NCBI RefSeq assembly: GCF_003712195.1
Contig: NZ_RDSD01000001.1
Span: 310,001-374,000 of the forward strand
Source of the DNA: Proteiniphilum sp. X52
GTDB taxonomy: Bacteria; Bacteroidota; Bacteroidia; Bacteroidales; Dysgonomonadaceae
Direction of reading: 5' to 3'
DNA: 64,000 nucleotides
The translations under genes and the position numbers were made by a program. The notes under the pieces were generated by a model. The model made no database searches, was not told the origin of the DNA, and saw only the letters and a program-made list of their open reading frames with translations. This document shows, in pieces, positions 1 to 64,000 of this stretch (the first letter of the stretch is position 1; every line of letters starts with the position of its first letter).

Positions 1-1126
1 CCCCTCCCACCAGCGAGAACGCTCCCTTTTTGGTGGCATCCACAATGGCATCGGCAACAGCGCGTGAGCCTTTGTCGAAATTGTCGAATTCGAATACTCC
101 CACCGGTCCGTTCCACAAGATCGTTTTGGAGTTTTTAATCACTTCGGCGAAAGCTTTTTCCGATTCGGGGCCGATGTCAAGGCCTTCCCACCCGTCGGGA
201 ATCTCTTTTACGGATGCAAAACCGGTCTTCGCGTCATTGCTGAAACTGTCCGCGATTTTTGCGTCGGTTGCCAACACCAGGTTGACGCCTTTTTCTTTTG
301 CCAATTCCACGAGCTCCTTTGCCAAATCCAACTTATCGTTCTCCACGATGGAGCCGCCGATCTTACCGCCGAATGCTTTGGCAAAAGTATAGGTCATTCC
401 GCCGGCAAGGATCAGGTTGTCTACCTTATCCAGCAGGTTTTTGATAATCTCTATTTTGGTAGATACTTTGGAACCGCCCATAATGGCTGTGAAAGGACGT
501 TGGGTTTCATTCATCACTTTTTCGACGGCAGTGATTTCGTTTTGTAACAGGTATCCGAATAACTTATGATCCGCGTCGAAATGGTCGGCGATCAGCGCTG
601 TGGAGGCATGGGCCCGGTGAGCGGTCCCGAAAGCGTCATTCACATACACATCGGCATAAGAAGCCAATTTTTTGGTGAATTCTTTTTGTGACTCTTTCAC
701 CTCTTTTTTTGCTTTGGCAGTTTCTTCTTCGGTGGCATCCGCAGCCAGACGCGGTTTGCCTTCTTCCTCCGCATAAAAACGAAGGTTTTCGAGCAGTAAT
801 GCTTCTCCGGGGCGTAAAGCGGCGGCTTTGGCTTCAGTTTCTTCACCTATGCAGTCGTTGGCGAATTGCACATCCACCCCTAACAGTTCCGACACACGGG
901 GAAGGATATGTTTGAGGGAAAATTTATCGGTCGGGCCTTTCGGTCTGCCCAGGTGTGATCCTATGATTACGCTGCCACCATCTTTCAGGATTTTTTTCAA
1001 CGTGGGGATAGCGGCGCGGATACGTGTGTCGTCGGTGATATTGAATTTCTCATCGAGAGGAACATTGAAGTCCACACGCACGAATGCCTTTTTACCGGCA
1101 AAATTAAAAGTGTCCATTGTTTGCAT
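1..1126 (-). CDS. pgk: Phosphoglycerate kinase (3' end outside window)
   Basis: Cytosolic glycolytic enzyme that transfers phosphate from 1,3-bisphosphoglycerate to ADP. The reverse strand reads [20 protein letters not shown] and then the family signatures [34 protein letters not shown] and [13 protein letters not shown]. The frame is open to the left edge, so about 45 C-terminal residues, including the glycine-rich nucleotide end, lie outside the window. ATG codons occur at 1126 and 1117; the first is preferred because Bacteroides orthologues begin MQTID. A -7 box at 1191-1198 gives a 5' leader of roughly 60 nt. The gene is divergent from ansA. Identification is secure. Confidence 0.97.
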
Positions 1127-1190
1127 AGTTCAGTATATTTTATAAAAAGTTTTGCGAAATAACCCACTTACGGCAATGCCGAATAAAACA

Positions 1191-1198
1191 CAAAGTTA
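1191..1198 (-). promoter_or_regulatory. Bacteroidetes -7 box for pgk
   Basis: The reverse strand reads TAACTTTG, a full match to the Bacteroidetes primary-sigma -7 consensus TAnnTTTG, about 65 bp upstream of the pgk start. I did not find a convincing -33 TTG at the usual spacing, so this rests on the -7 box and its position. Confidence 0.5.
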
Positions 1199-1240
1199 CA
1201 AAAAATGTGGAATTTTTTCCATAATAGCTGTAGGGAAAAT

Positions 1241-1366
1241 TCAGGAGTGCCTCAACACCACTTCGCGGAGGGTTGCAGGTACCGCTTTTTCATGCACGGC
1301 CAACACGCCGCAATAGTTGTCGAACGAGAGTTTGCATGCCGTTCCGACATTATCCGGCCGTCCAAG
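1241..1366 (-). other. Coding-like open frame without a start codon (possible gene remnant)
   Basis: In the 385-bp gap between pgk and ansA the reverse strand has one frame of 41 sense codons (1244-1366) that reads like protein, including SFDNYCGVLAVHEKAV, then a TGA at 1241-1243. It has no ATG and begins right after an in-frame stop at 1367-1369. It may be a decayed gene fragment or chance. Apart from two promoter boxes I see nothing else in this gap. Confidence 0.18.
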
Positions 1367-1485
1367 TCAGACAAATTGTATTCCCTTTTGGTTGGGTAAA
1401 CGAAAAAGTAAATTTTTGAAGGGTGTGTGATCCGTTATTACCGTTAAATTTCTGTCAAAACGACAATCATTCAATTACAAATTGC

Positions 1486-1493
1486 TATTTTTG
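1486..1493 (+). promoter_or_regulatory. -7 box for ansA
   Basis: TATTTTTG matches TAnnTTTG 19 bp before the ATG at 1512. It helps decide the start: a longer reading frame opens at 1482, but that codon lies upstream of the predicted transcription start, so translation should begin at 1512. Confidence 0.5.
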
Positions 1494-1511
1494 TATAAAA
1501 ATGATACCGAT

Positions 1512-2555
1512 ATGATCGATAGAAATGCGAATGTACTCCTTATTTATACAGGAGGCACTATTGGAATGGTGGAGAATGCGGAATCAGGCGCATTAGAACC
1601 ATTTAATTTCAGTCATCTTCGCTCTAACATGCCGGAGATAAAACGATTGAATTTCAACGTGGAAACTTACCTGTTTGATCCTCCTATCGATTCGTCAGAC
1701 ATGTCTCCGTTTATTTGGCAACAGATAACTCATGTCATTGAAGATCATTATGATAGATATGACGGTTTCGTCATCCTTCATGGAACTGATACTATGGCCT
1801 ATACTGCCTCAGCACTTGGATTAATGCTGGATAACCTTACCAAACCGGTGATCCTGACCGGTTCGCAGCTTCCTATCGGCAAACTCCGGACGGACGGGAA
1901 AGAAAATCTGATTACCGCGCTTGAAATCGCAGCTGATAAAGATGCCGCGGGTCGTCCTATCGTTCCTGAACTGTGTATTTATATGCAAAACCTCCTGATG
2001 CGGGGAAACCGTACTACGAAGGTCAATGCCGATCACTTCAGTGCTTTCAACAGTCCCAACTATCCTTATCTGGCCGAGGCGGGCCTGGATATCCGGTACA
2101 ATGAACAATTCATCCTCAAGCCCGATTACGAAAAGCCGGTATACTTCAATTATGCCATGGATTCCCATGTGGTGATCCTGAAACTATTTCCCGGCATTTC
2201 CCGGGAGTCGGTGCGGGCACATCTCGGAATTCCCGGCCTGAAAGGGGTTGTATTGGAAACCTATGGTACAGGGAATTCTCCCATTTATCCATGGTTTACG
2301 GACTTGTTGCATGATGCGATAGGTCGGGGTATTGTGATTTTGAATGTCACCCAATGCCTTTACGGTGGAGTGGAAATGCACCGCTATGAGAATGGCCAAC
2401 GTCTTGAGAAACTGGGTGCGGTGAGCGGATATGATATAACCACCGAGGCCGCTCTTGCCAAACTGATGATATTGTTCGGAGAAGGCAAAACCCCCGAAGA
2501 AGTGAACCGCCTCATGGCGGTCTCCCTCCGTGGTGAATTGACGGTGAGAAGATAG
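1512..2555 (+). CDS. ansA: Type I asparaginase
   Basis: Hydrolyses L-asparagine to aspartate and ammonia in the cytoplasm. Both asparaginase threonine motifs are present: YTGGTIGM (nucleophile Thr near residue 13) and HGTDTMAY (Thr-Asp near residues 92-93). No signal peptide is seen, which fits the cytosolic type I enzyme, and 347 residues is a normal family length. The start at 1512 was chosen over the upstream TTG at 1482 because of the promoter box between them and because the family usually starts just before the LLIYTGGTIG strand. A monocistronic unit is likely. The 3' neighbour is a small doubtful ORF and then a promoter for the GH15 gene. Confidence 0.95.
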   Translation: MIDRNANVLLIYTGGTIGMVENAESGALEPFNFSHLRSNMPEIKRLNFNVETYLFDPPIDSSDMSPFIWQQITHVIEDHYDRYDGFVILHGTDTMAYTASALGLMLDNLTKPVILTGSQLPIGKLRTDGKENLITALEIAADKDAAGRPIVPELCIYMQNLLMRGNRTTKVNADHFSAFNSPNYPYLAEAGLDIRYNEQFILKPDYEKPVYFNYAMDSHVVILKLFPGISRESVRAHLGIPGLKGVVLETYGTGNSPIYPWFTDLLHDAIGRGIVILNVTQCLYGGVEMHRYENGQRLEKLGAVSGYDITTEAALAKLMILFGEGKTPEEVNRLMAVSLRGELTVRR

Positions 2556-2590
2556 GAGGTCAACAGGCGAAGTTACACCTTATCCAGGGA

Positions 2591-2713
2591 ATGAACCATA
2601 TCCTGAAAGAGGCGGAAATTGACAGGCAGAAGAACCTCCAAACTTATTCAATGCCCGATTTACCATTGAAAGCGGGCTTAATAGATATAATCGCCGGATT
2701 TATTGATCAATGA
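2591..2713 (+). CDS. Possible 40-aa hypothetical protein
   Basis: A short frame starting MNHILKEAEIDRQKN and ending AGFIDQ lies between ansA and the GH15 gene. Its composition looks protein-like (amphipathic, charged N-terminal half, hydrophobic LPLKAGLIDIIAGF near the end). The frame is open for 19 codons before the ATG, so it could also be a truncated gene tail. No family is recognised and no own promoter is visible. It ends 25 bp before the -7 box of the next gene. Confidence 0.25.
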   Translation: MNHILKEAEIDRQKNLQTYSMPDLPLKAGLIDIIAGFIDQ

Positions 2714-2738
2714 CCTTCCCTTTCTGAGTTGGAATACC

Positions 2739-2746
2739 TATCTTTG
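2739..2746 (+). promoter_or_regulatory. -7 box for the GH15 gene
   Basis: TATCTTTG is a perfect TAnnTTTG box, placing the transcription start near 2753 and giving a leader of about 100 nt before the ATG at 2861. No matching -33 element was confirmed. Confidence 0.5.
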
Positions 2747-2860
2747 TCCGTATCTATATGAATGTGTACAGGAAAAGTGTAACATGCGATTTCGTCGGGC
2801 AAGCGGCATGCAGTGAATTTCCGGTTGTGCCGATGCGCGGAATCGACAAAAATGATTAGG

Positions 2861-4657
2861 ATGAAGAATTTGGATTACGGAATAATCGGGAACTGCCGTA
2901 CCGCGGCATTGGTGTCGAAAACAGGGAGTATCGACTGGTTCTGTCTCCCCGATTTCGACTCGCCTTCTGTCTTTGCTAAACTGCTGGATGAGGAAAAGGG
3001 AGGTAGTTTTCATTTTGAGGTGTCGGATGAATATACCATTACCCAGAGTTATCACGGCCATACCAATATGCTGTTGACAAGATTTGATTCGCCTGAAAAC
3101 GGGTTTATCGTGTTCGATTATATGCCCCGTTACGAGACCGAGGCGAACCGCTATTACATGCCGCCGGAAATTCACCGCTACATACGCGTCACCAGAGGAC
3201 GTCCCGTAGTGAGGATAATATATGATCCGAAGATCAATTATGCCCGTGAAGAGGTGCGTCATGAAATAGTGGGAGGTTATATCAAAACACACTCGGCAGA
3301 GGACTCGGAGGATAAAATCTATCTCTATAGCAGCTTCGATCCGGAAATAGTGATTGGTCGCCGGGAGATTGAGCTCACCGGCCATCATTTCTTTCTTTTG
3401 TCCTATAACCAGAAATTAATGACTGTGGATATCAACCGTATCCTGCTCGAATACGAACGGACAAAGGTATACTGGCTCAATTTTGTAAACCGATCCAGGG
3501 ATTATCTGCAATATAACGACATGATCAAACGCAGCCTGCTTGTGCTTAGACTGTTGTCATACCAGGAATCGGGAGCCATGCTGGCAGCGGTGACTACCAG
3601 CTTGCCCGAAAGTATCGGGGAGAATAGGAACTGGGATTACCGCTTCTGTTGGCTGCGTGATGCCTCCATGTCGATAGATACCCTGCTGTTCATGAAGCAG
3701 CGGGCCACCGCAGAGCGTTTTATCGGTTTTGTGAAACGCATCCTGAAATCATCGCGCAACGAGACCATCCAGATCATGTATGGCATCCGCGGTGAACGTG
3801 AACTGACGGAAGAGGAGCTGGCCCATTTGAGCGGTTACGAAGGGTCACGCCCCGTAAGAATCGGGAATGCAGCCTATTACCAGGAGCAGAATGACTCTAT
3901 CGGTTATCTCCTGGATGTCATCTATAAGTACTATCTCTATTTCCCGGGAACGCTGGATGAAGTGGAGGAGATATGGGAGATCATCAAGAATCTGGTGCGC
4001 GCGGTCTTGGCTTCCTGGAGCAAGCCGGACAGGAGTATCTGGGAATTCCGTACCAGGAAGATGCATTTTGTCTTTTCCAAGGTAATGAGTTGGGTGGCAG
4101 TGGACAGGGCGTCGTTGATTGCTGAACTCCTGCAAAAAGAGTATTACGCCGAGAAATGGCGCCGGGAAGCGGATATGATCAAGGCGGAAGTGCATGAGAA
4201 GGGATGGAGCGAAGAGTTGCAATGCTTCACGCAGGCCTACGGTAATACGGATTACGACTCCTCGTTGTTGCTTATGCAGTTCTATGACTTTATCGAACCC
4301 GACGATGAACGGTATGTGAAAACGGTAAAGGCCATCAAAGAGCACCTTTATCATGAAGGACTGATGTACCGTTATAAGGCAGAGGATGATTTCGGTGTGC
4401 CTGCCTCCTCATTCACTATCTGTACATTCTGGCTGATCGAGGCGCTTTATAAGATCGGCGAAACAGAGGAGGCGCGTGAAATATTTGAGAAGATGATTTC
4501 CTATTCCAATCACCTGGGGCTCTACAGCGAAGATCTCGATTTTAAGACCAAACGCCAGTTGGGCAACTTCCCGCAGGCTTATTCACACCTTGCATTTATC
4601 AACACAGCGGTGCTGTTCTCGGAGGAGAAGCAGCTCTCCAAATTTATTCGTCCATAA
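2861..4657 (+). CDS. GH15 family glycoside hydrolase (glucoamylase/trehalase-like)
   Basis: Bacterial GH15 protein of 598 residues without a signal peptide, so cytosolic. N-terminal signature LDYGIIGNCRTAALVSKTGS; catalytic-domain signatures NRNWDYRFCWLRDASMS, then YGIRGERELTEEEL (likely general acid Glu) and SGYEGSRPVRIGNAA; C-terminal LGNFPQAYSHLAFINTA. Family members hydrolyse alpha-glucosides, including trehalose in some actinobacterial enzymes. Facing the trehalose synthase fusion and mscS, a role in breaking down trehalose or related glucosides is the best inference. ATG 2861 is preferred over 2852 and the frame opening at 2813, because relatives start one residue before this motif. Its 3' end overlaps the convergent mscS by 14 bp. 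Confidence 0.88.
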   Translation: MKNLDYGIIGNCRTAALVSKTGSIDWFCLPDFDSPSVFAKLLDEEKGGSFHFEVSDEYTITQSYHGHTNMLLTRFDSPENGFIVFDYMPRYETEANRYYMPPEIHRYIRVTRGRPVVRIIYDPKINYAREEVRHEIVGGYIKTHSAEDSEDKIYLYSSFDPEIVIGRREIELTGHHFFLLSYNQKLMTVDINRILLEYERTKVYWLNFVNRSRDYLQYNDMIKRSLLVLRLLSYQESGAMLAAVTTSLPESIGENRNWDYRFCWLRDASMSIDTLLFMKQRATAERFIGFVKRILKSSRNETIQIMYGIRGERELTEEELAHLSGYEGSRPVRIGNAAYYQEQNDSIGYLLDVIYKYYLYFPGTLDEVEEIWEIIKNLVRAVLASWSKPDRSIWEFRTRKMHFVFSKVMSWVAVDRASLIAELLQKEYYAEKWRREADMIKAEVHEKGWSEELQCFTQAYGNTDYDSSLLLMQFYDFIEPDDERYVKTVKAIKEHLYHEGLMYRYKAEDDFGVPASSFTICTFWLIEALYKIGETEEAREIFEKMISYSNHLGLYSEDLDFKTKRQLGNFPQAYSHLAFINTAVLFSEEKQLSKFIRP

Positions 4658-5735
4658 CGGGCAGAGTCCCTTTTTCTCCCGTAACGGCCGAGTTGATTTT
4701 CGCGAACGATCCGGGATAGTGCCGATTGATGAAATCGATCAGTTTTTCGCGGACAGCTACCCGGAGATCCCAGTTGCTGGATGAGTTGTTACTGCTGACC
4801 AATACCCTGATCTCTTTGTACCACTGCTTGCTGTCGGTGACTTGGATGTTATGGACACGTCCGTCCCAATTGGGGTCATTTCCCACTATGCGAGCCAGTT
4901 CTTCACGCAATGGTTCCAGGGGCAGGTCGTAAGAGACATAGAGGAATACTGTCCCCAATATATCGGAAGTGGTTCTTGTCCAGTTTTGTATAGGGTTGTT
5001 CAAGAAATAATCGATGGGTACGATCAACCGTCGCTCATCCCAGATCTTTACCACCGCGTAGGTGATATTGATCTCTTCGATCCGTCCCCATTCTCCCTCG
5101 ATGACTACCACATCATCCAGTCTGATCGGTTGGGTAAAAGCAATCTGGATGCCGGAGAATATCTGTCCGAAACTACGTTGGGCCGCGAATCCGATAATAA
5201 TCCCCGCCACACCGGCCGAAGCCAGCAGGCTGACACCCAGTTGCCTGACCGAATCGACCGTCATCAGCGCTATCGAAAAGAAGACAAAGGCTGTGAGTAT
5301 GATTGCGATCCTCTCGATCATGCTCATCTGTGTAAGCCTCTTCCTGGCTTCAAGGTTGTTGGGATTATGGATGTCGAGCTTGTTCTGCCAATAATGAAAG
5401 GCACCCCTGATAACCTGTACCATTATCCATCCGAGTGTGAGAATCAGCAATATCCGGCTTATTTTCTGCAAGATGGCAAATGTACGGGCATCCTCCTGTA
5501 ACAGCGCGCTGAATATATTCAATAATATCGAGAAAATAATCCATATCCCGGGAACTCTGAAAAGGCGGACAATAAAATCATCAATGTGGCTTTTGCTTTT
5601 ACGTGTCCGAATCCTCCATTTCCTGATGATAAAATTAAAAGCAAGAGCCAGTATGATGAATAATCCAACGAATAGCAATGCAATCAATGGGTATCGTAGT
5701 GAACTGCCGGGGATAAGATGGTCGATAAAATCCAT
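4644..5735 (-). CDS. MscS-family mechanosensitive ion channel
   Basis: Inner-membrane channel that releases solutes on hypo-osmotic shock. Hydrophobic segments lie near residues 15-37, 58-80, 88-108 and 140-160, followed by the MscS pore helix ASAGVAGIIIGFAAQRSFG and the beta-domain GIQIAFTQPIRLDDVVVIEG and IEEINITYAVVKIWD. The C-terminal soluble domain is short and ordinary. The gene follows otsAB by 10 bp on the same strand, so the two are probably cotranscribed: one makes the osmolyte trehalose, the other can vent solutes. The stop codon lies inside the 3' end of the convergent GH15 gene. Confidence 0.9.
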   Translation of the reverse strand: MDFIDHLIPGSSLRYPLIALLFVGLFIILALAFNFIIRKWRIRTRKSKSHIDDFIVRLFRVPGIWIIFSILLNIFSALLQEDARTFAILQKISRILLILTLGWIMVQVIRGAFHYWQNKLDIHNPNNLEARKRLTQMSMIERIAIILTAFVFFSIALMTVDSVRQLGVSLLASAGVAGIIIGFAAQRSFGQIFSGIQIAFTQPIRLDDVVVIEGEWGRIEEINITYAVVKIWDERRLIVPIDYFLNNPIQNWTRTTSDILGTVFLYVSYDLPLEPLREELARIVGNDPNWDGRVHNIQVTDSKQWYKEIRVLVSSNNSSSNWDLRVAVREKLIDFINRHYPGSFAKINSAVTGEKGTLPVMDE

Positions 5736-5745
5736 AGTGAGATTG

Positions 5746-7914
5746 TCATTGAATTAAGTTGGATAAAAACGGAATTACGGATGATTGCAGCGGAATACGG
5801 TATTTCGCCGCAGCAGAGAAATTACCCACCTTGATGCTGATACCGTCCGGAGGAAGCACCCTGAACATATCCTCATCGGTGGTGTCATCGCCGATAGCCA
5901 GTACAAAATCGTACGATCCCTTTTCCAGCCTGCGCGACACTTCGCTGCCCTTGTTGAAATCGGGAGGTTTGACCTCCACGATCTTATTTCCCGGAACGAT
6001 CTGCAAGTTCAACCGGGAGCAGGGCCCTATGAGGGCATTGATCAGTTGCTGTGCCCGCAGTTCGGCAAGCCAGACGTCCACTTTGCGATAGTGCCATACC
6101 AGTGATGCGTCCTTTTGTTCGAGATAAGAGCGGGGAGTTTTGTCGATTGTATGCTGGATGATTTGAATGATCTCCTCGTCCCATTCCACTTTCTCCTGCA
6201 TATTTTTGTGCCATTGCCCGTTTTCTTTGTAAAACATACCATGTTCGGCGGCAAAATCAAGCTCCAATCCATGAAACCACCGGTCAAGGATTTGACGGTT
6301 CCTTCCACTATTGATCACCACCTTGTTTCTTTTATCTCCGGACATCTTTTGTAAAAGCTCCATTAATCTGGGAGATGGAACAGCATCTTCCGGTTTTTTG
6401 ACAAAGGGTGCAAGGGTACCGTCATAGTCGAGCAGGATCAGGCGGGAGGTGGCATCGTCATAAGCCTTCTTGATCTGGTTGAGCTGTCTTTTCCCTACGA
6501 TCTTCTGGAGTATCTCCTTGTTCTGGACTTTGATGGCCTGTAGTTCTTCCACGAAATCGTTTGCCCATTTCTTCACCGACTGTTTGGATATCCGTTTCTG
6601 CATATTTTCCAGCCTTTCTCTCTTTTCCGGTTCGGGCATACGCAGCGCCTCCAATATGGCTCTTTCAATCTCGTCGCTGTCGTTTGGGTTGATGATGATG
6701 GCATCCTGTAATTCGATAGCGGCACCGGCCATTTCGCTGAGGATAAGAACGCCGCTGTGGCTGTTTTGGGTTGCCAGATATTCTTTGGCCACCAGATTCA
6801 TTCCGTCGCGCAGAGGGGTTACCAGGGCAATCCCGGCGATATCATACATCGCGATCAGTTCTTCGAATGAGAAACTACGGTAAAAATAATAGATGGGAGT
6901 CCATCCCAATCTGGAATATTGGCCGTTGATCTCCCCGATAGCCTGGTCGATTTTTGTTTTCAGGTCGGCATACATATCCACACTGTCGCGTGAAGGCACC
7001 ACTATCATGGTCAGCGATACCTTCTCATGATACTCGGGATGATTATCCAGAAACTGTTTAAAACCTTGCAGGCGGTGAAGGATACCTTTGCTGTAATCGA
7101 GGCGGTCTACGGAAAGTATTACGGTAGTGTCGCCAAGCTCTTTGCGGAGCATCTCCGACTTTTCTCTCACCGCCGGCAACCCGGGTGCCTCATGGTATTG
7201 CTCATAATTGATGCCCATCGGGAAAGCATCGACATGAACGATCCGGTCCCGGAGATTGATCTCGTCGAGGCTGCAGTTCAGATCCAGTACGCGATAGATG
7301 GCACTGATGAAATGCCGCATGTAATCATGCGTGTGAAAGCCGATAAGATCCGCGCCGAGAAGGCCTTCCAATACTGCCTCCCTTTCCGGCAACACCCTGA
7401 AAAGTTCGTAAGAAGGAAAAGGAATATGATGGAAATAGCCGATATTCGTGTCCGGTTTTTCGGTGCGGAGCATTTTTGGCAATAACATCAATTGATAGTC
7501 CTGGACCCATATCATGTCATCCTTTTCTATAAAAGGAATTGACTCCTGACAAAACAGCCGATTCACTTCCTGGTATGCCTGCCAGTATTCCCTCTTGTAT
7601 TCGATATAGGAAAAAAAGTAATGGCACAACGGCCAGATGGTACTGTTGCTGTAACCTTCGTAATAGTATTCAATCTGATTGGCGGAAAGAAAAACAGGAT
7701 GAAAATTCATTTCATGTAATTTCTCCGTGATCTCCTTCTTTTCCTCTTCATCCTCAGTATGAATACCGGGCCAACCGACCCAGTAGATTTCGGATTCTGT
7801 CTCCAGGGACCCGAGGCCTGTGGCAAGCCCCCCTTCACTTCTGACGATACAAAACCCTTTCTCTTCCCGTTCAATTTTGACAGGTAATCTATTGGCAATT
7901 ATTATTATCTTCAT
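5746..7914 (-). CDS. Bifunctional trehalose-6-phosphate synthase/phosphatase (OtsA-OtsB fusion)
   Basis: Makes trehalose from UDP-glucose and glucose-6-phosphate in two steps. Residues 1 to about 470 are a GT20 domain with IIIANRLPV at the N-terminus, WVQDYQLMLLP, IGYFHHIPFPSYE, LDYSKGI and TPLRDGMNLVAKEY. From about residue 490 comes an OtsB HAD phosphatase with LLDYDGTLAP (Asp496 nucleophile, Asp498), VVINSGRN and AIGDDTTDEDMF. At 722 residues both halves are full length. Fused synthase-phosphatases are known in Bacteroidetes and eukaryotes. The first gene of an apparent two-gene unit with mscS. No clear promoter box was found upstream. Confidence 0.95.
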   Translation of the reverse strand: MKIIIIANRLPVKIEREEKGFCIVRSEGGLATGLGSLETESEIYWVGWPGIHTEDEEEKKEITEKLHEMNFHPVFLSANQIEYYYEGYSNSTIWPLCHYFFSYIEYKREYWQAYQEVNRLFCQESIPFIEKDDMIWVQDYQLMLLPKMLRTEKPDTNIGYFHHIPFPSYELFRVLPEREAVLEGLLGADLIGFHTHDYMRHFISAIYRVLDLNCSLDEINLRDRIVHVDAFPMGINYEQYHEAPGLPAVREKSEMLRKELGDTTVILSVDRLDYSKGILHRLQGFKQFLDNHPEYHEKVSLTMIVVPSRDSVDMYADLKTKIDQAIGEINGQYSRLGWTPIYYFYRSFSFEELIAMYDIAGIALVTPLRDGMNLVAKEYLATQNSHSGVLILSEMAGAAIELQDAIIINPNDSDEIERAILEALRMPEPEKRERLENMQKRISKQSVKKWANDFVEELQAIKVQNKEILQKIVGKRQLNQIKKAYDDATSRLILLDYDGTLAPFVKKPEDAVPSPRLMELLQKMSGDKRNKVVINSGRNRQILDRWFHGLELDFAAEHGMFYKENGQWHKNMQEKVEWDEEIIQIIQHTIDKTPRSYLEQKDASLVWHYRKVDVWLAELRAQQLINALIGPCSRLNLQIVPGNKIVEVKPPDFNKGSEVSRRLEKGSYDFVLAIGDDTTDEDMFRVLPPDGISIKVGNFSAAAKYRIPLQSSVIPFLSNLIQ

Positions 7915-8169
7915 ATTTTATTCAACACTTTTTAAAGCAAGGGCCATGACTGTTTAAATTAAAATGAAAAGCGAAAAACACTTCCCACATTGTCACATGA
8001 TTAAATTGGCACATTGATTTATTGACCCATTAGTATATTAATTATAACGTTATACTTTGATGAAAGATTAAAATTTAACTTATTTTTTTCTGTTTGGATT
8101 CTTTTTTTATCAAATGGTCCGCGAACAAAAAAAACAGTATGGTTTGTCGCTTCCACTTTTTTATAGTAA

Positions 8170-8421
8170 TTTCGTTGCTCAGATTACAACGTTTTCGATA
8201 AGCAATAGGGGCGAAAGTCAACCTCGCTTGAATGTTTTCGATAAGTGAGTAGAGCGGAAAAACTTGTTTATACTATGTCGAGCATAGAGCTATTTCGTTC
8301 AGCGAGAGCAGAGTGAATTTATTTACTTTGCCGTTGCGAGAATTGGAAATCGAGGAGCAAGGCGACTCAGAGTGCCTGATGTAATTGAACTGTTGTGAAG
8401 TATCTAAACGGAGGATTGCAA
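8170..8421 (+). repeat. Dispersed intergenic element, copy 1, upstream of nifJ
   Basis: In the 533-bp gene-free gap 7915-8447 this segment contains an internal motif TTTCGATAAGTGAG in degenerate copies (8191, 8233 and near 8292) and a core at 8260-8297 (TGTCGAGCATAG then CTATTTCG) that recurs near 59794-59832 upstream of the ClC gene. It is bracketed by two exact copies of TTTTATAGTAA (8159-8169 and 8422-8432), as if inserted. CTATG/CATAG can pair within the core. The rest of the gap (7915-8158) is AT-rich and shows nothing I can name. A weak promoter-like TACTTTGC lies near 8324. Confidence 0.45.
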
Positions 8422-8447
8422 TTTTATAGTAACATCATCATATAATT

Positions 8448-11400
8448 ATGGCAAAACAAAAAACTTACTTAACCTGCGACGGTAATCAGGCCGCCGCTCA
8501 CATCGCGTATATGTTTAGCGAGGTGGCCGCGATCTACCCGATAACCCCTTCTTCCACTATGGCCGAATATGTGGATGAATGGGCGGCTGCCGGAAGAAAA
8601 AATATTTTCGGACAGCCGGTGCTGGTGCAGGAGATGCAGTCGGAGGCCGGGGCTGCCGGAGCGGTGCACGGCTCTTTGCAGGCGGGAGCACTTACATCCA
8701 CTTTTACCGCCTCCCAGGGACTGTTGTTGATGCTCCCCAACATGTACAAGATAGCGGGAGAGTTGCTTCCCGGCGTATTTCACGTTTCGGCACGCGCATT
8801 GGCTTCACACGCCCTTTCTATTTTCGGCGACCACCAGGATGTAATGGCTGCAAGGCCTACCGGTTTCGCGCTTTTTGCCACCGGATCGGTACAGGAAGTG
8901 ATGGACCTGGCGGCCGTAGCCCACTTGGCAGCGATAGAAAGCCGTGTTCCTTTTCTCCATTTCTTCGACGGATTCCGCACATCACACGAAATCCAGAAGA
9001 TAGAGGCTTTATCGAACGACGACCTGGCACCCCTTATTAACCGGGAGGCTTTACAAGCATTTCGTGACCGGGCATTGAATCCGGATAATCCTGTTACAAG
9101 AGGCACGGCTCAAAATGATGATATTTATTTTCAGGCGCGCGAAGCTTCCAACCCGTTTTACGATGCGGTACCTGGCGTGGTGGAAAAATACCTCGAAAAA
9201 CTGGCAGCGGTGACCGGCCGTAAATACGGCCTGTTCGATTATTACGGTGATCCGCAAGCCGGGAGGGTAGTGATCGCCATGGGTTCGGTAACGGAAACTA
9301 TTCGCGAGGCAGTGGATTACCTTAACGAGAGAGGGGAGAAAGTGGGAATGGTGGCCGTTCATCTTTATCGTCCCTTTAAGGCCGAAGCGCTTTTGTCGGC
9401 AATTCCGGAAACGGCGAAACGTGTCGCCGTCCTTGATCGGACCAAAGAACCGGGTGCTGCCGGACAGCCGCTCTATCTTGATGTGAAGGATTCCTTCTAT
9501 GGAAAAGAAGGTGCGCCTGAAATTGTGGGAGGAATTTACGGGCTTTCCTCCAAAGACACCACTCCGGCACAGATCGTATCGGTCTTTGAAAACCTCTCCA
9601 TGAATATACCGAAAAACGATTTCACTATCGGTATTGTAGATGATGTGACATTCAAATCGCTTCCTTTGAAAGAAGAGATCACTATAGATGAGACCGCCTA
9701 CGAAGCCAAATTCTACGGTTTGGGATCGGACGGTACCGTAGGAGCTAATAAAAACTCTATCAAGATCATCGGTGATAATACCGATAAATACGTACAGGCT
9801 TACTTCGCTTACGACTCCAAGAAATCGGGCGGATTTACTTGTTCTCACCTTCGTTTTGGCGATAATCCCATTCGTTCGACTTATTTGGTGAACACGCCCA
9901 ATTTTGTGGCATGCCATGTGCCGGCCTACCTCCATCTGTATGATGTGACCAAAGGATTAAAAAAGAACGGAACATTTCTTCTCAATTCGCTATGGACTAA
10001 AGAAGAAGTGGGCAATCATCTGCCTGACCCGATAAAGAAATATTTTGCTGAAAACAATATCAGGTTCTATATCATCAATGCTACCAAAATTGCCGAAGAG
10101 ATCGGATTGGGTAATCGTACCAATACCATCCTGCAATCGGCATTTTTTAAAATATCCAACGTTATTCCTTATGAACTTGCCGTGGAGCAGATGAAGAAAT
10201 TCATTGTGAAATCATATGGAAGAAAAGGGGAAGAGGTGGTGAGAATGAACTACGCGGCGGTCGACCGTGGAGGTGACGTCGAAGAAGTGGAAGTGCCTAT
10301 GGAATGGGCTGCTATCGAGACGGTTGCCGACACCTCCGGCGATGCGCCTGAATTTATCCGGAAGGTGGTACGCCCGGTAAACGCGCAGCGAGGTTACGGC
10401 CTGCCTGTATCTGCTTTCAGCGGCCGTGAAGACGGTACCTGGGAAATGGGTACAACCGCTTACGAGAAACGCGGGGTGGCGGTGAGCGTGCCGGTATGGA
10501 AGCCCGAGACATGTATCCAGTGTAATCAGTGTGCTTATGTATGTCCCCACGCCACCATCCGCCCCTTTGTCCTCGATGAGGAAGAACAGAAAGGTGTGGG
10601 AGAAGATGTGGAAATCCTCAAAGCACAGGGCAAGCAGTTTGCCGATATGGGTTTCCGTGTTCAGGTGGATGTGCTCGATTGCCTCGGTTGTGGCAATTGT
10701 GTGGATGTGTGCCCGGGCAAGAAAGGAGAAAAGGCGCTCGAAATGGTGCCCATCGCCACACAGTACGACAACCAGAAAAACTGGGATTATATGGTGGATA
10801 ATGTGACCAGTAAAGCGCATTTGGTGGATGTGAAACTGAATGTGAAGAATTCCCAGTTTGCCACGCCGTTGTTTGAATTCTCCGGTGCCTGCTCAGGTTG
10901 CGGAGAAACACCCTACGTGAAGCTGGTCACACAACTCTATGGCGAAAGGATGATGATCGCCAACGCCACCGGTTGCTCCTCTATCTACGGCGCTTCTGCC
11001 CCGGCCACACCTTATACCAAAAATGAAGAAGGTAAAGGGCCGGCGTGGGCCAACTCGCTCTTTGAAGACAATGCCGAATACGGATATGGTTTTGCCATTG
11101 CCCATATGAGTATGCGTAACCGTATCCGGGACTTAATGCAAAAAGGGCTCGCCTCGGGAGAATTCACCGAAGAACAGAAAGAACTGTTCCGCCAATGGAT
11201 CGATAACGGAGAGGATGCCGAAGTCTCGAAAGAGTTGGCTCCCAAGATCATCGCGTCTCTCACCGGGGTGAGGAACCAGATCGCGGCGGAGATCCTGTCG
11301 CTTGAGAAATATTTGTCCAAGAAATCAATCTGGGTATTCGGAGGTGATGGCTGGGCTTATGACATAGGCTTTGGCGGTCTCGACCATGTGTTGGCAAGTG

Positions 11401-12014
11401 GACAGAATATCAACATATTGGTCCTTGACACGGAGGTCTATTCCAATACGGGAGGACAATCATCCAAGTCGACGCCGATCGCCGCGGTTGCCAAGTTTGC
11501 CGCCGCGGGAAAGCGGATACGTAAAAAAGATCTTGGCATGATTGCCGCTACCTACGGATATGTATATGTGGCACAGGTAGCCATGGGTGCCAACCAGGCA
11601 CAGACACTGAAGGCGATTAAGGAGGCCGAGTCTTACAACGGCCCTTCCATTGTGATTGCCTATTCTCCCTGTATCAGTCACGGCTTAAGAAAAGGAATGG
11701 GACACGCCCAGTCTGAACAGAAAGCCGCGGTGGAATGCGGATACTGGCACCTGTGGCGCTATGACCCGCGTCTGGAGGAAGAAGGAAAGAATCCGTTCCA
11801 GCTCGACAGTAAAGAGCCGGACTGGAGTAAATTTAAAGACTTCCTTCTCGGAGAAGTCCGTTACACCCAGTTGATGAAGTCATTCCCGCGGGAAGCCGAC
11901 GAGCTTTTTGCCGCCGCGAAAGAGAATGCGCAATGGCGTTACCGCTCTTACCGGCGGATGGCTGAAGCGTCGTTTGCCGTGCCGGTAACAGACACAGCGG
12001 ATGAGGCGAAGTAA
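8448..12014 (+). CDS. nifJ: Pyruvate:ferredoxin (flavodoxin) oxidoreductase
   Basis: Single-chain homodimeric PFOR, 1188 residues, converting pyruvate and CoA to acetyl-CoA and CO2 with reduction of ferredoxin. It is oxygen-sensitive and marks an anaerobe. Domain order is normal: pyrimidine-binding domain with IYPITPSSTMAEY near residue 30, the gamma domain around 430-600, two 4Fe-4S motifs (CIQCNQCAYVCP near 688 and CLGCGNCVDVCPG near 744), then the TPP domain with CSGCGETPY near 815, ATGCSSIYG, and GDGWAYDIG plus TEVYSNTGGQ near 965-995. It follows the dispersed element and ends in a hairpin terminator before aroQ. Confidence 0.98.
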   Translation: MAKQKTYLTCDGNQAAAHIAYMFSEVAAIYPITPSSTMAEYVDEWAAAGRKNIFGQPVLVQEMQSEAGAAGAVHGSLQAGALTSTFTASQGLLLMLPNMYKIAGELLPGVFHVSARALASHALSIFGDHQDVMAARPTGFALFATGSVQEVMDLAAVAHLAAIESRVPFLHFFDGFRTSHEIQKIEALSNDDLAPLINREALQAFRDRALNPDNPVTRGTAQNDDIYFQAREASNPFYDAVPGVVEKYLEKLAAVTGRKYGLFDYYGDPQAGRVVIAMGSVTETIREAVDYLNERGEKVGMVAVHLYRPFKAEALLSAIPETAKRVAVLDRTKEPGAAGQPLYLDVKDSFYGKEGAPEIVGGIYGLSSKDTTPAQIVSVFENLSMNIPKNDFTIGIVDDVTFKSLPLKEEITIDETAYEAKFYGLGSDGTVGANKNSIKIIGDNTDKYVQAYFAYDSKKSGGFTCSHLRFGDNPIRSTYLVNTPNFVACHVPAYLHLYDVTKGLKKNGTFLLNSLWTKEEVGNHLPDPIKKYFAENNIRFYIINATKIAEEIGLGNRTNTILQSAFFKISNVIPYELAVEQMKKFIVKSYGRKGEEVVRMNYAAVDRGGDVEEVEVPMEWAAIETVADTSGDAPEFIRKVVRPVNAQRGYGLPVSAFSGREDGTWEMGTTAYEKRGVAVSVPVWKPETCIQCNQCAYVCPHATIRPFVLDEEEQKGVGEDVEILKAQGKQFADMGFRVQVDVLDCLGCGNCVDVCPGKKGEKALEMVPIATQYDNQKNWDYMVDNVTSKAHLVDVKLNVKNSQFATPLFEFSGACSGCGETPYVKLVTQLYGERMMIANATGCSSIYGASAPATPYTKNEEGKGPAWANSLFEDNAEYGYGFAIAHMSMRNRIRDLMQKGLASGEFTEEQKELFRQWIDNGEDAEVSKELAPKIIASLTGVRNQIAAEILSLEKYLSKKSIWVFGGDGWAYDIGFGGLDHVLASGQNINILVLDTEVYSNTGGQSSKSTPIAAVAKFAAAGKRIRKKDLGMIAATYGYVYVAQVAMGANQAQTLKAIKEAESYNGPSIVIAYSPCISHGLRKGMGHAQSEQKAAVECGYWHLWRYDPRLEEEGKNPFQLDSKEPDWSKFKDFLLGEVRYTQLMKSFPREADELFAAAKENAQWRYRSYRRMAEASFAVPVTDTADEAK

Positions 12015-12041
12015 ATGACCATATAGTAGCTGCCATACTCC

Positions 12042-12070
12042 CGGGGGTGTCACTTATGGTGATACCCCCG
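12042..12070 (+). terminator. Hairpin after nifJ
   Basis: CGGGGGTGTCAC and GTGATACCCCCG pair over 12 bp with one G-T wobble and a TTATG loop, 27 bp after the nifJ stop. The following T-run is weak (TTGTTTG), so termination may be partial. Confidence 0.6.
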
Positions 12071-12089
12071 TTGTTTGAAAATAATGATG

Positions 12090-12097
12090 TATCTTTG
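12090..12097 (+). promoter_or_regulatory. -7 box for aroQ
   Basis: TATCTTTG matches the consensus, 22 bp before the aroQ ATG and just after the nifJ hairpin. A TTG at 12071 is a possible -33 element, with 16 bp between the two boxes. Confidence 0.55.
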
Positions 12098-12119
12098 CGG
12101 TCTAAGAAGATGAACAGTT

Positions 12120-12554
12120 ATGAAAATTCAAATCATCAACGGCCCGAATCTCAACTTGCTGGGTGTCAGGGAGCCGGAAGTATATGGTGGTCAGCCATTC
12201 GGCGACTATCTGGAACGGTTGCGGGCCGATAATCCCGGTATTGGGATCGACTATTTCCAATCGAATGTGGAGGGCGAAATCATTAACAAGATACAGGAAG
12301 CCGGATTTGAAACGGATGGCATTATCCTCAACGCTGGAGGTTATACCCATACCTCCGTAGCCATCCGTGATGCTATCAAGGCGGTCCCTGCTCCGGTGGT
12401 AGAGGTGCATGTCTCCAATGTGTACGCGCGGGAAGAGTTCCGCCACCACTCAATGCTGTCGGCTGTCTGCCTCGGAGTCATTGCCGGTTTCGGCACCGAT
12501 TCCTATCGTTTGGCGTTGAGTGCTTTGGTTCTCAACCCATCATCACATCAATGA
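12120..12554 (+). CDS. aroQ: Type II 3-dehydroquinate dehydratase
   Basis: Third step of the shikimate pathway: 3-dehydroquinate to 3-dehydroshikimate in the cytosol. The 144-residue length is typical of the dodecameric type II enzyme. Signatures are INGPNLNLLGVREPEVYG with the catalytic Tyr, NAGGYTHTSVAIRDAI with the catalytic His context, and EVHVSNVYAREEFRHHS. The usual NPGAYTHTS is NAGGYTHTS here, a mild variation. It has its own promoter box and is followed by pyk after an 18-bp gap, so the two may be cotranscribed. Confidence 0.95.
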   Translation: MKIQIINGPNLNLLGVREPEVYGGQPFGDYLERLRADNPGIGIDYFQSNVEGEIINKIQEAGFETDGIILNAGGYTHTSVAIRDAIKAVPAPVVEVHVSNVYAREEFRHHSMLSAVCLGVIAGFGTDSYRLALSALVLNPSSHQ

Positions 12555-12572
12555 ATTTACAAATCAACATAT

Positions 12573-14045
12573 ATGTATAAACATACGAAAATTATTGCCA
12601 CTATTTCCGATAAACGTTGCGATGTGCCCTTTTTAGAACAATTATTCGATGCCGGAATGAATGTGGTAAGGCTTAATTCCGCCCATCTTGATGAAGAAGG
12701 GTTTCTCAATATCATTCACAATGTACGGATAGTTTCCGATCAGATCGCGATATTGGTGGATACCAAAGGACCGGAGATTCGCACCACGGTGTTGGAAAGT
12801 CCTATTGAATTGAAAAGTGGAGACAAGATAAGAATTGTGGGAAATCCGCAGGGCATCTCCTCAAGAGATACGGTATATATCACCTACCGGAATATCACCC
12901 AAGAGATGCATGTGGGGGATGATATCCTGATTGATGACGGAGAAGTGGATTTGGAAGTGATCGAGGTTGCGAGCGATTATCTGCTTTGCTGCGCCAAAAA
13001 TGACGGGGTGATCGGTAGCCGCAAGAGCGTGAATATTCCCGGTGTGCGTATCAACCTTCCTGCAATTACTGATCGAGACAAGAAATTTCTCGAATTATCC
13101 GCAAAACACGATGTGGATTTTGTGGCGCATTCGTTCGTGAGAAACAGGGAGGATGTGGAAGCTGTGCAGGAAATACTGGACGCGCTGCGCAGTCCGATCA
13201 AAATTATTGCCAAGATAGAGAACCAGGAGGGAGTGGATAATGCCGACGAGATACTGGAAGCGGCTTATGGCATTATGATCGCCCGTGGAGACCTGGGAAT
13301 AGAAGTAGCTCAAGAAAAAATACCCGGTATACAGCGTGTGCTGATAAGAAAAGCCATTCATCATAAGAAACCGGTTATTGTGGCTACTCAAATGCTGCAC
13401 TCCATGATCAATAATCCACGTCCCACGCGGGCGGAGATTACCGATATCGCCAATGCGATCTATTATCGTACCGATGCGGTAATGCTTAGCGGTGAGACAG
13501 CCTATGGCAAGTATCCGGTAGAGGCGGTGCGTACCATGGCAAAGACAGCCTATGAGGCGGAACTGACCAAACTGTCGGAGAACGATATCCGGGTACCCTA
13601 TGATCCTGATGATAATCGTGGGGTTACCGAATTTCTCGCCAAGCAGGCGGTGAAATCGTGTGCCATCCTGAATGTAAAGGCGATTGTGACTGACAGTCAC
13701 ACCGGCAGGACTGCCCGGGTCTTGGCTGCATTCCGGGGAAAGAGTCCCGTTTACGCTATTACCACCACCAAACGGCTGGCACGTGAGCTGGCACTCTCAT
13801 ACGGTATCTGGGCGGAATTTCAGCAAGGAAAAGGGGATGGTAACACCAAGGAGAGCCGGCGCGCCTATTTCACGGAAGCGATCAATCAAATGCTCGAAAA
13901 GAAGACGATCCGGTCTCAGGATAGAGTAGCTTACCTGGGAGGAAGTTTCGGTGAAACCGGAGGAACGACCTATCTGGAAATCATAGATGTCTGGAGAATT
14001 CTCGAAGCCAAAGAGAAATACAATCTACCCGATTATACAATGTAG
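12573..14045 (+). CDS. pyk: Pyruvate kinase
   Basis: Final glycolytic step, phosphoenolpyruvate and ADP to pyruvate and ATP. 490 residues with the expected order: KIIATISDK at the N-terminus, VDTKGPEIRT, the active-site KIIAKIENQEGVDNADEI (catalytic Lys), IMIARGDLGIEV, VIVATQMLHSM and AVMLSGETAYGKYP, then a C-terminal domain with VTDSHTGRTARVLAAFR. With nifJ upstream it forms a PEP-to-pyruvate-to-acetyl-CoA gene neighbourhood. No terminator is seen after the stop; the gap holds tandem word repeats. Confidence 0.97.
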   Translation: MYKHTKIIATISDKRCDVPFLEQLFDAGMNVVRLNSAHLDEEGFLNIIHNVRIVSDQIAILVDTKGPEIRTTVLESPIELKSGDKIRIVGNPQGISSRDTVYITYRNITQEMHVGDDILIDDGEVDLEVIEVASDYLLCCAKNDGVIGSRKSVNIPGVRINLPAITDRDKKFLELSAKHDVDFVAHSFVRNREDVEAVQEILDALRSPIKIIAKIENQEGVDNADEILEAAYGIMIARGDLGIEVAQEKIPGIQRVLIRKAIHHKKPVIVATQMLHSMINNPRPTRAEITDIANAIYYRTDAVMLSGETAYGKYPVEAVRTMAKTAYEAELTKLSENDIRVPYDPDDNRGVTEFLAKQAVKSCAILNVKAIVTDSHTGRTARVLAAFRGKSPVYAITTTKRLARELALSYGIWAEFQQGKGDGNTKESRRAYFTEAINQMLEKKTIRSQDRVAYLGGSFGETGGTTYLEIIDVWRILEAKEKYNLPDYTM

Positions 14046-14050
14046 CCATT

Positions 14051-14172
14051 GAATGTGCCAATGTGACTAATGTGTCAATGTGACTAATGTGCTAATGTGC
14101 CAATATAATAAGATGATGAGGCTCGCATGATAAATTAGTAATTGGTAATTGGTAATTGGTAATTGGTAATTC
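14051..14172 (+). repeat. Two tandem word arrays (AATGTGNC-type and TAATTGG)
   Basis: Between pyk and the methyltransferase gene lies a degenerate 8-9 bp array built on AATGTGCC/AATGTGAC (14051-14105), followed by four exact TAATTGG heptamers (from 14139). The heptamer block ends about 15 bp before the ATG at 14187 and forms part of the predicted 5' leader. TAATTGGTAATT also stands just upstream of gldK and of the SDR gene. Confidence 0.7.
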
Positions 14173-14186
14173 TAAAAGTAGTATCA

Positions 14187-14819
14187 ATGAGCAAAATAGA
14201 AGAATACATACTCTCCCATATAGATGCGGAGCCAGAGGTGCTGAAAAAGATCGATCGGGACGCGCATGTGAAACTGTTGCAGGGAAACATGACTTCCGGG
14301 CATCTGCAGGGACGCTTCCTGAAAATGATCACCCAAATGATCCGTCCCAAGAGGGTATTGGAAATCGGTACTTTTGTCGGATATTCTGCTCTCTGTTTCG
14401 CAGAGGGCCTCGCGGAAGGAGGCGAACTTCACACCATTGAGATTGATGATGAATTAGAAGACCGGATACGCGATAATTTTGCGCAATCTGAGCACGGACA
14501 CAAGATTATCCTTCATCTGGGTGATGCGTTGGATATCCTCTCCCGTTTTCCGGATGAAAGTTTCGATCTCGCTTTCCTTGATGCCGATAAGGAAGATTAT
14601 GCTCTTCATTACGAGGGTACCCTGCCGAAAATCAGGAAAGGGGGGTTCATCCTGGTCGACAACACCCTTTGGTACGGAAAAGTGATAGAAGAGGTGAGAA
14701 GTAACGACTGGGCAACCCAAGCGATATTGGATTTTAACAGGAAACTGGCCGATGACGACCGGGTGGAGAAGGTGATCCTGCCTCTCCGCGACGGATTGAC
14801 ATTGATAAGAAAAAAATAA
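14187..14819 (+). CDS. Class I SAM-dependent O-methyltransferase
   Basis: Cation-dependent O-methyltransferase of the catechol/caffeoyl-CoA type, 210 residues. It has the SAM motif VLEIGTFVGYSALCFAEGL, the acidic motif II region LHTIEIDDEL, and the metal-site strand FDLAFLDADKEDYALHYE with ILVDNTLWYGKV. The substrate cannot be told from sequence; bacterial members act on small catechols or unknown hydroxyl compounds. The ATG at 14187 was chosen; the frame extends up to a TTG at 14163, but that codon lies in the TAATTGG repeat. It precedes rbfA by only 7 bp and probably heads a unit with it and the permease. Confidence 0.88.
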   Translation: MSKIEEYILSHIDAEPEVLKKIDRDAHVKLLQGNMTSGHLQGRFLKMITQMIRPKRVLEIGTFVGYSALCFAEGLAEGGELHTIEIDDELEDRIRDNFAQSEHGHKIILHLGDALDILSRFPDESFDLAFLDADKEDYALHYEGTLPKIRKGGFILVDNTLWYGKVIEEVRSNDWATQAILDFNRKLADDDRVEKVILPLRDGLTLIRKK

Positions 14820-14826
14820 CAATAGC

Positions 14827-15165
14827 ATGGATACGAACAGACAACAAAAAGTAAACCGGTTGATACAGAAAGAACTCAGCGAGATTTTTCTGCTGGATGC
14901 CAAAAAGATGCAGGGCGTGTTGATTTCGGTAACCCACGTGCGGGTATCGCCCGACCTGGGTGTCGCCCATGCCTACCTGAGTGTGTTCCCCTCGGAAAAA
15001 GCAGAAGAGTTGGTTAGGAACATCAATGAAAATGTGAAGACCGTCCGTTACGACCTGGGCAAACGGTTAAGAAACCAATTGCGGGTGATCCCTGAACTGA
15101 CCTTTCATGTGGATGACTCGCTCGATTATATCGAAAATATCGACAGGTTATTGAAAGACCAGTAA
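14827..15165 (+). CDS. rbfA: Ribosome-binding factor A
   Basis: 30S maturation factor that binds the 5' helix of 16S rRNA. 112 residues with the family pattern VNRLIQKELSEIFL at the start, ISVTHVRVSPDLGVAHAYLS in the middle and LRNQLRVIPELTFHVDDSLD near the end (KH-type fold). It sits between the methyltransferase and the LolC/E-like permease with gaps of 7 and 11 bp, an order common in Bacteroidetes. Confidence 0.95.
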   Translation: MDTNRQQKVNRLIQKELSEIFLLDAKKMQGVLISVTHVRVSPDLGVAHAYLSVFPSEKAEELVRNINENVKTVRYDLGKRLRNQLRVIPELTFHVDDSLDYIENIDRLLKDQ

Positions 15166-15176
15166 AATCCCGAGCG

Positions 15177-16400
15177 GTGAACGTCTCCTTTTTCATAGCG
15201 CGCAGATATCTCTTCTCAAAGAAATCACACAATGTCGTCAATGTGATTTCCGCCATATCGGTGTGCGGTATCGCTGTCGCTACTGCGGCCATAATATGCG
15301 TGCTTTCTATCTTTAATGGTTTCGGAGGTATCATGGAGGGCACATTCAATGCTTTCGATCCCGATCTGAAGATTACGGTGAAAGAGAGAAAAGTGTTTGA
15401 TTATCATACGCCGGAATTTGAGAAGGCCTTGCAGGTGAATGGCATACAGATCATTTCCGAATCACTGGAAGAGAATGCCCTTTTTATGTTCGGCGAAAGT
15501 CAGGTTCCGGTGCTGATGAAAGGAGTATCGGAGGAGTTTAAGTGGATGACCGACATGGAGAAGTTATTACTGGAGGGATCATTCAACCTGCGCGAAGACG
15601 TGGTGGACTATACTACGCTGGGTTCCGGATTGGCAATGACCCTGGGCGCGCGTCCCGGGTTTATCAATCCCATTGAAATATATGCACCCAAACGTGATGT
15701 AAGGGTGAACCTGGCTAACCCGGCTGCAGCATTCACCAGGGCATACATCCAGGTGGGTGGGGTTTTCAGCCTCAATTCCCCGGAATATGACGAACAAATG
15801 GCTATCATTCCTATTCAACTGGCGCGGGATCTTTTTGGGTATGAAAACCAGGTGACGTCGCTGGATATCAAATTGGACCCCAACGTCTCGGTGAACAGAG
15901 TGAAGCGTGAAATAGAACGTGTCCTGGGAGATGATTTTCTTGTGGAAGACCGGTATCAACAACAAAAAGAATCTTACCGGATGATGCAAATTGAGAAATG
16001 GGTGACCTTCCTGATCATGGTATTCGTGTTGTTGATTGCTGTTTTTAATCTGGTGGGTTCGCTTTCCATGCTGATCGTGGAGAAACGGGACGATATCAAA
16101 AGCTTGCAGAATATGGGAGCATCCGAACAATTGATATCGCGTGTCTTTTTGTACGAAGGATGGCTGATTTCGTTTATCGGTATCCTCTCCGGCATAATTA
16201 TCGGGTTGTCATTGTGTTTATTGCAGCAACATTTCGGATTGCTTCGGCTGAGCGATACCCCCGGTGCTTATATCATTGACGCCTATCCGGTGATCGTCAA
16301 AATGACGGATGTGGTGATCGCTTTTGCGGTGGTGAGCTTGATAAGCCTGTTGACAGTGCTTTATCCCGTCAATAACTTGAGAAAGAAACTCCAACAGTAA
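15177..16400 (+). CDS. ABC transporter permease of the LolC/LolE (FtsX) family
   Basis: Inner-membrane permease, 407 residues, likely part of a lipoprotein-releasing type ABC system. Signatures are FIARRYLFSKKSHNVVNVISA before the first membrane helix (about 18-45), a large periplasmic MacB-like domain with LNSPEYDEQMAIIP, and three C-terminal helices with the FtsX core (MLIVEKRDDIKSLQNMGAS, YEGWLISFIGILSGIIIG). The start is GTG at 15177; no in-frame ATG occurs near it. No ATPase partner is encoded nearby. Confidence 0.9.
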   Translation: MNVSFFIARRYLFSKKSHNVVNVISAISVCGIAVATAAIICVLSIFNGFGGIMEGTFNAFDPDLKITVKERKVFDYHTPEFEKALQVNGIQIISESLEENALFMFGESQVPVLMKGVSEEFKWMTDMEKLLLEGSFNLREDVVDYTTLGSGLAMTLGARPGFINPIEIYAPKRDVRVNLANPAAAFTRAYIQVGGVFSLNSPEYDEQMAIIPIQLARDLFGYENQVTSLDIKLDPNVSVNRVKREIERVLGDDFLVEDRYQQQKESYRMMQIEKWVTFLIMVFVLLIAVFNLVGSLSMLIVEKRDDIKSLQNMGASEQLISRVFLYEGWLISFIGILSGIIIGLSLCLLQQHFGLLRLSDTPGAYIIDAYPVIVKMTDVVIAFAVVSLISLLTVLYPVNNLRKKLQQ

Positions 16401-16403
16401 GGC

Positions 16404-16558
16404 GGGAAAGTGGAAAGGCGGAAAAGTAAAAGTGGAAAAGTGGTAATGTGGGAAGGTGGGAAAATGGGAAGGTGGGAAAATGGGAAGGTGGGAAAATGGG
16501 AAGGTGGGAAAGTGGTAAGGTGAGAAGGTGGAAAAGTGAGAAGGTGGTAAGGTGAGGG
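16404..16558 (+). repeat. Purine-rich octamer array upstream of ugd
   Basis: About 150 bp of degenerate 8-bp repeats, clearest as GGGAAGGT alternating with GGGAAAAT at 16450-16510, decaying to GGTAAGGT and GAGAAGGT further on. It fills the gap between the permease stop and ugd, ending about 40 bp before the ugd ATG. Confidence 0.8.
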
Positions 16559-16596
16559 AATTGATTGAAAGTCTTTACTCTTTATTCTATTGAAAA

Positions 16597-17913
16597 ATGA
16601 AAATAGCAATTGTAGGAACAGGTTATGTAGGTTTGGTCTCGGGAGCCTGCTTTTCTGAGATGGGTGTCGATGTGACCTGTGTGGATATCGACAGTGAAAA
16701 GATAGAGAGACTGAAGAAGGGAATTATTCCCATCTACGAACCGGGATTAAAGAATATTGTGGCGCGCAACTATGAAGCGGATCGGCTTCATTTCTCGACC
16801 GATTTGCCGGCTATACTCAATGATATGGAAATTGTGTTCATCGCAGTGGGCACTCCCTCCAACCAAGACGGGACAGCCGATCTTTCTTATGTGATGACAG
16901 TGGCAAATACTATTGCCGAGCACATGTCCAAACCCTTGATGGTTGTCACCAAGAGCACTGTTCCCGTGGGGACTTCATATCGTATCAGGGATCTGGTGAG
17001 AAAACGGCTCGATGAACGGGGATTGACCGATCTGCAATTTGATGTGGCCTCCAATCCCGAATTTCTGAAGGAAGGTGCCGCCGTGAACGACTTTATGAGT
17101 CCCGACCGGGTGATCGTGGGAGTGGAAACGGAAAGGGCAAAAGAACGGATGACTCGGCTCTACCGTCCGTTCCTGTTGAATAATTTCCGGGTGATTTTTA
17201 TGGATATCCTTTCCTCGGAGATGACCAAATATGCTTCCAATGCCATGCTGGCGACCCGTATCAGTTTCATGAATGATATCGCCAACCTGTGTGAGCGGGT
17301 CGGAGCCGACGTGAATATGGTGCGCCGTGGAATGGGCAGCGATTCCCGGATCGGCAGGAGTTTCCTCTATCCCGGTTGCGGTTACGGGGGAAGTTGCTTT
17401 CCCAAGGATATCCGCGCGTTGATCAAGGTGGCGCAGGAGGCCGGATATGAGATGAGTGTCCTGAAGGCAGTGGAAGAGGTGAATAACCGTCAGAAAGATA
17501 TCCTGTTTCAAAAATTCAAACATCATTTTAAGGGCGGGATGGAAGGGAAGACCGCAGCTGTATGGGGGTTGTCGTTTAAGCCCGAAACCGACGATATGCG
17601 TGAAGCACCGTCACTCACCCTGATCAAAAGCCTGCGGGAGGCAGGTGTGTCTGTGCGGGCTTATGATCCCGCGGCAATGCGGGAAGCCCGTCATTACCTG
17701 AACGATTCCATCTATTATGCTACCGATATTTATGATGCCGCCAGTGGCGCTGACGCGCTGATAGTGCCTACTGAATGGAAAGAATTCCGGCTGCCCAACT
17801 GGAGTATCCTGAAGAAGATCATGCGCGACCATGTCGTGATAGACGGAAGAAATATCTACAATATGGAGGAACTTGCCTCCTACGGATTTGCTTATAGCGG
17901 TATCGGGCAATAG
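16597..17913 (+). CDS. ugd: UDP-glucose 6-dehydrogenase
   Basis: NAD-dependent oxidation of UDP-glucose to UDP-glucuronate for envelope polysaccharides. 438 residues. N-terminal Rossmann motif IAIVGTGYVGLVSGACFSEM, FIAVGTPSNQDGTADLSYV, KSTVPVGTSYRI, SNPEFLKEGAAVNDF, and the catalytic cysteine in CGYGGSCFPKDIRAL. The C-terminal domain has VWGLSFKPETDDMREAPS. It stands alone after the octamer array and converges on gldN with no clear terminator between. No polysaccharide cluster accompanies it here. Confidence 0.96.
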   Translation: MKIAIVGTGYVGLVSGACFSEMGVDVTCVDIDSEKIERLKKGIIPIYEPGLKNIVARNYEADRLHFSTDLPAILNDMEIVFIAVGTPSNQDGTADLSYVMTVANTIAEHMSKPLMVVTKSTVPVGTSYRIRDLVRKRLDERGLTDLQFDVASNPEFLKEGAAVNDFMSPDRVIVGVETERAKERMTRLYRPFLLNNFRVIFMDILSSEMTKYASNAMLATRISFMNDIANLCERVGADVNMVRRGMGSDSRIGRSFLYPGCGYGGSCFPKDIRALIKVAQEAGYEMSVLKAVEEVNNRQKDILFQKFKHHFKGGMEGKTAAVWGLSFKPETDDMREAPSLTLIKSLREAGVSVRAYDPAAMREARHYLNDSIYYATDIYDAASGADALIVPTEWKEFRLPNWSILKKIMRDHVVIDGRNIYNMEELASYGFAYSGIGQ

Positions 17914-17972
17914 TGGTATCTCTCACCTTTCACCCAAGGTACAGGAAAGACCGGCTTTTCTCCCGATGAATA

Positions 17973-18944
17973 CTAATACCTCCTGTCCCGCATGGAGATG
18001 GATGCCGTGCCGGATGAAGTTGCCGGGGATCTTCTTTTGCCCCGAGGGTTTACTTTCTGGCGTTGAGGGACAACAGGGTGGCTTTCCTGCTTCCAGAGAT
18101 TCTTTTCGAAATCGATCAGTTCCTGTTCTATTCTTGCCTGTTCAGCCTTCATTTCTTCGGGAGTGGAGGTGTACTGCGAGAGGGCAAGGTTCCGCGGATT
18201 CTGTGCTTTGTAGATCTCCCCGTCATACTTTCTCATACGGAAAAAATCATCAATGCTACCGTTCATACTGTTATTAAACGACGAGCCCATGAGCGGTACT
18301 CGTCGCGCGTAAGGGGCTATTTCATCGTAAGAGATCCAGAATAAAGGATAGCGTGTGGCGGCACCATAATCGTCCCGGCGCTGCAAGACAGGGCAAATGG
18401 CGAGCGGTCTCACCCTGAAAGCGGAATTGCCCGTGTCGAAATAATAGGCCTCTTTCACGAAATAACCTTCTACCTCATTGCCGGGAATATCGACGTCATT
18501 GACCATGATCTTCCCCTCGGCGGTTTCATAATAGATTCCGAACCGGTCCAGCAATTCCTGAAAATCTATCCGGTACTCATCGGTAAACTCTTCCCGTCCG
18601 TCCAGATATTCATAAGCCACAACGGCATCTTCCCGCAATAGATTGAATAGCATGGTAAACAGGCTCATCTTCCCATCTACAGGGGTGACCGGGTAATAGA
18701 GCGGGGCATTGGCCTCTGTGGTAAGGTCGAGATAACGGTAGATGATACGCGACCATTTGGCGTTTTTTATCTGTTCGTCGCTGTGACGATCCGGTTGCCC
18801 CATGCGGATACTCGTGCCGGTAGCCTTTTGTTGCACAGCGCTTTGCCGACGTCGTTCTATTCTTTCCCTCGCTGTCTCTTGGGCAGAAAGGGTAGCAACC
18901 CCTACCGTCAACAGAATGAATATGAGTAATCGTTTTGTTTGCAT
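17973..18944 (-). CDS. gldN: T9SS component GldN/PorN
   Basis: Periplasmic partner of the GldK ring in type IX secretion. 323 residues with a Sec signal peptide (KRLLIFILLTVGVATLSAQ). The body has the conserved family pattern: VIYRYLDL-type segment (WSRIIYRYLDLTTEAN), YPLFWISYDEIAP, GSSFNNSMNGSIDDFFRMRKYDGEIYK split across residues 225-255. The tail beyond about residue 270 is charged and low-complexity. It is last in the porP-gldK-gldL-gldM-gldN order, 137 bp after gldM. Confidence 0.92.
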   Translation of the reverse strand: MQTKRLLIFILLTVGVATLSAQETARERIERRRQSAVQQKATGTSIRMGQPDRHSDEQIKNAKWSRIIYRYLDLTTEANAPLYYPVTPVDGKMSLFTMLFNLLREDAVVAYEYLDGREEFTDEYRIDFQELLDRFGIYYETAEGKIMVNDVDIPGNEVEGYFVKEAYYFDTGNSAFRVRPLAICPVLQRRDDYGAATRYPLFWISYDEIAPYARRVPLMGSSFNNSMNGSIDDFFRMRKYDGEIYKAQNPRNLALSQYTSTPEEMKAEQARIEQELIDFEKNLWKQESHPVVPQRQKVNPRGKRRSPATSSGTASISMRDRRY

Positions 18945-19081
18945 ATTTCTTTATTTGGAATCAAGATTCAAGAACCAAGACTATAAGATTTGACAATGTC
19001 GATTTGCAATTCAATGCTGATTTCACAATTTCAACATTTCACAATTCCTGATTCAATACTTCATTTTCAACGTTCAATTTT

Positions 19082-20632
19082 TCATTGGACTCTTACCTCC
19101 ATCACCGCGATCTCCCGCTCAATACCATCAGGGCCGACCGCGCGTACGCCCGAAATATAGAAATAACTGCCTCGCGCAAGACGTCTGATCTGCTCTTTCT
19201 GCCTATCAGAGAAACGGTTCCCATCGGAAACTTCGGGAATGGCATTTCCCATGGAGTCGAAGAAGACGGTACGGAAACTGATCACCCGGAACGGAATGGA
19301 CAGGATGCCGTCGTCGATGGCTGCCTTGATCCCGCCGGCATTCATTAAAGCCGCTTTCTGGAATCCGCCTCCCCTGAACATCACCGGATTTCCGTTCGCG
19401 TCATTGTATTCAATGTATGGAGTGGGATCGGGGAGTGCGCGTACCCTGAACTCTTTGACAGCCACCCGCCGAACCTCTCCACCGGCGGTACGGGCCGATA
19501 CCGATATGGTGACATCCTGTCCTATGGCCGAGGGACGGGCAATCCACATATTCCCCCGACGGCTGAGGGTGCCGTGGGTGATAGTCGCACTGACATCCTG
19601 CGGAGCGATACCGGGTACGGAAATGCCGATCTCGTTGTCGATGCCGGCATACAATACATTCATCAGGGTGGGGGCGACGGTGGCGATCGGTTCAATCACG
19701 GTGTAGCTGGCCGCAAACGGGCGACGGGTCACGCTACCCTCACTGCCGGCCATTTCCAAATACCCTTCTACAGGGAATGTTCCAGTACGGTCGGCCCGCA
19801 CAGAAAAGGATCCGTTTTCTTTTCTATCGAGAATCTCGCCGTTGACCATGATAAGCGGTTGCCGGGTAGAGTCTTCTGCCGAGAGTACAATACGGGCATT
19901 ATAGGAACCGCCTTGGATGACGATATCGGACTCGGGGATGATATAAGCATTCAGCCGGTTTACACGAAAATCGCCAATATCCACATTGTGCAGAATATTG
20001 GAGAGTGCTTCCCCTTCCGATGAGCGGATATCATTCTCTATCTTGGTAAGCATGGTGATAGCTGCGGACAGCGGCATTTGTTCAAAAAGAGAGGCTTCCC
20101 AGCTTTTGTTGGCCGATCGTGGTTGTGTGCTGAGATTTTTTTCGATGATTGCCCGGCGGGCGGGATCTGTCACGAGTCGCGTTACTGAGTCGCGGTAGGT
20201 ATCGATTGCGTTCCTGAATTTTCTTCCTTCACCATTTACGGGGGAGAGCATGACCACCGAGGCGGCTTCCAGATCGTCTTTGTGTTTGATGTGATTGATA
20301 TCTGCTTTTCTTCCGTCGGCTTCACGCGCCATACGCAGTTTCAGTTCTCCAATATATCTTGTCAGCGAATCGCTCATGGCGCGCACCTGCACCCCTTTCC
20401 GGAACCACTCACCGGCCTTTTCCGGGTTCTGCGCATGGTAGGCCGTTAATTCGTCCATGATCAGCCTGTTGCGTTCCAGCATCGTGCCGGATGAATCTCC
20501 CAGGCTATTATCCACCATTTCGAACCCGTCGAGCACTTCGACCGATACGTTCAACGCCAGCATTGCAATGAATACCAGGTACATCAGGTTGATCATTTTC
20601 TGACGGGGCGAATTGGGACTGTTGACTGCCAT
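19082..20632 (-). CDS. gldM: T9SS/gliding motor component GldM/PorM
   Basis: Inner-membrane-anchored rod that spans the periplasm and couples the GldL motor to the GldK-GldN ring. 516 residues. It opens with SPRQKMINLMYLVFIAMLALNVS, one transmembrane helix at about 12-35, then SVEVLDGFEMVDNSL typical of GldM. The rest is a long chain of periplasmic Ig-like domains with IVIQGGSYNARIVLSAED and IEYNDANGNPVMFRGG. It lies 8 bp after gldL, so cotranslation is likely. The start MAVNSPNSPRQK agrees with family N-termini. Confidence 0.95.
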   Translation of the reverse strand: MAVNSPNSPRQKMINLMYLVFIAMLALNVSVEVLDGFEMVDNSLGDSSGTMLERNRLIMDELTAYHAQNPEKAGEWFRKGVQVRAMSDSLTRYIGELKLRMAREADGRKADINHIKHKDDLEAASVVMLSPVNGEGRKFRNAIDTYRDSVTRLVTDPARRAIIEKNLSTQPRSANKSWEASLFEQMPLSAAITMLTKIENDIRSSEGEALSNILHNVDIGDFRVNRLNAYIIPESDIVIQGGSYNARIVLSAEDSTRQPLIMVNGEILDRKENGSFSVRADRTGTFPVEGYLEMAGSEGSVTRRPFAASYTVIEPIATVAPTLMNVLYAGIDNEIGISVPGIAPQDVSATITHGTLSRRGNMWIARPSAIGQDVTISVSARTAGGEVRRVAVKEFRVRALPDPTPYIEYNDANGNPVMFRGGGFQKAALMNAGGIKAAIDDGILSIPFRVISFRTVFFDSMGNAIPEVSDGNRFSDRQKEQIRRLARGSYFYISGVRAVGPDGIEREIAVMEVRVQ

Positions 20633-20640
20633 GGATGGGA

Positions 20641-21399
20641 TTATATGTTGGGGTTACCGGAATTGTTCTGTTTGCTCACTGTCATAGCCTTCAGCATGCG
20701 CCCATAGACTTCGTTCAGTTCCCTGAGCTGATCCGCCATTTTCTCTGTTTCCGCTTTAATAACTGATCCGTCGGGAAGTGTGTCGCCATACATGGTTCTG
20801 AGGCGGGCCAGCCCCTGATTGATCTGCTCGATAGCGCCGATCTGGCTGCTGACACTTTTGAGCTGTATCTCGTAGATGGAGTTGAGTCCTGACAATGTGC
20901 GATTAAGGTTTTCCATCTGTTTGCCGTACTCTTCGGTGTGTGCCGAGAGGTTGTGAGGGATTTCATACCCCGGTTCGCCGGCAGAGGTCGATAAGTTTGT
21001 ATGTGAGGCTGCGGTTGCTCCGGATGGGGTTGACATAGCATTTTGCGCGACGGGACCGGAAATGATTTCGCGTGACATTACAGTTGTCTGTTGAGGCATC
21101 CCGGTATTAAGTTGGGGGCTATCTCCGTTTTCGGAATTGCCGGAAAGAGCAGGGAATACCTGTTCCCAGTTATAATCCCGTATCGGCGTGTCGAATGCAG
21201 AAACGATAAAGACAATGCATTCGGTGACCATCCCGATAAAGAGCATCTCATTGCCGAAGGGAAAATGAAGCAGTTTGAACATCGCACCGAGGATCACTAT
21301 GGCCGCCCCGAAACTATAAGCAAAGTTGATGAACCGTTTTCCCCGCTCGGTCTGCAGGAAGCGTTCGAGACTATTTTTATATTTTTTGTAAGCGTTCAT
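20641..21399 (-). CDS. gldL: T9SS/gliding motor component GldL/PorL
   Basis: Inner-membrane proton-driven motor subunit. 252 residues. Two closely spaced transmembrane helices at about residues 22-65 (FINFAYSFGAAIVILGAMFK, then LFIGMVTECIVFIVSAFD), with a conserved Glu in the second helix as expected of GldL. The remainder is cytoplasmic, with a coiled-coil-like stretch at about 150-240 (LNRTLSGLNSIYEIQLKS, LRELNEVYGRMLKAM). The gap of 163 bp to gldK is filled with heptamer repeats that come within about 12 bp of the ATG. Confidence 0.94.
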   Translation of the reverse strand: MNAYKKYKNSLERFLQTERGKRFINFAYSFGAAIVILGAMFKLLHFPFGNEMLFIGMVTECIVFIVSAFDTPIRDYNWEQVFPALSGNSENGDSPQLNTGMPQQTTVMSREIISGPVAQNAMSTPSGATAASHTNLSTSAGEPGYEIPHNLSAHTEEYGKQMENLNRTLSGLNSIYEIQLKSVSSQIGAIEQINQGLARLRTMYGDTLPDGSVIKAETEKMADQLRELNEVYGRMLKAMTVSKQNNSGNPNI

Positions 21400-21410
21400 T
21401 CTTTTTCTTT

Positions 21411-21530
21411 TAGAAGTTTGAAGTTTAGAAGTTTGAAGTTTGGAATTTGGAATTTGGAACTTAGAACTTAGAACTTGGAACTTGGAACTTAGAACTTAGA
21501 ACTTAGAACTTGGAACTTAGAACTTGGAAA
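21411..21530 (-). repeat. Heptamer array (A/C)AGTTC(C/T) upstream of gldL
   Basis: Read in the sense of gldL this is a run of about 15 degenerate 7-bp units, mostly AAGTTCT and AAGTTCC, filling the gldK-gldL gap and stopping about 12 bp before the gldL ATG. The same word in the same sense precedes fmt and serC. Confidence 0.75.
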
Positions 21531-21562
21531 GTTCTTAATTTTTCACTCTTTGTTCATATAAT

Positions 21563-22981
21563 TTATTTTCCCGCACTGACCTGCGTCCTTACGCAACGGA
21601 ATCCGATATAGGAACGTCCGCGGTTCTGGTGTTCGCTGTCGCGCATATCCGACCGGATAAAGGTGGAGATATCTTTCCATGAGCCTCCTTTCACTACTTT
21701 TCGTTTCAATGCATAAGGGTCTTCGGTAGTGGCATTATAGCTGTATTCCGGGTTCAGGTCACCCATCAGTTCATTCCCCGACTCGGTGTAGGCGGTAGAA
21801 GTCCATTCCGCCACATTCCCGGCCATATCATACAAGCCTGAGTTGTTGGGTTTGAAACTCCTCACTTTGGCGGGGATAAGGTGGTTATCGGCTCCATAGG
21901 CTCCGTCGCCCGGCTTGAAATTGGCCTGGAAACAGCCGCTTTCACTTGTTGTGGCGTCGGAATCCCACGGGTATCGGTTGTCGGAATTGGCATTTCGTGC
22001 CGCCATTTCCCATTCCGCTTCGGTGGGGAGACGGTATTTTTCTATCGTCACCCCTTGTCTGTTAATACTCCTGCGCAGAAAGAGGGTGCGCCACTCGCAG
22101 AAGGCGGTCGCCTGTTCCCATGAGACACCTACTACCGGATGGTGCGCATAGGCGGGATGGGAAAAGTAATGGCGTAAATAGCGCTCGTTGTCGGCGTTCG
22201 GAAAATCGTTCACCCAGCAGGTGGTATCGGGGTATATATTGACGATCCGCGTGTGCACGAAATCGTATAGGCTGCTAAGCGGGCGGGTGACGGTCTCGTT
22301 GACAATCCGCCCGTCGGAAGCAATATATGCGGTATCTTTCGATATCATGATCACTTCGTTGGGATCGATGGCCATGTCGCTATTGAATGTCCTCTCTGCG
22401 GGGTTCAGCCGGTGCTGTCGTCTGGCCGCTTCCGCGGCATCAAACCACTCGTAACGAAAATTCATCTGGCGGGCATCCAGCATTTTTTCTCCTGTGATGG
22501 GATGTGTGGTATACACACTGTTGATAGCAGCCTCTTCCTCTTCGGTATTTCTTGTCCAGGGGATGGGAATCCTCCAGTTCAGGCGGGGGGTGACAGGATC
22601 ACCGTATTCATCCTCGGTGATCTTGTAAAAGTCATCGCCGGCGTAGGCCGGGTCTGCCAGCCGTTCTCGGATGATGGAATCCCGTACCCAGTAAACAAAC
22701 TGTTTGTATTGGGAGTTCGTGATCTCCGTCTCATCCATCCAGAAATTGTCTACCGACACGCCGCGGGTAGGTATCGAGAATCCCCAAAGCGAATCGATCT
22801 CTCCCGGCCCCATGATATAAGTTCCCCGTGACACCAGTACCATATTGTATGGTGTGGGTTCCACCCACACTTTGCCCACGGGGATGCCGGTCAGTTCACC
22901 GCCGATACTGCTCCCGATCCCCCGTCTGCCACAAGAGACGATCACTATCAGTAACAGCCCAAGTAAGATATATCTCCTCAT
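21563..22981 (-). CDS. gldK: T9SS lipoprotein GldK/PorK
   Basis: Outer-membrane lipoprotein that forms the periplasmic ring with GldN. 472 residues. Lipoprotein signal MRRYILLGLLLIVIVSCG with the lipidated Cys at about residue 17. From about residue 45 a formylglycine-generating-enzyme (SUMF1) fold: MVLVSRGTYIMG, DNFWMDETEITNSQYKQFV, PVVGVSWEQATAFCEWR, RLPTEAEWEMAARN, GLYDMAGNVAEWTSTA and the terminal GGSWKD and YIGFRCVR. The long insert near 100-260 is usual for GldK. The ATG at 22981 is used; the frame opens at a TTG at 22990 inside a TAATTGG word. Confidence 0.94.
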   Translation of the reverse strand: MRRYILLGLLLIVIVSCGRRGIGSSIGGELTGIPVGKVWVEPTPYNMVLVSRGTYIMGPGEIDSLWGFSIPTRGVSVDNFWMDETEITNSQYKQFVYWVRDSIIRERLADPAYAGDDFYKITEDEYGDPVTPRLNWRIPIPWTRNTEEEEAAINSVYTTHPITGEKMLDARQMNFRYEWFDAAEAARRQHRLNPAERTFNSDMAIDPNEVIMISKDTAYIASDGRIVNETVTRPLSSLYDFVHTRIVNIYPDTTCWVNDFPNADNERYLRHYFSHPAYAHHPVVGVSWEQATAFCEWRTLFLRRSINRQGVTIEKYRLPTEAEWEMAARNANSDNRYPWDSDATTSESGCFQANFKPGDGAYGADNHLIPAKVRSFKPNNSGLYDMAGNVAEWTSTAYTESGNELMGDLNPEYSYNATTEDPYALKRKVVKGGSWKDISTFIRSDMRDSEHQNRGRSYIGFRCVRTQVSAGK

Positions 22982-23146
22982 AATTACCAATTAAAAATTG
23001 AGCCTGCTCCGAAAACCCCAAAACACCATTTTTTTAGTTTGCAAATTGCTGAAAATCAAGAGTTTTTTGGTATTTTCACCAAAAAAGACGTTTCGGGTGG
23101 GAACTCAAAATCAAAAGTGAAAAATTAAAAATTAGCGCCAATCGTC

Positions 23147-23400
23147 TCCCTCTTCCCTCTTACTTCTTCCCTTTTCATTCTTCATTTTTCCCTTTTCATT
23201 CTTCCCTCTTCCCTTTTCATTTTTCCCTCTTCATTCTTCATTCTTCATTTTTCACTCTTCATTCTTCATTTTTCACTTTTCATTCTTCCCTCTTCCCTCT
23301 TCCCTTTTCATTCTTCCCTTTTCATTCTTCATTCTTCATTCTTCATTCTTCCCTCTTCCCTCTTCCCTCTTCCCTCTTCCCTCTTCCCTCTTCATTCTTC
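23147..23400 (-). repeat. Pyrimidine heptamer array between porP and gldK
   Basis: About 250 bp of TTCATTC and TTCCCTC heptamers (GAATGAA/GAGGGAA on the transcribed strand) begin directly at the porP stop codon and occupy most of the 420-bp gap to gldK. The six consecutive TTCCCTC units at 23350-23391 are nearly perfect. The remaining 160 bp before gldK is AT-rich with no recognisable box. Confidence 0.8.
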
Positions 23401-23401
23401 A

Positions 23402-24376
23402 CTATAAAAGCCGGATGCTCTTATGCGGTTGCCGCTTGGGTTTGAAATGATCGAGCGGGAAATTATATCGGAGGTAGAGCTCATGACTCCCCCTGCTATT
23501 TTGTCCGATTCCCTTGGTATGCGATCCGTAGGCATATCCCAACTCTACTTCACGGATGGTAGTTCCGGCAAAAAGCAGATATCCGTCGTTCATCCTCCAT
23601 GATATACCGCCTGATAATTTTTTATTGTATTCGAGGCGAAGGGTAGCCTGCACTTGTAACCTGCTGAGGTCGGTCTGAACCCACAACATCGGTTGTATTT
23701 CTAACGTATGAAAGAGAGTAATATTGTATCCGGCCATCAAATTACAGGAAAGGGGAATAGCCGACAACGTAGAGTCGGTTTGAAGATCAGCTCCCAGAGA
23801 GTCATTATGGACATAAAACCGGGGTTGATTGAGATGTATTGCCGACAGACCTATGAAAACAGATTTCCCTGTCCAGGAGATGCCGGCGCTCAGGTCGATC
23901 ACCTGTTTGTCGGCGGGGGCCACTTTCAGCGTCCCCCGCCCATGTTGTAATGAATCTTGAAAAATATATTTGCTTCCCGCGTCGAAATTCAAGTCATGCA
24001 CCCCGGCTTGTAGCCCCATATTCAGACAGCCTTTACCGAACTCTTTTTTGAAACTGTATTGTACTGCCAGCAATGAGTTACTCAGTTGGCCTACGGTTTC
24101 ATTATTCATCACCAGTCCGACGCCGTGGCGTCTGCCGAAAAATTCAAAGGGCATATCGGCGGTAAGGATAACTTGTTGAGGTGCATTTGCTATGCCTCTC
24201 CATCCATAACGGTAAAAGGCGGTGGTGCTGATCGCCTCTGTATCACCCGCAAACGAGGAATTGAGATAACTCTTCACGGCCCAGTATTGACCGGGCGGGT
24301 CATCCCACTGTGCCTGCAGATGTGACAGGCTGCACAGCGACAGGAGTATGGTTAATAATAAGCACCGTTTTTCCAT
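23402..24376 (-). CDS. porP: T9SS outer-membrane protein PorP/SprF family
   Basis: Predicted outer-membrane beta-barrel of type IX secretion that links the translocon or surface adhesins to the periplasmic ring. 324 residues from ATG 24376, with signal peptide KRCLLLTILLSLCSLSHLQAQ. PorP/SprF features follow: WDDPPGQYWAVKSYLNSSFAG, FYRYGWRGI near 50-65, RRHGVGLVMNNETVG, LLAVQYSFKKE, and amphipathic strands to the end (HELYLRYNFPL). The frame extends 35 codons upstream into the VOC gene, but the signal peptide fixes the start. It lies 53 bp after the VOC gene and leads into gldK. Confidence 0.88.
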   Translation of the reverse strand: MEKRCLLLTILLSLCSLSHLQAQWDDPPGQYWAVKSYLNSSFAGDTEAISTTAFYRYGWRGIANAPQQVILTADMPFEFFGRRHGVGLVMNNETVGQLSNSLLAVQYSFKKEFGKGCLNMGLQAGVHDLNFDAGSKYIFQDSLQHGRGTLKVAPADKQVIDLSAGISWTGKSVFIGLSAIHLNQPRFYVHNDSLGADLQTDSTLSAIPLSCNLMAGYNITLFHTLEIQPMLWVQTDLSRLQVQATLRLEYNKKLSGGISWRMNDGYLLFAGTTIREVELGYAYGSHTKGIGQNSRGSHELYLRYNFPLDHFKPKRQPHKSIRLL

Positions 24377-24429
24377 TATGTGTATAACTGAAAAACGACG
24401 AAAAAATTGTGTCCGGGAGGAATTTCCTA

Positions 24430-25524
24430 TTATATCTTGGAGGATTTTACCCGCATAAGCCGGAGCATCCCGAGCATCCACCTCGGAAGCGGTTTTTCGG
24501 GATCCCTGTTTTTCAGGTTTAGGCTTAGGCCCAATTTTTTTGCGATTGGTATTTTGTGTGTTTCCACAAATTCGATCAACGTGCCGTCCGGATCTTCAAT
24601 ATATGCAAATTGTCCTGCGGCGTCACCCATGTCGAAGGAGCTGCCTTCCTTGATATTTTGTGTGGTATCTACCGTAAAGGGATGCCCCGACTCAGCGCAC
24701 TTTTTGCGTAATGCATCCATATTCCGGATATCGAAGCAAACCTGAATAAAGCCGGGGTCACCCCAGAAACGCCCTTGGTAAAGTTTTCTCGGGGTGTGTT
24801 CCAGTGCCTGTACCAGTTCTATATAGGATGGACCGAACAGTTCACTAAGGCTTCCTTTTCTGGGTTGTGAGTGTGTCAGCAAACGGCGACGGAATTTTTG
24901 TGTGCCTGCAGGCAATCCTTCGAAATCGGGAAAAACGCCTGTCTCGTCTGCGATAATCTTATCGTAACCCAGAATATCACAATATACTGTCATCGCTTTA
25001 TCGATATCAGTCACGCCGATAGTTACGCCAACCGCACCGCCTGTCGACTTCCCTTCGTCTTTAAAAATGTAATTGTCCTCTACGATTTGAAACAGATTTT
25101 CATATGGGTCTTTCACATAAAAAGTCTGATTTCCGTCGATATTTTTGTTGAGTCCGCCGAGGAAATAAGCTTTCGGATTTTTGGAAAATTCTTCGAACGT
25201 GCGGCTCACGTCCCTGCTTTTGACTTTGCAGACCAAAACACCCAGATCGCCCATATTCAATGTGAAGTCAAGCGGTTTTGGTTTCCTTTGTGAGTATTGC
25301 CACACTTCAAAACCGCCGCCACCCTGCATATTAACAGCAATCAGCGCATGGCGCTGTTGTGGATTTCCACCCGTGTAGGGTAGCATCAGTTCGGCAACTT
25401 TATCGTCCTCAAGGATACGAATATCCATATTGAACAGGTCAATATAGTATTTCCATGCTTCATACAGTTTTTCTACTCCGATACCTACCTGTTGGATCCC
25501 TGCAATGATATAGTTCTCTTTCAT
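24430..25524 (-). CDS. VOC-superfamily protein with two glyoxalase-like modules, function unknown
   Basis: 364 residues, no signal peptide. Two vicinal-oxygen-chelate modules: the first about residues 7-165 (QQVGIGVEKLYEAWKYYIDL to ENLFQIVEDNY), the second about 180-330 (GVTIGVTDIDKAMTVYCDIL to DPDGTLIEFVETHKIP). The layout resembles 4-hydroxyphenylpyruvate dioxygenase, but the usual first-strand His ligand is Gln or Val in both modules and the HPPD C-terminal motif is absent, so HPPD activity is unlikely. Glu residues in FEVWQ, YIELVQ and IEFVE could still hold a metal. It starts 4 bp after the SDR stop, so it belongs to the same operon as the probable sulfonolipid genes; its role there is unknown. 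The ATG at 25524 is used, not the frame opening at 25590. Confidence 0.75.
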   Translation of the reverse strand: MKENYIIAGIQQVGIGVEKLYEAWKYYIDLFNMDIRILEDDKVAELMLPYTGGNPQQRHALIAVNMQGGGGFEVWQYSQRKPKPLDFTLNMGDLGVLVCKVKSRDVSRTFEEFSKNPKAYFLGGLNKNIDGNQTFYVKDPYENLFQIVEDNYIFKDEGKSTGGAVGVTIGVTDIDKAMTVYCDILGYDKIIADETGVFPDFEGLPAGTQKFRRRLLTHSQPRKGSLSELFGPSYIELVQALEHTPRKLYQGRFWGDPGFIQVCFDIRNMDALRKKCAESGHPFTVDTTQNIKEGSSFDMGDAAGQFAYIEDPDGTLIEFVETHKIPIAKKLGLSLNLKNRDPEKPLPRWMLGMLRLMRVKSSKI

Positions 25525-25528
25525 ATAG

Positions 25529-26323
25529 TTATGTGGCTTTGATCTTTCTGACCATTTTTCTTGCCAGTCCGGGAAAAAAACGCTTGACATATACCATCAG
25601 TAACTCTTTCCCTCCGACGAACACCTCAGGTTCCTGTTTATCAATGGCCTTCACGATTTTCTTTGCTGCTTTCTCCGCGGAGATGCCGTTGTTCTGCCCG
25701 TGATCCATTTGTCCGTGTTTGCTGCCATCGGCTTCTAACGCATTGAAGGAGATGCTTGTCTTTATCCTTCCGGGACAGACCATCACTACCCGGATATTCC
25801 GGTGGTAGTACTCCGCGTGAAGGGTTTCGAAAAAACCATAGAGGGCAAATTTGGATGAAGCATAGGCTGATCGCAGAGGAAAGCCGAATTTCCCTGAGAT
25901 GCTGGTGGTGACAGCGATGGTTCCTCCGCCTTTTTTAATCATGTCAGGTAATAGCCGTTTACTGATCTTTACCGGTGCAAAGAAGTTCACAGCCATGATC
26001 TTTTCATCTACCTTGCCGTCTGTTTCTAGTATTTTGGAGCGTTGACTGATACCGGCATTCAGAAATGCGATGTCGATCCCCCCGAAAGTCATTATGGCTT
26101 TATCGGTCAACTCGTCGATATGTGCCAGATCGGACAGGTCATATGGTAATATTACGCATTGTGCACCAAGCCGGATGCACTCTGCCCGCACCTCCGCCAA
26201 CCTGCCGGCCCGTGTAGCCGTAAGGATCAGGTTGACTCCCTGCCGCGCGTAGAGATAAGTACATGCTTCACCGATACCCGACGAAGCACCTGTAATCCAT
26301 ATGGTTTTGTTATTAATTACCAA
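25529..26323 (-). CDS. SDR-family oxidoreductase (candidate 3-ketocapnine reductase)
   Basis: Classical short-chain dehydrogenase, 264 residues: cofactor motif TGASSGIG near residue 11, NAGIS, catalytic Ser in VTTSISGKFG and YASSK with the Tyr-Lys pair. The C-terminal FPGLARKMVRKI is basic and hydrophobic, as in lipid-linked SDRs like 3-ketodihydrosphingosine reductase. In this operon the natural role is reduction of the 3-keto group made by the upstream acyltransferase; that is inference. A stop codon directly precedes the only usable start, a TTG at 26323, which lies in a TAATTGG repeat word. Confidence 0.8.
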   Translation of the reverse strand: MVINNKTIWITGASSGIGEACTYLYARQGVNLILTATRAGRLAEVRAECIRLGAQCVILPYDLSDLAHIDELTDKAIMTFGGIDIAFLNAGISQRSKILETDGKVDEKIMAVNFFAPVKISKRLLPDMIKKGGGTIAVTTSISGKFGFPLRSAYASSKFALYGFFETLHAEYYHRNIRVVMVCPGRIKTSISFNALEADGSKHGQMDHGQNNGISAEKAAKKIVKAIDKQEPEVFVGGKELLMVYVKRFFPGLARKMVRKIKAT

Positions 26324-26456
26324 TTACTAATTATTAATTACCTGTTATTAATTGCGATTTTTGTTTTTTTCTTTCCTATAATCAGTGCATTAACTAATCA
26401 GCGCATCAGCAAATCATCGCCACATCAGCCTGATCACCATTCCACCTTTTCTTCAA

Positions 26457-27788
26457 TCAGTCGCGCATCACCTCATTCCAGAGTTGTGATCGGTAATCGT
26501 CTATGGAGTGGGGGGCACATTCATCCACATTATATACATTATGGGAGGTATAGATCATCTGCTCCAGGAAATAGGGGGCGCGATTGGGGCCTTCTCCTAT
26601 ATTGAGCAGCACTGTCTCTCCGTTTTTGATGAGGTTTTTCCTGAGTGCGACGAAGAATCCGGCGATAGAAACGGCAGATGCCGGTCCAGGGATTACTTTC
26701 TGCTCATAGGCGGTCAGTTTACCTACGGACACCAGTTTTTTTTCACGCATCCGCAGGAAGCTGCCCCCTGACTCTTTTACCAATCTTGCTACGATAGGGT
26801 AGGTCGCAGGATTTCCTGTTGCCAGGGTAGGAACTTCTGTCTGAGGATTGTCAATAATAGGATATTTCTTCTCAAAACCTACGGGAAATCCGACGGCTTC
26901 AGCCTCTTCCCACGCCTGCACCATCGGGTCGCACCCGTCTGTCTGTACCAGAAGGAAGCGGGGATTTTTCAATTCAGGATAGACCTGTTTAATCTCGCGG
27001 ATACCTTTGTCTATAGCGATGGGGCCTGTGCCGCCACTGACTGCCTGGATATACACATCAGGAAACTTGTCCATCTGGCGAAGCCATTCGAAGACCATTG
27101 TCTTCTTTGCTTCCACACGGATAGGATCGATGTTGCCGGTCGATATCGGAATATTGTGCAGTCTGGCATATCCCGCTGCAATTTCCTTTGCTTTGGCATA
27201 GTCGCCCATCACACGGAAAACCTGTTGCCCGTAAGAACTGATAGTGGCTTCTGATGTTTTGATAGCGTCTTCCGGCATGAATACGGAACAATTTACCTTT
27301 GCCAGGGAAAGATATTTGGCATAAGCCGTGGCCGAATTACCGGTGGAAGCAATACAATACTGATGGATGCCGATCTCGTTGAACAGGCTGGCTGCCAACG
27401 AAGCAGCAATATCCTTAAATGTCCCTGTACCTCCGTTCAGGTCATTCCTGTAGACATGAACATTGAGATCGAGCCCGTACTTCTCCTTCGCAAACTCTTC
27501 GAGGAATGTCCACTGTTCTACGGGAATGGCGCCTTCACCTTTCGAGATGATATGCCTTTTGCGTAATAGCGGGAGAAAAGGGAAATAATGCCAGAAACTG
27601 TTAGGGTTGCGGCGTCCGATAAGTCGCGGTAACCGCTGATAAGGTCGGTTGTACCACACTTCGGAATGTTTGCTTCCGCACTTCGGGCATTGTTGATCCT
27701 GTTCGAACCATGTCCAGAAGTTGGGAGTGACATGCCCACAGCCGGTACAGGCTAAATGGTACTTATGCTGAATTTTTATGCGAAGCAT
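26457..27788 (-). CDS. PLP-dependent threonine-synthase-like enzyme, probable cysteate synthase
   Basis: 443 residues. An N-terminal zinc ribbon (CTGCGH and CPKCGS, residues 14-40) precedes a fold-type II PLP domain with the cofactor lysine in GTGTFKDIAAS (Lys125), the phosphate loop ASTGNSATAYAKYL and SGGTGPIAIDKG. The family is close to threonine synthase, but no other threonine-pathway gene is here and the neighbours are an AOS-type acyltransferase and an SDR. Cysteate synthases that supply sulfonolipid synthesis in Bacteroidetes are described as threonine-synthase relatives, so conversion of phosphoserine and sulfite to cysteate is the favoured function. It starts 8 bp after the acyltransferase gene. 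Confidence 0.72.
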   Translation of the reverse strand: MLRIKIQHKYHLACTGCGHVTPNFWTWFEQDQQCPKCGSKHSEVWYNRPYQRLPRLIGRRNPNSFWHYFPFLPLLRKRHIISKGEGAIPVEQWTFLEEFAKEKYGLDLNVHVYRNDLNGGTGTFKDIAASLAASLFNEIGIHQYCIASTGNSATAYAKYLSLAKVNCSVFMPEDAIKTSEATISSYGQQVFRVMGDYAKAKEIAAGYARLHNIPISTGNIDPIRVEAKKTMVFEWLRQMDKFPDVYIQAVSGGTGPIAIDKGIREIKQVYPELKNPRFLLVQTDGCDPMVQAWEEAEAVGFPVGFEKKYPIIDNPQTEVPTLATGNPATYPIVARLVKESGGSFLRMREKKLVSVGKLTAYEQKVIPGPASAVSIAGFFVALRKNLIKNGETVLLNIGEGPNRAPYFLEQMIYTSHNVYNVDECAPHSIDDYRSQLWNEVMRD

Positions 27789-27796
27789 TTTCCTTT

Positions 27797-29059
27797 TTAT
27801 GTGGTGGACATCGATTTCATCTCGTCAGCCATATATTTTCCCGCTTCGAGATTAACCTTTATCTTTTTGAATACCTCAATGGTCTCATCCACATCCTTCT
27901 GTGTATGAGAGGCCGTGGGGATCAGTCTGAGCATTAATACTCCTTTAGGTACCACCGGATATACCACGATGGAGCAGAAAACATTATGATTCTCACGCAG
28001 ATCGATTACAATATTGGTGCCTTCGGGGACGGAGCCGCTGAAATAGACGGGGGTCACCGGTGATTGCGTATTGCCGATATTGAATCCTTCGGCCACCAGT
28101 CCTTCTTGCAACGACTTGGCGATTTTCCACAGCTTTTCTTTATATTGGGGCTGTGTCTGTAATATTTCGAGGCGTTTTAATGCGCCGATCACCATGGGCA
28201 TAGGAAGTGATTTGGCAAAGATCTGGGAGCGCATATTGTATTTCAATGAATGGACGATCGCTTTTTCAGAAGCGACAAAAGCCCCTATACCGGCCATTGA
28301 TTTGGCGAAGGTGCCAAAATAGATGTCCACTTCGTCCATCAATCCGAAATGTTCGCTTGTACCCGCTCCGGAGTCCCCCATGGTGCCAAATCCGTGTGCA
28401 TCATCGATCATCAGGCGGAAATTATATTTTTCTCTGAATTTAACGATTTCGGGAAGATTGCCCAAATCGCCCGACATACCGAATACTCCTTCGGTAATCA
28501 CCAGGATACCACCGCCTGTCTCTTCTGCTTTTCTGGTAGCGAAACCAAGCATCTTGTCACATCTCTCCATATCGTTGTGGGGAAATACAAAACTCTTTCC
28601 ACCCTTGGCTTTATGCAGAAAAATACCATCCATGATACAAGCATGGGATTCGGAATCGTAAACGATAACATCATTCCTTGAGACCAGAGAATCAATGATA
28701 GAAACCATTCCCTGATAACCGTAATTCAGCAGATAGGCAGCCTCCTTTTTCTCGTAGGCAGCGAGTTTTTCCTCCAGCTCTTTGTGATATTTTGTTTGTC
28801 CCGACATCATACGCGCACCCATAGGATATGCCATACCCCAGTCGGCCGCGGCTTTCGCGTCCGATTCACGCACTTCAGGGTGGTTGGCCAATCCCAGATA
28901 ATTGTTCAGACTCCAGGTGATCACCTCTTTACCGAGAAACCTCATTCTGGGACCTATCTCACCTTCCAGTTCGGGAAAGATAAAATATCCTTCCGCTTTC
29001 TTGCGATACTGTTCAAGCGGACCTTCGGCACTTTTCAGCCGGTCGAAAATATCTGTCAC
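27797..29059 (-). CDS. AOS-family PLP acyltransferase, probable cysteate fatty-acyltransferase
   Basis: 420-residue alpha-oxoamine synthase (kin of KBL, BioF and serine palmitoyltransferase). Features: TWSLNNYLGLANHPEV, GARMMSGQTKYH, LNYGYQGM, IDDAHGFGTMGDSGAG with the cofactor-stacking His, and the PLP lysine in FGTFAKSMAGIG (Lys253). The N-terminus MTDIFDRLKSAEGPL and the long body match the Bacteroidetes subgroup reported to condense cysteate with a fatty acyl thioester to 3-ketocapnine. The start is GTG at 29059. It is first in the operon, about 50 nt downstream of a -7 box. Generic annotation would be aminotransferase or BioF-like. Confidence 0.78.
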   Translation of the reverse strand: MTDIFDRLKSAEGPLEQYRKKAEGYFIFPELEGEIGPRMRFLGKEVITWSLNNYLGLANHPEVRESDAKAAADWGMAYPMGARMMSGQTKYHKELEEKLAAYEKKEAAYLLNYGYQGMVSIIDSLVSRNDVIVYDSESHACIMDGIFLHKAKGGKSFVFPHNDMERCDKMLGFATRKAEETGGGILVITEGVFGMSGDLGNLPEIVKFREKYNFRLMIDDAHGFGTMGDSGAGTSEHFGLMDEVDIYFGTFAKSMAGIGAFVASEKAIVHSLKYNMRSQIFAKSLPMPMVIGALKRLEILQTQPQYKEKLWKIAKSLQEGLVAEGFNIGNTQSPVTPVYFSGSVPEGTNIVIDLRENHNVFCSIVVYPVVPKGVLMLRLIPTASHTQKDVDETIEVFKKIKVNLEAGKYMADEMKSMSTT

Positions 29060-29118
29060 GATTGTATATGATTGGTTTGATTTTCCTTGATAAAAAGGAA
29101 CCGATTCCCTTTTAGGTG

Positions 29119-29126
29119 CAAAAATA
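29119..29126 (-). promoter_or_regulatory. -7 box for the probable sulfonolipid operon
   Basis: The reverse strand reads TATTTTTGC, a full TAnnTTTG match, placing the start near 29112 and giving a leader of about 50 nt. A small hairpin (TTCCTT/AAGGAA, near 29085-29102) lies inside that leader. Confidence 0.5.
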
Positions 29127-29281
29127 GTTATTCTCTCGTTAACAATGAAATATCCCCGCAGCTAAATCACATACCTTTGATTTGTCGGTATTATTGAAAT
29201 AGGGAGGAACCCATCAACACTTCACGCTACTTCTGTCAGTGGGCCGGATTTGATGATGGAAATGAGCAAGTATCAGGTATT

Positions 29282-29521
29282 CTACTGCTGTTTATGTATC
29301 TCTACGAAATCTGCGTCCTCGATTTCGCTCGACTCGAATTTCTTTTTCTGATACTCAATGATCCGATCTTGTTGGTTCTCAGGTTGTCTGGCCTGTTGTG
29401 CCCGTGGCTGCCGGGAGTTTGAAGTCTGTGTGCCACGCTTTCCCAAGAGAAAGGCTGCGACTGTTTTCAGCAGAAAATAGACAACCATAAAACCCAGAAA
29501 AAATTTAATCAGGAATCCCAT
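29282..29521 (-). CDS. DUF4834 family small membrane protein
   Basis: 79 residues: one transmembrane helix (about 3-28, FLIKFFLGFMVVYFLLKTVA), a basic polar linker rich in Gln, Arg and Pro, and an acidic end with SSEIEDADFVEI, the pattern typical of DUF4834. Such proteins are common in Bacteroidales and have no known function. It stands between pssA and the probable sulfonolipid operon on the same strand, with gaps of 172 and 222 bp. Confidence 0.8.
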   Translation of the reverse strand: MGFLIKFFLGFMVVYFLLKTVAAFLLGKRGTQTSNSRQPRAQQARQPENQQDRIIEYQKKKFESSEIEDADFVEIHKQQ

Positions 29522-29693
29522 ATATTGTGCGATAAATTGATTCAGGAATAAAGATACAATGATTCAGGCAATGCTGGTTGATCTGTTTGTATTATTTAAC
29601 GATTCGGCGATTCCAAGACCCTTCCCATTCGCGGTTTTACAGGGTTGACTAGTGCCGTTGCCCGTTTGTCATGGGTCGGTTGTTTGTTCCGGA

Positions 29694-30389
29694 TCAGCGA
29701 CGTGGCACTGAAACGGAAAGAATGACATAGGCCACGATCCCCCAGGCCATGCCGCTGATGCCCAGCAGTACCACCAGCAGTACCATCAGGATGAGCAGGA
29801 TAACCTGCCTCTCATTTCCTTTGAACGCCAATTTTTTGATTTTCAATGAGAACATCGGTATTTCGGAGACCATCAATAACGACATGAGGACGATCAATCC
29901 GGCGGTTAGATAGAAGGAGTTTTCATTTTGGGTTGCTATTTCAGTCATTCCGGAGCAGTAGCTAATCCAGAATAGTCCGTTGGCGGGAGTGGGCAGGCCT
30001 ATAAATGAGGTGGTTTGTCGTTCGTCGACATTGAATTTGGCCAGCCGGTATGCGGAAAAAACAGGGATAAGGAATGCCAGATATGGGATCCAGATGTGCA
30101 GTGATTCCAGATAACCTGGCAGTAAGGCGTAATCCCGAAGTAGTATGAAAACTGCCGCTGCGGGAGCAGTGCCGAAACTGACCACATCTGCCAAGGAATC
30201 CAGCTCTTTGCCCAAAGGGGAATAAGCATTTAGGCGCCGTGCCGCCATGCCATCCAGGAAATCGAACAGGGCGGCGATTGCAACCCCTATCACTACCGCT
30301 TTAAAGTTGCCCTGAAACGCCATGACAATGGCTATGCATCCGGAGAAGAGATTCAACAAAGTCAGGATATTGGGTATCTGTTTGCGCAT
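29694..30389 (-). CDS. pssA: CDP-diacylglycerol-serine O-phosphatidyltransferase
   Basis: Integral membrane enzyme that makes phosphatidylserine from CDP-diacylglycerol and serine. 231 residues with about six to eight helices. The CDP-alcohol phosphotransferase motif is complete: DG at residues 45-46, AR three residues on, then the spaced G, D and D ending in LDSLADVVSFG. The N-terminus IPNILTLLNLFSGCIAIVMA is typical. It follows psd by 6 bp on the same strand, so the pair psd-pssA makes phosphatidylethanolamine from one transcript. Confidence 0.95.
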   Translation of the reverse strand: MRKQIPNILTLLNLFSGCIAIVMAFQGNFKAVVIGVAIAALFDFLDGMAARRLNAYSPLGKELDSLADVVSFGTAPAAAVFILLRDYALLPGYLESLHIWIPYLAFLIPVFSAYRLAKFNVDERQTTSFIGLPTPANGLFWISYCSGMTEIATQNENSFYLTAGLIVLMSLLMVSEIPMFSLKIKKLAFKGNERQVILLILMVLLVVLLGISGMAWGIVAYVILSVSVPRR

Positions 30390-30395
30390 AGTCCG

Positions 30396-31076
30396 TTATC
30401 CTTCCTTTTGGGGGAGCCTTGCCAAAAAGGTGACATTGGCATGCACTTCTTCTCCCAGGTCGACCAATATTTCACTGTCCGGCGGCAGGAAAATATCCAT
30501 TCGGGAACCCAGTTTGATGAAACCCAATGGCGCCCCAATATGTACTTCATCACCCTCTTTCACATAGGTGATCACTCTTCTTGCCATTGCCCCGGCGATT
30601 TGTTTGGTGAGTATTGTGCCATGGTCGGGCGTCTCTATCAAAATATTGGTATGTTCATTTTCATGGCTCGCTTTGGGCAGGTATGCGGCATGAAAATTTC
30701 CCTCTATATGGGAGAAATGGGTGATTTTGCCGGTGACCGGTATCCAATTGGAGTGAGCATTAAAGAATGACATGAAGATAGAAATCTGAATACGTTCGTC
30801 ATGAAAGAACTCTTTTTCGAATACTTTTTCTATGGTTACAATTTTACCGTCTGTAGGTGCGTTTACCAATCCGTGCAGATCGCCTTTATAGGCGCGATCA
30901 GGGTGTCTGTAAAAGTTGATCGCCATGGCATATAACAAAAATGACAAAAGGGCCAGGAAGAAGGTGAATATTGTACCGGGAAGCAGGATCAGGAAAACTG
31001 CATTGAGAAGGATAAGTACAACTCCTATTTTTATCAAAGCCGATTTACCTTCTTTATGTATTCGTAATTGTTTCAT
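30396..31076 (-). CDS. psd: Phosphatidylserine decarboxylase
   Basis: Converts phosphatidylserine to phosphatidylethanolamine. 226 residues, the short form. One or two helices at about 17-55 anchor it. Family signatures are FYRHPDR, SFFNAHSNWIPVTGKI and HENEHTN, with the self-cleavage site LGSRMDIFLP, where the chain should split between Gly and Ser to create the pyruvoyl group. It lies directly upstream of pssA. A perfect 16-bp palindrome sits 18 bp upstream of the ATG and could be an operator. Confidence 0.95.
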   Translation of the reverse strand: MKQLRIHKEGKSALIKIGVVLILLNAVFLILLPGTIFTFFLALLSFLLYAMAINFYRHPDRAYKGDLHGLVNAPTDGKIVTIEKVFEKEFFHDERIQISIFMSFFNAHSNWIPVTGKITHFSHIEGNFHAAYLPKASHENEHTNILIETPDHGTILTKQIAGAMARRVITYVKEGDEVHIGAPLGFIKLGSRMDIFLPPDSEILVDLGEEVHANVTFLARLPQKEG

Positions 31077-31093
31077 ATTTTAAAGAATAAAGA

Positions 31094-31109
31094 CTTTTAG
31101 CGCTAAAAG
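31094..31109. promoter_or_regulatory. Perfect 16-bp palindrome upstream of psd
   Basis: CTTTTAGCGCTAAAAG is a perfect inverted repeat with no spacer, 18 bp before the psd start. It lacks a loop and a T-run, so a protein-binding site is more likely than a terminator. No regulator is known for it. Confidence 0.35.
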
Positions 31110-31138
31110 CCAAGAGTTTATAAGTAAAAATTAAATTT

Positions 31139-31206
31139 CATTATCCCATTATCCCATTATCCCATTATCCCCATTATTCACATTGGCACATTGGCACATT
31201 CACTCA
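31139..31206 (-). repeat. Octamer array CATTATCC/CATTGGCA upstream of psd
   Basis: Four exact CATTATCC units (31139-31170) are followed by CATTGGCA-type units up to about 31206. The array fills the space between the cvpA-like stop and the psd leader. Confidence 0.75.
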
Positions 31207-31229
31207 GGGATACCTTCCCCCTTTTCCAC

Positions 31230-31808
31230 TTAAATATTGAAGTGGAGTTGTGGGTATGCCGAGTCAATGGGTTCGCTCTTTTTTTCTATTTCCTCACGAT
31301 ATTTTTCGGGAATAATTTCCTCCCATAGTTGAGGTTGAAGATAAGGAACGATAGCGGGAATTACCGCTTCCACCCGGTTGAAGAAAAATGATTCTTCTTT
31401 CGTTTTTTTATTGATGAGCTGTCCGTTATGGTCGAGCATCAACGCCAGATTGAGGATGATGCTCAGGAACACCATCATTGTGCCGGTTGCAATTACTGCT
31501 CCCAGCAGACGATTGATGAGACTGAGAAAGATTATACCGATAAAGCGCTGTAGTATTCGTCCGACCAGTGAGAGAGCGATAGCGATGGCCGCAAACGCGA
31601 GGATGAAAGACAATACCCTTGCCGCTTGCGGCGAGAGGTCTATCAGCCTGTTTATTTCGGGTAGGATGGTACCGGCCAGTCTTCCCCCAAAGATGGCTGC
31701 CAGGACGAGAGTTGCCAGTCCCACAACCTGCATGATTAATCCTTTACGGTATCCGTGGATAAAGGCGATAAGCAGCAGTATGCCCACGGTGAGATCAAAC
31801 CAGTTCAT
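31230..31808 (-). CDS. CvpA family membrane protein
   Basis: 192 residues with four hydrophobic segments, at about 5-25, 28-50, 65-85 and 98-122, in the CvpA arrangement: FDLTVGILLLIAFIHGYRKG at the start and LLGAVIATGTMMVFLSIIL in the fourth helix. In E. coli CvpA is tied to colicin V production and envelope stress; in Bacteroidetes the role is not known. The C-terminal tail (about 130-192) is charged and cytoplasmic or periplasmic. It follows murI by 5 bp and is probably cotranscribed. Confidence 0.85.
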   Translation of the reverse strand: MNWFDLTVGILLLIAFIHGYRKGLIMQVVGLATLVLAAIFGGRLAGTILPEINRLIDLSPQAARVLSFILAFAAIAIALSLVGRILQRFIGIIFLSLINRLLGAVIATGTMMVFLSIILNLALMLDHNGQLINKKTKEESFFFNRVEAVIPAIVPYLQPQLWEEIIPEKYREEIEKKSEPIDSAYPQLHFNI

Positions 31809-31813
31809 AGCTT

Positions 31814-32665
31814 TTATTCAAGATTGGTTTGCAAGGCATCAACCTGTTCATTCAGGAAAATGGATGCCTGTTGTCCGAATTTTTCCGGTGAGTCGGTGGT
31901 AAAGTATTGTATGTTACCTTTTTTTGTGCAATTTCGATCCATTTCAGGATGCCTTTGCAGGTAGTTCCTGAGGCTTTCGGCCACATACTTTCCCTGGGAA
32001 ATTACTTTCACATTCTGGGGAAGGTATCGGGTTATCTTGTTCATGAGGAGTGGATAATGGGTGCATCCCAGGATAATTGTGTCGATAAGAGGATCTTTCT
32101 CAAAGAGTCTCTCCAGATGTTGTCGCACAAAATAATCGGCTCCCGGTGTGTGGTACTCCCTGTTTTCCACAAGGGGAACCCACATGGGACATGCTTCGCC
32201 CGTTACGGTTATATCCGGGTAGAGTTTGCCGATCTCCAACTCATACGATCCCGATCGAATGGTTCCTTCTGTCCCCAAAATGCCTATATGGCCGTTTTCC
32301 GAGAGAGTTGCTATCGACTCTGCTGTGGGGCGGATCACACCCAATACCCTTTTCGAGGGATCAAGCTCCGGCAGGTTGATTTGCTGGATGGTGCGTAATG
32401 CTTTTGCGGAGGCGGTGTTACATGCCAGGATTACCAGATGGCACCCCTGCCTGAAAAACCACCTCACCGCTTCAAGCGTGAACTGGTATACCCGCTCATA
32501 GGAACGGCTTCCATACGGAGCACGGGCATTGTCGCCCAAATAGACATAGTCATACTCCGGCATCAGCGCTCTTATTTCGGAGAGTACCGTAAGTCCGCCA
32601 TATCCGGAGTCGAAGATGCCGATTGGCCCTGTTTTCCGGCTATCCAGTCCTGTTTGTTCTTCCAC
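31814..32665 (-). CDS. murI: Glutamate racemase
   Basis: Supplies D-glutamate for peptidoglycan. 283 residues. The two catalytic cysteines are present in ILACNTASAKAL and LGCTHYPLLM, with the N-terminal IGIFDSGYGGLTVL and the substrate loop GDNARAPYGSRS. The only suitable start is GTG at 32665, 16 bp after the ompH stop. The C-terminal extension with NCTKKGNIQYFTTDSPEKF is usual in Bacteroidetes MurI. Confidence 0.94.
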   Translation of the reverse strand: MEEQTGLDSRKTGPIGIFDSGYGGLTVLSEIRALMPEYDYVYLGDNARAPYGSRSYERVYQFTLEAVRWFFRQGCHLVILACNTASAKALRTIQQINLPELDPSKRVLGVIRPTAESIATLSENGHIGILGTEGTIRSGSYELEIGKLYPDITVTGEACPMWVPLVENREYHTPGADYFVRQHLERLFEKDPLIDTIILGCTHYPLLMNKITRYLPQNVKVISQGKYVAESLRNYLQRHPEMDRNCTKKGNIQYFTTDSPEKFGQQASIFLNEQVDALQTNLE

Positions 32666-32681
32666 GTCTGCCGCAGATCGC

Positions 32682-33206
32682 TTAGCGGATGCCCAGTTTT
32701 GATTTCACGTAAGGATTGGCATTGACCGCGTCGGGCGATACAAAGGCGATCCCCGGATTGGCCAGATCATAAATTACAGTATATCCCTGTTCAATGCCGA
32801 CATGATGAATGGCATTGTTTATTTTTTGTTTCAGGGGTTCCAGTAATTCTTTCTCCCGATTTTCAATGTCTTTCTGGGCCAATTCCATGAATTGAGTGAT
32901 CCTGCTTTCCAGTTCGGTAAGTTCCTGCATCCTGCGCAGCTTGATATTTTCTGAGAGAGAGGCTTGATAGGTGATGTAGTCGGAATACTTTTTGTTGTAT
33001 TCATTCTGCATCAGCTCCAGCTCTTTTTCGTAATTCTCACTTAATGTAAGCAGTTGCTGTGTGGCCTGTGCTTTTTCAGGCATTTGGTCCAGTAGTTGGG
33101 TTGTATTTACATAAGCAACGGAAACTTGTGGCAACACCTGTGAAAAAGCAGTTCCACCGACCAATGAAATAAGTAGGCTAAGCGTGAAAAAAACTCTTTT
33201 TGTCAT
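32682..33206 (-). CDS. OmpH/Skp family periplasmic chaperone
   Basis: Periplasmic holdase for outer-membrane proteins. 174 residues with signal peptide KRVFFTLSLLISLVGGTAFS. The mature part begins with the SVAYVNTTQLLDQMPE strand and continues in a long coiled coil (about residues 40-130, rich in Gln, Glu, Lys) ending in GYTVIYDLANPGIAFVSPD, as in Skp. Start ATG at 33206; the frame opens at a TTG two codons earlier. It heads an ompH-murI-cvpA-like run and is separated by 214 bp from infB. Confidence 0.88.
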   Translation of the reverse strand: MTKRVFFTLSLLISLVGGTAFSQVLPQVSVAYVNTTQLLDQMPEKAQATQQLLTLSENYEKELELMQNEYNKKYSDYITYQASLSENIKLRRMQELTELESRITQFMELAQKDIENREKELLEPLKQKINNAIHHVGIEQGYTVIYDLANPGIAFVSPDAVNANPYVKSKLGIR

Positions 33207-33420
33207 TGTCAACTATTTTAAAAAGTGAATATTCAATTGATAAAACCCGGTTTCAATTGCAATTTCTTTTCCCATCTCCTGTGTGTTGTGGCCGCACCCG
33301 CTTGTGAAGAGCAAATGCGGCCGCTCTCAGGGTAGGAATTAAAATTACAATGTCAACTGGTTACATACATAAAGCCCTTGGATCTCCGTGTTGAACGGGA
33401 TGATCCATAATTAGGGTTTT

Positions 33421-36400
33421 TTATAATTTTTTCTTTACTTCAGTCTCTTCGTAGGCTTCCACCACATCACCCACCTTTATATCATTAAAATTACGTATGG
33501 TGACGCCGCACTCATAGCCTGAAGTAACCTCTTTCACATCCTCTTTGAACCGTTTCAGCGATTCCAACTCGCCGGTGAAGATTACGATACCGTCGCGGAT
33601 GAGACGGATACGACTTGCGCGTTTTATTTTGCCGTCGCGTACCATACATCCGGCTACGGTTCCCACTTTTGATATTTTGAATACTTCCAGCACTTCAACG
33701 TTACCGGTAATCTCTTCCTTGATATCGGGAGAAAGCATACCTTCCATAGCCGCTTTGACCTCTTCTATGGCATCGTAGATGATAGAGTAGAGGCGGATAT
33801 CCACCCCTTCTTTCTCTGCCTCTTTACGTGCCCCGAGCGAGGGACGTACCTGGAAGCCGATAATGATGGCATCCGACACTGCCGCCAGGCTAACGTCCGA
33901 CTCCGAGATTTGGCCCGCGGCCTTATGAATCACATTGACCTGGATCTCTTCCGTGGAAAGACGTATCAATGAGTCGGAGAGTGCTTCTACCGATCCGTCC
34001 ACGTCTCCTTTTACAATGATATTCAGCTGCTGGAAGCTGCCGATAGCGATACGGCGTCCGATATCGTCGAGTGTGAGCATTTTTTGTGTACGCAACGATT
34101 GTTCGCGCTGCAATTGTTCGCGACGGTTGGCAATTGAGCGTGCTTCCTGTTCGGTCTCCATTACATTGAAAGTGTCGCCAGCCTGAGGCGCTCCGTTTAA
34201 ACCGAGTATCAGCGCCGGTTCAGATGGCCTGGCCTCTTCTATACGCTGATTACGCTCGTTGAACATGGCTTTCACTCGGCCGAAGTAGGAGCCTGCCAAT
34301 ACGATATCACCCTGCCTGAGCGTTCCATTTTCCACCAGCACGGTGGCCATATAACCTCTTCCCTTGTCGAGTGACGACTCAATGATGGATCCGGTTGCCC
34401 TCCGATTGGGGTTGGCTTTCAGTTCCAGCAGATCAGCTTCAAGCAACACCTTCTCCAGTAGTTCATTGATACCGATGCCACTCTTTGCCGATATATCCTG
34501 TGATTGGTATTTTCCTCCCCAATCCTCTACCAGGTAGTTCATTTCGGCCAGCCTTTCTTTTATTTTTTCGGGATTGGCGCCCGGTTTATCGATCTTGTTA
34601 ATGGCAAACACAATGGGGACGCCTGCCGCGCCCGCGTGGTTGATGGCTTCTACCGTTTGGGGCATCACATTGTCGTCTGCCGCTACGATGATAATAGCCA
34701 CGTCCGTCACCTTGGCGCCCCGCGCGCGCATGGCGGTAAATGCCTCATGGCCCGGCGTGTCGAGGAAGGTGATCTTACGCCCGTCGGATAACTGCACGTT
34801 GTAGGCTCCGATATGTTGCGTGATACCGCCGGCTTCACCCGCAATCACGTTAGTGCTGCGGATACTGTCGAGTAATGATGTTTTCCCGTGATCCACGTGT
34901 CCCATCACAGTGACAATGGGCGGACGCGGTATCAGGTCTTCGGGCGCGTCTTCCTGATCGGCGATTGCTTCAATGACATCGGCACTCACATATTGGGTTT
35001 TGAAGCCATATTCTTCGGCCACAATATTAATGGTCTCGGCGTCGAGACGCTGATTGATAGCCACCATTACCCCCAGGCTCATACAGGTGGAGATGACATT
35101 GGTCACAGGGACATTCATCATATTGGCCAGGTCGTTTGCCGTGACAAACTCGGTCAACTGTAATATGCGGCTTGCCTTTTCCTGCTGTTTGAGTTCCTCC
35201 TGTTGCCTCTGGGCGCTGGCTTCGCGCTTTTCACGACGATACTTCGCGCCCGCTTTCTTTCCTCTCTTTTCAGTGAGGCGCGCGAGGGTCTCTTTTATCT
35301 GTTTTTGTACATCTTCTTCACTGACCTCGGCTTTAAGTGGTTTCCTGAGCGACAATTTTTTGTTGTTGCTTTTGGAGCCCTGAGTGTAGGCGGTAGGTTT
35401 GTCGATGTTCACCTGTCCCGAACGTATGCGTTTTCTCTTTTTCTTTGCACTGTCATTATCTCTTTCAGAAGTGTCAGGTTGCTTTTTCTTTTCATCGATC
35501 GCCTCCTTTTTCAGTTGTTTCACCTTTTCTTCTTTCAGCTTTTTAGTGTCCAGCGCTTTCTGTTCGCGTTCAAGCCGTTCTTTCTTCCGTTGGGCTCTCG
35601 ACTTTCTGGGGGGCCGGGTACGGTCATTGATCGAATCCAGATCGATAGATCCTTTAACCACAATATTGGATTCCAGTTTATTATTATGTAACCGGAATAC
35701 TGAGTCGGGTTTTGTCTCATCGGTTTTTTCTTCCTCTTGAGAGTCATCTTTACGCGACGCTGTTTCGGCGGCTTCCGATACCGGTTCGGAGACCGGTTTT
35801 GTTACTGCTTCCTCCGGCTCTGGTTTTTTTATTTCTTCCGCTTCGGCTTTTTCCACTACCACCGGATGTGCGGTGTCTTCCTTTTTCTCTTCTCTTTGTT
35901 CCTCTGTTTTCTCTTTTACGCCCTCCTCCTTTTTCTCTTCTGCTTGTGCTCCCCCCTGAGGTGAAGTGATCTCTTCAGTGGGAGCTGTTTCAATAGAAAT
36001 CTCTTCTGCCGGCGCCTGTTCAACAGGGGCCGGTTTTTCCACTTCGGCCTCGGGCTGTGTTTCCACTTCACGGGAAACCGGCGCAATGATCTCTTCAATC
36101 TCTTCCTTCACCGGCTCTTCTCTCTCTGGTCCGCTTTTCTTTTTATGAAGGTTGTCGAGATCAATGCTGCCTACGACATGGAAGTGAGGTCTTAATTCGT
36201 CAGGTATCTCTGTCTCGATAGCTTCTTTTTCTGTCTTTTTCCTGGGAGTTTGTTCTTCCGGAAGTTCATAGCCCTCTATGGCGACAGTCTCCCGTTTTTC
36301 GTCACGACGATGTAGTTTTTCACGGGTGATAGTCGCTTCCTTGCGTATATTTTTGTCTTTACCGAATTCGGCAATCAGTATATCATACTGTTCATCCTCA

Positions 36401-36513
36401 ATTTTCGCATTGGGATTTGCTTCAATTTCAATACCTTTCTTGTGCAGGAATTCAACAAGAGTGTTGATTCCCACATTTAAATTTTTTGATACTTTTATTA
36501 GTCTTACAGGCAT
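33421..36513 (-). CDS. infB: Translation initiation factor IF-2
   Basis: GTPase that brings initiator tRNA to the 30S subunit. 1030 residues, longer than E. coli IF-2 (890). Residues 1-50 form the IF2N-like [20 protein letters not shown] module; about 80-420 is low-complexity, rich in Glu, Lys and Pro; a second small module follows at about 455-505. The G domain begins near residue 535 with [17 protein letters not shown], then [15 protein letters not shown] and AINKIDKP. Domains II to IV follow to [18 protein letters not shown]. It is third in rimP-nusA-infB, 71 bp after nusA. Confidence 0.97.
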
Positions 36514-36584
36514 ATATCTCTCCTAACCTTTCTCTCTTTTATGTTGTGAACAGTATGTATAATATTGACCGGGATTGGATTGGA

Positions 36585-37982
36585 CTAATTATCATCTTCC
36601 TCTTCGACAGCCATGCCCATATCGGCCTCCGTGTCTGTAGCGGTATCCATATCTATATTTGATTCTGCCTCGATATCTGTGTCCACGTATACATCTGCTT
36701 CCGCATCCATATCTGTGTCGTCCAGGTCATCTTCTTCAAACTCATAGCGTAAGATGGCCAATATCTCATCTACTGTACTATCTTCCAGATCCGCTTCTCT
36801 GATAAGCCTTTCACGTCCCATCGCGAGTACGTTCTTGGCAGTGGAACAGCCGATCTTTTTTAATTGGTCGATCACCCATCCATCGATCTCATCACGGAAT
36901 TCATCGAGATAGATATCTTCTTCGTCCACCTCGTCTATGTCGCGGAACACTTCGATGTTATAACCGGTGAGCATGGAGGCCAGTTTTATATTGGCACCAC
37001 CCTTTCCAATGGCAAGGGAGACTTCTTCGGGATTAAGAAATACTTCGGCACGACGCTCCTCCTCCCTTACGGTAATGGAGTTGATCCTGGCAGGACTCAA
37101 CGCCCGCTGGATATAGAGAGTGGTGTTGTTAGTGTAGTTGATTACGTCGATGTTCTCGTTTCGCAATTCACGCACTATGCCGTGAATACGAAATCCTTTC
37201 ATCCCAACACAGGCTCCTACCGGATCGATGCGATCGTCATACGCTTCCACAGCTACCTTGGCTCGTTCACCCGGAATACGGGCGATACCTTTGATGGTAA
37301 TCAGTCCGTCCGCAATCTCCGGAATCTCCTGTTCAAATAACCTTTCAAGGAATACGGGTGAGGTGCGCGAAAGAATGATCCTGGGATTGTTGTTCTTGTT
37401 CTCGACGCGTGCCACCACGGCACGGGCATGTTCCCCTTTCCGGAAAAAATCGCTGGGTATTTGTTCTGTCTTGGGTAAGATCAGCTCATTATGCTCATCA
37501 TCGAGCAGTAATAATTCCTTTTTCCAGACCTGATAGACCTCTCCGGAAACAATTTCTCCTACTTTTTCCTTATACTTGTTATAGAGATTGTCTTTTTCCA
37601 GTTCCAGTATCTTGGAAGCCAGTGTCTGCCTGAGATTCAGGATAGTGCGGCGGCCGAAATGGTCGAGCGATACCTCGTCGGTAACCTCTTCTCCCACCTC
37701 AAAATCCTCATCGATCTTCCGGGCTTCCGACAGGCTAATTTCCAAATTGGGATCCTCCAGTTCACCGTCTTCCACAACCACCCTGTTACGCCATATTTCC
37801 AAGTCACCTTTGTCGGGGTTGATGATGATATCATAGTTTTCATCCGTACCGTTGTTTTTGGAAATAACATTGCGGAACGATTCTTCAAGCACGCTGATGA
37901 GTGTGGCTTTATCGATATTCTTCAGCTCGTTGAATTCAGAAAATGTATCGATGAGGCTGATGGTTTCTTTCTTCTTACCCAT
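36585..37982 (-). CDS. nusA: Transcription termination/antitermination factor NusA
   Basis: RNA-polymerase-binding factor for pausing, termination and antitermination. 465 residues: N-terminal domain to about 130 (SLIDTFSEFNELKNIDKATL), an S1 domain around 135-200 (GEIVSGEVYQVWKKELLLL), then KH domains with VKVAVEAYDDRIDPVGACVG-type sequence and GKGGANIKLASMLTGY. After a short helical part (to about 415) comes an acidic Asp/Thr/Ala tail of about 45 residues ending MGMAVEEEDDN, which looks like slipped short repeats at DNA level. It starts 3 bp after rimP. Confidence 0.96.
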   Translation of the reverse strand: MGKKKETISLIDTFSEFNELKNIDKATLISVLEESFRNVISKNNGTDENYDIIINPDKGDLEIWRNRVVVEDGELEDPNLEISLSEARKIDEDFEVGEEVTDEVSLDHFGRRTILNLRQTLASKILELEKDNLYNKYKEKVGEIVSGEVYQVWKKELLLLDDEHNELILPKTEQIPSDFFRKGEHARAVVARVENKNNNPRIILSRTSPVFLERLFEQEIPEIADGLITIKGIARIPGERAKVAVEAYDDRIDPVGACVGMKGFRIHGIVRELRNENIDVINYTNNTTLYIQRALSPARINSITVREEERRAEVFLNPEEVSLAIGKGGANIKLASMLTGYNIEVFRDIDEVDEEDIYLDEFRDEIDGWVIDQLKKIGCSTAKNVLAMGRERLIREADLEDSTVDEILAILRYEFEEDDLDDTDMDAEADVYVDTDIEAESNIDMDTATDTEADMGMAVEEEDDN

Positions 37983-37985
37983 ATA

Positions 37986-38453
37986 TTATTTAAATCGTAT
38001 AAGATATTTTGTATGTTTTACTTCTTCAAACGCAAAACGGAGATCCTCTTCCACTTCGATTTTGCGTTTGGCACCTTCGGGTTTTATCTTTTTTGTGACT
38101 GAGACAGTGAACCCGTTGTCATCAGACGATTTCAGCGTCCCGGTAATTTTCTGTCCGTTCTTGCTGAGTACTTCCACTTCCCTGCCCTCGTATTTTTTGT
38201 ACTGACGCGATATTTTGAAGGGCGAGGAGAGTCCGGCCGAGGTGACGGTCAATTCAAAATCTTCTGTGTCACGGTCGAGTTTTGACTCCAAATAACGGCT
38301 CAACGCGACACAATCGTCAATATCCACTCCATGATCGTTATCAATTTCAACGGTAATGGTATTATCCGCACTCACCGAAACGTCCGTCAGATAATTGGGC
38401 GAACCTTCCAGATATTGTTCAGCAAAATCGATAATCAGTTTCTTTTCGATCAT
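37986..38453 (-). CDS. rimP: Ribosome maturation factor RimP
   Basis: Needed for 30S subunit maturation. 155 residues with the N-terminal domain (LIIDFAEQYLEGSPNYLTDV), VEIDNDHGVDIDDCVALSRY and the conserved VTSAGLSSPFKISRQYKK, followed by the SH3-like C-terminal domain (VLSKNGQKITGTLKSSD). First in the rimP-nusA-infB operon, whose leader holds two promoter boxes and a hairpin terminator. Confidence 0.95.
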   Translation of the reverse strand: MIEKKLIIDFAEQYLEGSPNYLTDVSVSADNTITVEIDNDHGVDIDDCVALSRYLESKLDRDTEDFELTVTSAGLSSPFKISRQYKKYEGREVEVLSKNGQKITGTLKSSDDNGFTVSVTKKIKPEGAKRKIEVEEDLRFAFEEVKHTKYLIRFK

Positions 38454-38512
38454 ATTTATTTATCAGTCAGTAAGAGAGACTCATAAGATATAAATTCATT
38501 AAAGTTCACACA

Positions 38513-38520
38513 CAAAGATA
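38513..38520 (-). promoter_or_regulatory. Proximal -7 box for rimP-nusA-infB
   Basis: The reverse strand reads TATCTTTG, a perfect consensus box, 60 bp upstream of the rimP ATG and downstream of the leader hairpin. Confidence 0.55.
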
Positions 38521-38573
38521 TAGTTAAAATGTCTTGTGTGGTGATTTTGCCTCTTGAGTCTTTTTTGTACGAA

Positions 38574-38604
38574 TAAAAAAGGAAGCGGTGTGTGTCCTGC
38601 TTCC
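38574..38604 (-). terminator. Leader terminator ahead of rimP
   Basis: On the reverse strand GGAAGC-A-GG pairs with CC-GCTTCC around an ACACACA loop, followed immediately by TTTTTTATT, a textbook intrinsic terminator. No gene precedes it on this strand; only the promoter box at 38622-38629 does. It could be an attenuator for the rimP-nusA-infB operon or bound a very short RNA. Confidence 0.65.
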
Positions 38605-38621
38605 CTCCTCCTTTACGGGGG

Positions 38622-38629
38622 CAAAGATA
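38622..38629 (-). promoter_or_regulatory. Distal -7 box upstream of the rimP leader terminator
   Basis: The reverse strand reads TATCTTTGC, a perfect box. The predicted start near 38615 lies only about 10 nt before the hairpin, so most transcripts from it would be about 40 nt unless the terminator is bypassed. Confidence 0.5.
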
Positions 38630-38728
38630 TTATTTTCAAACGGATTCACAAAATGTTTGTGACTTTTTTTGTATTGTCGGATCAGTTGTTTGCCACCGCC
38701 GGGTGTGATATTATCGGAAAATAATGCG

Positions 38729-38736
38729 TAATTTTG
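38729..38736 (+). promoter_or_regulatory. -7 box for the DUF5063 operon
   Basis: TAATTTTG matches TAnnTTTG 67 bp upstream of the ATG at 38803. The rest of the gap 38454-38802 holds the rimP leader elements on the other strand and a small AT-rich hairpin (CACAAA/TTTGTG then a T-run, near 38647-38670). Confidence 0.45.
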
Positions 38737-38802
38737 TCTTCCGAAAAAAAGTGTATGCCCTCTCCAGATTAGAAAGGGCATGTTGTTACACGGATTGAGC
38801 GT

Positions 38803-39375
38803 ATGGAGAAAGCAGATATTGATAAGATCGTATATGATAAAAGTGTAATCGACTTCGTCACTATTGCCGTGGAGGTTTGTCTGTTTTTGGAAAAAAACGA
38901 ACCTCTTGCTCGTGAAGAGTGGGTGGACAGGCTATTGAAAATGCTTCCCCTTTTGTATGTGAAGGCGCTTTTGTTGCCTGAGACGGCAGCCACACAGGAG
39001 GAGGTTCCGGCCACTTTTGTCAGGGAAGAAGATTATTCGCGGGTAGCAAACGGGGTGTCGGAAGTGATGGGTGAGGAGGATGTCTATCTTGATGTCTTTG
39101 TGGAAGAGATGAAATACAGTGATACGCCCATATCCATGTTTGTGTCGGAAAATATCGCAGATATTTATCAGGATATCAGGAATTTTGTGTCGGTGTATCA
39201 GATTGGCCTTACTGAACAGATGAATGATGCGCTGTATCAGTGTAAAGAAAACTTCCGTCTCTATTGGGGACAAAAGTTGGTAAACGTGTTGCGTCCGTTG
39301 CACGCGTTGAAGTGTCTCTACTTGGAAAACGAAAATGATGAGGCGGATTTATGGGAGGAGGAATTGTGGGGTTAG
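38803..39375 (+). CDS. DUF5063 domain-containing protein
   Basis: 190 residues, all helical in appearance, no signal peptide or membrane segment, strongly acidic at the C-terminus (ENDEADLWEEELWG). It fits DUF5063, a Bacteroidetes family of unknown function, by FVTIAVEVCLFLEKNE near the start and LLPLLYVKALLLPE, YLDVFVEEMKYSD and the central IADIYQDIRNFVSVYQIGL. It overlaps the next gene by 25 bp and so is translated with a 3'-5' exonuclease and an rRNA methyltransferase. Confidence 0.82.
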   Translation: MEKADIDKIVYDKSVIDFVTIAVEVCLFLEKNEPLAREEWVDRLLKMLPLLYVKALLLPETAATQEEVPATFVREEDYSRVANGVSEVMGEEDVYLDVFVEEMKYSDTPISMFVSENIADIYQDIRNFVSVYQIGLTEQMNDALYQCKENFRLYWGQKLVNVLRPLHALKCLYLENENDEADLWEEELWG

Positions 39376-39941
39376 CGATTTCAAAAGAAGAGTTGGCGGA
39401 GTTGCCATTGGAGACCTTTAAGGGTGAAATAGTGGTTGTTGACCATGTTGGGGAAATACGGCAAGCTTGCCACTATCTTTCTTCACACGGTGCGCTGGGT
39501 TTCGATACGGAGACCAGGCCCGCGTTCAAGCGGGGACAAATAAATAAGGTGGCTCTTGTGCAACTCTCCACGGAGGAGGTGTGTTTCCTGTTCCGTTTAA
39601 ACAAAATCGGTTATCCTGATGAACTGGAAAGGATCCTGAGCGATCCCGGGATCAAGAAAATAGGTCTTTCGTTGCGCGACGATTTTGCAGCCCTCAGAAA
39701 ACGGTCGGGACGGAAACCGGAAAATTTTATCGATTTGCAGGGTTTTGTGGATCAATTCGGCATAGAGGATAACAGTTTGCAAAAGATTTATGCTATTCTT
39801 TTTGGCAAAAAGATATCCAAAAACCAACGTGTTTCGAATTGGGAAGCTGAAACGCTTACCCCCGCGCAACAGTCCTACGCGGCGATCGATGCCTGGGCCT
39901 GCCTTCGTATTTATAATCATTTAATCCGAACAGAGAGATGA
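39351..39941 (+). CDS. 3'-5' exonuclease, RNase D/WRN-like DEDDy type
   Basis: 196 residues, a stand-alone exonuclease domain. Exo I GFDTETRP (Asp and Glu), Exo II with KIGLSLRDDFAALRK, Exo III YAAIDAWACLRIYNHL (Tyr and Asp). There is no HRDC domain, so it is not full RNase D; relatives act on RNA or DNA 3' ends. The start at 39351 overlaps DUF5063 by 25 bp; a GTG a few codons later is possible. Its stop overlaps the next ATG by 4 bp (ATGA), indicating translational coupling. Confidence 0.88.
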   Translation: MGGGIVGLAISKEELAELPLETFKGEIVVVDHVGEIRQACHYLSSHGALGFDTETRPAFKRGQINKVALVQLSTEEVCFLFRLNKIGYPDELERILSDPGIKKIGLSLRDDFAALRKRSGRKPENFIDLQGFVDQFGIEDNSLQKIYAILFGKKISKNQRVSNWEAETLTPAQQSYAAIDAWACLRIYNHLIRTER

Positions 39942-41131
39942 AGCCATACAAAGAGATACGGTTGCGCCCCGGCAAGGAGGCGTCATTACAACGCTTTCAT
40001 CCATGGGTTTTCTCGGGTGCCATCGCCCATAAACCGGAAGGTGTGATTGAAGGGGAAACGGTACGGGTATTGTCAGCCGACGGCTCTTTCTTAGGGGTGG
40101 GGCATTTCCAGATCGGCAGTATTGCTGTGCGTATCATGTCTTTTGTTGATGAAGCTGTAGACGGTGCATTTTATGAAAGAAGACTCTCCAATGCCTATAA
40201 GATGCGCTCGACGCTGAATCTTGTCAGACCTGATAATACAATTTTCAGGTTGGTGCATGGTGAGGGGGATTATCTCCCGGGCTTAATTGTCGACATATAC
40301 GGCAATACGGCGGTGGTACAAGCCCATTCGGTGGGAATTCACAAAGACCTGGAGTTGGTGACCAATGCGTTAAAGGGCATCCTTCCTGCCGATGCGGTGA
40401 AGCATATCTTTTATAAATCGGAGGGAACACTACCCTATAAAGCCGGTATCTTTCTTGAAAACAGCTATCTCTCGGGAGGGGAGGATGTCGATGGAATTGC
40501 CATGGAAAATGGTTTGCAGTTCCGTATCGATTGGTTGAAGGGACAAAAGACCGGTTTTTTTGTCGACCAGCGGGAAAACCGCGCGCTATTGGAGTATTAT
40601 GCGAGAGACCGGCACGTGGCGAATATGTTTTGTTATACCGGAGGTTTCTCGGTGTATGCCCTTCGGGGCGGTGCCGCTTCGGTGGTGTCGGTCGACAGCT
40701 CCGCGAAAGCGGTTTCGATTGCCGACCAGAATGTGGCGCTCAATTTTGGTGACGATCCCCGGCACCGTTCCTGTGCTGAAGATGCTTTTAAGTTCCTCAA
40801 ACAGCTTCCCGATGGAGAAAAGGATCTTATCATCCTGGATCCACCGGCTTTCGCGAAACATCGGGGAGCCATCAATAACGCGTTGCAGGGCTACAAAAAG
40901 CTGAATCTTCATGCCTTGGAGAAAATTGCTGCCGGCGGTATCCTGTTTACTTTTTCTTGCTCACAGGTGATCTCTGCTGAGCAGTTCCGGCTGGCTGTTT
41001 TCAGTGCTGCCGCCATATCGGGCAGGAAAGTACGGATCCTGCACCAACTTACACAACCGGCCGATCACCCTATCAATATCTATCATCCCGAAGGTGAATA
41101 CCTGAAAGGATTGGTCCTTGAGGTGGAATAA
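39938..41131 (+). CDS. RlmI-like class I SAM-dependent rRNA methyltransferase
   Basis: 397 residues. N-terminal PUA-like domain (HPWVFSGAIAHKPEG, residues 20-80), then a Rossmann methyltransferase with FCYTGGFSVYALRGGAASV (motif I), VSVDSSAKAV, LIILDPPAFAKHRGA (motif IV) and TFSCSQVISAEQF. This matches the YccW/RlmI family of 23S rRNA m5C methyltransferases; the exact site cannot be told. Coupled to the exonuclease by a 4-bp overlap, which hints at a shared RNA-related role. Confidence 0.9.
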   Translation: MKPYKEIRLRPGKEASLQRFHPWVFSGAIAHKPEGVIEGETVRVLSADGSFLGVGHFQIGSIAVRIMSFVDEAVDGAFYERRLSNAYKMRSTLNLVRPDNTIFRLVHGEGDYLPGLIVDIYGNTAVVQAHSVGIHKDLELVTNALKGILPADAVKHIFYKSEGTLPYKAGIFLENSYLSGGEDVDGIAMENGLQFRIDWLKGQKTGFFVDQRENRALLEYYARDRHVANMFCYTGGFSVYALRGGAASVVSVDSSAKAVSIADQNVALNFGDDPRHRSCAEDAFKFLKQLPDGEKDLIILDPPAFAKHRGAINNALQGYKKLNLHALEKIAAGGILFTFSCSQVISAEQFRLAVFSAAAISGRKVRILHQLTQPADHPINIYHPEGEYLKGLVLEVE

Positions 41132-41326
41132 GACTCAAGATTCAAAATTCAAGATTTGTGGGACGCCCATTCATCGGTCATGGGTAATTGGTCTCAAATA
41201 ACCCCGGTGACTAAAAAATGCGTTTAAATCTGTTTAAAACACCCCTGATCGATCGAGAATCAGTTAAACTATATGAAATATGTGATTTTTATGCTCGGAA
41301 AGTATGTTTTATAACACAAAAACGCT

Positions 41327-41334
41327 TATCTTTG
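41327..41334 (+). promoter_or_regulatory. -7 box for a candidate small RNA
   Basis: TATCTTTGC is a perfect box. It is followed after only about 50 bp by an intrinsic terminator, with no annotated gene between. A TGTTTT at 41305 is a weak -33 candidate. Confidence 0.55.
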
Positions 41335-41340
41335 CAACGT

Positions 41341-41409
41341 GTTTTTCATGGTATTAGATTTAAGGTTAACAATGAAGATTGGTTGTCGTGAGACAACCTT
41401 TCCTTTTTT
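41341..41409 (+). ncRNA. Candidate ~70-nt small RNA or leader, with a 21-codon ORF
   Basis: The segment between the -7 box at 41327 and the terminator at 41381-41409 predicts a transcript of about 70 nt. It contains an ORF from ATG 41348 to TAG 41411-41413, reading MVLDLRLTMKIGCRETTFPFL, whose second half is encoded by the terminator hairpin. It could be a regulatory RNA, a leader peptide or an attenuator. The GSCFA gene downstream has its own promoter, so an independent RNA is slightly favoured. The rest of the 525-bp gap (41132-41326, 41414-41629) is AT-rich with short direct repeats such as ATATGCTCGCCTCCAC and no gene. Confidence 0.5.
41381..41409 (+). terminator. Intrinsic terminator of the candidate small RNA
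   Basis: GGTTGTC pairs perfectly with GACAACC around a GTGA tetraloop and is followed by TTTCCTTTTTT. Form and T-run are those of a strong rho-independent terminator. Confidence 0.75.
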
Positions 41410-41629
41410 ATAGACCTCACACTTAAAATGAAAAGTGAAAACTAAAAGGGAACCCTCTTCCCTGACAGACAATCTTCCCTTCAACACATCGTCGGATCAA
41501 GCTCTCGGTTTATCATATGCTCGCCTCCACATATGCTCGCCTCCACATATCTTCAGTTTATCACATCCTCCATATTATGATTTCACAAAATATAAACCGG
41601 TTGCATGGGCGAAATGGCGCTATTATTGT

Positions 41630-41637
41630 TATTTTTG
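41630..41637 (+). promoter_or_regulatory. -7 box for GSCFA-murF/alr
   Basis: TATTTTTG matches TAnnTTTG 20 bp before the ATG at 41657. It supports that ATG over the long upstream extension of the frame (to 41435), which would start before the transcript. Confidence 0.5.
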
Positions 41638-41656
41638 TGATGAAAATGGTTTATAT

Positions 41657-42634
41657 ATGAATTTTAGGACAATCATAGATATTCCCGTATCGGATATACG
41701 GATTGATCACTCCACCCGGATGATGCTTTTCGGTTCCTGCTTTTCTGAAAATATAGGCAGGAAACTTCAGCAATATAAGTTCCGGGTGGATGCGAATCCT
41801 TTCGGTATTTTGTACAACCCTTTTTCTGTTTCCGCTGCCATGCAAAGGTTGTTGTCCGCAATTCCCTTTTCCGAAACCGATCTGGTATTCAATAATGGGA
41901 TATATCATAGCTTGATGCATCATGGCCAATTTTCTGCTCCTGACAAGACTGCTTGTTTGCGGAAAATTTCAGAACGTTTTGAAAGTGCTGCCGCGAATAT
42001 CCAACAGACGGATCTTTTCCTTATCACCTTTGGTTCCGCATATACATATCGATGGAGAGACAGCGGCGAAATAGCGGGGAATTGCCATAAGTTTCCCGCC
42101 CGTCTGTTCCACCGGACCCGTTTGTCGGTAGAAGAGGTTACTGAGGAGTGGAAGAGGTTGATCTCTGTGCTGACCTCCATTCGTCCGGGTGTCAAATGGC
42201 TGTTTACTGTCAGCCCCGTCCGTCACTGGAAAGAGGGAGCACATGAGAATCAAATCAGTAAATCGGTGCTTCATCTGGCGATAGACAACTTACAACAAGT
42301 TTTCCCGGAAAATGTCCGTTATTTTCCTGCCTACGAAGTGATGATCGATGAACTACGTGATTACAGGTTTTACGATGAGGATATGATGCACCCTTCCTCC
42401 TTCGCGGCAGATTATATTTGGCAACTTTTCAGCAATACATTCTTTTCCGCTGAGACCATGAATATCAATGAAGAATGGGAGCATATCCGAAAAGCAATTG
42501 AGCATCGTCCGCTTTATCCCGGCACGGAGGCTCACACTGCGTTTGTAAAGGATACCTTACTGAAAATGGAGGCTTTTAGCCGGAGATATCCGGAGATTTC
42601 GTGCGACGAGGAGAAATGTCAGTTGATGGGATGA
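41657..42634 (+). CDS. GSCFA domain-containing protein
   Basis: 325 residues, no signal peptide. Carries the family name motif MLFGSCFSENIGRKL at about 22-36 with the family's catalytic-looking Ser in GSC, followed by NPFGILYNPFSV, ITFGSAYTYRW, TVSPVRHWKEGAHENQISKS and a C-terminal DEDMMHPSSFAADYIW. The arrangement of GSCF, Asn and the late Asp-x-x-His (MMHPS) resembles SGNH hydrolases, so an esterase role is possible but unproven. It is upstream of murF-alr by 42 bp and probably in one transcript. Confidence 0.85.
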   Translation: MNFRTIIDIPVSDIRIDHSTRMMLFGSCFSENIGRKLQQYKFRVDANPFGILYNPFSVSAAMQRLLSAIPFSETDLVFNNGIYHSLMHHGQFSAPDKTACLRKISERFESAAANIQQTDLFLITFGSAYTYRWRDSGEIAGNCHKFPARLFHRTRLSVEEVTEEWKRLISVLTSIRPGVKWLFTVSPVRHWKEGAHENQISKSVLHLAIDNLQQVFPENVRYFPAYEVMIDELRDYRFYDEDMMHPSSFAADYIWQLFSNTFFSAETMNINEEWEHIRKAIEHRPLYPGTEAHTAFVKDTLLKMEAFSRRYPEISCDEEKCQLMG

Positions 42635-42676
42635 TTTTTTTAATCCACAAAATCTGCAAATTGGAAAATTAATTTT

Positions 42677-45145
42677 ATGCAATACAATATTCAAGATATA
42701 GGAGCCATATTAGGTGTTCCGGTTAACAAGCAGCGGTCAGATAGAATAACTATTTTGCTTACCGACAGCCGTAAATTGACACTGCCGGCCGAGACGCTTT
42801 TCTTCGCGTTGGAAACCAAAAATAATGACGCACATGTTTTTATAGGAGAACTGTATGAAAAGGGCGTGCGCAATTTTATAGTATCCAAGACTTTACCGGA
42901 ATGGGAAAAGTTTATTGATGCGAATTTCCTGAAAGTGAAGAACAGTTTGTCGGCATTGCAGAAGATCGCGGCTTATCACAGAAAAAAATTCAATATACCC
43001 GTCATCGGAATTACCGGCAGTAACGGGAAAACTATTGTAAAAGAATGGCTTTACCAGATACTCGAGAATAATTATAATATTGTCCGTTCACCCAGGAGTT
43101 ATAATTCCCAAATCGGCGTGCCTCTCTCAGTGTGGCAATTGGACGATGATACAGAACTGGGAATTTTTGAGGCAGGGATATCGATGCCGGATGAGATGGA
43201 AAAGCTGGCGCCCATTATCCGGCCTACGATCGGAGTATTGACGAAAATAGGGGAGGCTCATCAGGAAAATTTTGCTTCCTTGCAGCAAAAGATCAAGGAA
43301 AAACTGACCCTTTTTGTCAACTGTGATGTGTTTATTTTTGATGAAGATAATGATCTGGTTTCAGAATGTGTCGACCAGATGGTGCTTTTCCAGAAAACCT
43401 TTACCTGGTCGAGAAAGAACAGGGACGCGCATTTGTATATTTCCTCCGTAAAAAAGAAAGGGGAGAAAACAGTGATTAACTATTCGCTGCTGGATTTTGA
43501 CGATTCCTTTACCATCCCTTTTACGGATGATGCTTCCGTTGAAAATGCAATAAGTTGCCTAGCGGTGGCACTTTACCTGCATATTTCCCCGGCAGATATT
43601 TCTTCCAGGATGGCTAGGCTCGAGCCGGTCGCCATGCGGTTGGACGTGAGGAAAGGAAAAGAAAATTGCATTATTATCAATGACACCTATAATTCTGATA
43701 TCAATTCCATTAAAATCGCGCTTGATTTCCAACAACAGCGAAGGCTGGATCGCCATCTGAAGAAAACGTTGATTCTTTCCGATATTCTTCAGATGGGAAT
43801 ACCACCCAAGTCTCTCTATAAAAAGGTAGCGGAGATGGTTGAGCAGAGCGGTGTGGTGAGAATTATCGGTATAGGCAGAGATATCTCTGCCCATCACGAT
43901 CTGTTTTCAATGCCGGAGAAATCCTTTTATCAGACAACAGATCAATTCATCTCTTCAGGCGGATGGAAAAACTTCAATCATGAGTTGATCCTGCTGAAAG
44001 GGGCACGGAGATATCATTTTGAACAGATCAGCGCTCTTATTGAGGAGCGTATACATGAGACAATGCTGGAAGTCGACCTGGATGCTGTGGTGCATAATTT
44101 CAATTTTTATAAGTCCCGCCTGCAATCGGATGTGAAACTGGTTTGCATGGTGAAGGCCAACGGATATGGCGCGGGTGCGGTGGAGATTGCCAAGACGCTC
44201 CAATACCACCGTTGTGATTACCTGGCGGTAGCTGTGGCCGAGGAAGGGATCCAACTCCGGAAAGAAGGTGTTTCTTTGCCTTTGATCGTGTTGAATCCCG
44301 AAGTGAATGGCTTCGAAGAACTTTTCTCCGCCGATCTGGAACCGGAAGTGTACAATTTCCGTATTCTGGAGGCATTCATTAAGGAATCGGAACGAAGAGG
44401 CATTGCCGGTTATCCCATCCATCTGAAAATCGATACCGGAATGCACCGGTTGGGATTTTTGCCGGAGCATATAACCGAGATGATTGGCTTGCTTAAAAAA
44501 CAAAAGGGGTTGAAGGTACGTTCCGTATTCTCTCATCTGTCGGCAAGTGAGAGTTGGCATTTCGATGATTTCACCCACAGGCAGATGGAAATATTCAGGA
44601 AGGCTGCAGAGGAAATTGAGCAAGCCTTCAATTATCCCATCTACAAGCATATTCTCAATTCTGCAGGTATGGAGCGTTTTCAGGAAACGAAGTGGGACAT
44701 GGCGCGTTTGGGAATCGGGTTGTATGGCATAAGTGCGAGCGGTTTACAGGGTCTTAAGAATGCCTGTACATTGAAAACGACTATTTTGCAGATCAAGCGG
44801 ATCCCCTCAAACGAAACTATCGGTTACGGGAGAAAGGAAAAACTGGACCGGGATGCCCGCATAGCTACTATTCGTTTTGGTTATGCGGATGGATTGGACA
44901 GGCAATTCGGGAACCGGAAAGGAAAAGTACTGATTAACGGGCAATATGCTCCTATTGTGGGGAATGTTTGCATGGACCTTTGTATGGTGGATGTCACCGA
45001 TATTAAAGCAGAGGAGGGAGATACCGTGATCCTGTTTGGCGAAAATCTGTCTGTGATAGAGTTAGCGGAAAGTATCGGGACAATCCCTTACGAAATACTC
45101 ACCTCTGTCTCCCCACGCGTAAAACGCGTCTATATTAAGGAATAA
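42677..45145 (+). CDS. MurF-alanine racemase fusion
   Basis: 822 residues combining two steps of D-Ala-D-Ala incorporation. Residues 1 to about 450 are MurF (UDP-MurNAc-tripeptide:D-Ala-D-Ala ligase) with the ATP loop GITGSNGKTIVKEWL near 111, FEAGISMPDEMEKL and the C-terminal IINDTYNSDINSI. From about 460 comes alanine racemase with EVDLDAVVHNF, the PLP lysine in MVKANGYGAGA (Lys493), LKIDTGMHRLGF, and the catalytic Tyr region ATIRFGYADGLDRQFG with GNVCMDLCMVDVTD. Both halves look complete. This fusion is known from Bacteroidetes. A strong bidirectional terminator follows directly. Confidence 0.96.
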   Translation: MQYNIQDIGAILGVPVNKQRSDRITILLTDSRKLTLPAETLFFALETKNNDAHVFIGELYEKGVRNFIVSKTLPEWEKFIDANFLKVKNSLSALQKIAAYHRKKFNIPVIGITGSNGKTIVKEWLYQILENNYNIVRSPRSYNSQIGVPLSVWQLDDDTELGIFEAGISMPDEMEKLAPIIRPTIGVLTKIGEAHQENFASLQQKIKEKLTLFVNCDVFIFDEDNDLVSECVDQMVLFQKTFTWSRKNRDAHLYISSVKKKGEKTVINYSLLDFDDSFTIPFTDDASVENAISCLAVALYLHISPADISSRMARLEPVAMRLDVRKGKENCIIINDTYNSDINSIKIALDFQQQRRLDRHLKKTLILSDILQMGIPPKSLYKKVAEMVEQSGVVRIIGIGRDISAHHDLFSMPEKSFYQTTDQFISSGGWKNFNHELILLKGARRYHFEQISALIEERIHETMLEVDLDAVVHNFNFYKSRLQSDVKLVCMVKANGYGAGAVEIAKTLQYHRCDYLAVAVAEEGIQLRKEGVSLPLIVLNPEVNGFEELFSADLEPEVYNFRILEAFIKESERRGIAGYPIHLKIDTGMHRLGFLPEHITEMIGLLKKQKGLKVRSVFSHLSASESWHFDDFTHRQMEIFRKAAEEIEQAFNYPIYKHILNSAGMERFQETKWDMARLGIGLYGISASGLQGLKNACTLKTTILQIKRIPSNETIGYGRKEKLDRDARIATIRFGYADGLDRQFGNRKGKVLINGQYAPIVGNVCMDLCMVDVTDIKAEEGDTVILFGENLSVIELAESIGTIPYEILTSVSPRVKRVYIKE

Positions 45146-45178
45146 AAAAATATCCCGGCATTGGCCGGGATATTTTTT
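45146..45178. terminator. Bidirectional terminator between murF-alr and ompA-like gene
   Basis: AAAAATATCCCGGC and GCCGGGATATTTTTT form a long perfect stem with an ATTG loop; the flanking A- and T-runs serve both convergent transcripts. Confidence 0.9.
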
Positions 45179-45202
45179 ATTTACTGTTTGCCATGCCTTC
45201 TC

Positions 45203-46360
45203 TTACTCAACGAAGAAGATAGCAACACGGTTCCAGTCATTTTCCGCGTACGGCTGTTCGGTGTCACCCTTCCAGTCGATGGAGATACGGTCGCTGTTGA
45301 TTCCGTGGTCGTTAGTCAACGCGTCGGCAACCGCTCTTGCGCGTTTTTCAGAAAGCGCGAAGTTGTATTCCGGAGTACCGGTTTGTCTGTCGGCATAAGC
45401 CACGATGTTTACTTTCGCATTCGGGTTAGCTTTCAGGTATTCAGCAGTGTTGTAAACGCTTACTTGCTGACCTCTGTCGATCTTCGCGGAGTTGATGCGG
45501 AAGAATACCACGTTCGGCACGTATACACCTTCAGAAACAACGGTCGGTTGAACTTCAGGACATTCCGGGCAAGATTCCGGTCTGAGGCTCAGTTTTTCGT
45601 TTTCAGCACGCAGTCTGTTGATCTGGCTGTTCAAGTCGTTGATCAGGTTGTAATCCATCAGCTCGGCAGGAGTGAAATCCTGTTTTCCGCCAAGACCGAA
45701 TTTGATACCTGCCGCGGCGGTCAACTTGCTGTCGTATTCATAATCTCCGGTTACTCCACTGAAATCAAAAGATTCTTGGAATACTTTGTAGCCTATTTCA
45801 AGGAACAAAGCAACGCTTCTGGAAAGTTGGAAATTGTTGATCAAACCCACATTGTAGGTCAATGTCTGGTTTTGGTGTTTGAACAAGTCGCCGTTCGCAT
45901 TGGGCTTTTTCCAGTCTTCATTCAGTCCGTACATGTAACCGATACCAAGATAAGGAACCAGGCTGTAAACCCTGTCGGGATTGTAGCTGCCCCACGCGTT
46001 GGTGACATTGTACATCAGATCCAAGTGGCCGCCTAACCAATTTTGTTCATTCGGAACCGGTGTGCCGGCTACGTGTTTGATATGACCACCGTCGATAACC
46101 ACACGTGCACCCCAATTGGGAGAGTTCCAGCGTCCCACCTCGATTTGTCCGTTCCATCCCAGACGGTCGCCGAAGTTTGCTTTGGCGTCATTTTCGGCTT
46201 TGGTCATGTAAAGGTTGGTTCCGCCGCCAAGACCAATATACCAATTATCACTTGCTTTGTTTTTCAGATACACTGTACCGTGAGAAACGTTTTGTACTTC
46301 TTGCGCGCTTATGCTGAATGCAATAAGAGCCGAGAATAAAAGTAAACCAAACTTTTTCAT
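45203..46360 (-). CDS. OmpA family outer-membrane protein
   Basis: 385 residues with signal peptide KKFGLLLFSALIAFSISAQE. Residues about 35-215 form an N-terminal barrel (alternating strands such as NWYIGLGGGTNLYM and VVIDGGHIKHVAG). A linker with a short coiled coil (LNSQINRLRAENEKL) and the Cys pair CPECPEV leads to the C-terminal OmpA peptidoglycan-binding domain (NVVFFRINSAKIDR, VNIVAYADRQTGTPEYNFAL, LSEKRARAVADAL). It anchors outer membrane to cell wall and is likely abundant. A leader of about 150 nt is predicted. Confidence 0.92.
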   Translation of the reverse strand: MKKFGLLLFSALIAFSISAQEVQNVSHGTVYLKNKASDNWYIGLGGGTNLYMTKAENDAKANFGDRLGWNGQIEVGRWNSPNWGARVVIDGGHIKHVAGTPVPNEQNWLGGHLDLMYNVTNAWGSYNPDRVYSLVPYLGIGYMYGLNEDWKKPNANGDLFKHQNQTLTYNVGLINNFQLSRSVALFLEIGYKVFQESFDFSGVTGDYEYDSKLTAAAGIKFGLGGKQDFTPAELMDYNLINDLNSQINRLRAENEKLSLRPESCPECPEVQPTVVSEGVYVPNVVFFRINSAKIDRGQQVSVYNTAEYLKANPNAKVNIVAYADRQTGTPEYNFALSEKRARAVADALTNDHGINSDRISIDWKGDTEQPYAENDWNRVAIFFVE

Positions 46361-46521
46361 AAATTTAAATTCTAATTAAACATTTTATTACAATAACTCG
46401 ATATTATTTTCTGTCGTTCGTTAGACATGTGTAATACACACTTAGTACCTTTATTACTTCATGTATAACATTTCCGCTAAAATAATGTTCATCGAAGTGT
46501 ATTCATTCTTACTTCGGATCA

Positions 46522-46529
46522 CAAATATA
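46522..46529 (-). promoter_or_regulatory. -7 box for the ompA-like gene
   Basis: The reverse strand reads TATATTTGTG, matching TAnnTTTG, 162 bp upstream of the ATG. The implied long AT-rich leader is unusual among the genes here and might be a regulated 5' UTR. No nearer box was found. Confidence 0.4.
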
Positions 46530-46640
46530 AAACTTAATTTTCACATATACTCTATTTTGTGTAAAAAATCACCAAAAAACATCGCTATAGTGGCATTTTA
46601 AGCAATTTTTTTGCTTTTTATTTCTGATAATAGGCTCTGA

Positions 46641-47501
46641 TTAACCCAGGTAAGTTTTCAGTAACTTGCTCCTGGAGTCTTGTCTGAGCCTTCGGATTGC
46701 TTTCTCTTTGATCTGGCGGACGCGTTCGCGCGTCAACTGAAATTTATCGCCGATCTCTTCCAAGGTCATCTCCTGGCAGCCGATACCGAAAAACATTTTG
46801 ATGATATCGCTTTCCCTTTCGGTCAGTGTGGAGAGCGCCCTGTCAATCTCTTTTTGAAGTGATTCGTTGATCAGCGTGCGGTCGGCTACAGGTGCGTCAT
46901 CGTTCACCAATACATCCAACAGGCTATTGTCTTCTCCTTCTACAAAAGGAGCATCCATGGAGATATGGCGGCCTGACACTTTTAGTGAGTCCGTCACTTT
47001 TTCCACCGACAGATCCAGTTCCTGTGCCAATTCTTCAGCCGAAGGCCTCCGCTCATTCTCCTGTTCAAATTTTTGAAAGGCTTTGCTTATTTTATTAAGT
47101 GATCCTACTTGATTTAACGGCAATCTGACAATCCTCGACTGCTCGGCTAACGCTTGCAGAATGGATTGACGAATCCACCAAACGGCATAACTGATAAATT
47201 TAAACCCTCTGGTTTCGTCAAATTTCTCGGCAGCTTTTATCAGACCGAGGTTCCCTTCATTGATAAGGTCGGGTAAACTCAATCCCTGGTTTTGGTACTG
47301 TTTAGCTACCGATACCACAAATCGGAGATTGGCCCTGGTGAGTTTTTCCAGCGCCTGGCGATCGCCTCTCTTGATGGCCTGCGCCAATTCCACCTCTTCT
47401 TCCACAGTGATCAGGTCTTCACGGCCGATCTCCTGAAGGTATTTGTCCAAAGAAGCGCTTTCCCGGTTTGTGATTGATTTTGTAATCTTTAATTGTCTCA
47501 T
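46641..47501 (-). CDS. rpoD: Primary sigma factor RpoD/SigA
   Basis: Housekeeping sigma-70. 286 residues, the short Bacteroidetes form without the long non-conserved region. Region 1.2 ([20 protein letters not shown]), region 2 ([55 protein letters not shown]), region 3 ([17 protein letters not shown]) and region 4 ([34 protein letters not shown]). It is the factor expected to read the TAnnTTTG boxes listed in this window. Single gene with its own promoter. Confidence 0.97.
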
Positions 47502-47551
47502 TTATAATTAATCCTTACTAAATTATCTTATGGTGTATTATTTCGGGGGTG

Positions 47552-47559
47552 CAAAACTA
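47552..47559 (-). promoter_or_regulatory. -7 box for rpoD
   Basis: The reverse strand reads TAGTTTTGC, a consensus match 51 bp upstream of the rpoD ATG. Confidence 0.5.
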
Positions 47560-47683
47560 CAAAATATTTCTGATACTTACATAAAAGCCCCGTCAATAAA
47601 CCATAACAAAGGAATCTGGTATTACACCCAATTCCTTTGCTATAAAACACGAATCACTCCTTTTTTGTTACTGAAAAAGTCGA

Positions 47684-47701
47684 GATTAACTTTTGTTAAC
47701 C
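47684..47701 (-). terminator. Probable terminator after htrA
   Basis: GGTTAAC and GTTAATC pair around AAAA (one G-T) just after the htrA stop on the reverse strand, followed by TCGACTTTTT. The stem is AT-rich, so it is a moderate candidate. Confidence 0.4.
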
Positions 47702-47709
47702 GATCTTCG

Positions 47710-49239
47710 TCACCTGATTGTCAAATCGATGGCAATATACTGTGTTCTTCCGTTGGGATAGAATCCCGCTACAAGCAGTACTTTATCCTGGCGGTTGCTG
47801 GTGGCCGCTACAATGTTATTTATATCGCTTTCGGTATTCACAGGTGTATTGTTGATTCTCATAATGATAAATCCTTTGTTGATTCCCTCTTTCCGGAAGA
47901 GCCCATTGCTTTTTACGCTTTCCACTTCAATACCGCTCGATATTCCCAATGCTTTTTTCCTTTCATCAGGTATTTGCTTGAAGGTGGCGCCCAAAGCGCT
48001 TAAGGCATTTGTGCCGCGTGTGATTTCAGTGCTTCCTTCATCGTTTGTCAGTGCGACGTTAAATGAACGGCTGTCACCGTTGCGGTCAACCGTTACGCTG
48101 ACTTGATCTCCGGGGCGGTATCTGTTCAACTGACTTTGCAATTCGGCGAAGTTGCGGATAGGTACGTTGTTGATAGCGGTAATAACGTCTCCCTTCTGAA
48201 TACCGGCAGCTTTGGCCGCGCTTCGGTCGCTGAAATCGTCCACAAGGACGCCTCTTATTTGCGATAGTTCGCGTGCTTTATTGGGATCCTGACGCCTGAT
48301 ATTTTCTATGTTTGGTGCCGATATTCCCAGCAAGGCGCGCTGTACGGTGCCGTATTCTTTCAGGTCGGCAGCCACTTTTCCCGCAATTGAGATGGGAACG
48401 GCGAAAGCATATCCTGCAAAATTACCCGTCTGTGAGTAAATGGCAGTATTGATCCCCACCAGTTCTCCCCGTGTATTGACCAGCGCGCCTCCACTGTTTC
48501 CGGGGTTGACGGCTGCGTCTATCTGAATGAAGGATTGAATGCCTAACCCGCCTCCCATTACATTGCCTCTGTTTTTGGCACTGACGATACCGGCAGTGAC
48601 CGTAGAGGTCAGGTTAAACGGGTTACCTACCGCCAATACCCATTCTCCCACCCGGAGGGCATCAGAACTCCCGAAAGTGAGATAGGGGAAGTCATCCCCA
48701 TCAATTTTTAGTAGGGCAATATCGCTCATAGCGTCGGTACCGACCACTTTGGCGTTGAATTCCCGGTTGTCGTTGAGCGTGACCGATACCTCATTGGCAT
48801 TCTCCACCACGTGATTATTGGTGATGATATATCCGTCCTTGGAGATGATTACCCCTGAGCCGAAACCCACCTGTTCGCGGGGCTGCGAAGGCATGCGGTC
48901 ACCGAATCCGAAGAAGAAATCGAACGGATTGATATATTGTTGCTGGCTTATTGTCTTTGTTTTTACGTGAACTACGCCGTCGACTGATTTGGCGGCTGCT
49001 TCCGTAAAGTCGGGATAACCGTCCGATGTGGTAAGGCTTGTGAGTACTATGTTCTTGTCTTGCGAAAAGGAGTCGGCATAGGCGCTGACTTCTTCTGAAA
49101 CCCTGTCTCCTGATAAACCGGGGAGCGCGCTGTTTCCGTTGTTTTTAGTTATTATGTTGTAACCCAACAGAGTGATAACGGAAGTTATCATTGCGACCAA
49201 AACGATAACAAATACATTTTTACTATTTCCTGTGTTCAT
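47710..49239 (-). CDS. Do/HtrA-family periplasmic serine protease
   Basis: 509 residues. An N-terminal membrane or signal segment (SKNVFVIVLVAMITSVITLL) and then a trypsin-like domain with VGFGSGVIISKDGYIITNNH (catalytic His143), SDIALLKI (Asp173) and NPGNSGGALVNTRGEL (Ser249). Two PDZ domains follow: GISAPNIENIRR to INNVPIRNFAEL (about 310-400) and a second to the C-terminus ending RTQYIAIDLTIR. It degrades or refolds misfolded envelope proteins. The frame extends 48 codons upstream of ATG 49239, but the -7 box at 49277-49284 and the signal segment fix the start. Confidence 0.95.
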   Translation of the reverse strand: MNTGNSKNVFVIVLVAMITSVITLLGYNIITKNNGNSALPGLSGDRVSEEVSAYADSFSQDKNIVLTSLTTSDGYPDFTEAAAKSVDGVVHVKTKTISQQQYINPFDFFFGFGDRMPSQPREQVGFGSGVIISKDGYIITNNHVVENANEVSVTLNDNREFNAKVVGTDAMSDIALLKIDGDDFPYLTFGSSDALRVGEWVLAVGNPFNLTSTVTAGIVSAKNRGNVMGGGLGIQSFIQIDAAVNPGNSGGALVNTRGELVGINTAIYSQTGNFAGYAFAVPISIAGKVAADLKEYGTVQRALLGISAPNIENIRRQDPNKARELSQIRGVLVDDFSDRSAAKAAGIQKGDVITAINNVPIRNFAELQSQLNRYRPGDQVSVTVDRNGDSRSFNVALTNDEGSTEITRGTNALSALGATFKQIPDERKKALGISSGIEVESVKSNGLFRKEGINKGFIIMRINNTPVNTESDINNIVAATSNRQDKVLLVAGFYPNGRTQYIAIDLTIR

Positions 49240-49276
49240 AATTCTTTGAATGTTGATGTTTGTCTTAATCTGTTTG

Positions 49277-49284
49277 CAAATATA
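49277..49284 (-). promoter_or_regulatory. -7 box for htrA
   Basis: The reverse strand reads TATATTTGC, a consensus match 38 bp upstream of the chosen ATG, giving a leader of about 30 nt. It excludes the longer reading frame as the native start. Confidence 0.5.
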
Positions 49285-49496
49285 TGACAAATAGCATGCA
49301 GATTTTTTCGCTGTGGATTGACTTTTTAACACTTTTAACGCAAACGAAGATCGATTAACCCGATTTAACCCTATTGTTTTCATTCAGAGTGGTTTTAGCA
49401 TGACAGATTGACGGAACACCGTGGGTCACTTTCCATAGCGTTTCTTTAATTCCTGGTTTTTCCCGCTTTTGACTGTCATTTTTGTCTGTTTTATGT

Positions 49497-50660
49497 TTAT
49501 CTTCCCGTCCTGTTTCGTCTGGTTGCATACTTCCTGAAGCGGATGTTGTTGAGCGGTTGGAAGATATCGTAAAAGGGAAGGTTAACATGGTATTTCCCCG
49601 CGTCGAAGAGACGGCTGTTCAGGGTGATCACTCTCCATTGCACTGCGTATCTGATCGCAAAAAGCAATAGCGCTGAAACTGTCAGTAGATGGTTGCCGGT
49701 TACCACTCCCAGTGTAATAGTGCCAATAAATAACAGATAGAAAAGATATTTTGAGAATGTTTCCAGTCCGAATAAACGGAAAGAGAATCCCTTGTAATAT
49801 TGTTTTGAATAGAGATACCCCGACTTCAATGTGCGCCATGAGGAGAAGTGTTTCACGCTGTCAGTCTCCGTGAGGCTCTCCCTGGAAAGTACCACACCCG
49901 TCTTTTTTTTGGGGGCGATCCTGTTCACATACAGATCATCTTCGCCGCCTTCCAGATTCAATATGGCGGAGTAACCCTTGTGCTTGAAAAAAAGCTCCTT
50001 TTTGTAACCCAGGTTACGACCGATTCCCATGAACGGTTGGCGCAGGATGGCCATGGAGAGGAATTTCAGGTGATGGATAAGGTTGTCATAGAGCATAAAA
50101 CCCCGCAGGCCTGTTTTTCGGGGAATTTCTAACCGGCTAAAACCCAGCACCACCTCTTTACCTTGTGCGAATTCCTTTCCGTATTCTTTTATCCAGTGTT
50201 TGGAACAGGGTTTGCAATACGCTTCGGTAAAAAGGAGATAGTCATTTTTCGCTGCCTTGATACCCAATGTGAGCGCCAGTTTCTTCTCATTGACGCCGTC
50301 GGCCTCCGCGGGTACATAGGTATGATAGAGCCTTGAATATTTATGTTGTGCGGCTTTCAGCACCATGTCGGTATCATCGGTCGATCCCCTGTTCACCACA
50401 ATCACTTCAAAATCGGGATAATCCTGCTCGATAATGAATGGCAGATTCCGCGCCAACTCTTCGGCACTGTTCTTTGAAGTAACAATGACCGAGATGGAAG
50501 GCAGCCCTTCATCGGGAACAGGAGATATCTCTTTTCTCTTTTTTTGGTAACTATAAGGCCGTTTATAGAAGAAGAGCCAGAAAAAGAGTTGTATCAGGAA
50601 GCAAAGCAATAGGGTGCCTCCCAGGATCCATTCTGTCAGTGTGAATTGGTTGAGCATCAT
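49497..50660 (-). CDS. Family 2 glycosyltransferase, membrane-anchored
   Basis: 387 residues. One N-terminal helix (about 9-32), then a GT-A domain with SISVIVTSKNSAEELARNLP, VIVVNRGSTDDTDMVL (DXD-like at STDD), GGEDDLYVNRIAP near 240 and SWRTLKSGYLYSKQYYKGFS, which looks like the Q/RxxRW-type acceptor region in altered form. Two or three helices lie near the C-terminus (about 300-345). The sugar and acceptor cannot be told. It is last in the lemA-TPM-TPM-miaA-lysA run, 3 bp after lysA. Confidence 0.85.
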   Translation of the reverse strand: MMLNQFTLTEWILGGTLLLCFLIQLFFWLFFYKRPYSYQKKRKEISPVPDEGLPSISVIVTSKNSAEELARNLPFIIEQDYPDFEVIVVNRGSTDDTDMVLKAAQHKYSRLYHTYVPAEADGVNEKKLALTLGIKAAKNDYLLFTEAYCKPCSKHWIKEYGKEFAQGKEVVLGFSRLEIPRKTGLRGFMLYDNLIHHLKFLSMAILRQPFMGIGRNLGYKKELFFKHKGYSAILNLEGGEDDLYVNRIAPKKKTGVVLSRESLTETDSVKHFSSWRTLKSGYLYSKQYYKGFSFRLFGLETFSKYLFYLLFIGTITLGVVTGNHLLTVSALLLFAIRYAVQWRVITLNSRLFDAGKYHVNLPFYDIFQPLNNIRFRKYATRRNRTGR

Positions 50661-50663
50661 AAT

Positions 50664-51821
50664 TTAAAACTGGTCGGAGAAGTAGGATAGGGGCAAGTCG
50701 CGACAGTTGTATCGGGATGCCATGACTTCTCCGTAAGCGCCGGCTGAGCGGATAGCGATCAGGTCTCCCCGGGCACTTTCGTTGAGTAATATCTGTTCCG
50801 CGAAGACGTCGCTCGATTCACAGATAGGGCCTACCACATCGTACAGCATAGGCTCTTTCTCGGAGGAAATGTTCTCTATATGGTGAAAAGCCTGATAGAG
50901 CGCGGGACGTATCAACTCGGTCATGCCCGCATCCACGATCAGGAATTTCTTTTGGATACCCTCTTTCACGAAGAGTGCCCGTGATATAAGCGAGCCGCAG
51001 GGTGCCACCACCGCGCGTCCCAGTTCGAAATGCAATGACTGGTTTTCCTGTAATGGCAGGTTTTTTTCAAAGAGCCGGAAATAAGACTCGAAATCAGCCA
51101 TCGGGATATGGTTGGGGTGCTGATAGTTTATTCCCAACCCGCCACCAACGTTGATAATCGGTAGTTTGATCCCCCGCGCGTTGAACCATTCCTGCAACTC
51201 CTTCACTTTCACACAAAGATCCTCAAATGATTTAAGGTCTGTGATCTGCGACCCGATATGAAAATGGATGCCGCTAAGTTGCAGGTTTGGCGAGGTTTTT
51301 ATTACCTCCAGAATCCGTGGCAGATCCTGCTCGTTGAGACCGAACTTGTTTTCAGTCAGTCCGGTAGTGATATATTTATGTGTATGTGCGTCCACATTCG
51401 GATTGATGCGGAACGCGACCCTTGCTGTTTTCCCTTTTGCCAAGGCCAATAGGTTGAGCACTTCGAGCTCGGGAATCGATTCCACATTGAAGCAGAAGAT
51501 ATCGTTGTCGAGACCCACTTCTATTTCACGATCACTTTTTCCCACACCGGCAAAGACGATCTTGTCAGGGGTGAATCCGGCAGCCAGTGCGGCCAGTATC
51601 TCATTGCCGCTGACGCAGTCGGCCCCGAATCCGAAAGAGGCGATTTCTTTCAGGATACGCGGGTTGGCATTCGCCTTCACCGCATAATGCACATGAAAAG
51701 GCTTATTCTCTGTCTCTTTTCTGATTGCGTGGAGTGTTGCCCGCAACAATTGTATGTCGTAAAAATAAAACGGTGTGTCGAGACGTTTGAATTTCTCAAC
51801 GGGAAATATTCCTTTGACCAT
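50664..51821 (-). CDS. lysA: Diaminopimelate decarboxylase
   Basis: Last step of lysine synthesis. 385 residues, fold-type III PLP enzyme. TPFYFYDIQLLRATL, then HYAVKANANPRIL with the PLP lysine, SGIHFHIGSQITD, INVGGGLGINYQHP, ELGRAVVAPCGSL and the C-terminal PICESSDVFAEQ with the active-site Cys, followed by AGAYGEVMASRYNCRDLP. Start ATG 51821; the frame is open to 51890, but that would leave only a 16-bp gap to miaA and the family starts near this point. Confidence 0.95.
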   Translation of the reverse strand: MVKGIFPVEKFKRLDTPFYFYDIQLLRATLHAIRKETENKPFHVHYAVKANANPRILKEIASFGFGADCVSGNEILAALAAGFTPDKIVFAGVGKSDREIEVGLDNDIFCFNVESIPELEVLNLLALAKGKTARVAFRINPNVDAHTHKYITTGLTENKFGLNEQDLPRILEVIKTSPNLQLSGIHFHIGSQITDLKSFEDLCVKVKELQEWFNARGIKLPIINVGGGLGINYQHPNHIPMADFESYFRLFEKNLPLQENQSLHFELGRAVVAPCGSLISRALFVKEGIQKKFLIVDAGMTELIRPALYQAFHHIENISSEKEPMLYDVVGPICESSDVFAEQILLNESARGDLIAIRSAGAYGEVMASRYNCRDLPLSYFSDQF

Positions 51822-51906
51822 TGGTGTTAATTTATAAAGATGGAGTTTGCGAAAAGCTCCTTGCCTATCTTGTTTTTTCAGGCGCATCACTATCTGAACG
51901 GCAAAA

Positions 51907-52830
51907 TTACGATTTTTTTCCGGTAAAAAAATGGGCCAGATGCAGTTTTTGTTCCATGGGTAGGGTCGCGTCTATCCAGTGAATGAAGAATCCTCGCCGT
52001 TCCATGCCCCTGAACCATGTCATCTGCCGTTTGGCAAATTGATGGATGGCAATCTCTAATTGCCGGAACATCTCTTCGTAACTTAACTTACCGGTCACGT
52101 GAAGTGTTACGAATTTATATTCCAGTCCGTAATAAATCAGATCTTCGGGTGAAACTCCGGAATCAAGGATACTCCGCACCTCTTCGATCATCCCTTCCTG
52201 AAGGCGCGCGTGCAGGCGTGCAGTGATCTTTTGGCGCCGGAGTTCCCTGTCGATATCAAGACCTAATAGGATGCTATTCACTGCGGGGAAGGTGGTGGCT
52301 GAACTCTTTTGTCTCGACTTGTGCTCTTCTATTTCGATGGCTCTGATCGCCCTTTTTTTACTGTCGGTATCGGTTGTGTTGTGTAGTGGACGGTAACTTT
52401 GCAGGATGTCGGTTAGCTCCTCGAGTGATTTTTGGTCGAGTGCTAACCTCAGTCCCGGATTGGGGGGTACATCAGGAAGATTGTATCCTTTCAGCACCGA
52501 TTCGATATAAAGTCCGGTGCCGCCGCACAGTATGGGAGTCTTGTCGCGGCCCAGGATGTCGCGGTAGGTTTTATGAAAATCGTGTTGATAGTCAAACAGG
52601 GTGTATTTCTCTCCCGGTTCGCGGATGTCGATGAGATGGTAGGGAATAGAAGAGCCTTCTACATTATATTCCGAAAGGTCTTTGCCGGTACCTATATCCA
52701 TCCGCCGGTATATCTGTCGGGAGTCGGCACTCACAATTTCGCCATCGAGCGTATATGCTAATTGTGCGGCAAACGCGGTTTTTCCACTCGCCGTGGGGCC
52801 CAGAACGGTGATCAACGATTTCTTTTCCAT
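51907..52830 (-). CDS. miaA: tRNA dimethylallyltransferase
   Basis: Adds the dimethylallyl group to A37 of tRNAs that read UNN codons. 307 residues from ATG 52830: P-loop TVLGPTASGKTAFAA, DSRQIYRRMDIGTGKD, PILCGGTGLYIESVLKG and AKRQMTWFRGMERRG near the C-terminus. The frame extends another 42 codons upstream, but those lie out of frame over the Gly-rich tail of the TPM gene and give an Ala/Gly-rich nonsense peptide. The ATG lies directly against the TPM stop codon (52832). Confidence 0.95.
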   Translation of the reverse strand: MEKKSLITVLGPTASGKTAFAAQLAYTLDGEIVSADSRQIYRRMDIGTGKDLSEYNVEGSSIPYHLIDIREPGEKYTLFDYQHDFHKTYRDILGRDKTPILCGGTGLYIESVLKGYNLPDVPPNPGLRLALDQKSLEELTDILQSYRPLHNTTDTDSKKRAIRAIEIEEHKSRQKSSATTFPAVNSILLGLDIDRELRRQKITARLHARLQEGMIEEVRSILDSGVSPEDLIYYGLEYKFVTLHVTGKLSYEEMFRQLEIAIHQFAKRQMTWFRGMERRGFFIHWIDATLPMEQKLHLAHFFTGKKS

Positions 52831-52831
52831 G

Positions 52832-53623
52832 TTACCAACTTCCTCCGGCGCCTCCACCCCCGAATCTGCCCCCGCCACCGCCGCCGAAGCCGCCTCCACC
52901 GAACCCTCCGCTCCAACCGCTTCCGCTGCCAAAGCCACCGCTTCTATGCCCACCACTTATTGGCGGGAAGAATAGGGGGGGGCTTGTCCGGTGACCGCCA
53001 CCGCTGATATGCTGGTCTCCTCCCTTGGAAAGGAAAGAGAGCAACAGTATGATGCCCACCAGGATAATAATGATCACGAAAAAGGGGATTCCTTCCTCTT
53101 CTTTGGCATCGGCGACAAATTCACCCGAGAGGCGCGCTATCATTACGTCAATAGCGGCATTCACTCCACCGAAATAATCCTCGTCGATAAAGTAGGGAAT
53201 CATCTCGTCGCGCACAACACGGCCGGCATAGGCATCATTGATCCGCGCTTCCAGACCGTACCCGGTGGCGATAAATGCTTGTCCGCGGCTATTCCCTATT
53301 TTCGGTTTGATAAGGATGACGGCACCGTTGTCTTTACTCTTCTGTCCAATCTCCCATTTCTCACCAAGCCTGAAAGCATAATCGGAGGCGGGATATCCGC
53401 CCAGATCGCTTACTGAGACTACATATATTTGTGTGGAGGTGGAGTCGTGGTAGGCACGTAGTTTTTGCTCCAGCGCCTGTTCTTCAGCCGGAGAGAAAAT
53501 AGCTGCAAAGTCGTTTACCAAACGGTAGGGCACCATCGGTGACGGGATATCCTGCGCCGACAACCCTAAAGAGGAAAAGAATATAAGTATAAGAAGATAT
53601 TTACTCTTCCATAATAACTTCAT
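52832..53623 (-). CDS. TPM-domain membrane protein with Gly-rich tail (YgcG-like)
   Basis: 263 residues. Signal peptide KSKYLLILIFFSSLGLSAQD, TPM_phosphatase domain at about 25-165 (YRLVNDFAAIFSPAEEQALE, KDNGAVILIKPK, GYGLEARINDAYAGRVVRD), one transmembrane helix at about 178-200 (FFVIIIILVGIILLLSFL), and a glycine-rich C-terminus of about 60 residues ending GAGGSW. Such proteins occur with LemA; proposed roles include photosystem or respiratory-complex repair in plants and phosphatase activity, unproven in bacteria. It overlaps the previous TPM gene by 23 bp. Confidence 0.88.
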   Translation of the reverse strand: MKLLWKSKYLLILIFFSSLGLSAQDIPSPMVPYRLVNDFAAIFSPAEEQALEQKLRAYHDSTSTQIYVVSVSDLGGYPASDYAFRLGEKWEIGQKSKDNGAVILIKPKIGNSRGQAFIATGYGLEARINDAYAGRVVRDEMIPYFIDEDYFGGVNAAIDVMIARLSGEFVADAKEEEGIPFFVIIIILVGIILLLSFLSKGGDQHISGGGHRTSPPLFFPPISGGHRSGGFGSGSGWSGGFGGGGFGGGGGGRFGGGGAGGSW

Positions 53624-54023
53624 CGCCTAATTCATTTATATCATTTTCCGATACAGGATAACGGGACTTGATCAATTCACCCACTTTTTCCACACCTTTG
53701 CAGATCCCTTCCGAAATTTCTCCTTTTTTGAAATAAGAGAGCATCTTTTCCAGGGCTTCATTCCAGAATACACCATTCACGGCGTCGTGGATGCCCTGAT
53801 CGCCGATAATAGCTGTTTTATGGTCGGATGGAGACACGTAGATGAGCACCCCATTACGGAGCCGGGTTGTATCCATCTTCAGTTGATTGAACTTTTTGAA
53901 TGCGGCTTCCAGCGGATCGCCTTTGCATTGCCGGGCCACGCATACGCGTATCTCTCCCGAAGTATGGCTTTCTGCGAGTTGAATCGATTCGGTGATTCTC
54001 TGCAGTTCCTCTTTATTCAACAT
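53601..54023 (-). CDS. Second TPM-domain protein, soluble
   Basis: 140 residues, a TPM domain without signal peptide or membrane segment: ITESIQLAESHTSGEIRVCV, RLRNGVLIYVSPSDHKTAII, GDQGIHDAVNGVFWNEAL, YFKKGEISEGICKGVEKVGE, acidic C-terminus. The LemA-TPM-TPM arrangement with a cytosolic and an exported TPM is common in Bacteroidetes. It is 131 bp after lemA, and that gap holds a partial copy of the lemA 3' end. Confidence 0.87.
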   Translation of the reverse strand: MLNKEELQRITESIQLAESHTSGEIRVCVARQCKGDPLEAAFKKFNQLKMDTTRLRNGVLIYVSPSDHKTAIIGDQGIHDAVNGVFWNEALEKMLSYFKKGEISEGICKGVEKVGELIKSRYPVSENDINELGDEVIMEE

Positions 54024-54068
54024 ATCTCAACCGGTTTATATTTTCCCGTCAAATTAAATTGTATGGTG

Positions 54069-54170
54069 CGGGAAAATTTTCCCAGCATTGTACTTGGCGG
54101 ACTTTTTCTATCTGTACATTTTGTGACCGGTCATACAAGTCCGGGAAAATCTTCTCAGAATTGTACTTGG
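54069..54170 (-). repeat. 29-bp direct repeat: duplicated lemA 3' end
   Basis: 54069-54097 and 54142-54170 match in 26 of 29 positions (CGGGAAAATTTTCCCAGCAT... versus CGGGAAAATCTTCTCAGAAT...). The copy at 54142 includes the last codons of lemA (VQF stop). The other copy lies downstream and carries a perfect palindrome GGGAAAATTTTCCC. It looks like a small tandem duplication with decay. Confidence 0.55.
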
Positions 54171-54736
54171 GGTACGGCCTGGGCTTCAGAAGTCGCCTCG
54201 AAATAAGCTTTCGGTTCAAATTTGAACCATTTCGCATACATCACCTGTGGGAATTTGCGGATATAGGCATTATAGTCCTGCGCCATCTGGTTGAAACGGT
54301 TCCGCTCAACCGAGATCCTGTTTTCTGTTCCTGCCAGTTCATCCTGAAGGGCGAGGAAATTCTGGTTGGCTTTCAGTTCAGGGTAATTCTCCTGTATCAG
54401 TAACAATCTTCCCAATGCCTGGCTCAGTTGATCCTGGGCCTGCTGGTACTCCTGCAAGCTCTCCGCGGTGAGGTTTTCGGGGTTGATCGTTGTTTGTGTG
54501 GCTTTGGCCCGTGCTTCGGTCACCTGGGTAAAGGTCTCCTGTTCGTGCCGGGCGTATCCCTTCACTGTATTCACTAAGTTGGGAATGAGATCGGCACGGC
54601 GTTGATAAGCATTCTGCACATTCCCCCACTGTGAGGTTACTGCTTCCTGTTTTTCTACCATCCGGTTGTATCCCTGGCATCCGGTAAGGCCCATCGCACC
54701 TGCAACGATCAGTAAAACGAAAGATAATTTTCTCAT
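54155..54736 (-). CDS. LemA family lipoprotein
   Basis: 193 residues. Lipoprotein signal KLSFVLLIVAGAMGLTGCQG (lipidated Cys near residue 20). The mature part is helical with the LemA signatures AVTSQWGNVQNAYQRRADLI, PNLVNTVKGYARHEQETFTQ, LLLIQENYPELKANQNFLAL and ENRISVERNRFNQMAQDYNA. LemA function is uncertain; it is regularly encoded with TPM-domain proteins, as here. Promoter box 146 bp upstream. Confidence 0.92.
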   Translation of the reverse strand: MRKLSFVLLIVAGAMGLTGCQGYNRMVEKQEAVTSQWGNVQNAYQRRADLIPNLVNTVKGYARHEQETFTQVTEARAKATQTTINPENLTAESLQEYQQAQDQLSQALGRLLLIQENYPELKANQNFLALQDELAGTENRISVERNRFNQMAQDYNAYIRKFPQVMYAKWFKFEPKAYFEATSEAQAVPQVQF

Positions 54737-54881
54737 TTGGTTCTATTTATGAGTTATGAATTGCCAAATTATGAATTGCCAACCGCTAACTACCCATTCA
54801 ATTAGTCCCCTTAGCAGATGGGCACATTAGTCGCATTGGCACTACTTGTCGGGATTATTCGCATTGTCTTGTCCCTTCCTG

Positions 54882-54889
54882 CAAAAGTA
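54882..54889 (-). promoter_or_regulatory. -7 box for lemA operon
   Basis: The reverse strand reads TACTTTTGC, a consensus match 146 bp upstream of lemA. It would drive the run lemA-TPM-TPM-miaA-lysA-glycosyltransferase. Confidence 0.45.
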
Positions 54890-55065
54890 AAACAATTTTT
54901 TGTTCCTACTGTCTGCCACAAGAGATCTTAACAGATATAAATAACAGATAAACGGAGAGAAAAGTTTTTTTGAATGAATTATGCAGATCGATCATCATCC
55001 CCAAATTCAAAACAGTTTCTTAAAGTCCCAGGCAAGAAAAACAAAGAATAAATAAAACTTTTTTA

Positions 55066-55073
55066 TATCTTTG
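55066..55073 (+). promoter_or_regulatory. -7 box for the DUF3078 gene
   Basis: TATCTTTGCCC is a perfect box 52 bp before the ATG at 55125. Confidence 0.55.
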
Positions 55074-55124
55074 CCCGTTGGAAGAATGTATAGGTGAATT
55101 GACGTAAAAAAATAAAATAATCGT

Positions 55125-56717
55125 ATGAGACGAATTATTCTCCCTTTTTTGATAATAACTGTATGCTCATTCGGAGTGATAGCTTCCGGAGTTGAGAAAA
55201 AGGTCGCCCAGAAGCCAGATTCTATACCGGTGATAGATAGCCTGGATCTGTTCCGGGATATTACCGATATCAGCAGGCAGATTGAACGTCGCAGAGCACA
55301 ACCCCAAGAGATAGATGGCAGTGCGATAATTTCTCCGCGGCAGCCTTCTGATACGCTTCCCGATAGCATTATTATTTCTCCGGTTTCGAGCCAAACACCG
55401 AGGAAAACCGTTCCTATGGTACCGGTAGATTCGACACCTTCATACCGGAACCCACTTGATTTCATCTATCTCAGGAAAGAGAATGGTACGCTGCAGCTTC
55501 CGGTAAATCAGGGCAGTTTTGAATCAATGAGTGGACTTACATTCCGGGACACACTTTTTTATAATCCGCTTTTTCTGCCGATGATATTTACAGGAGAGAT
55601 GCTTCCTCGGGAGTTGTCTTTATATTCTGAGGAAAAGGATGGAGATAAAGGGGTACTTATCCCGCGGGAAAAAACTTTTGCTCCCCGGCTCAATCATATC
55701 GACTTTGTACGGAATGTGCGGCGTGATTATTATATGAAGTATCCTGACCGGATCAGATATTCCGTGGCAAGTTTCGACTCAATACCGAGTCTGAAGTCTG
55801 ATGATCAGGTTGTAAGAGAGACATTCAATCCTTTCCGCGAATTGATAAAGGCAGAAACGACTTATTCGTTGGATGCGCCGGGTATTGAAGGAGTTACCAT
55901 TGGACGGAAATATTGGGTTCGTTCCGGTGAACACTCTTTCCAGTTTGCGCAAAACTATTTCTCTGACAACTGGCATAAGGGGGGGGTTAACAATTTGAAC
56001 TTCAATAGCCTTCATATAGTGCGGGCGAATTATCAGAAAGATAAGGTGAAATTCAATAATACCTTCGAATGGCGTTTGTCCGTTTTTAATGCCCCTGACG
56101 ATTCCTTACGCAAGTACCGTATCGGTAATGACCTTATTCGCTACTATGGTGACTTCGGTGTGGATGCTTTTGGTAAAGGATGGTCTTATTCTACGAATTT
56201 GGAGGCGAAATCGCAGTTGTTCAACACCTATCCTGTCAATTCGAACGATATTCTCTCGTCATTCATGTCGCCTCTGTATGTCAATGCCGGGATAGGGTTA
56301 AAGTATAATCTCGATAAACCCTCCCAAAGGGTACGGCATCGCCGGGTGAGATGGGAGCTGGCCATCGCGCCCATCTCCATAAACTATACCTATGTGTTGA
56401 ATAATTCTGTGGAGGTGAAGCGGTTTGGTATTCAGGAGGGAAAGAAATCCCAACTCGATATCGGTAGTACCCTTACATCGATATTGAAGTACGATATCAC
56501 AAGGTATATCACATGGGATTCACGTCTGACCTACTTTACCAGCTACGAAAAGGTTATTTCGGAATTTGAGAACAGCCTGAATATGTCATTGAGCAATGCC
56601 TTCTCCACGCGTATATATGTAAATATGAGGTTTGACGACGGGGTTCCTCCCGATCCCAAGTTCAAGCATCTGCAAGTGAATCAGACTCTCAGTTTCGGGT
56701 TGAATTATAAGTGGTGA
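55125..56717 (+). CDS. DUF3078 family predicted outer-membrane protein
   Basis: 530 residues. Signal peptide RRIILPFLIITVCSFGVIAS, a Ser/Pro/Asp-rich variable stretch at about 25-115, then a predicted beta-barrel with DUF3078 features: FQFAQNYFSDNWHKGGVNNL, INFNSLHIVRANY-type strands, KVKFNNTFEWRLSVFNAPDD, IGNDLIRYYGDFGVDAFGKG, YVNAGIGLKYN and a terminal Tyr/Trp strand FGLNYKW typical of an outer-membrane barrel. Ligand unknown. It converges on fmt with 2 bp between the stops. Confidence 0.83.
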   Translation: MRRIILPFLIITVCSFGVIASGVEKKVAQKPDSIPVIDSLDLFRDITDISRQIERRRAQPQEIDGSAIISPRQPSDTLPDSIIISPVSSQTPRKTVPMVPVDSTPSYRNPLDFIYLRKENGTLQLPVNQGSFESMSGLTFRDTLFYNPLFLPMIFTGEMLPRELSLYSEEKDGDKGVLIPREKTFAPRLNHIDFVRNVRRDYYMKYPDRIRYSVASFDSIPSLKSDDQVVRETFNPFRELIKAETTYSLDAPGIEGVTIGRKYWVRSGEHSFQFAQNYFSDNWHKGGVNNLNFNSLHIVRANYQKDKVKFNNTFEWRLSVFNAPDDSLRKYRIGNDLIRYYGDFGVDAFGKGWSYSTNLEAKSQLFNTYPVNSNDILSSFMSPLYVNAGIGLKYNLDKPSQRVRHRRVRWELAIAPISINYTYVLNNSVEVKRFGIQEGKKSQLDIGSTLTSILKYDITRYITWDSRLTYFTSYEKVISEFENSLNMSLSNAFSTRIYVNMRFDDGVPPDPKFKHLQVNQTLSFGLNYKW

Positions 56718-56719
56718 TA

Positions 56720-57697
56720 TCAACCGAAGCGCGCTTCTTTCCCGAAGTGATATCCGTTCAGGAAATCAATGGTGTTCATTCGTTTCTTGCCAGGCATCTG
56801 AAGTACGGTAATTCGTAAGAAACCGTCTTTTGTAGCCACATCGAGATATGTCTTATGGTCTGTTTCAATGCTTCCTGGTTGTAGATCGTGGATGCTGTTC
56901 TCAATCGGTTCACCGGCAAACAGTTTGAAGCGGAGTTTCTCTCCCTGGTTAGCGGAGAATAGTTCCGTCCACGCTGCGGGATAGGGCGATAAGCCGCGGA
57001 TAAGGTTATATATCTCCCGCGCGGGTTTGTTCCAGTCGATCTGACAATCCTCCTTGAATATTTTGGGTGCATTCTTTAGCTCGGATAGGTCCCTGAAAAG
57101 CTTATCCTGCGGGACGGATTGTACATCCCCTTTCAGTATGGCATCGACGGTTTTCAGCACCAGTTGCGACCCCATGATCATTAGTCGGTCGTGCAGAGTG
57201 CCTGCATTGTCTCTATCGTCGATCGTTGTCTTTTCCTGGAATATTATCTTGCCGGTATCAATCTCGTGTGAAAGAAAGAAACTGGTCACGCCGGTTTCCT
57301 TTTCCCCGTTGATAATGGCCCAGTTGATGGGAGCAGCGCCCCGATACTGGGGAAGGAGGGATGAATGGAGGTTGAAGGTCCCTTTCGGAGGCATTGCCCA
57401 TACCACTTCGGGTAGCATGCGGAAGGCCACTACGACCTGCAGGTCGACGTCCAATTGTTTCAGCTCATTCAGGAACCCTTCATCTTTCAGTTTTTCGGGT
57501 TGTAAAACAGGAAGTCCCCGCTGTGACGCATATTGTTTTACCGGCGAGGGTTGCAGTTTATAACCTCTACCCGCGGGTTTATCGGGCATAGTGACAACTC
57601 CCACTACATTATATCCGTTCTCTACAAGCGCTTTCAGCGACTCTACGGCAAATTCGGGAGTTCCCATGAAGAGGATACGTAATGATTTTTTGTCCAT
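56720..57697 (-). CDS. fmt: Methionyl-tRNA formyltransferase
   Basis: Formylates initiator Met-tRNA. 325 residues: ILFMGTPEFAVESLKALVEN at the start, KPAGRGYKLQPSPVKQ, the catalytic set NLHSSLLPQYRGAAPINWAI (Asn, His) and SFFLSHEIDTGKII (Asp), and a C-terminal OB-fold domain. The 267-bp upstream gap to clcA is taken up by a heptamer array near the ATG and a 16-bp minisatellite. No polypeptide deformylase gene is next to it here. Confidence 0.96.
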   Translation of the reverse strand: MDKKSLRILFMGTPEFAVESLKALVENGYNVVGVVTMPDKPAGRGYKLQPSPVKQYASQRGLPVLQPEKLKDEGFLNELKQLDVDLQVVVAFRMLPEVVWAMPPKGTFNLHSSLLPQYRGAAPINWAIINGEKETGVTSFFLSHEIDTGKIIFQEKTTIDDRDNAGTLHDRLMIMGSQLVLKTVDAILKGDVQSVPQDKLFRDLSELKNAPKIFKEDCQIDWNKPAREIYNLIRGLSPYPAAWTELFSANQGEKLRFKLFAGEPIENSIHDLQPGSIETDHKTYLDVATKDGFLRITVLQMPGKKRMNTIDFLNGYHFGKEARFG

Positions 57698-57718
57698 GCG
57701 GTTGAATTTTTGAATTGT

Positions 57719-57806
57719 GAACTTGGAACTTGGAACTTGGAACTTGGAACTTGGAACTAAGAACTAAGAACTAAGAACTTAGAACTGGGAACTAAGAACT
57801 TAGAAA
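57719..57806 (-). repeat. Heptamer array AAGTTCC/TAGTTCT upstream of fmt
   Basis: About twelve degenerate 7-bp units; on the sense strand of fmt the word is AAGTTCC or TAGTTCT. It ends about 22 bp before the ATG. Word and orientation are the same as upstream of gldL and serC. Confidence 0.75.
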
Positions 57807-57836
57807 ATAGGTGATTAACCGGATCCCTCTATACGC

Positions 57837-57948
57837 CGTTTTCCTTGTCCGCCGTTTTCCTTGTCCGCCGTTTTCCTTGTCCGCCGTTTTTCTTGTCCGG
57901 CGTTTTCCTTGTCCGCCGTTTTTCTTGTCCGGCGTTTTCCTTGTCCGT
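57837..57948. repeat. 16-bp minisatellite, seven copies
   Basis: Seven consecutive units of CGTTTTCCTTGTCCGC with few changes (T for C at position 8, G or T at the last base), then a partial unit. It begins 16 bp after the clcA stop and lies in the clcA-fmt gap. The regular 16-bp period and near identity suggest recent expansion. Confidence 0.9.
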
Positions 57949-57964
57949 CGGTCATTTTCCCACC

Positions 57965-59770
57965 CTACTCATCCGTTTCGGAATAATTTTCGACCAATAC
58001 CTCCCTGTAGGAGTTGAATACAGATGATTGAGACAGGAGGCCCTGATAGACTCCTTTATGGTCTACTACCGGCAAATTCCATGCTTTGGTGTTTTCAAAC
58101 TTTGCCATTGCCTCCTCCATGCTGCTGTGTATTTCTATCGTGGCGGGAGCTCCCACCATGAATTTCTCCACCGTGAAACGGTCGTACAGCTCAGGGCGGA
58201 ACATAATGTTGCGGATATCGTTCATCAATACGAGTCCCAAGAGAATACCGTTGTCATCTACTACCGGGAAAATATTCCGGTTACTGGTAGAGATTACTTT
58301 TACCATATCGCCAAGGGTCATTTTCGGCGTTATGGTTGGGATGTCTTTCTCAAGCAGATCTCTGATCTTCAGGAAAGTAAGTATGGCCTTGTCTTTATGA
58401 TGGGTGATCAGCTCTCCTCTTTTGGCAAGGCGGATAGCGTAAATGCTATGCTTTTCGAAGACCATGATAGTCCCATAGGAGAGTAGGGAGACGATCATGA
58501 GAGGTAAAAACAAGTCATAACCACCTGTCAACTCCGCGATAAGGAAGGTGCCGGTAAGCGGAGCATGCATTACTCCTGCCATTACCCCCGCCATCCCCAT
58601 CAGAGCGAAATTTTCCTGCGGGAGGTAAACGGTATGTCCCAATTGATTGAGTGTGTATGAATAGACAAACCCGGCAATACAACCTAAGAAAAGGGTAGGA
58701 GCAAACACTCCTCCGGTACCGCCTCCGCCGTTGGTGGCACTGGTGGCAAATACCTTAAAGAGGATGACCAGCACCAGGAATGCGACAATAGTCCATCTAC
58801 TTTCCAGTTGATGAAAAAAACTTTCTTTGGTGAGCGATTGGAATAGATCTCCCCCGGCTAACAGGATATTGATGGTATTGTATCCTTCACCATAGAGCGG
58901 TGGAAAAAAGAAGATAAGCAAACTCAGCATGGTTCCTCCAAGCAGGAATTTCTTCCAGTGTGACAGTCGGTGAAAAAGCCCTTCCAGACGACTCATGATA
59001 CGGATCACATACAAGGACAGGAATCCGCAGAGCATCCCCAGAAAAATTACGTGGGGAATGCGGTTGAGGGTGAAAGGTTCGATCAGCGTGAAAGCGAACA
59101 TGGCGTCCATGCCCGTAAGGATGTATGACACGGTGGTGGCTGTGACAGCCGTTACCAGGAGAGGCAGGATAGACGACATGGTGAGGTCGAGCAGCAGTAC
59201 TTCTATCACAAAGAGAATTCCGGCAATGGGTGCTTTGAAGATGCCGGCGATGGCACCGGCGGCACCACAACCCACAAGAATCATCAGGCTGCGTTGTTCC
59301 AGTTTGAAGAATCTGCCCAGATTGGAGCCGATAGCGGAACCTGTCAGTACGATCGGCGCTTCCGCTCCTACCGACCCCCCGAAGCCGATAGTAATGGAGC
59401 TGGCCACCAACGATGAATAGATGTTGTGTGGTTTGATCCGGCTTTTGCGCTGGGAGATGGCAAAGAGGATTTTTGTAACACCATGGCTGATATCGTCTTT
59501 TACCACATATCTCACATACAGTCCCGCAATCAGGATGCCTGCAATAGGGTAGAGCAGGTAGGAGAAGTTGAGATTGGGACGGCTGAAATTTTCGGTGAGA
59601 AAAACCTGAAAGAAGTGGATCGCTGTTTTCAGGAAGAAGGCGGCCAATGCCGTGAGAATCCCCACTAAGAAGCAGACGAACAGTAAAAAATGACGCTCCT
59701 TTATGTGTCTGTCGCGCCAAATAAGAAATGTATTGAATCTTTCTGTCAGTTGCATCGGAGTACGGTACAT
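57965..59770 (-). CDS. ClC family chloride channel/antiporter with CBS pair
   Basis: 601 residues. About ten hydrophobic helices to residue 440 with the ClC selectivity motifs GFGGSVGAEAPIVLTGSAIG (gating Glu in AEAP) and GGGGTGGVFAPTLFLG, plus LMGMAGVMAGVMHAPLTG. A pair of CBS domains follows at about 470-595 (PTITPKMTLGDMVKVIST, FPVVDDNGILLGLVLMNDIR, WNLPVVDHKGVYQGLLSQSS). Moves chloride or similar anions; whether channel or exchanger cannot be told. Start at ATG 59770, with ATG 59755 as an alternative. Promoter box at 59945. Confidence 0.94.
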   Translation of the reverse strand: MYRTPMQLTERFNTFLIWRDRHIKERHFLLFVCFLVGILTALAAFFLKTAIHFFQVFLTENFSRPNLNFSYLLYPIAGILIAGLYVRYVVKDDISHGVTKILFAISQRKSRIKPHNIYSSLVASSITIGFGGSVGAEAPIVLTGSAIGSNLGRFFKLEQRSLMILVGCGAAGAIAGIFKAPIAGILFVIEVLLLDLTMSSILPLLVTAVTATTVSYILTGMDAMFAFTLIEPFTLNRIPHVIFLGMLCGFLSLYVIRIMSRLEGLFHRLSHWKKFLLGGTMLSLLIFFFPPLYGEGYNTINILLAGGDLFQSLTKESFFHQLESRWTIVAFLVLVILFKVFATSATNGGGGTGGVFAPTLFLGCIAGFVYSYTLNQLGHTVYLPQENFALMGMAGVMAGVMHAPLTGTFLIAELTGGYDLFLPLMIVSLLSYGTIMVFEKHSIYAIRLAKRGELITHHKDKAILTFLKIRDLLEKDIPTITPKMTLGDMVKVISTSNRNIFPVVDDNGILLGLVLMNDIRNIMFRPELYDRFTVEKFMVGAPATIEIHSSMEEAMAKFENTKAWNLPVVDHKGVYQGLLSQSSVFNSYREVLVENYSETDE

Positions 59771-59789
59771 TTTCGTTAAGCGAATACAG

Positions 59790-59885
59790 AATTAAAACTT
59801 GTTTTAACTCTGTCGAGCATAGCACTATTTCGATAAGTGAGGGCAGAAACAAAGCTGCTTTGGTTTTGCCGAACGTGGAAATAGT
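59790..59885 (+). repeat. Dispersed intergenic element, copy 2, upstream of clcA
   Basis: 59794-59832 (AAAACTTGTTTTAACTCTGT then CGAGCATAGCACTATTTCG) matches 8260-8297 with only a few changes, and the similarity continues through TTTCGATAAGTGAGGGCAG and TTTTGCCG...GTGGAAAT to about 59885. It is in the same absolute orientation as copy 1, but antisense to clcA, whose predicted leader contains it. Confidence 0.5.
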
Positions 59886-59944
59886 CTAAAGCATTTAAAA
59901 TAGTAGAATGAAATTCAAAATGGCTATCAATAATAGCCTTTATG

Positions 59945-59952
59945 CAAAGATA
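59945..59952 (-). promoter_or_regulatory. -7 box for clcA
   Basis: The reverse strand reads TATCTTTGC, a perfect box immediately before the sua5 stop end. A small hairpin (GGCTAT/ATAGCC, 59922-59938) would sit at the very 5' end of the transcript. The leader would be about 165 nt and contain the dispersed element. Confidence 0.45.
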
Positions 59953-59960
59953 ATTATTTT

Positions 59961-60524
59961 TTACTTGCGTATAATTTTGATGGAGCCGTCTTTGGCCAGT
60001 TTCACGATCGCCGACGGTTTGGCTTGGCTTTGTTCTTTTTGGCGGTATGTGACGATGTAATCCACACCTTCTCTGACGGCCTGTCCGATTTGTGAAAAGG
60101 AGGATGGGGACGAGTCTCCGCTTATGTTGGCCGATGTGGACACGATGGGCTTATGGAATCGCCTGCACAATTCCATAGAAAAAGGCTCAGTGGTGATGCG
60201 GATGCCAATGGAACCATCCGGGGCAATGAGATTTGCCGCCAGGTTCTTAGCTCCATCGTAGATAATGGTGAGCGGCTTGTCGGCCAGATCTATCAAATCC
60301 CATGCAATATCGGGCACATCCTTTACGTATGCCTGTAACTTTGCCGGGTTATCCAACAGCACGAGCATCGATTTGCTATCGTCGCGTTGCTTCAGTTCGT
60401 AAATGCGTTGTATGGCCTCTTCATTGGTCGCGTCGCAACCAATACCCCAGATGGTGTCGGTGGGATAGAGAATGATTCCCCCCTTTTTTAATATGTCGCA
60501 CGCTTTTTTTATATCGTCTTGCAT
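59961..60524 (-). CDS. L-threonylcarbamoyladenylate synthase (Sua5/YciO/YrdC family)
   Basis: Makes threonylcarbamoyl-AMP for the t6A37 tRNA modification. 187 residues from ATG 60524: IILYPTDTIWGIGCDATNEE, LKQRDDSKSMLVLL with the Lys-Ser motif, PLTIIYDGAKNLA, GSIGIRITTEPF and the C-terminal SANISGDSSPSSFSQIGQAV. It lacks the extra Sua5 domain, so is of the YrdC-only type. The frame extends 29 codons upstream, but the family starts at this Met. It follows the GNAT gene by 26 bp. Confidence 0.93.
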   Translation of the reverse strand: MQDDIKKACDILKKGGIILYPTDTIWGIGCDATNEEAIQRIYELKQRDDSKSMLVLLDNPAKLQAYVKDVPDIAWDLIDLADKPLTIIYDGAKNLAANLIAPDGSIGIRITTEPFSMELCRRFHKPIVSTSANISGDSSPSSFSQIGQAVREGVDYIVTYRQKEQSQAKPSAIVKLAKDGSIKIIRK

Positions 60525-60550
60525 ACTTCGTGAAAAAAAAAAGTTTGACC

Positions 60551-61078
60551 TTACAGTTTGAGCTTTTGCATGATCAATGCGTGGTAAAATGAATCTTCCG
60601 AAGAAAGCCACTCTTCCAACAGCCCTGTCTGCCGGTAACCCGTCTTAGCGAACAAACCGATACTACTATTGTTTTTTTCGGGAATGATCGCGTAGAGCTG
60701 TCTCAGATTCAGGAACCGGAACGCATAATCTTCCAGCAGCATGAGTGCTTGCCCCGCATAGCCTTTACGCCGGTGTTTGCCGTCAATCAATATCCCCACA
60801 CCGGCTCTTCGGTGAAACGGATCAAAATCATACAGGTCGACGGCACCGATGCATTCGTCGGTTTCCCTGAGTGTTACCATCAGCCGTAACTGTTTGTCCA
60901 CATATATGTCATGCTTATAATCGATCAGATATTGTTTGATGGAGTACCGGGAAAAAGGGACAATAGAGGCGCCGTTTTGCCAAAGGGCCGTGTCGTTCTC
61001 CCAGGCATAAAGCAAATCCAGATCCTCCGGTTCGGGAGCACGGAGGCTGAGAATATTATTTTCCAGGAACCTGTTCAT
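60551..61078 (-). CDS. GNAT family N-acetyltransferase
   Basis: 175 residues. Opens with MNRFLENNILSLRAPEPEDL in the RimJ/RimL-like manner, then RLMVTLRETDECIGAVDLYD (beta4), RAGVGILIDGKHRRKGYAGQ with the acetyl-CoA loop (R/Q-x-x-G-x-A), and LRQLYAIIPEKNNSSIGLFA (Asn after beta-6) followed by KTGYRQTGLLEEW. The substrate is unknown; possibly a small amine or protein N-terminus. ATG at 61078 overlaps the preceding membrane-protein gene by 23 bp, so translation may be coupled. The longer frame to 61318 is a shadow. Confidence 0.87.
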   Translation of the reverse strand: MNRFLENNILSLRAPEPEDLDLLYAWENDTALWQNGASIVPFSRYSIKQYLIDYKHDIYVDKQLRLMVTLRETDECIGAVDLYDFDPFHRRAGVGILIDGKHRRKGYAGQALMLLEDYAFRFLNLRQLYAIIPEKNNSSIGLFAKTGYRQTGLLEEWLSSEDSFYHALIMQKLKL

Positions 61079-61700
61079 TTTCCGGATATTTATATTGGAT
61101 GGGTTCTGCGATATCTTCTCTATCCTCAAATCGTTTTCCCTGCTTTTCTCCGGCTTTTCCGTCATCGATCCGGCTGTGATCCCCGTAAGACAGATTTGGG
61201 TGTAATTGTTCTTCTTGTCGTTGTTGTTCTTCTTCTTTCCCCGGCGAACCTTGTTTTGCGGGCGTTTCAGTGAGGTTTTCCAACTCTTGGTATGATGGTT
61301 TGCAAAAGAGAAAAACAATAAACAATACTACCGTAAACCAGAAAAAATTCATATTCCGCGAAAGGATAAACAGGATAATATGCGTCAGCGTCACCGCGCT
61401 GATAGTGTACAGACGCATGAAAGAGGCATTTTTATATTTTTCGGTGGCTCTCTTGGTTTCTGCGGGACGAGGCATTTTCTTTAATTGATGGGCGAAAAAT
61501 TTCAGTGAGGAGGGGATGGCTATGATAGAGATCATGATGGCATATCTCTCAGTCGTGACGCTAATGACCTCTCCATTGGCAAAGAATGGAATCAGGCTAG
61601 ATATGGCAAGCAGGAAAATAGTCGCCAGCAGGATGATATTTCCATAATAATGCCCTTTCAAGAGCCTTATGGTTTTCTCCATTGTATTCACGTTTTTCAT
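61056..61700 (-). CDS. Hypothetical membrane protein
   Basis: 214 residues, no recognised family. Hydrophobic segments near residues 20-40 (NIILLATIFLLAISSLIPFF), 50-67 (ERYAIMISIIAIPSSLKFF), 92-115 (LYTISAVTLTHIILFILS) and 118-131 (FFWFTVVLFIVFLF). The last 80 residues are hydrophilic, rich in Glu, Gln and Lys. The first ATG is 61700; an ATG at 61682 is also possible. It sits between recR (44 bp before it) and the GNAT gene, with which it overlaps by 23 bp. The overlap and orientation support a real gene. Confidence 0.65.
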   Translation of the reverse strand: MKNVNTMEKTIRLLKGHYYGNIILLATIFLLAISSLIPFFANGEVISVTTERYAIMISIIAIPSSLKFFAHQLKKMPRPAETKRATEKYKNASFMRLYTISAVTLTHIILFILSRNMNFFWFTVVLFIVFLFCKPSYQELENLTETPAKQGSPGKEEEQQRQEEQLHPNLSYGDHSRIDDGKAGEKQGKRFEDREDIAEPIQYKYPENEQVPGK

Positions 61701-61744
61701 ATTATTTCCCTTTTTTCATCATTACATCGACTTACCTGCTCGTT

Positions 61745-62377
61745 TCATTTTGAAACAAGTTTATAGGATTCATCAAACGGCGTCCGGTTCAAAATGGAGC
61801 GGCCCAGTGTCACCTCATCGGCATACTCGATCTCATCGCCGATGGATACCCCTCTGGCTATAATGCTCACTGTTACCCCATAAGGCTGAAGCTTGCGGTA
61901 GATGTAAAAATTGGTGGTGTCGCCCTCCATGGTCGCGCTGAGGGCAAGAATCACCTCCCGGACTTCGCCCGATTTCACCCTCTCTTCGAGACTGGCTATT
62001 TCCAGATCGGACGGGCCGATACCGTCGATAGGGGAGATGATACCCCCTAAGACATGGTAAAGGCCGCCAAATTGCACTGTTCTCTCAATGGCCATTACCT
62101 CCTTTACATTCTCCACCACGCAGATCAAAGAACGGTCTCGGGATTGGTCACTGCAAATATTGCATACCTGGGTATCGGAAATGTTATGACAGACAGCACA
62201 ATATTTAATCTCCCGCTTCAATTTCAGCATGGTGCCGGCAAAGTTGGCTACCCTGTCTTCATCCTGACGTAACAGATGAAGTACCAGTCTCAATGCTGAT
62301 TTTCTACCAATCCCGGGAAGATTGGCAAATTCATTGACTGCATTTTCGAGTAATACGGATGGATAAGGACTGTTCAT
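61745..62377 (-). CDS. recR: Recombination protein RecR
   Basis: DNA-repair clamp protein of the RecFOR pathway. 210 residues: helix-hairpin-helix [20 protein letters not shown], zinc finger with CAVCHN and CNICSD, Toprim domain with [15 protein letters not shown] and GISPI-type [10 protein letters not shown], and a C-terminal [19 protein letters not shown]. RecO and RecF are not in the window. It has a promoter box 24 bp upstream and leads the small operon recR-membrane protein-GNAT-sua5. Confidence 0.95.
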
Positions 62378-62400
62378 TTACCTAACATTTTCGAGTGGCA

Positions 62401-62408
62401 CAAAGATA
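62401..62408 (-). promoter_or_regulatory. -7 box for recR
   Basis: The reverse strand reads TATCTTTGTG, a perfect match 24 bp upstream of the recR ATG, implying a leader of about 17 nt. Confidence 0.5.
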
Positions 62409-62508
62409 CGATGATTCAATTTATCGGACAAATAACTTTTAAAGAGCGGAAAATAGAATCATCGCGGATTTTTTATTCCGATTTCGTTTTTTGTTAGATA
62501 TAAGTTTG

Positions 62509-62516
62509 TAAATTTG
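62509..62516 (+). promoter_or_regulatory. -7 box for serA
   Basis: TAAATTTGC matches TAnnTTTG, about 104 bp before the serA ATG at 62620. A TTG at 62491 lies 15 bp upstream, somewhat closer than the usual spacing for a -33 element. Confidence 0.5.
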
Positions 62517-62619
62517 CACTTCTTAATTACAAAGTGATAATTAAAAAAAGTGTATAAAAAGCCCTGCTTTGAGGGAATCGGTCGAGTATCCGGTGAATTT
62601 TTATAAACAAAGGATGAAT

Positions 62620-63546
62620 ATGAAAGTACTTTTGGCAACGAGTAAGCCATTCGCTTTACCTGCTGTGCAGGGGATTCAGCATATTATAGAATGTGCGGGT
62701 CATCAGTTCGCGAAGTTAGAGAAGTATGAGGAGGAAAGCCAGTTGCTTGATGCTGTGAAGGACGTGGATGCTTTGATCATACGAAGCGATATTGTCAACC
62801 GGAATGTGATGAAAGCTGCCCCCAATCTGAAAATAATTGTCAGGGCCGGGGCAGGATACGATAATGTGGATTTGGAAGCCGCTACCGATTGCGGTATCTG
62901 TGTAATGAACACTCCCGGACAGAATGCCAATGCTGTGGCTGAGCTTGTTTTCGGAATGATGATTTATGCCCAACGTAACCATTTCGATGGTTCGGTAGGA
63001 CGTGAGTTGACTCGCCGGCGGCTGGGTTTATATGCTTTCGGGAACGTGGCCAAGATGGTGGCCAAGATAGCGAGAGGCTTCGATATGCCGGTGTATGCTT
63101 TTTCACCTACCCTTACGCATGATGACTTGCGTAAAGAAGGGGAATACGGAGTGATTACCGCATATACTAATAAAGAATTGTTTCAGAATAGCGATTTTGT
63201 TTCTCTCCATATGCCTTTGCTGGAAGAAACACGTTACTGTGTGGATTATTCCCTCTTATCCCTGATGCCGCAAGATGGGCTTCTCATCAATACAGCACGG
63301 AAGGAGTTGGTGGTGGAAGACGATTTGATCCGTATCATGGAAGAACGCCCGGATTTCCAATATGTTACCGATATCAAACCCGATAAACATCAGGAATTTC
63401 TGGAAAAATTCCCGAGACGTTATTTTACTACACCAAAAAAATTGGGTGCGCAAACTATGGATGCCAATAAAAATGCGGGTTTAGCTGCCGCCAATCAGAT
63501 TGTGGCGTACTTCCAGAATGGAGATGAACGTTTCAGGGTAAATTGA
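62620..63546 (+). CDS. serA: D-3-phosphoglycerate dehydrogenase
   Basis: First step of serine synthesis, 3-phosphoglycerate to 3-phosphohydroxypyruvate. 308 residues, without an ACT regulatory domain, so probably not serine-inhibited in the E. coli manner. Features: VLLATSKPFALPAVQGIQHI at the start, IVRAGAGYDNVDLEAATD, CVMNTPGQNANAVAELVFGM, NVAKMVAKIARGFDMPVYAF at the cofactor fold, DFVSLHMPLLEETRYCVDYS and INTARKELV. The usual GxGxxG dinucleotide loop reads FGNVAKM here, slightly atypical. ATG 62620 is the family-like start; 62614 and 62569 are also in frame. serC follows, so the pair forms a serine unit. Confidence 0.92.
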   Translation: MKVLLATSKPFALPAVQGIQHIIECAGHQFAKLEKYEEESQLLDAVKDVDALIIRSDIVNRNVMKAAPNLKIIVRAGAGYDNVDLEAATDCGICVMNTPGQNANAVAELVFGMMIYAQRNHFDGSVGRELTRRRLGLYAFGNVAKMVAKIARGFDMPVYAFSPTLTHDDLRKEGEYGVITAYTNKELFQNSDFVSLHMPLLEETRYCVDYSLLSLMPQDGLLINTARKELVVEDDLIRIMEERPDFQYVTDIKPDKHQEFLEKFPRRYFTTPKKLGAQTMDANKNAGLAAANQIVAYFQNGDERFRVN

Positions 63547-63580
63547 GGAATTCTGAGAGTGGAAAAATGACCGGAGGGCT

Positions 63581-63636
63581 CAGTTCCCAGTTCCCAGTTC
63601 CCAGTTCTCAGTTCTCAGTTCTAAGTTCTAAATTCT
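63581..63636 (+). repeat. Heptamer array CAGTTCC/AAGTTCT upstream of serC
   Basis: Eight in-phase 7-bp units (three CAGTTCC, three CAGTTCT, then AAGTTCT and AAATTCT) end 27 bp before the serC ATG. The word is in the sense direction of serC, as at gldL and fmt. Confidence 0.85.
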
Positions 63637-63663
63637 AATCTCATAATTCAAAAATATAACCGT

Positions 63664-64000
63664 ATGCAGAAGTATAATTTTAATGCCGGTCCGTGCGTGC
63701 TTCCCCGGCCGGCAGTGGAGTCAGCCATTGAAGCGATACGCAATTTCGACAATACCGGAATAGGTATTCTGGAAATTTCGCATCGTACTCCGGGATGGGA
63801 GCGGATCATGAAAGAGACGGCAGATCTGTGGAAGGAATTGCTCAATATTCCTGATAATTATCGGGTGCTTTTGCTTGGCGGAGGTGCCAGCACCCAGTTT
63901 TTTATGGTTCCTGCCAACCTGATGAGGAAGAAAGCAGCTTATCTGCAAACCGGCACCTGGGCTAAAAAGGCCATCAAAGAAGCGAAATTTTACGGTGAGG
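63664..64000 (+). CDS. serC: Phosphoserine aminotransferase (3' end outside window)
   Basis: Second step of serine synthesis. 112 codons visible, open to the right edge. Signatures are YNFNAGPCVLPRPAVESA, GIGILEISHRTPGWERIM and VLLLGGGASTQFFMVPANLM with the PLP-phosphate loop GGGAST, then LQTGTWAKKAIKEAKFYGE. The PLP lysine lies beyond the window. Start ATG at 63664 matches family N-termini (MKKYNFNAGP). It follows serA by 117 bp. Confidence 0.95.
   Translation, partial: MQKYNFNAGPCVLPRPAVESAIEAIRNFDNTGIGILEISHRTPGWERIMKETADLWKELLNIPDNYRVLLLGGGASTQFFMVPANLMRKKAAYLQTGTWAKKAIKEAKFYGE

Follow-up and report, generated by a model that had tools for sequence, protein, structure and literature searches.

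A putative capnine (sulfonolipid) operon with a VOC-family partner beside the type IX secretion genes of Proteiniphilum sp. X52

Gene content of the locus

The window analysed here is a stretch of 64,000 nucleotides from the genome of Proteiniphilum sp. X52. Four minus-strand genes occupy positions 24430-29059, with psd-pssA on one side and porP-gldKLMN, of the type IX secretion system (T9SS), on the other:

17973..22990, minus strand: gldK, gldL, gldM and gldN (T9SS core), neighbours; TIGR03525, TIGR03513, TIGR03517 and TIGR03523 over cut-off
23402..24376, minus strand: porP (T9SS), neighbour outside the operon; PF11751 and TIGR03519 over cut-off
24430..25524, minus strand: two-domain VOC protein, proposed isomerase/epimerase; ligand pattern Q11, E72, H/Q260, E317
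25529..26323, minus strand: SDR, probable 3-ketocapnine reductase; NF004825 at 218.6 bits (above 215), Y154 and K158
26457..27788, minus strand: zinc-ribbon PLP enzyme (THRC), candidate cysteate synthase of a third class; PLP K125, profile scores, clade and neighbours
27797..29059, minus strand: SulA/CapB-type cysteate fatty acyltransferase of the AOS family, as assigned from phmmer bits, PLP K253 and K283 (= SulA K281)
29119..29126, minus strand: TATTTTTG, possible Bacteroidetes -7 box, read by eye
29694-30389, minus strand: pssA, upstream neighbour; TIGR00473 over cut-off
30396-31076, minus strand: psd, upstream neighbour; named from the first sequence reading and from synteny with relatives

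PorP, GldK, GldL, GldM, GldN and pssA all pass their NCBIfam cut-offs. The open reading frames, motifs and gene order of the initial annotation held up: the AOS gene runs from 29059 to 27797 (Lys253 in FGTFAKSM), the ThrC-like gene from 27788 to 26457 (GTGTFKD) and the SDR gene from 26323 to 25529 (TGASSGIG and YASSK), and the VOC gene ends at 24430. The spacing of 53 bp given there between the operon end and porP is also correct, the porP ATG being at 24376. As homologs align with the listed VOC ORF from about residue 23 (MKENY..) onwards, we moved the VOC start, which is probably at 25524 rather than 25590. The single promoter box proposed upstream of the operon is a weak call: TATTTTTG (29126-29119) does fit TAnnTTTG, which we take to be the Bacteroidetes -7 box consensus, but the two-box promoter pattern has no match there, and its three matches elsewhere in the 64,000-nt window are near chance expectation.

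Position next to the type IX secretion genes

In a survey of the family, the first gene of the operon (AOS) was found in 30 of 81 genomes, and the operon adjoins the T9SS genes in all 21 family genomes that have both genes on one contig. Adjacency also occurs in five named relatives; among these, L190 and family genome G253 are represented by a single contig. An arrangement unique to this genome is thus ruled out, and the adjacency to porP, for which a survey of relatives had been suggested, recurs in the family. In an order-wide search, three other sampled family members were without AOS.

A functional coupling of sulfonolipid synthesis and T9SS, with adjacency maintained by selection, would account for the 21 adjacent loci among 21 testable family genomes. 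It would also fit a slight co-occurrence of AOS and GldK, the latter being found in 167 of 175 AOS genomes versus 62 of 72 genomes without AOS (p 0.015, although Fisher p-values exaggerate significance here because the genomes are related), as well as a gliding study on sulfonolipids in Flavobacterium johnsoniae, where these lipids are reportedly required for efficient gliding. We nevertheless consider such coupling unlikely. None of the 36 AOS loci examined from other families (3.9 to 20 kb in length) contains a GldK match. The flanking block is retained in four relatives without the operon, in which pssA still lies 0.67-5.9 kb from porP. Moreover, three family genomes with AOS (G249, G250, and G314) have no GldK match, and G250 (locus L284, genome 89% complete) carries the whole operon; VOC and porP are separated by 1.9 to 7.1 kb in L278, L279, and L283. 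The adjacency is lineage-specific synteny, and is unfit as evidence for gliding, T9SS coupling or a lipid-secretion link. The lineage is Dysgonomonadaceae-like and close to Proteiniphilum, judging by the nearest named loci. As adjacency was seen in this single lineage, as the flank is kept without the operon, and as the genome of L284 lacks a GldK match, gene position does not tie sulfonolipids to T9SS or gliding in the concrete way that had been anticipated.

The proteins of the operon

The VOC protein is the new and least expected piece of the operon; the initial annotation listed it without proposing a role. It is encoded within 400 bp of the SDR at 53 of 80 loci and is present in 75 of 175 AOS genomes, and is therefore not essential to the pathway everywhere. 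In family genome G249 (locus L285), 1.3 kb separates AOS from THRC, and the 10 kb examined contain no SDR or VOC match. Among 101 distinct sequences (106 before loci from the same contigs were merged, namely L171/L199, L190/L279, L138/L243, L139/L210, L129/L208, and L130/L236), Q11 and E72 are present in all 101 and E317 in 100 (with one gap), while residue 260 varies between H (56 sequences) and Q (45 sequences, among them the window protein). Numbering starts at K24 of the listed ORF, in which the four residues are Q34, E95, Q283, and E340; strands were located from a structure model with a pLDDT of 92.2.

Glyoxalase I/epimerase-type VOC enzymes presumably have Q or H, E or Q, H, and E as metal ligands, in paired modules, and the window protein agrees with this pattern at the level of sequence. 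Its Gln-Glu-His/Gln-Glu set resembles that of glyoxalase I and methylmalonyl-CoA epimerase rather than that of dioxygenases. The protein also has the fold of these VOC isomerases, and it has four modules per chain, as in maize glyoxalase I. Close sequence matches to VOC isomerases are lacking: a profile search matched the Mycobacterium tuberculosis methylmalonyl-CoA epimerase weakly (E 0.0014), with Q11 placed on its first-strand His, and a sequence search of the PDB with the window protein found nothing at E <= 0.1. It is improbable that the protein instead modifies the lipid as an O2-dependent Fe(II) dioxygenase or hydroxylase. The nearest folds do include dioxygenases as well as glyoxalases, but of the 2-His-1-carboxylate triad that we assume for VOC Fe(II) dioxygenases, the first His is replaced by Gln in 101/101 sequences and the second in 45/101. 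We thus propose that the VOC protein would act as an isomerase or epimerase on 3-ketocapnine.

The second gene is a candidate for a third kind of cysteate synthase, as its product misses the cut-offs of known families, forms its own clade, excludes and replaces a known type, and has sulfate-to-sulfite genes as neighbours in relatives. It scores 100.4 bits against TIGR03844 (cysteate synthase; cut-off 324.9) and 90 bits against TIGR00260 (threonine synthase; cut-off 167.1), and the CapA model NF053679 (cut-off 600 bits) is absent from the 16 NCBIfam families that match it at E <= 0.001. The phylogenetic tree gives it a clade of its own with support of 99/99, in a topology with a long stem (5.2) for CAP (the TIGR03844 type) and an unsettled bootstrap. 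None of 247 genomes holds both the ThrC-like and the TIGR03844 (archaeal-type) enzyme, and one of 62 families does. AOS is present in 40 of the 47 genomes with the ThrC-like gene (the other seven give no hit for it at E <= 1e-100) and in 62 of the 66 TIGR03844-type genomes (65 over the cut-off and one partial at 312 bits). The two types also swap places in clusters, in the order VOC-AOS-CAP at L241 and L248 versus VOC-AOS-THRC-SDR at L237. Finally, CysH lies between THRC and AOS at L166, L168, and L176, and L178, L180, and L181 carry a run of CysH, CysD, CysN, permease, and CysQ with THRC at its end (domains PAPS_reduct, GTP_EFTU, permease, and Inositol_P; the name CysD is an interpretation). 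Within the window's own genome, there is no match to CysH (E <= 1e-40) or to the heterodisulfide-reductase-like (Hdr-like) B subunit (E <= 1e-60), which counts against the pathway assignment.

Compared with the archaeal-type cysteate synthase, a homologue of which is given for Alistipes and Odoribacter in the accessible text of PMC10191378, the window enzyme likewise belongs to the ThrC superfamily, has the QAV.sGTG.IA loop and takes an interchangeable place in clusters, but it falls far short of the cut-off (100 bits versus 325), lies in a separate clade and retains the zinc-ribbon cysteines. The same reaction is proposed for it as for Capnocytophaga CapA (NF053679), from the CapABC pathway (Liu 2022, as cited in the accessible parts of PMC12927429 and PMC10191378). 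CapA, unlike the window enzyme, is of a different PLP subfamily, CysK-like by its score against CysK: at E <= 1e-20, NF053679 matches a single protein of the whole genome, CysK (254 bits). CapA was also rejected as the synthase of AOS genomes with neither other type, as none of 80 genomes searched (48 of the 73 neither-type AOS genomes, 16 THRC genomes and 16 TIGR03844 genomes) had a match over the cut-off, the best reaching 351 bits (G070).

The top PDB matches of the second protein are threonine synthases (~90 bits), with a single cysteate synthase chain among the matches listed (9k3c, 27.6 bits), and it has zinc-ribbon cysteines and FKD in common with other ThrC-like proteins. These similarities would be explained if the protein were a threonine synthase or some other PLP lyase unconnected with cysteate; we give this reading little credence, as the protein scores under ThrC cut-offs, a true ThrC is encoded elsewhere in the genome (TIGR00260, 301.6 bits against 167.1), and neither the exclusion of and interchange with the TIGR03844 type nor the neighbouring CysH and related genes favour it.

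Sequence comparison identifies the first gene as a SulA/cysteate fatty acyltransferase ortholog. The phmmer alignment to 7u7h (SulA; 584 bits) spans residues 1-410, including the PLP lysine K253, and is followed by 563 bits to 28eh (cysteate-C-fatty acyltransferase). K283 sits at the position of SulA Lys281, which is alanine in serine palmitoyltransferase (SPT) and may separate sulfonolipid from sphingolipid enzymes, according to the accessible text of PMC9304779. The A-K-S-L-P motif is found in 33 of 37 AOS sequences and not in the other four. The assignment to the AOS family is confirmed, and a sphingolipid-type (SPT) or KBL/BioF operon is very improbable: SPT is the top NCBIfam match by E-value (NF047600), but its 301 bits are far under the cut-off of 640, the SPT structure 3a2b scores 251 bits, and the window protein has the SulA-type K283. 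Relative to its counterparts Alistipes finegoldii alfi_1224, F. johnsoniae Fjoh_2419, and Capnocytophaga ochracea CapB, the window gene differs in sharing an operon with the other pathway steps. For A. finegoldii and C. gleum, the accessible text of PMC11211663 places the reductase genes outside any cluster with cfat and Cys.

The SDR is probably the 3-ketocapnine reductase. It exceeds the NF004825 cut-off (218.6 bits versus 215), and its catalytic Y154 and K158 are present in 24 of 24 SDR sequences. It is thus a classical SDR with Tyr and Lys like CapC/KCR, but is encoded with a VOC partner. Its specificity cannot be read from sequence, as only three of 12 reductase candidates of one species were active (PMC11211663, accessible text).

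Proposed pathway

We read the four genes, whose activities are all predicted, as an operon for synthesis of the sulfonolipid base capnine, with a probability of about 0.87 that refers to production of such a base and leaves the VOC step aside. The original capnine assignment is strongly supported by SulA orthology, by the replacement of a known synthase with a non-ThrC enzyme, by sulfite-forming genes in related clusters and by the SDR. In the proposed scheme, the ThrC-like enzyme would convert O-phosphoserine and sulfite to L-cysteate, the SulA ortholog would condense cysteate with acyl-ACP to 3-ketocapnine and CO2, and the SDR would reduce 3-ketocapnine with NAD(P)H to capnine. The VOC protein would perform a metal-dependent proton transfer of the glyoxalase I/epimerase type on an intermediate, in the simplest form epimerising C2 of 3-ketocapnine ahead of reduction; its substrate is the weakest of the steps. 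N-acylation would fall to genes outside the operon.

More tentatively, and with the odds against it, the operon may represent a new form of sulfonolipid synthesis, combining a third cysteate-synthase class with a glyoxalase I-like VOC isomerase that sets the configuration at C2 of 3-ketocapnine, or works on some other intermediate, ahead of reduction by the SDR, with sulfite supplied by an Hdr-like iron-sulfur complex encoded alongside in many relatives. A literature search covering few subscription journals returned no report joining sulfonolipids with glyoxalase, heterodisulfide reductase, type IX secretion or Proteiniphilum. Bacteroidota of the gut and the environment contain sulfonolipids as bioactive membrane lipids. 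The literature accessible to us gives their synthesis three to four steps and distinguishes two types of cysteate synthase; an operon for the whole pathway points to a possible third synthase, a VOC partner and candidate sulfite modules. The AOS-THRC-SDR-VOC row also exists without adjoining T9SS genes, at L170, L171 (the L199 contig), L200, L191, L194, L195, and L238.

Operon layout and acyltransferase type

The minus-strand gene order in the window is psd, pssA, AOS, ThrC-like, SDR, VOC, porP, gldK, gldL, gldM and gldN, where PorP and GldK-N exceed their NCBIfam cut-offs and psd was named from reading the sequence alone. The genes of the proposed lipid operon and a neighbouring ORF are as follows.

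29282-29521, minus: small ORF (~79 aa, start MGFLIKFFLGF) between pssA and AOS, read by eye
27797-29059, minus: AOS, acyltransferase of the SulA type
26457-27788, minus: ThrC-like PLP enzyme (THRC)
25529-26323, minus: SDR, probable 3-ketocapnine reductase
24430-25524, minus: VOC protein, proposed isomerase/epimerase

AOS lies 8 bp from the ThrC-like gene, which is 133 bp from SDR, itself 4 bp from the likely VOC start (25524). The VOC-porP gap is 53 bp, confirming where the initial annotation ended the operon. When compared with cysteate acyltransferases, the AOS protein scores 584 bits (phmmer) against Alistipes finegoldii SulA (7u7h) and 563 bits against 28eh (chain named cysteate-C-fatty acyltransferase), but only 251 bits against serine palmitoyltransferase (SPT). 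According to PMC9304779, SulA Lys281, an alanine in SPT, is a possible mark of sulfonolipid enzymes; its equivalent, K283, is kept in the window AOS. With a SulA-type AOS and a non-ThrC enzyme replacing the archaeal-type cysteate synthase, the four genes are very likely a sulfonolipid operon, as initially annotated. New elements are a candidate third cysteate synthase class, a putative VOC isomerase partner and an Hdr-like neighbour module. Order-wide, AOS is present in 175 of 247 genomes (E <= 1e-100).

Adjacency to type IX secretion genes

AOS occurs in 30 of 81 family genomes: 21 have AOS and GldK on a single contig, always 3.7 to 11.6 kb apart, and six have them on separate contigs. In the remaining three (G249, G250, G314), the search at E <= 1e-80 gave no GldK. 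Five named relatives from Proteiniphilum, Fermentimonas and MAGs without genus name (L188, L189, L190, L192, L193) share psd-pssA-AOS-THRC-SDR-VOC-porP-gldK, and the adjacency is therefore not unique to the window genome. Locus L284 carries the operon in a genome (89% complete) without GldK match. The comparison also took in 11 loci from AOS-lacking genomes of the family. In four of them (L266, from the same genus; L267, L269 and L270), psd-pssA lies 0.67 to 5.9 kb from porP-gldK, the operon being absent; the other seven (L268, L271-L276) show porP-gldK, with no pssA match within the fetched stretch. In other families, none of 36 AOS loci (L146-L181, 3.9 to 20 kb) has a GldK match. Thus, the adjacency noted initially recurs within the family but not at the loci from other families: this is lineage-specific synteny only, with the lipid operon present or absent, and not general coupling.

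The ThrC-like enzyme

The ThrC-like protein falls below the curated cut-offs for threonine synthase (90 vs 167 bits) and archaeal-type cysteate synthase (TIGR03844; 100 vs 325 bits), and the genome encodes a separate ThrC elsewhere (301.6 bits), which argues against a true threonine synthase. Excerpts of PMC10191378 give two Bacteroidota cysteate routes, namely CapA and, in Alistipes and Odoribacter, a homologue of the archaeal enzyme. The window type is found in 47/247 genomes and the TIGR03844 type in 66/247 (65 above cut-off plus one partial gene, 312 bits), never together (Fisher p 8e-8, optimistic since genomes are related); one of 62 families has both (p 3e-4, likewise optimistic). A tree built from 80 sequences places 24 window-type proteins in a single group (support 99/99) and 34 TIGR03844-type proteins in another (100/100); the two join at 99/96, but on a long stem with unsettled bootstrap. 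Both share a QAV.sGTG.IA loop, absent in 19 other ThrC-like proteins (divergent row L317 and two own-genome rows left out). Their cluster position is interchangeable: VOC-AOS-CAP (CAP, TIGR03844 type; L241, L248) versus VOC-AOS-THRC-SDR (L237). CysH sits between THRC and AOS in L166, L168 and L176, while L178, L180 and L181 have CysH, CysD (named from sequence), CysN, permease, CysQ, then THRC last; such neighbours fit a sulfite-using enzyme. The ThrC-like protein is, on genomic grounds, a candidate third cysteate synthase class.

Neither type occurs in 73 of 175 AOS genomes (e.g. G004, G006, G007), and none of the 48 searched among them reaches the CapA cut-off. Six genomes (G022, G036, G084, G157, G171, G174) have VOC and the ThrC-like gene with no AOS match (E <= 1e-100), which may reflect assembly gaps or diverged AOS.

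Possible sulfite supply and VOC loci

CysH or an Hdr-like B subunit is found in 159/175 AOS genomes versus 20/72 without AOS; the B subunit occurs in 77/247 genomes (72 with AOS) and 18/80 VOC loci. The window genome, with the whole operon, has no match to CysH (E <= 1e-40) or the B subunit (E <= 1e-60). In Hyphomicrobium, a system of the Hdr-like kind generates sulfite by oxidising sulfane sulfur (PMC10451225), so the Hdr-like module described next may be a sulfite source for cysteate synthase.

This iron-sulfur module consists of HdrC-like, HdrB-like CCG and FAD subunits together with a small ferredoxin and a membrane CCG protein. It is encoded close to VOC in L191, L194, L195, L199, L200, L202, L207, L213, L216, L219, L224, L238, L242, L250, L251, L252, L258 and L262, part of which also hold AOS, THRC or CAP.

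VOC sequence counts rest on 101 distinct rows. A PlsC-like acyltransferase gene, named from its sequence and possibly an acylation step, is present in 14/80 VOC loci. Eleven of these (L205, L211, L220, L222, L231, L232, L243, L245, L256, L257, L264) have it upstream of SDR-VOC, and L227, L228 and L240 have it elsewhere in the locus.
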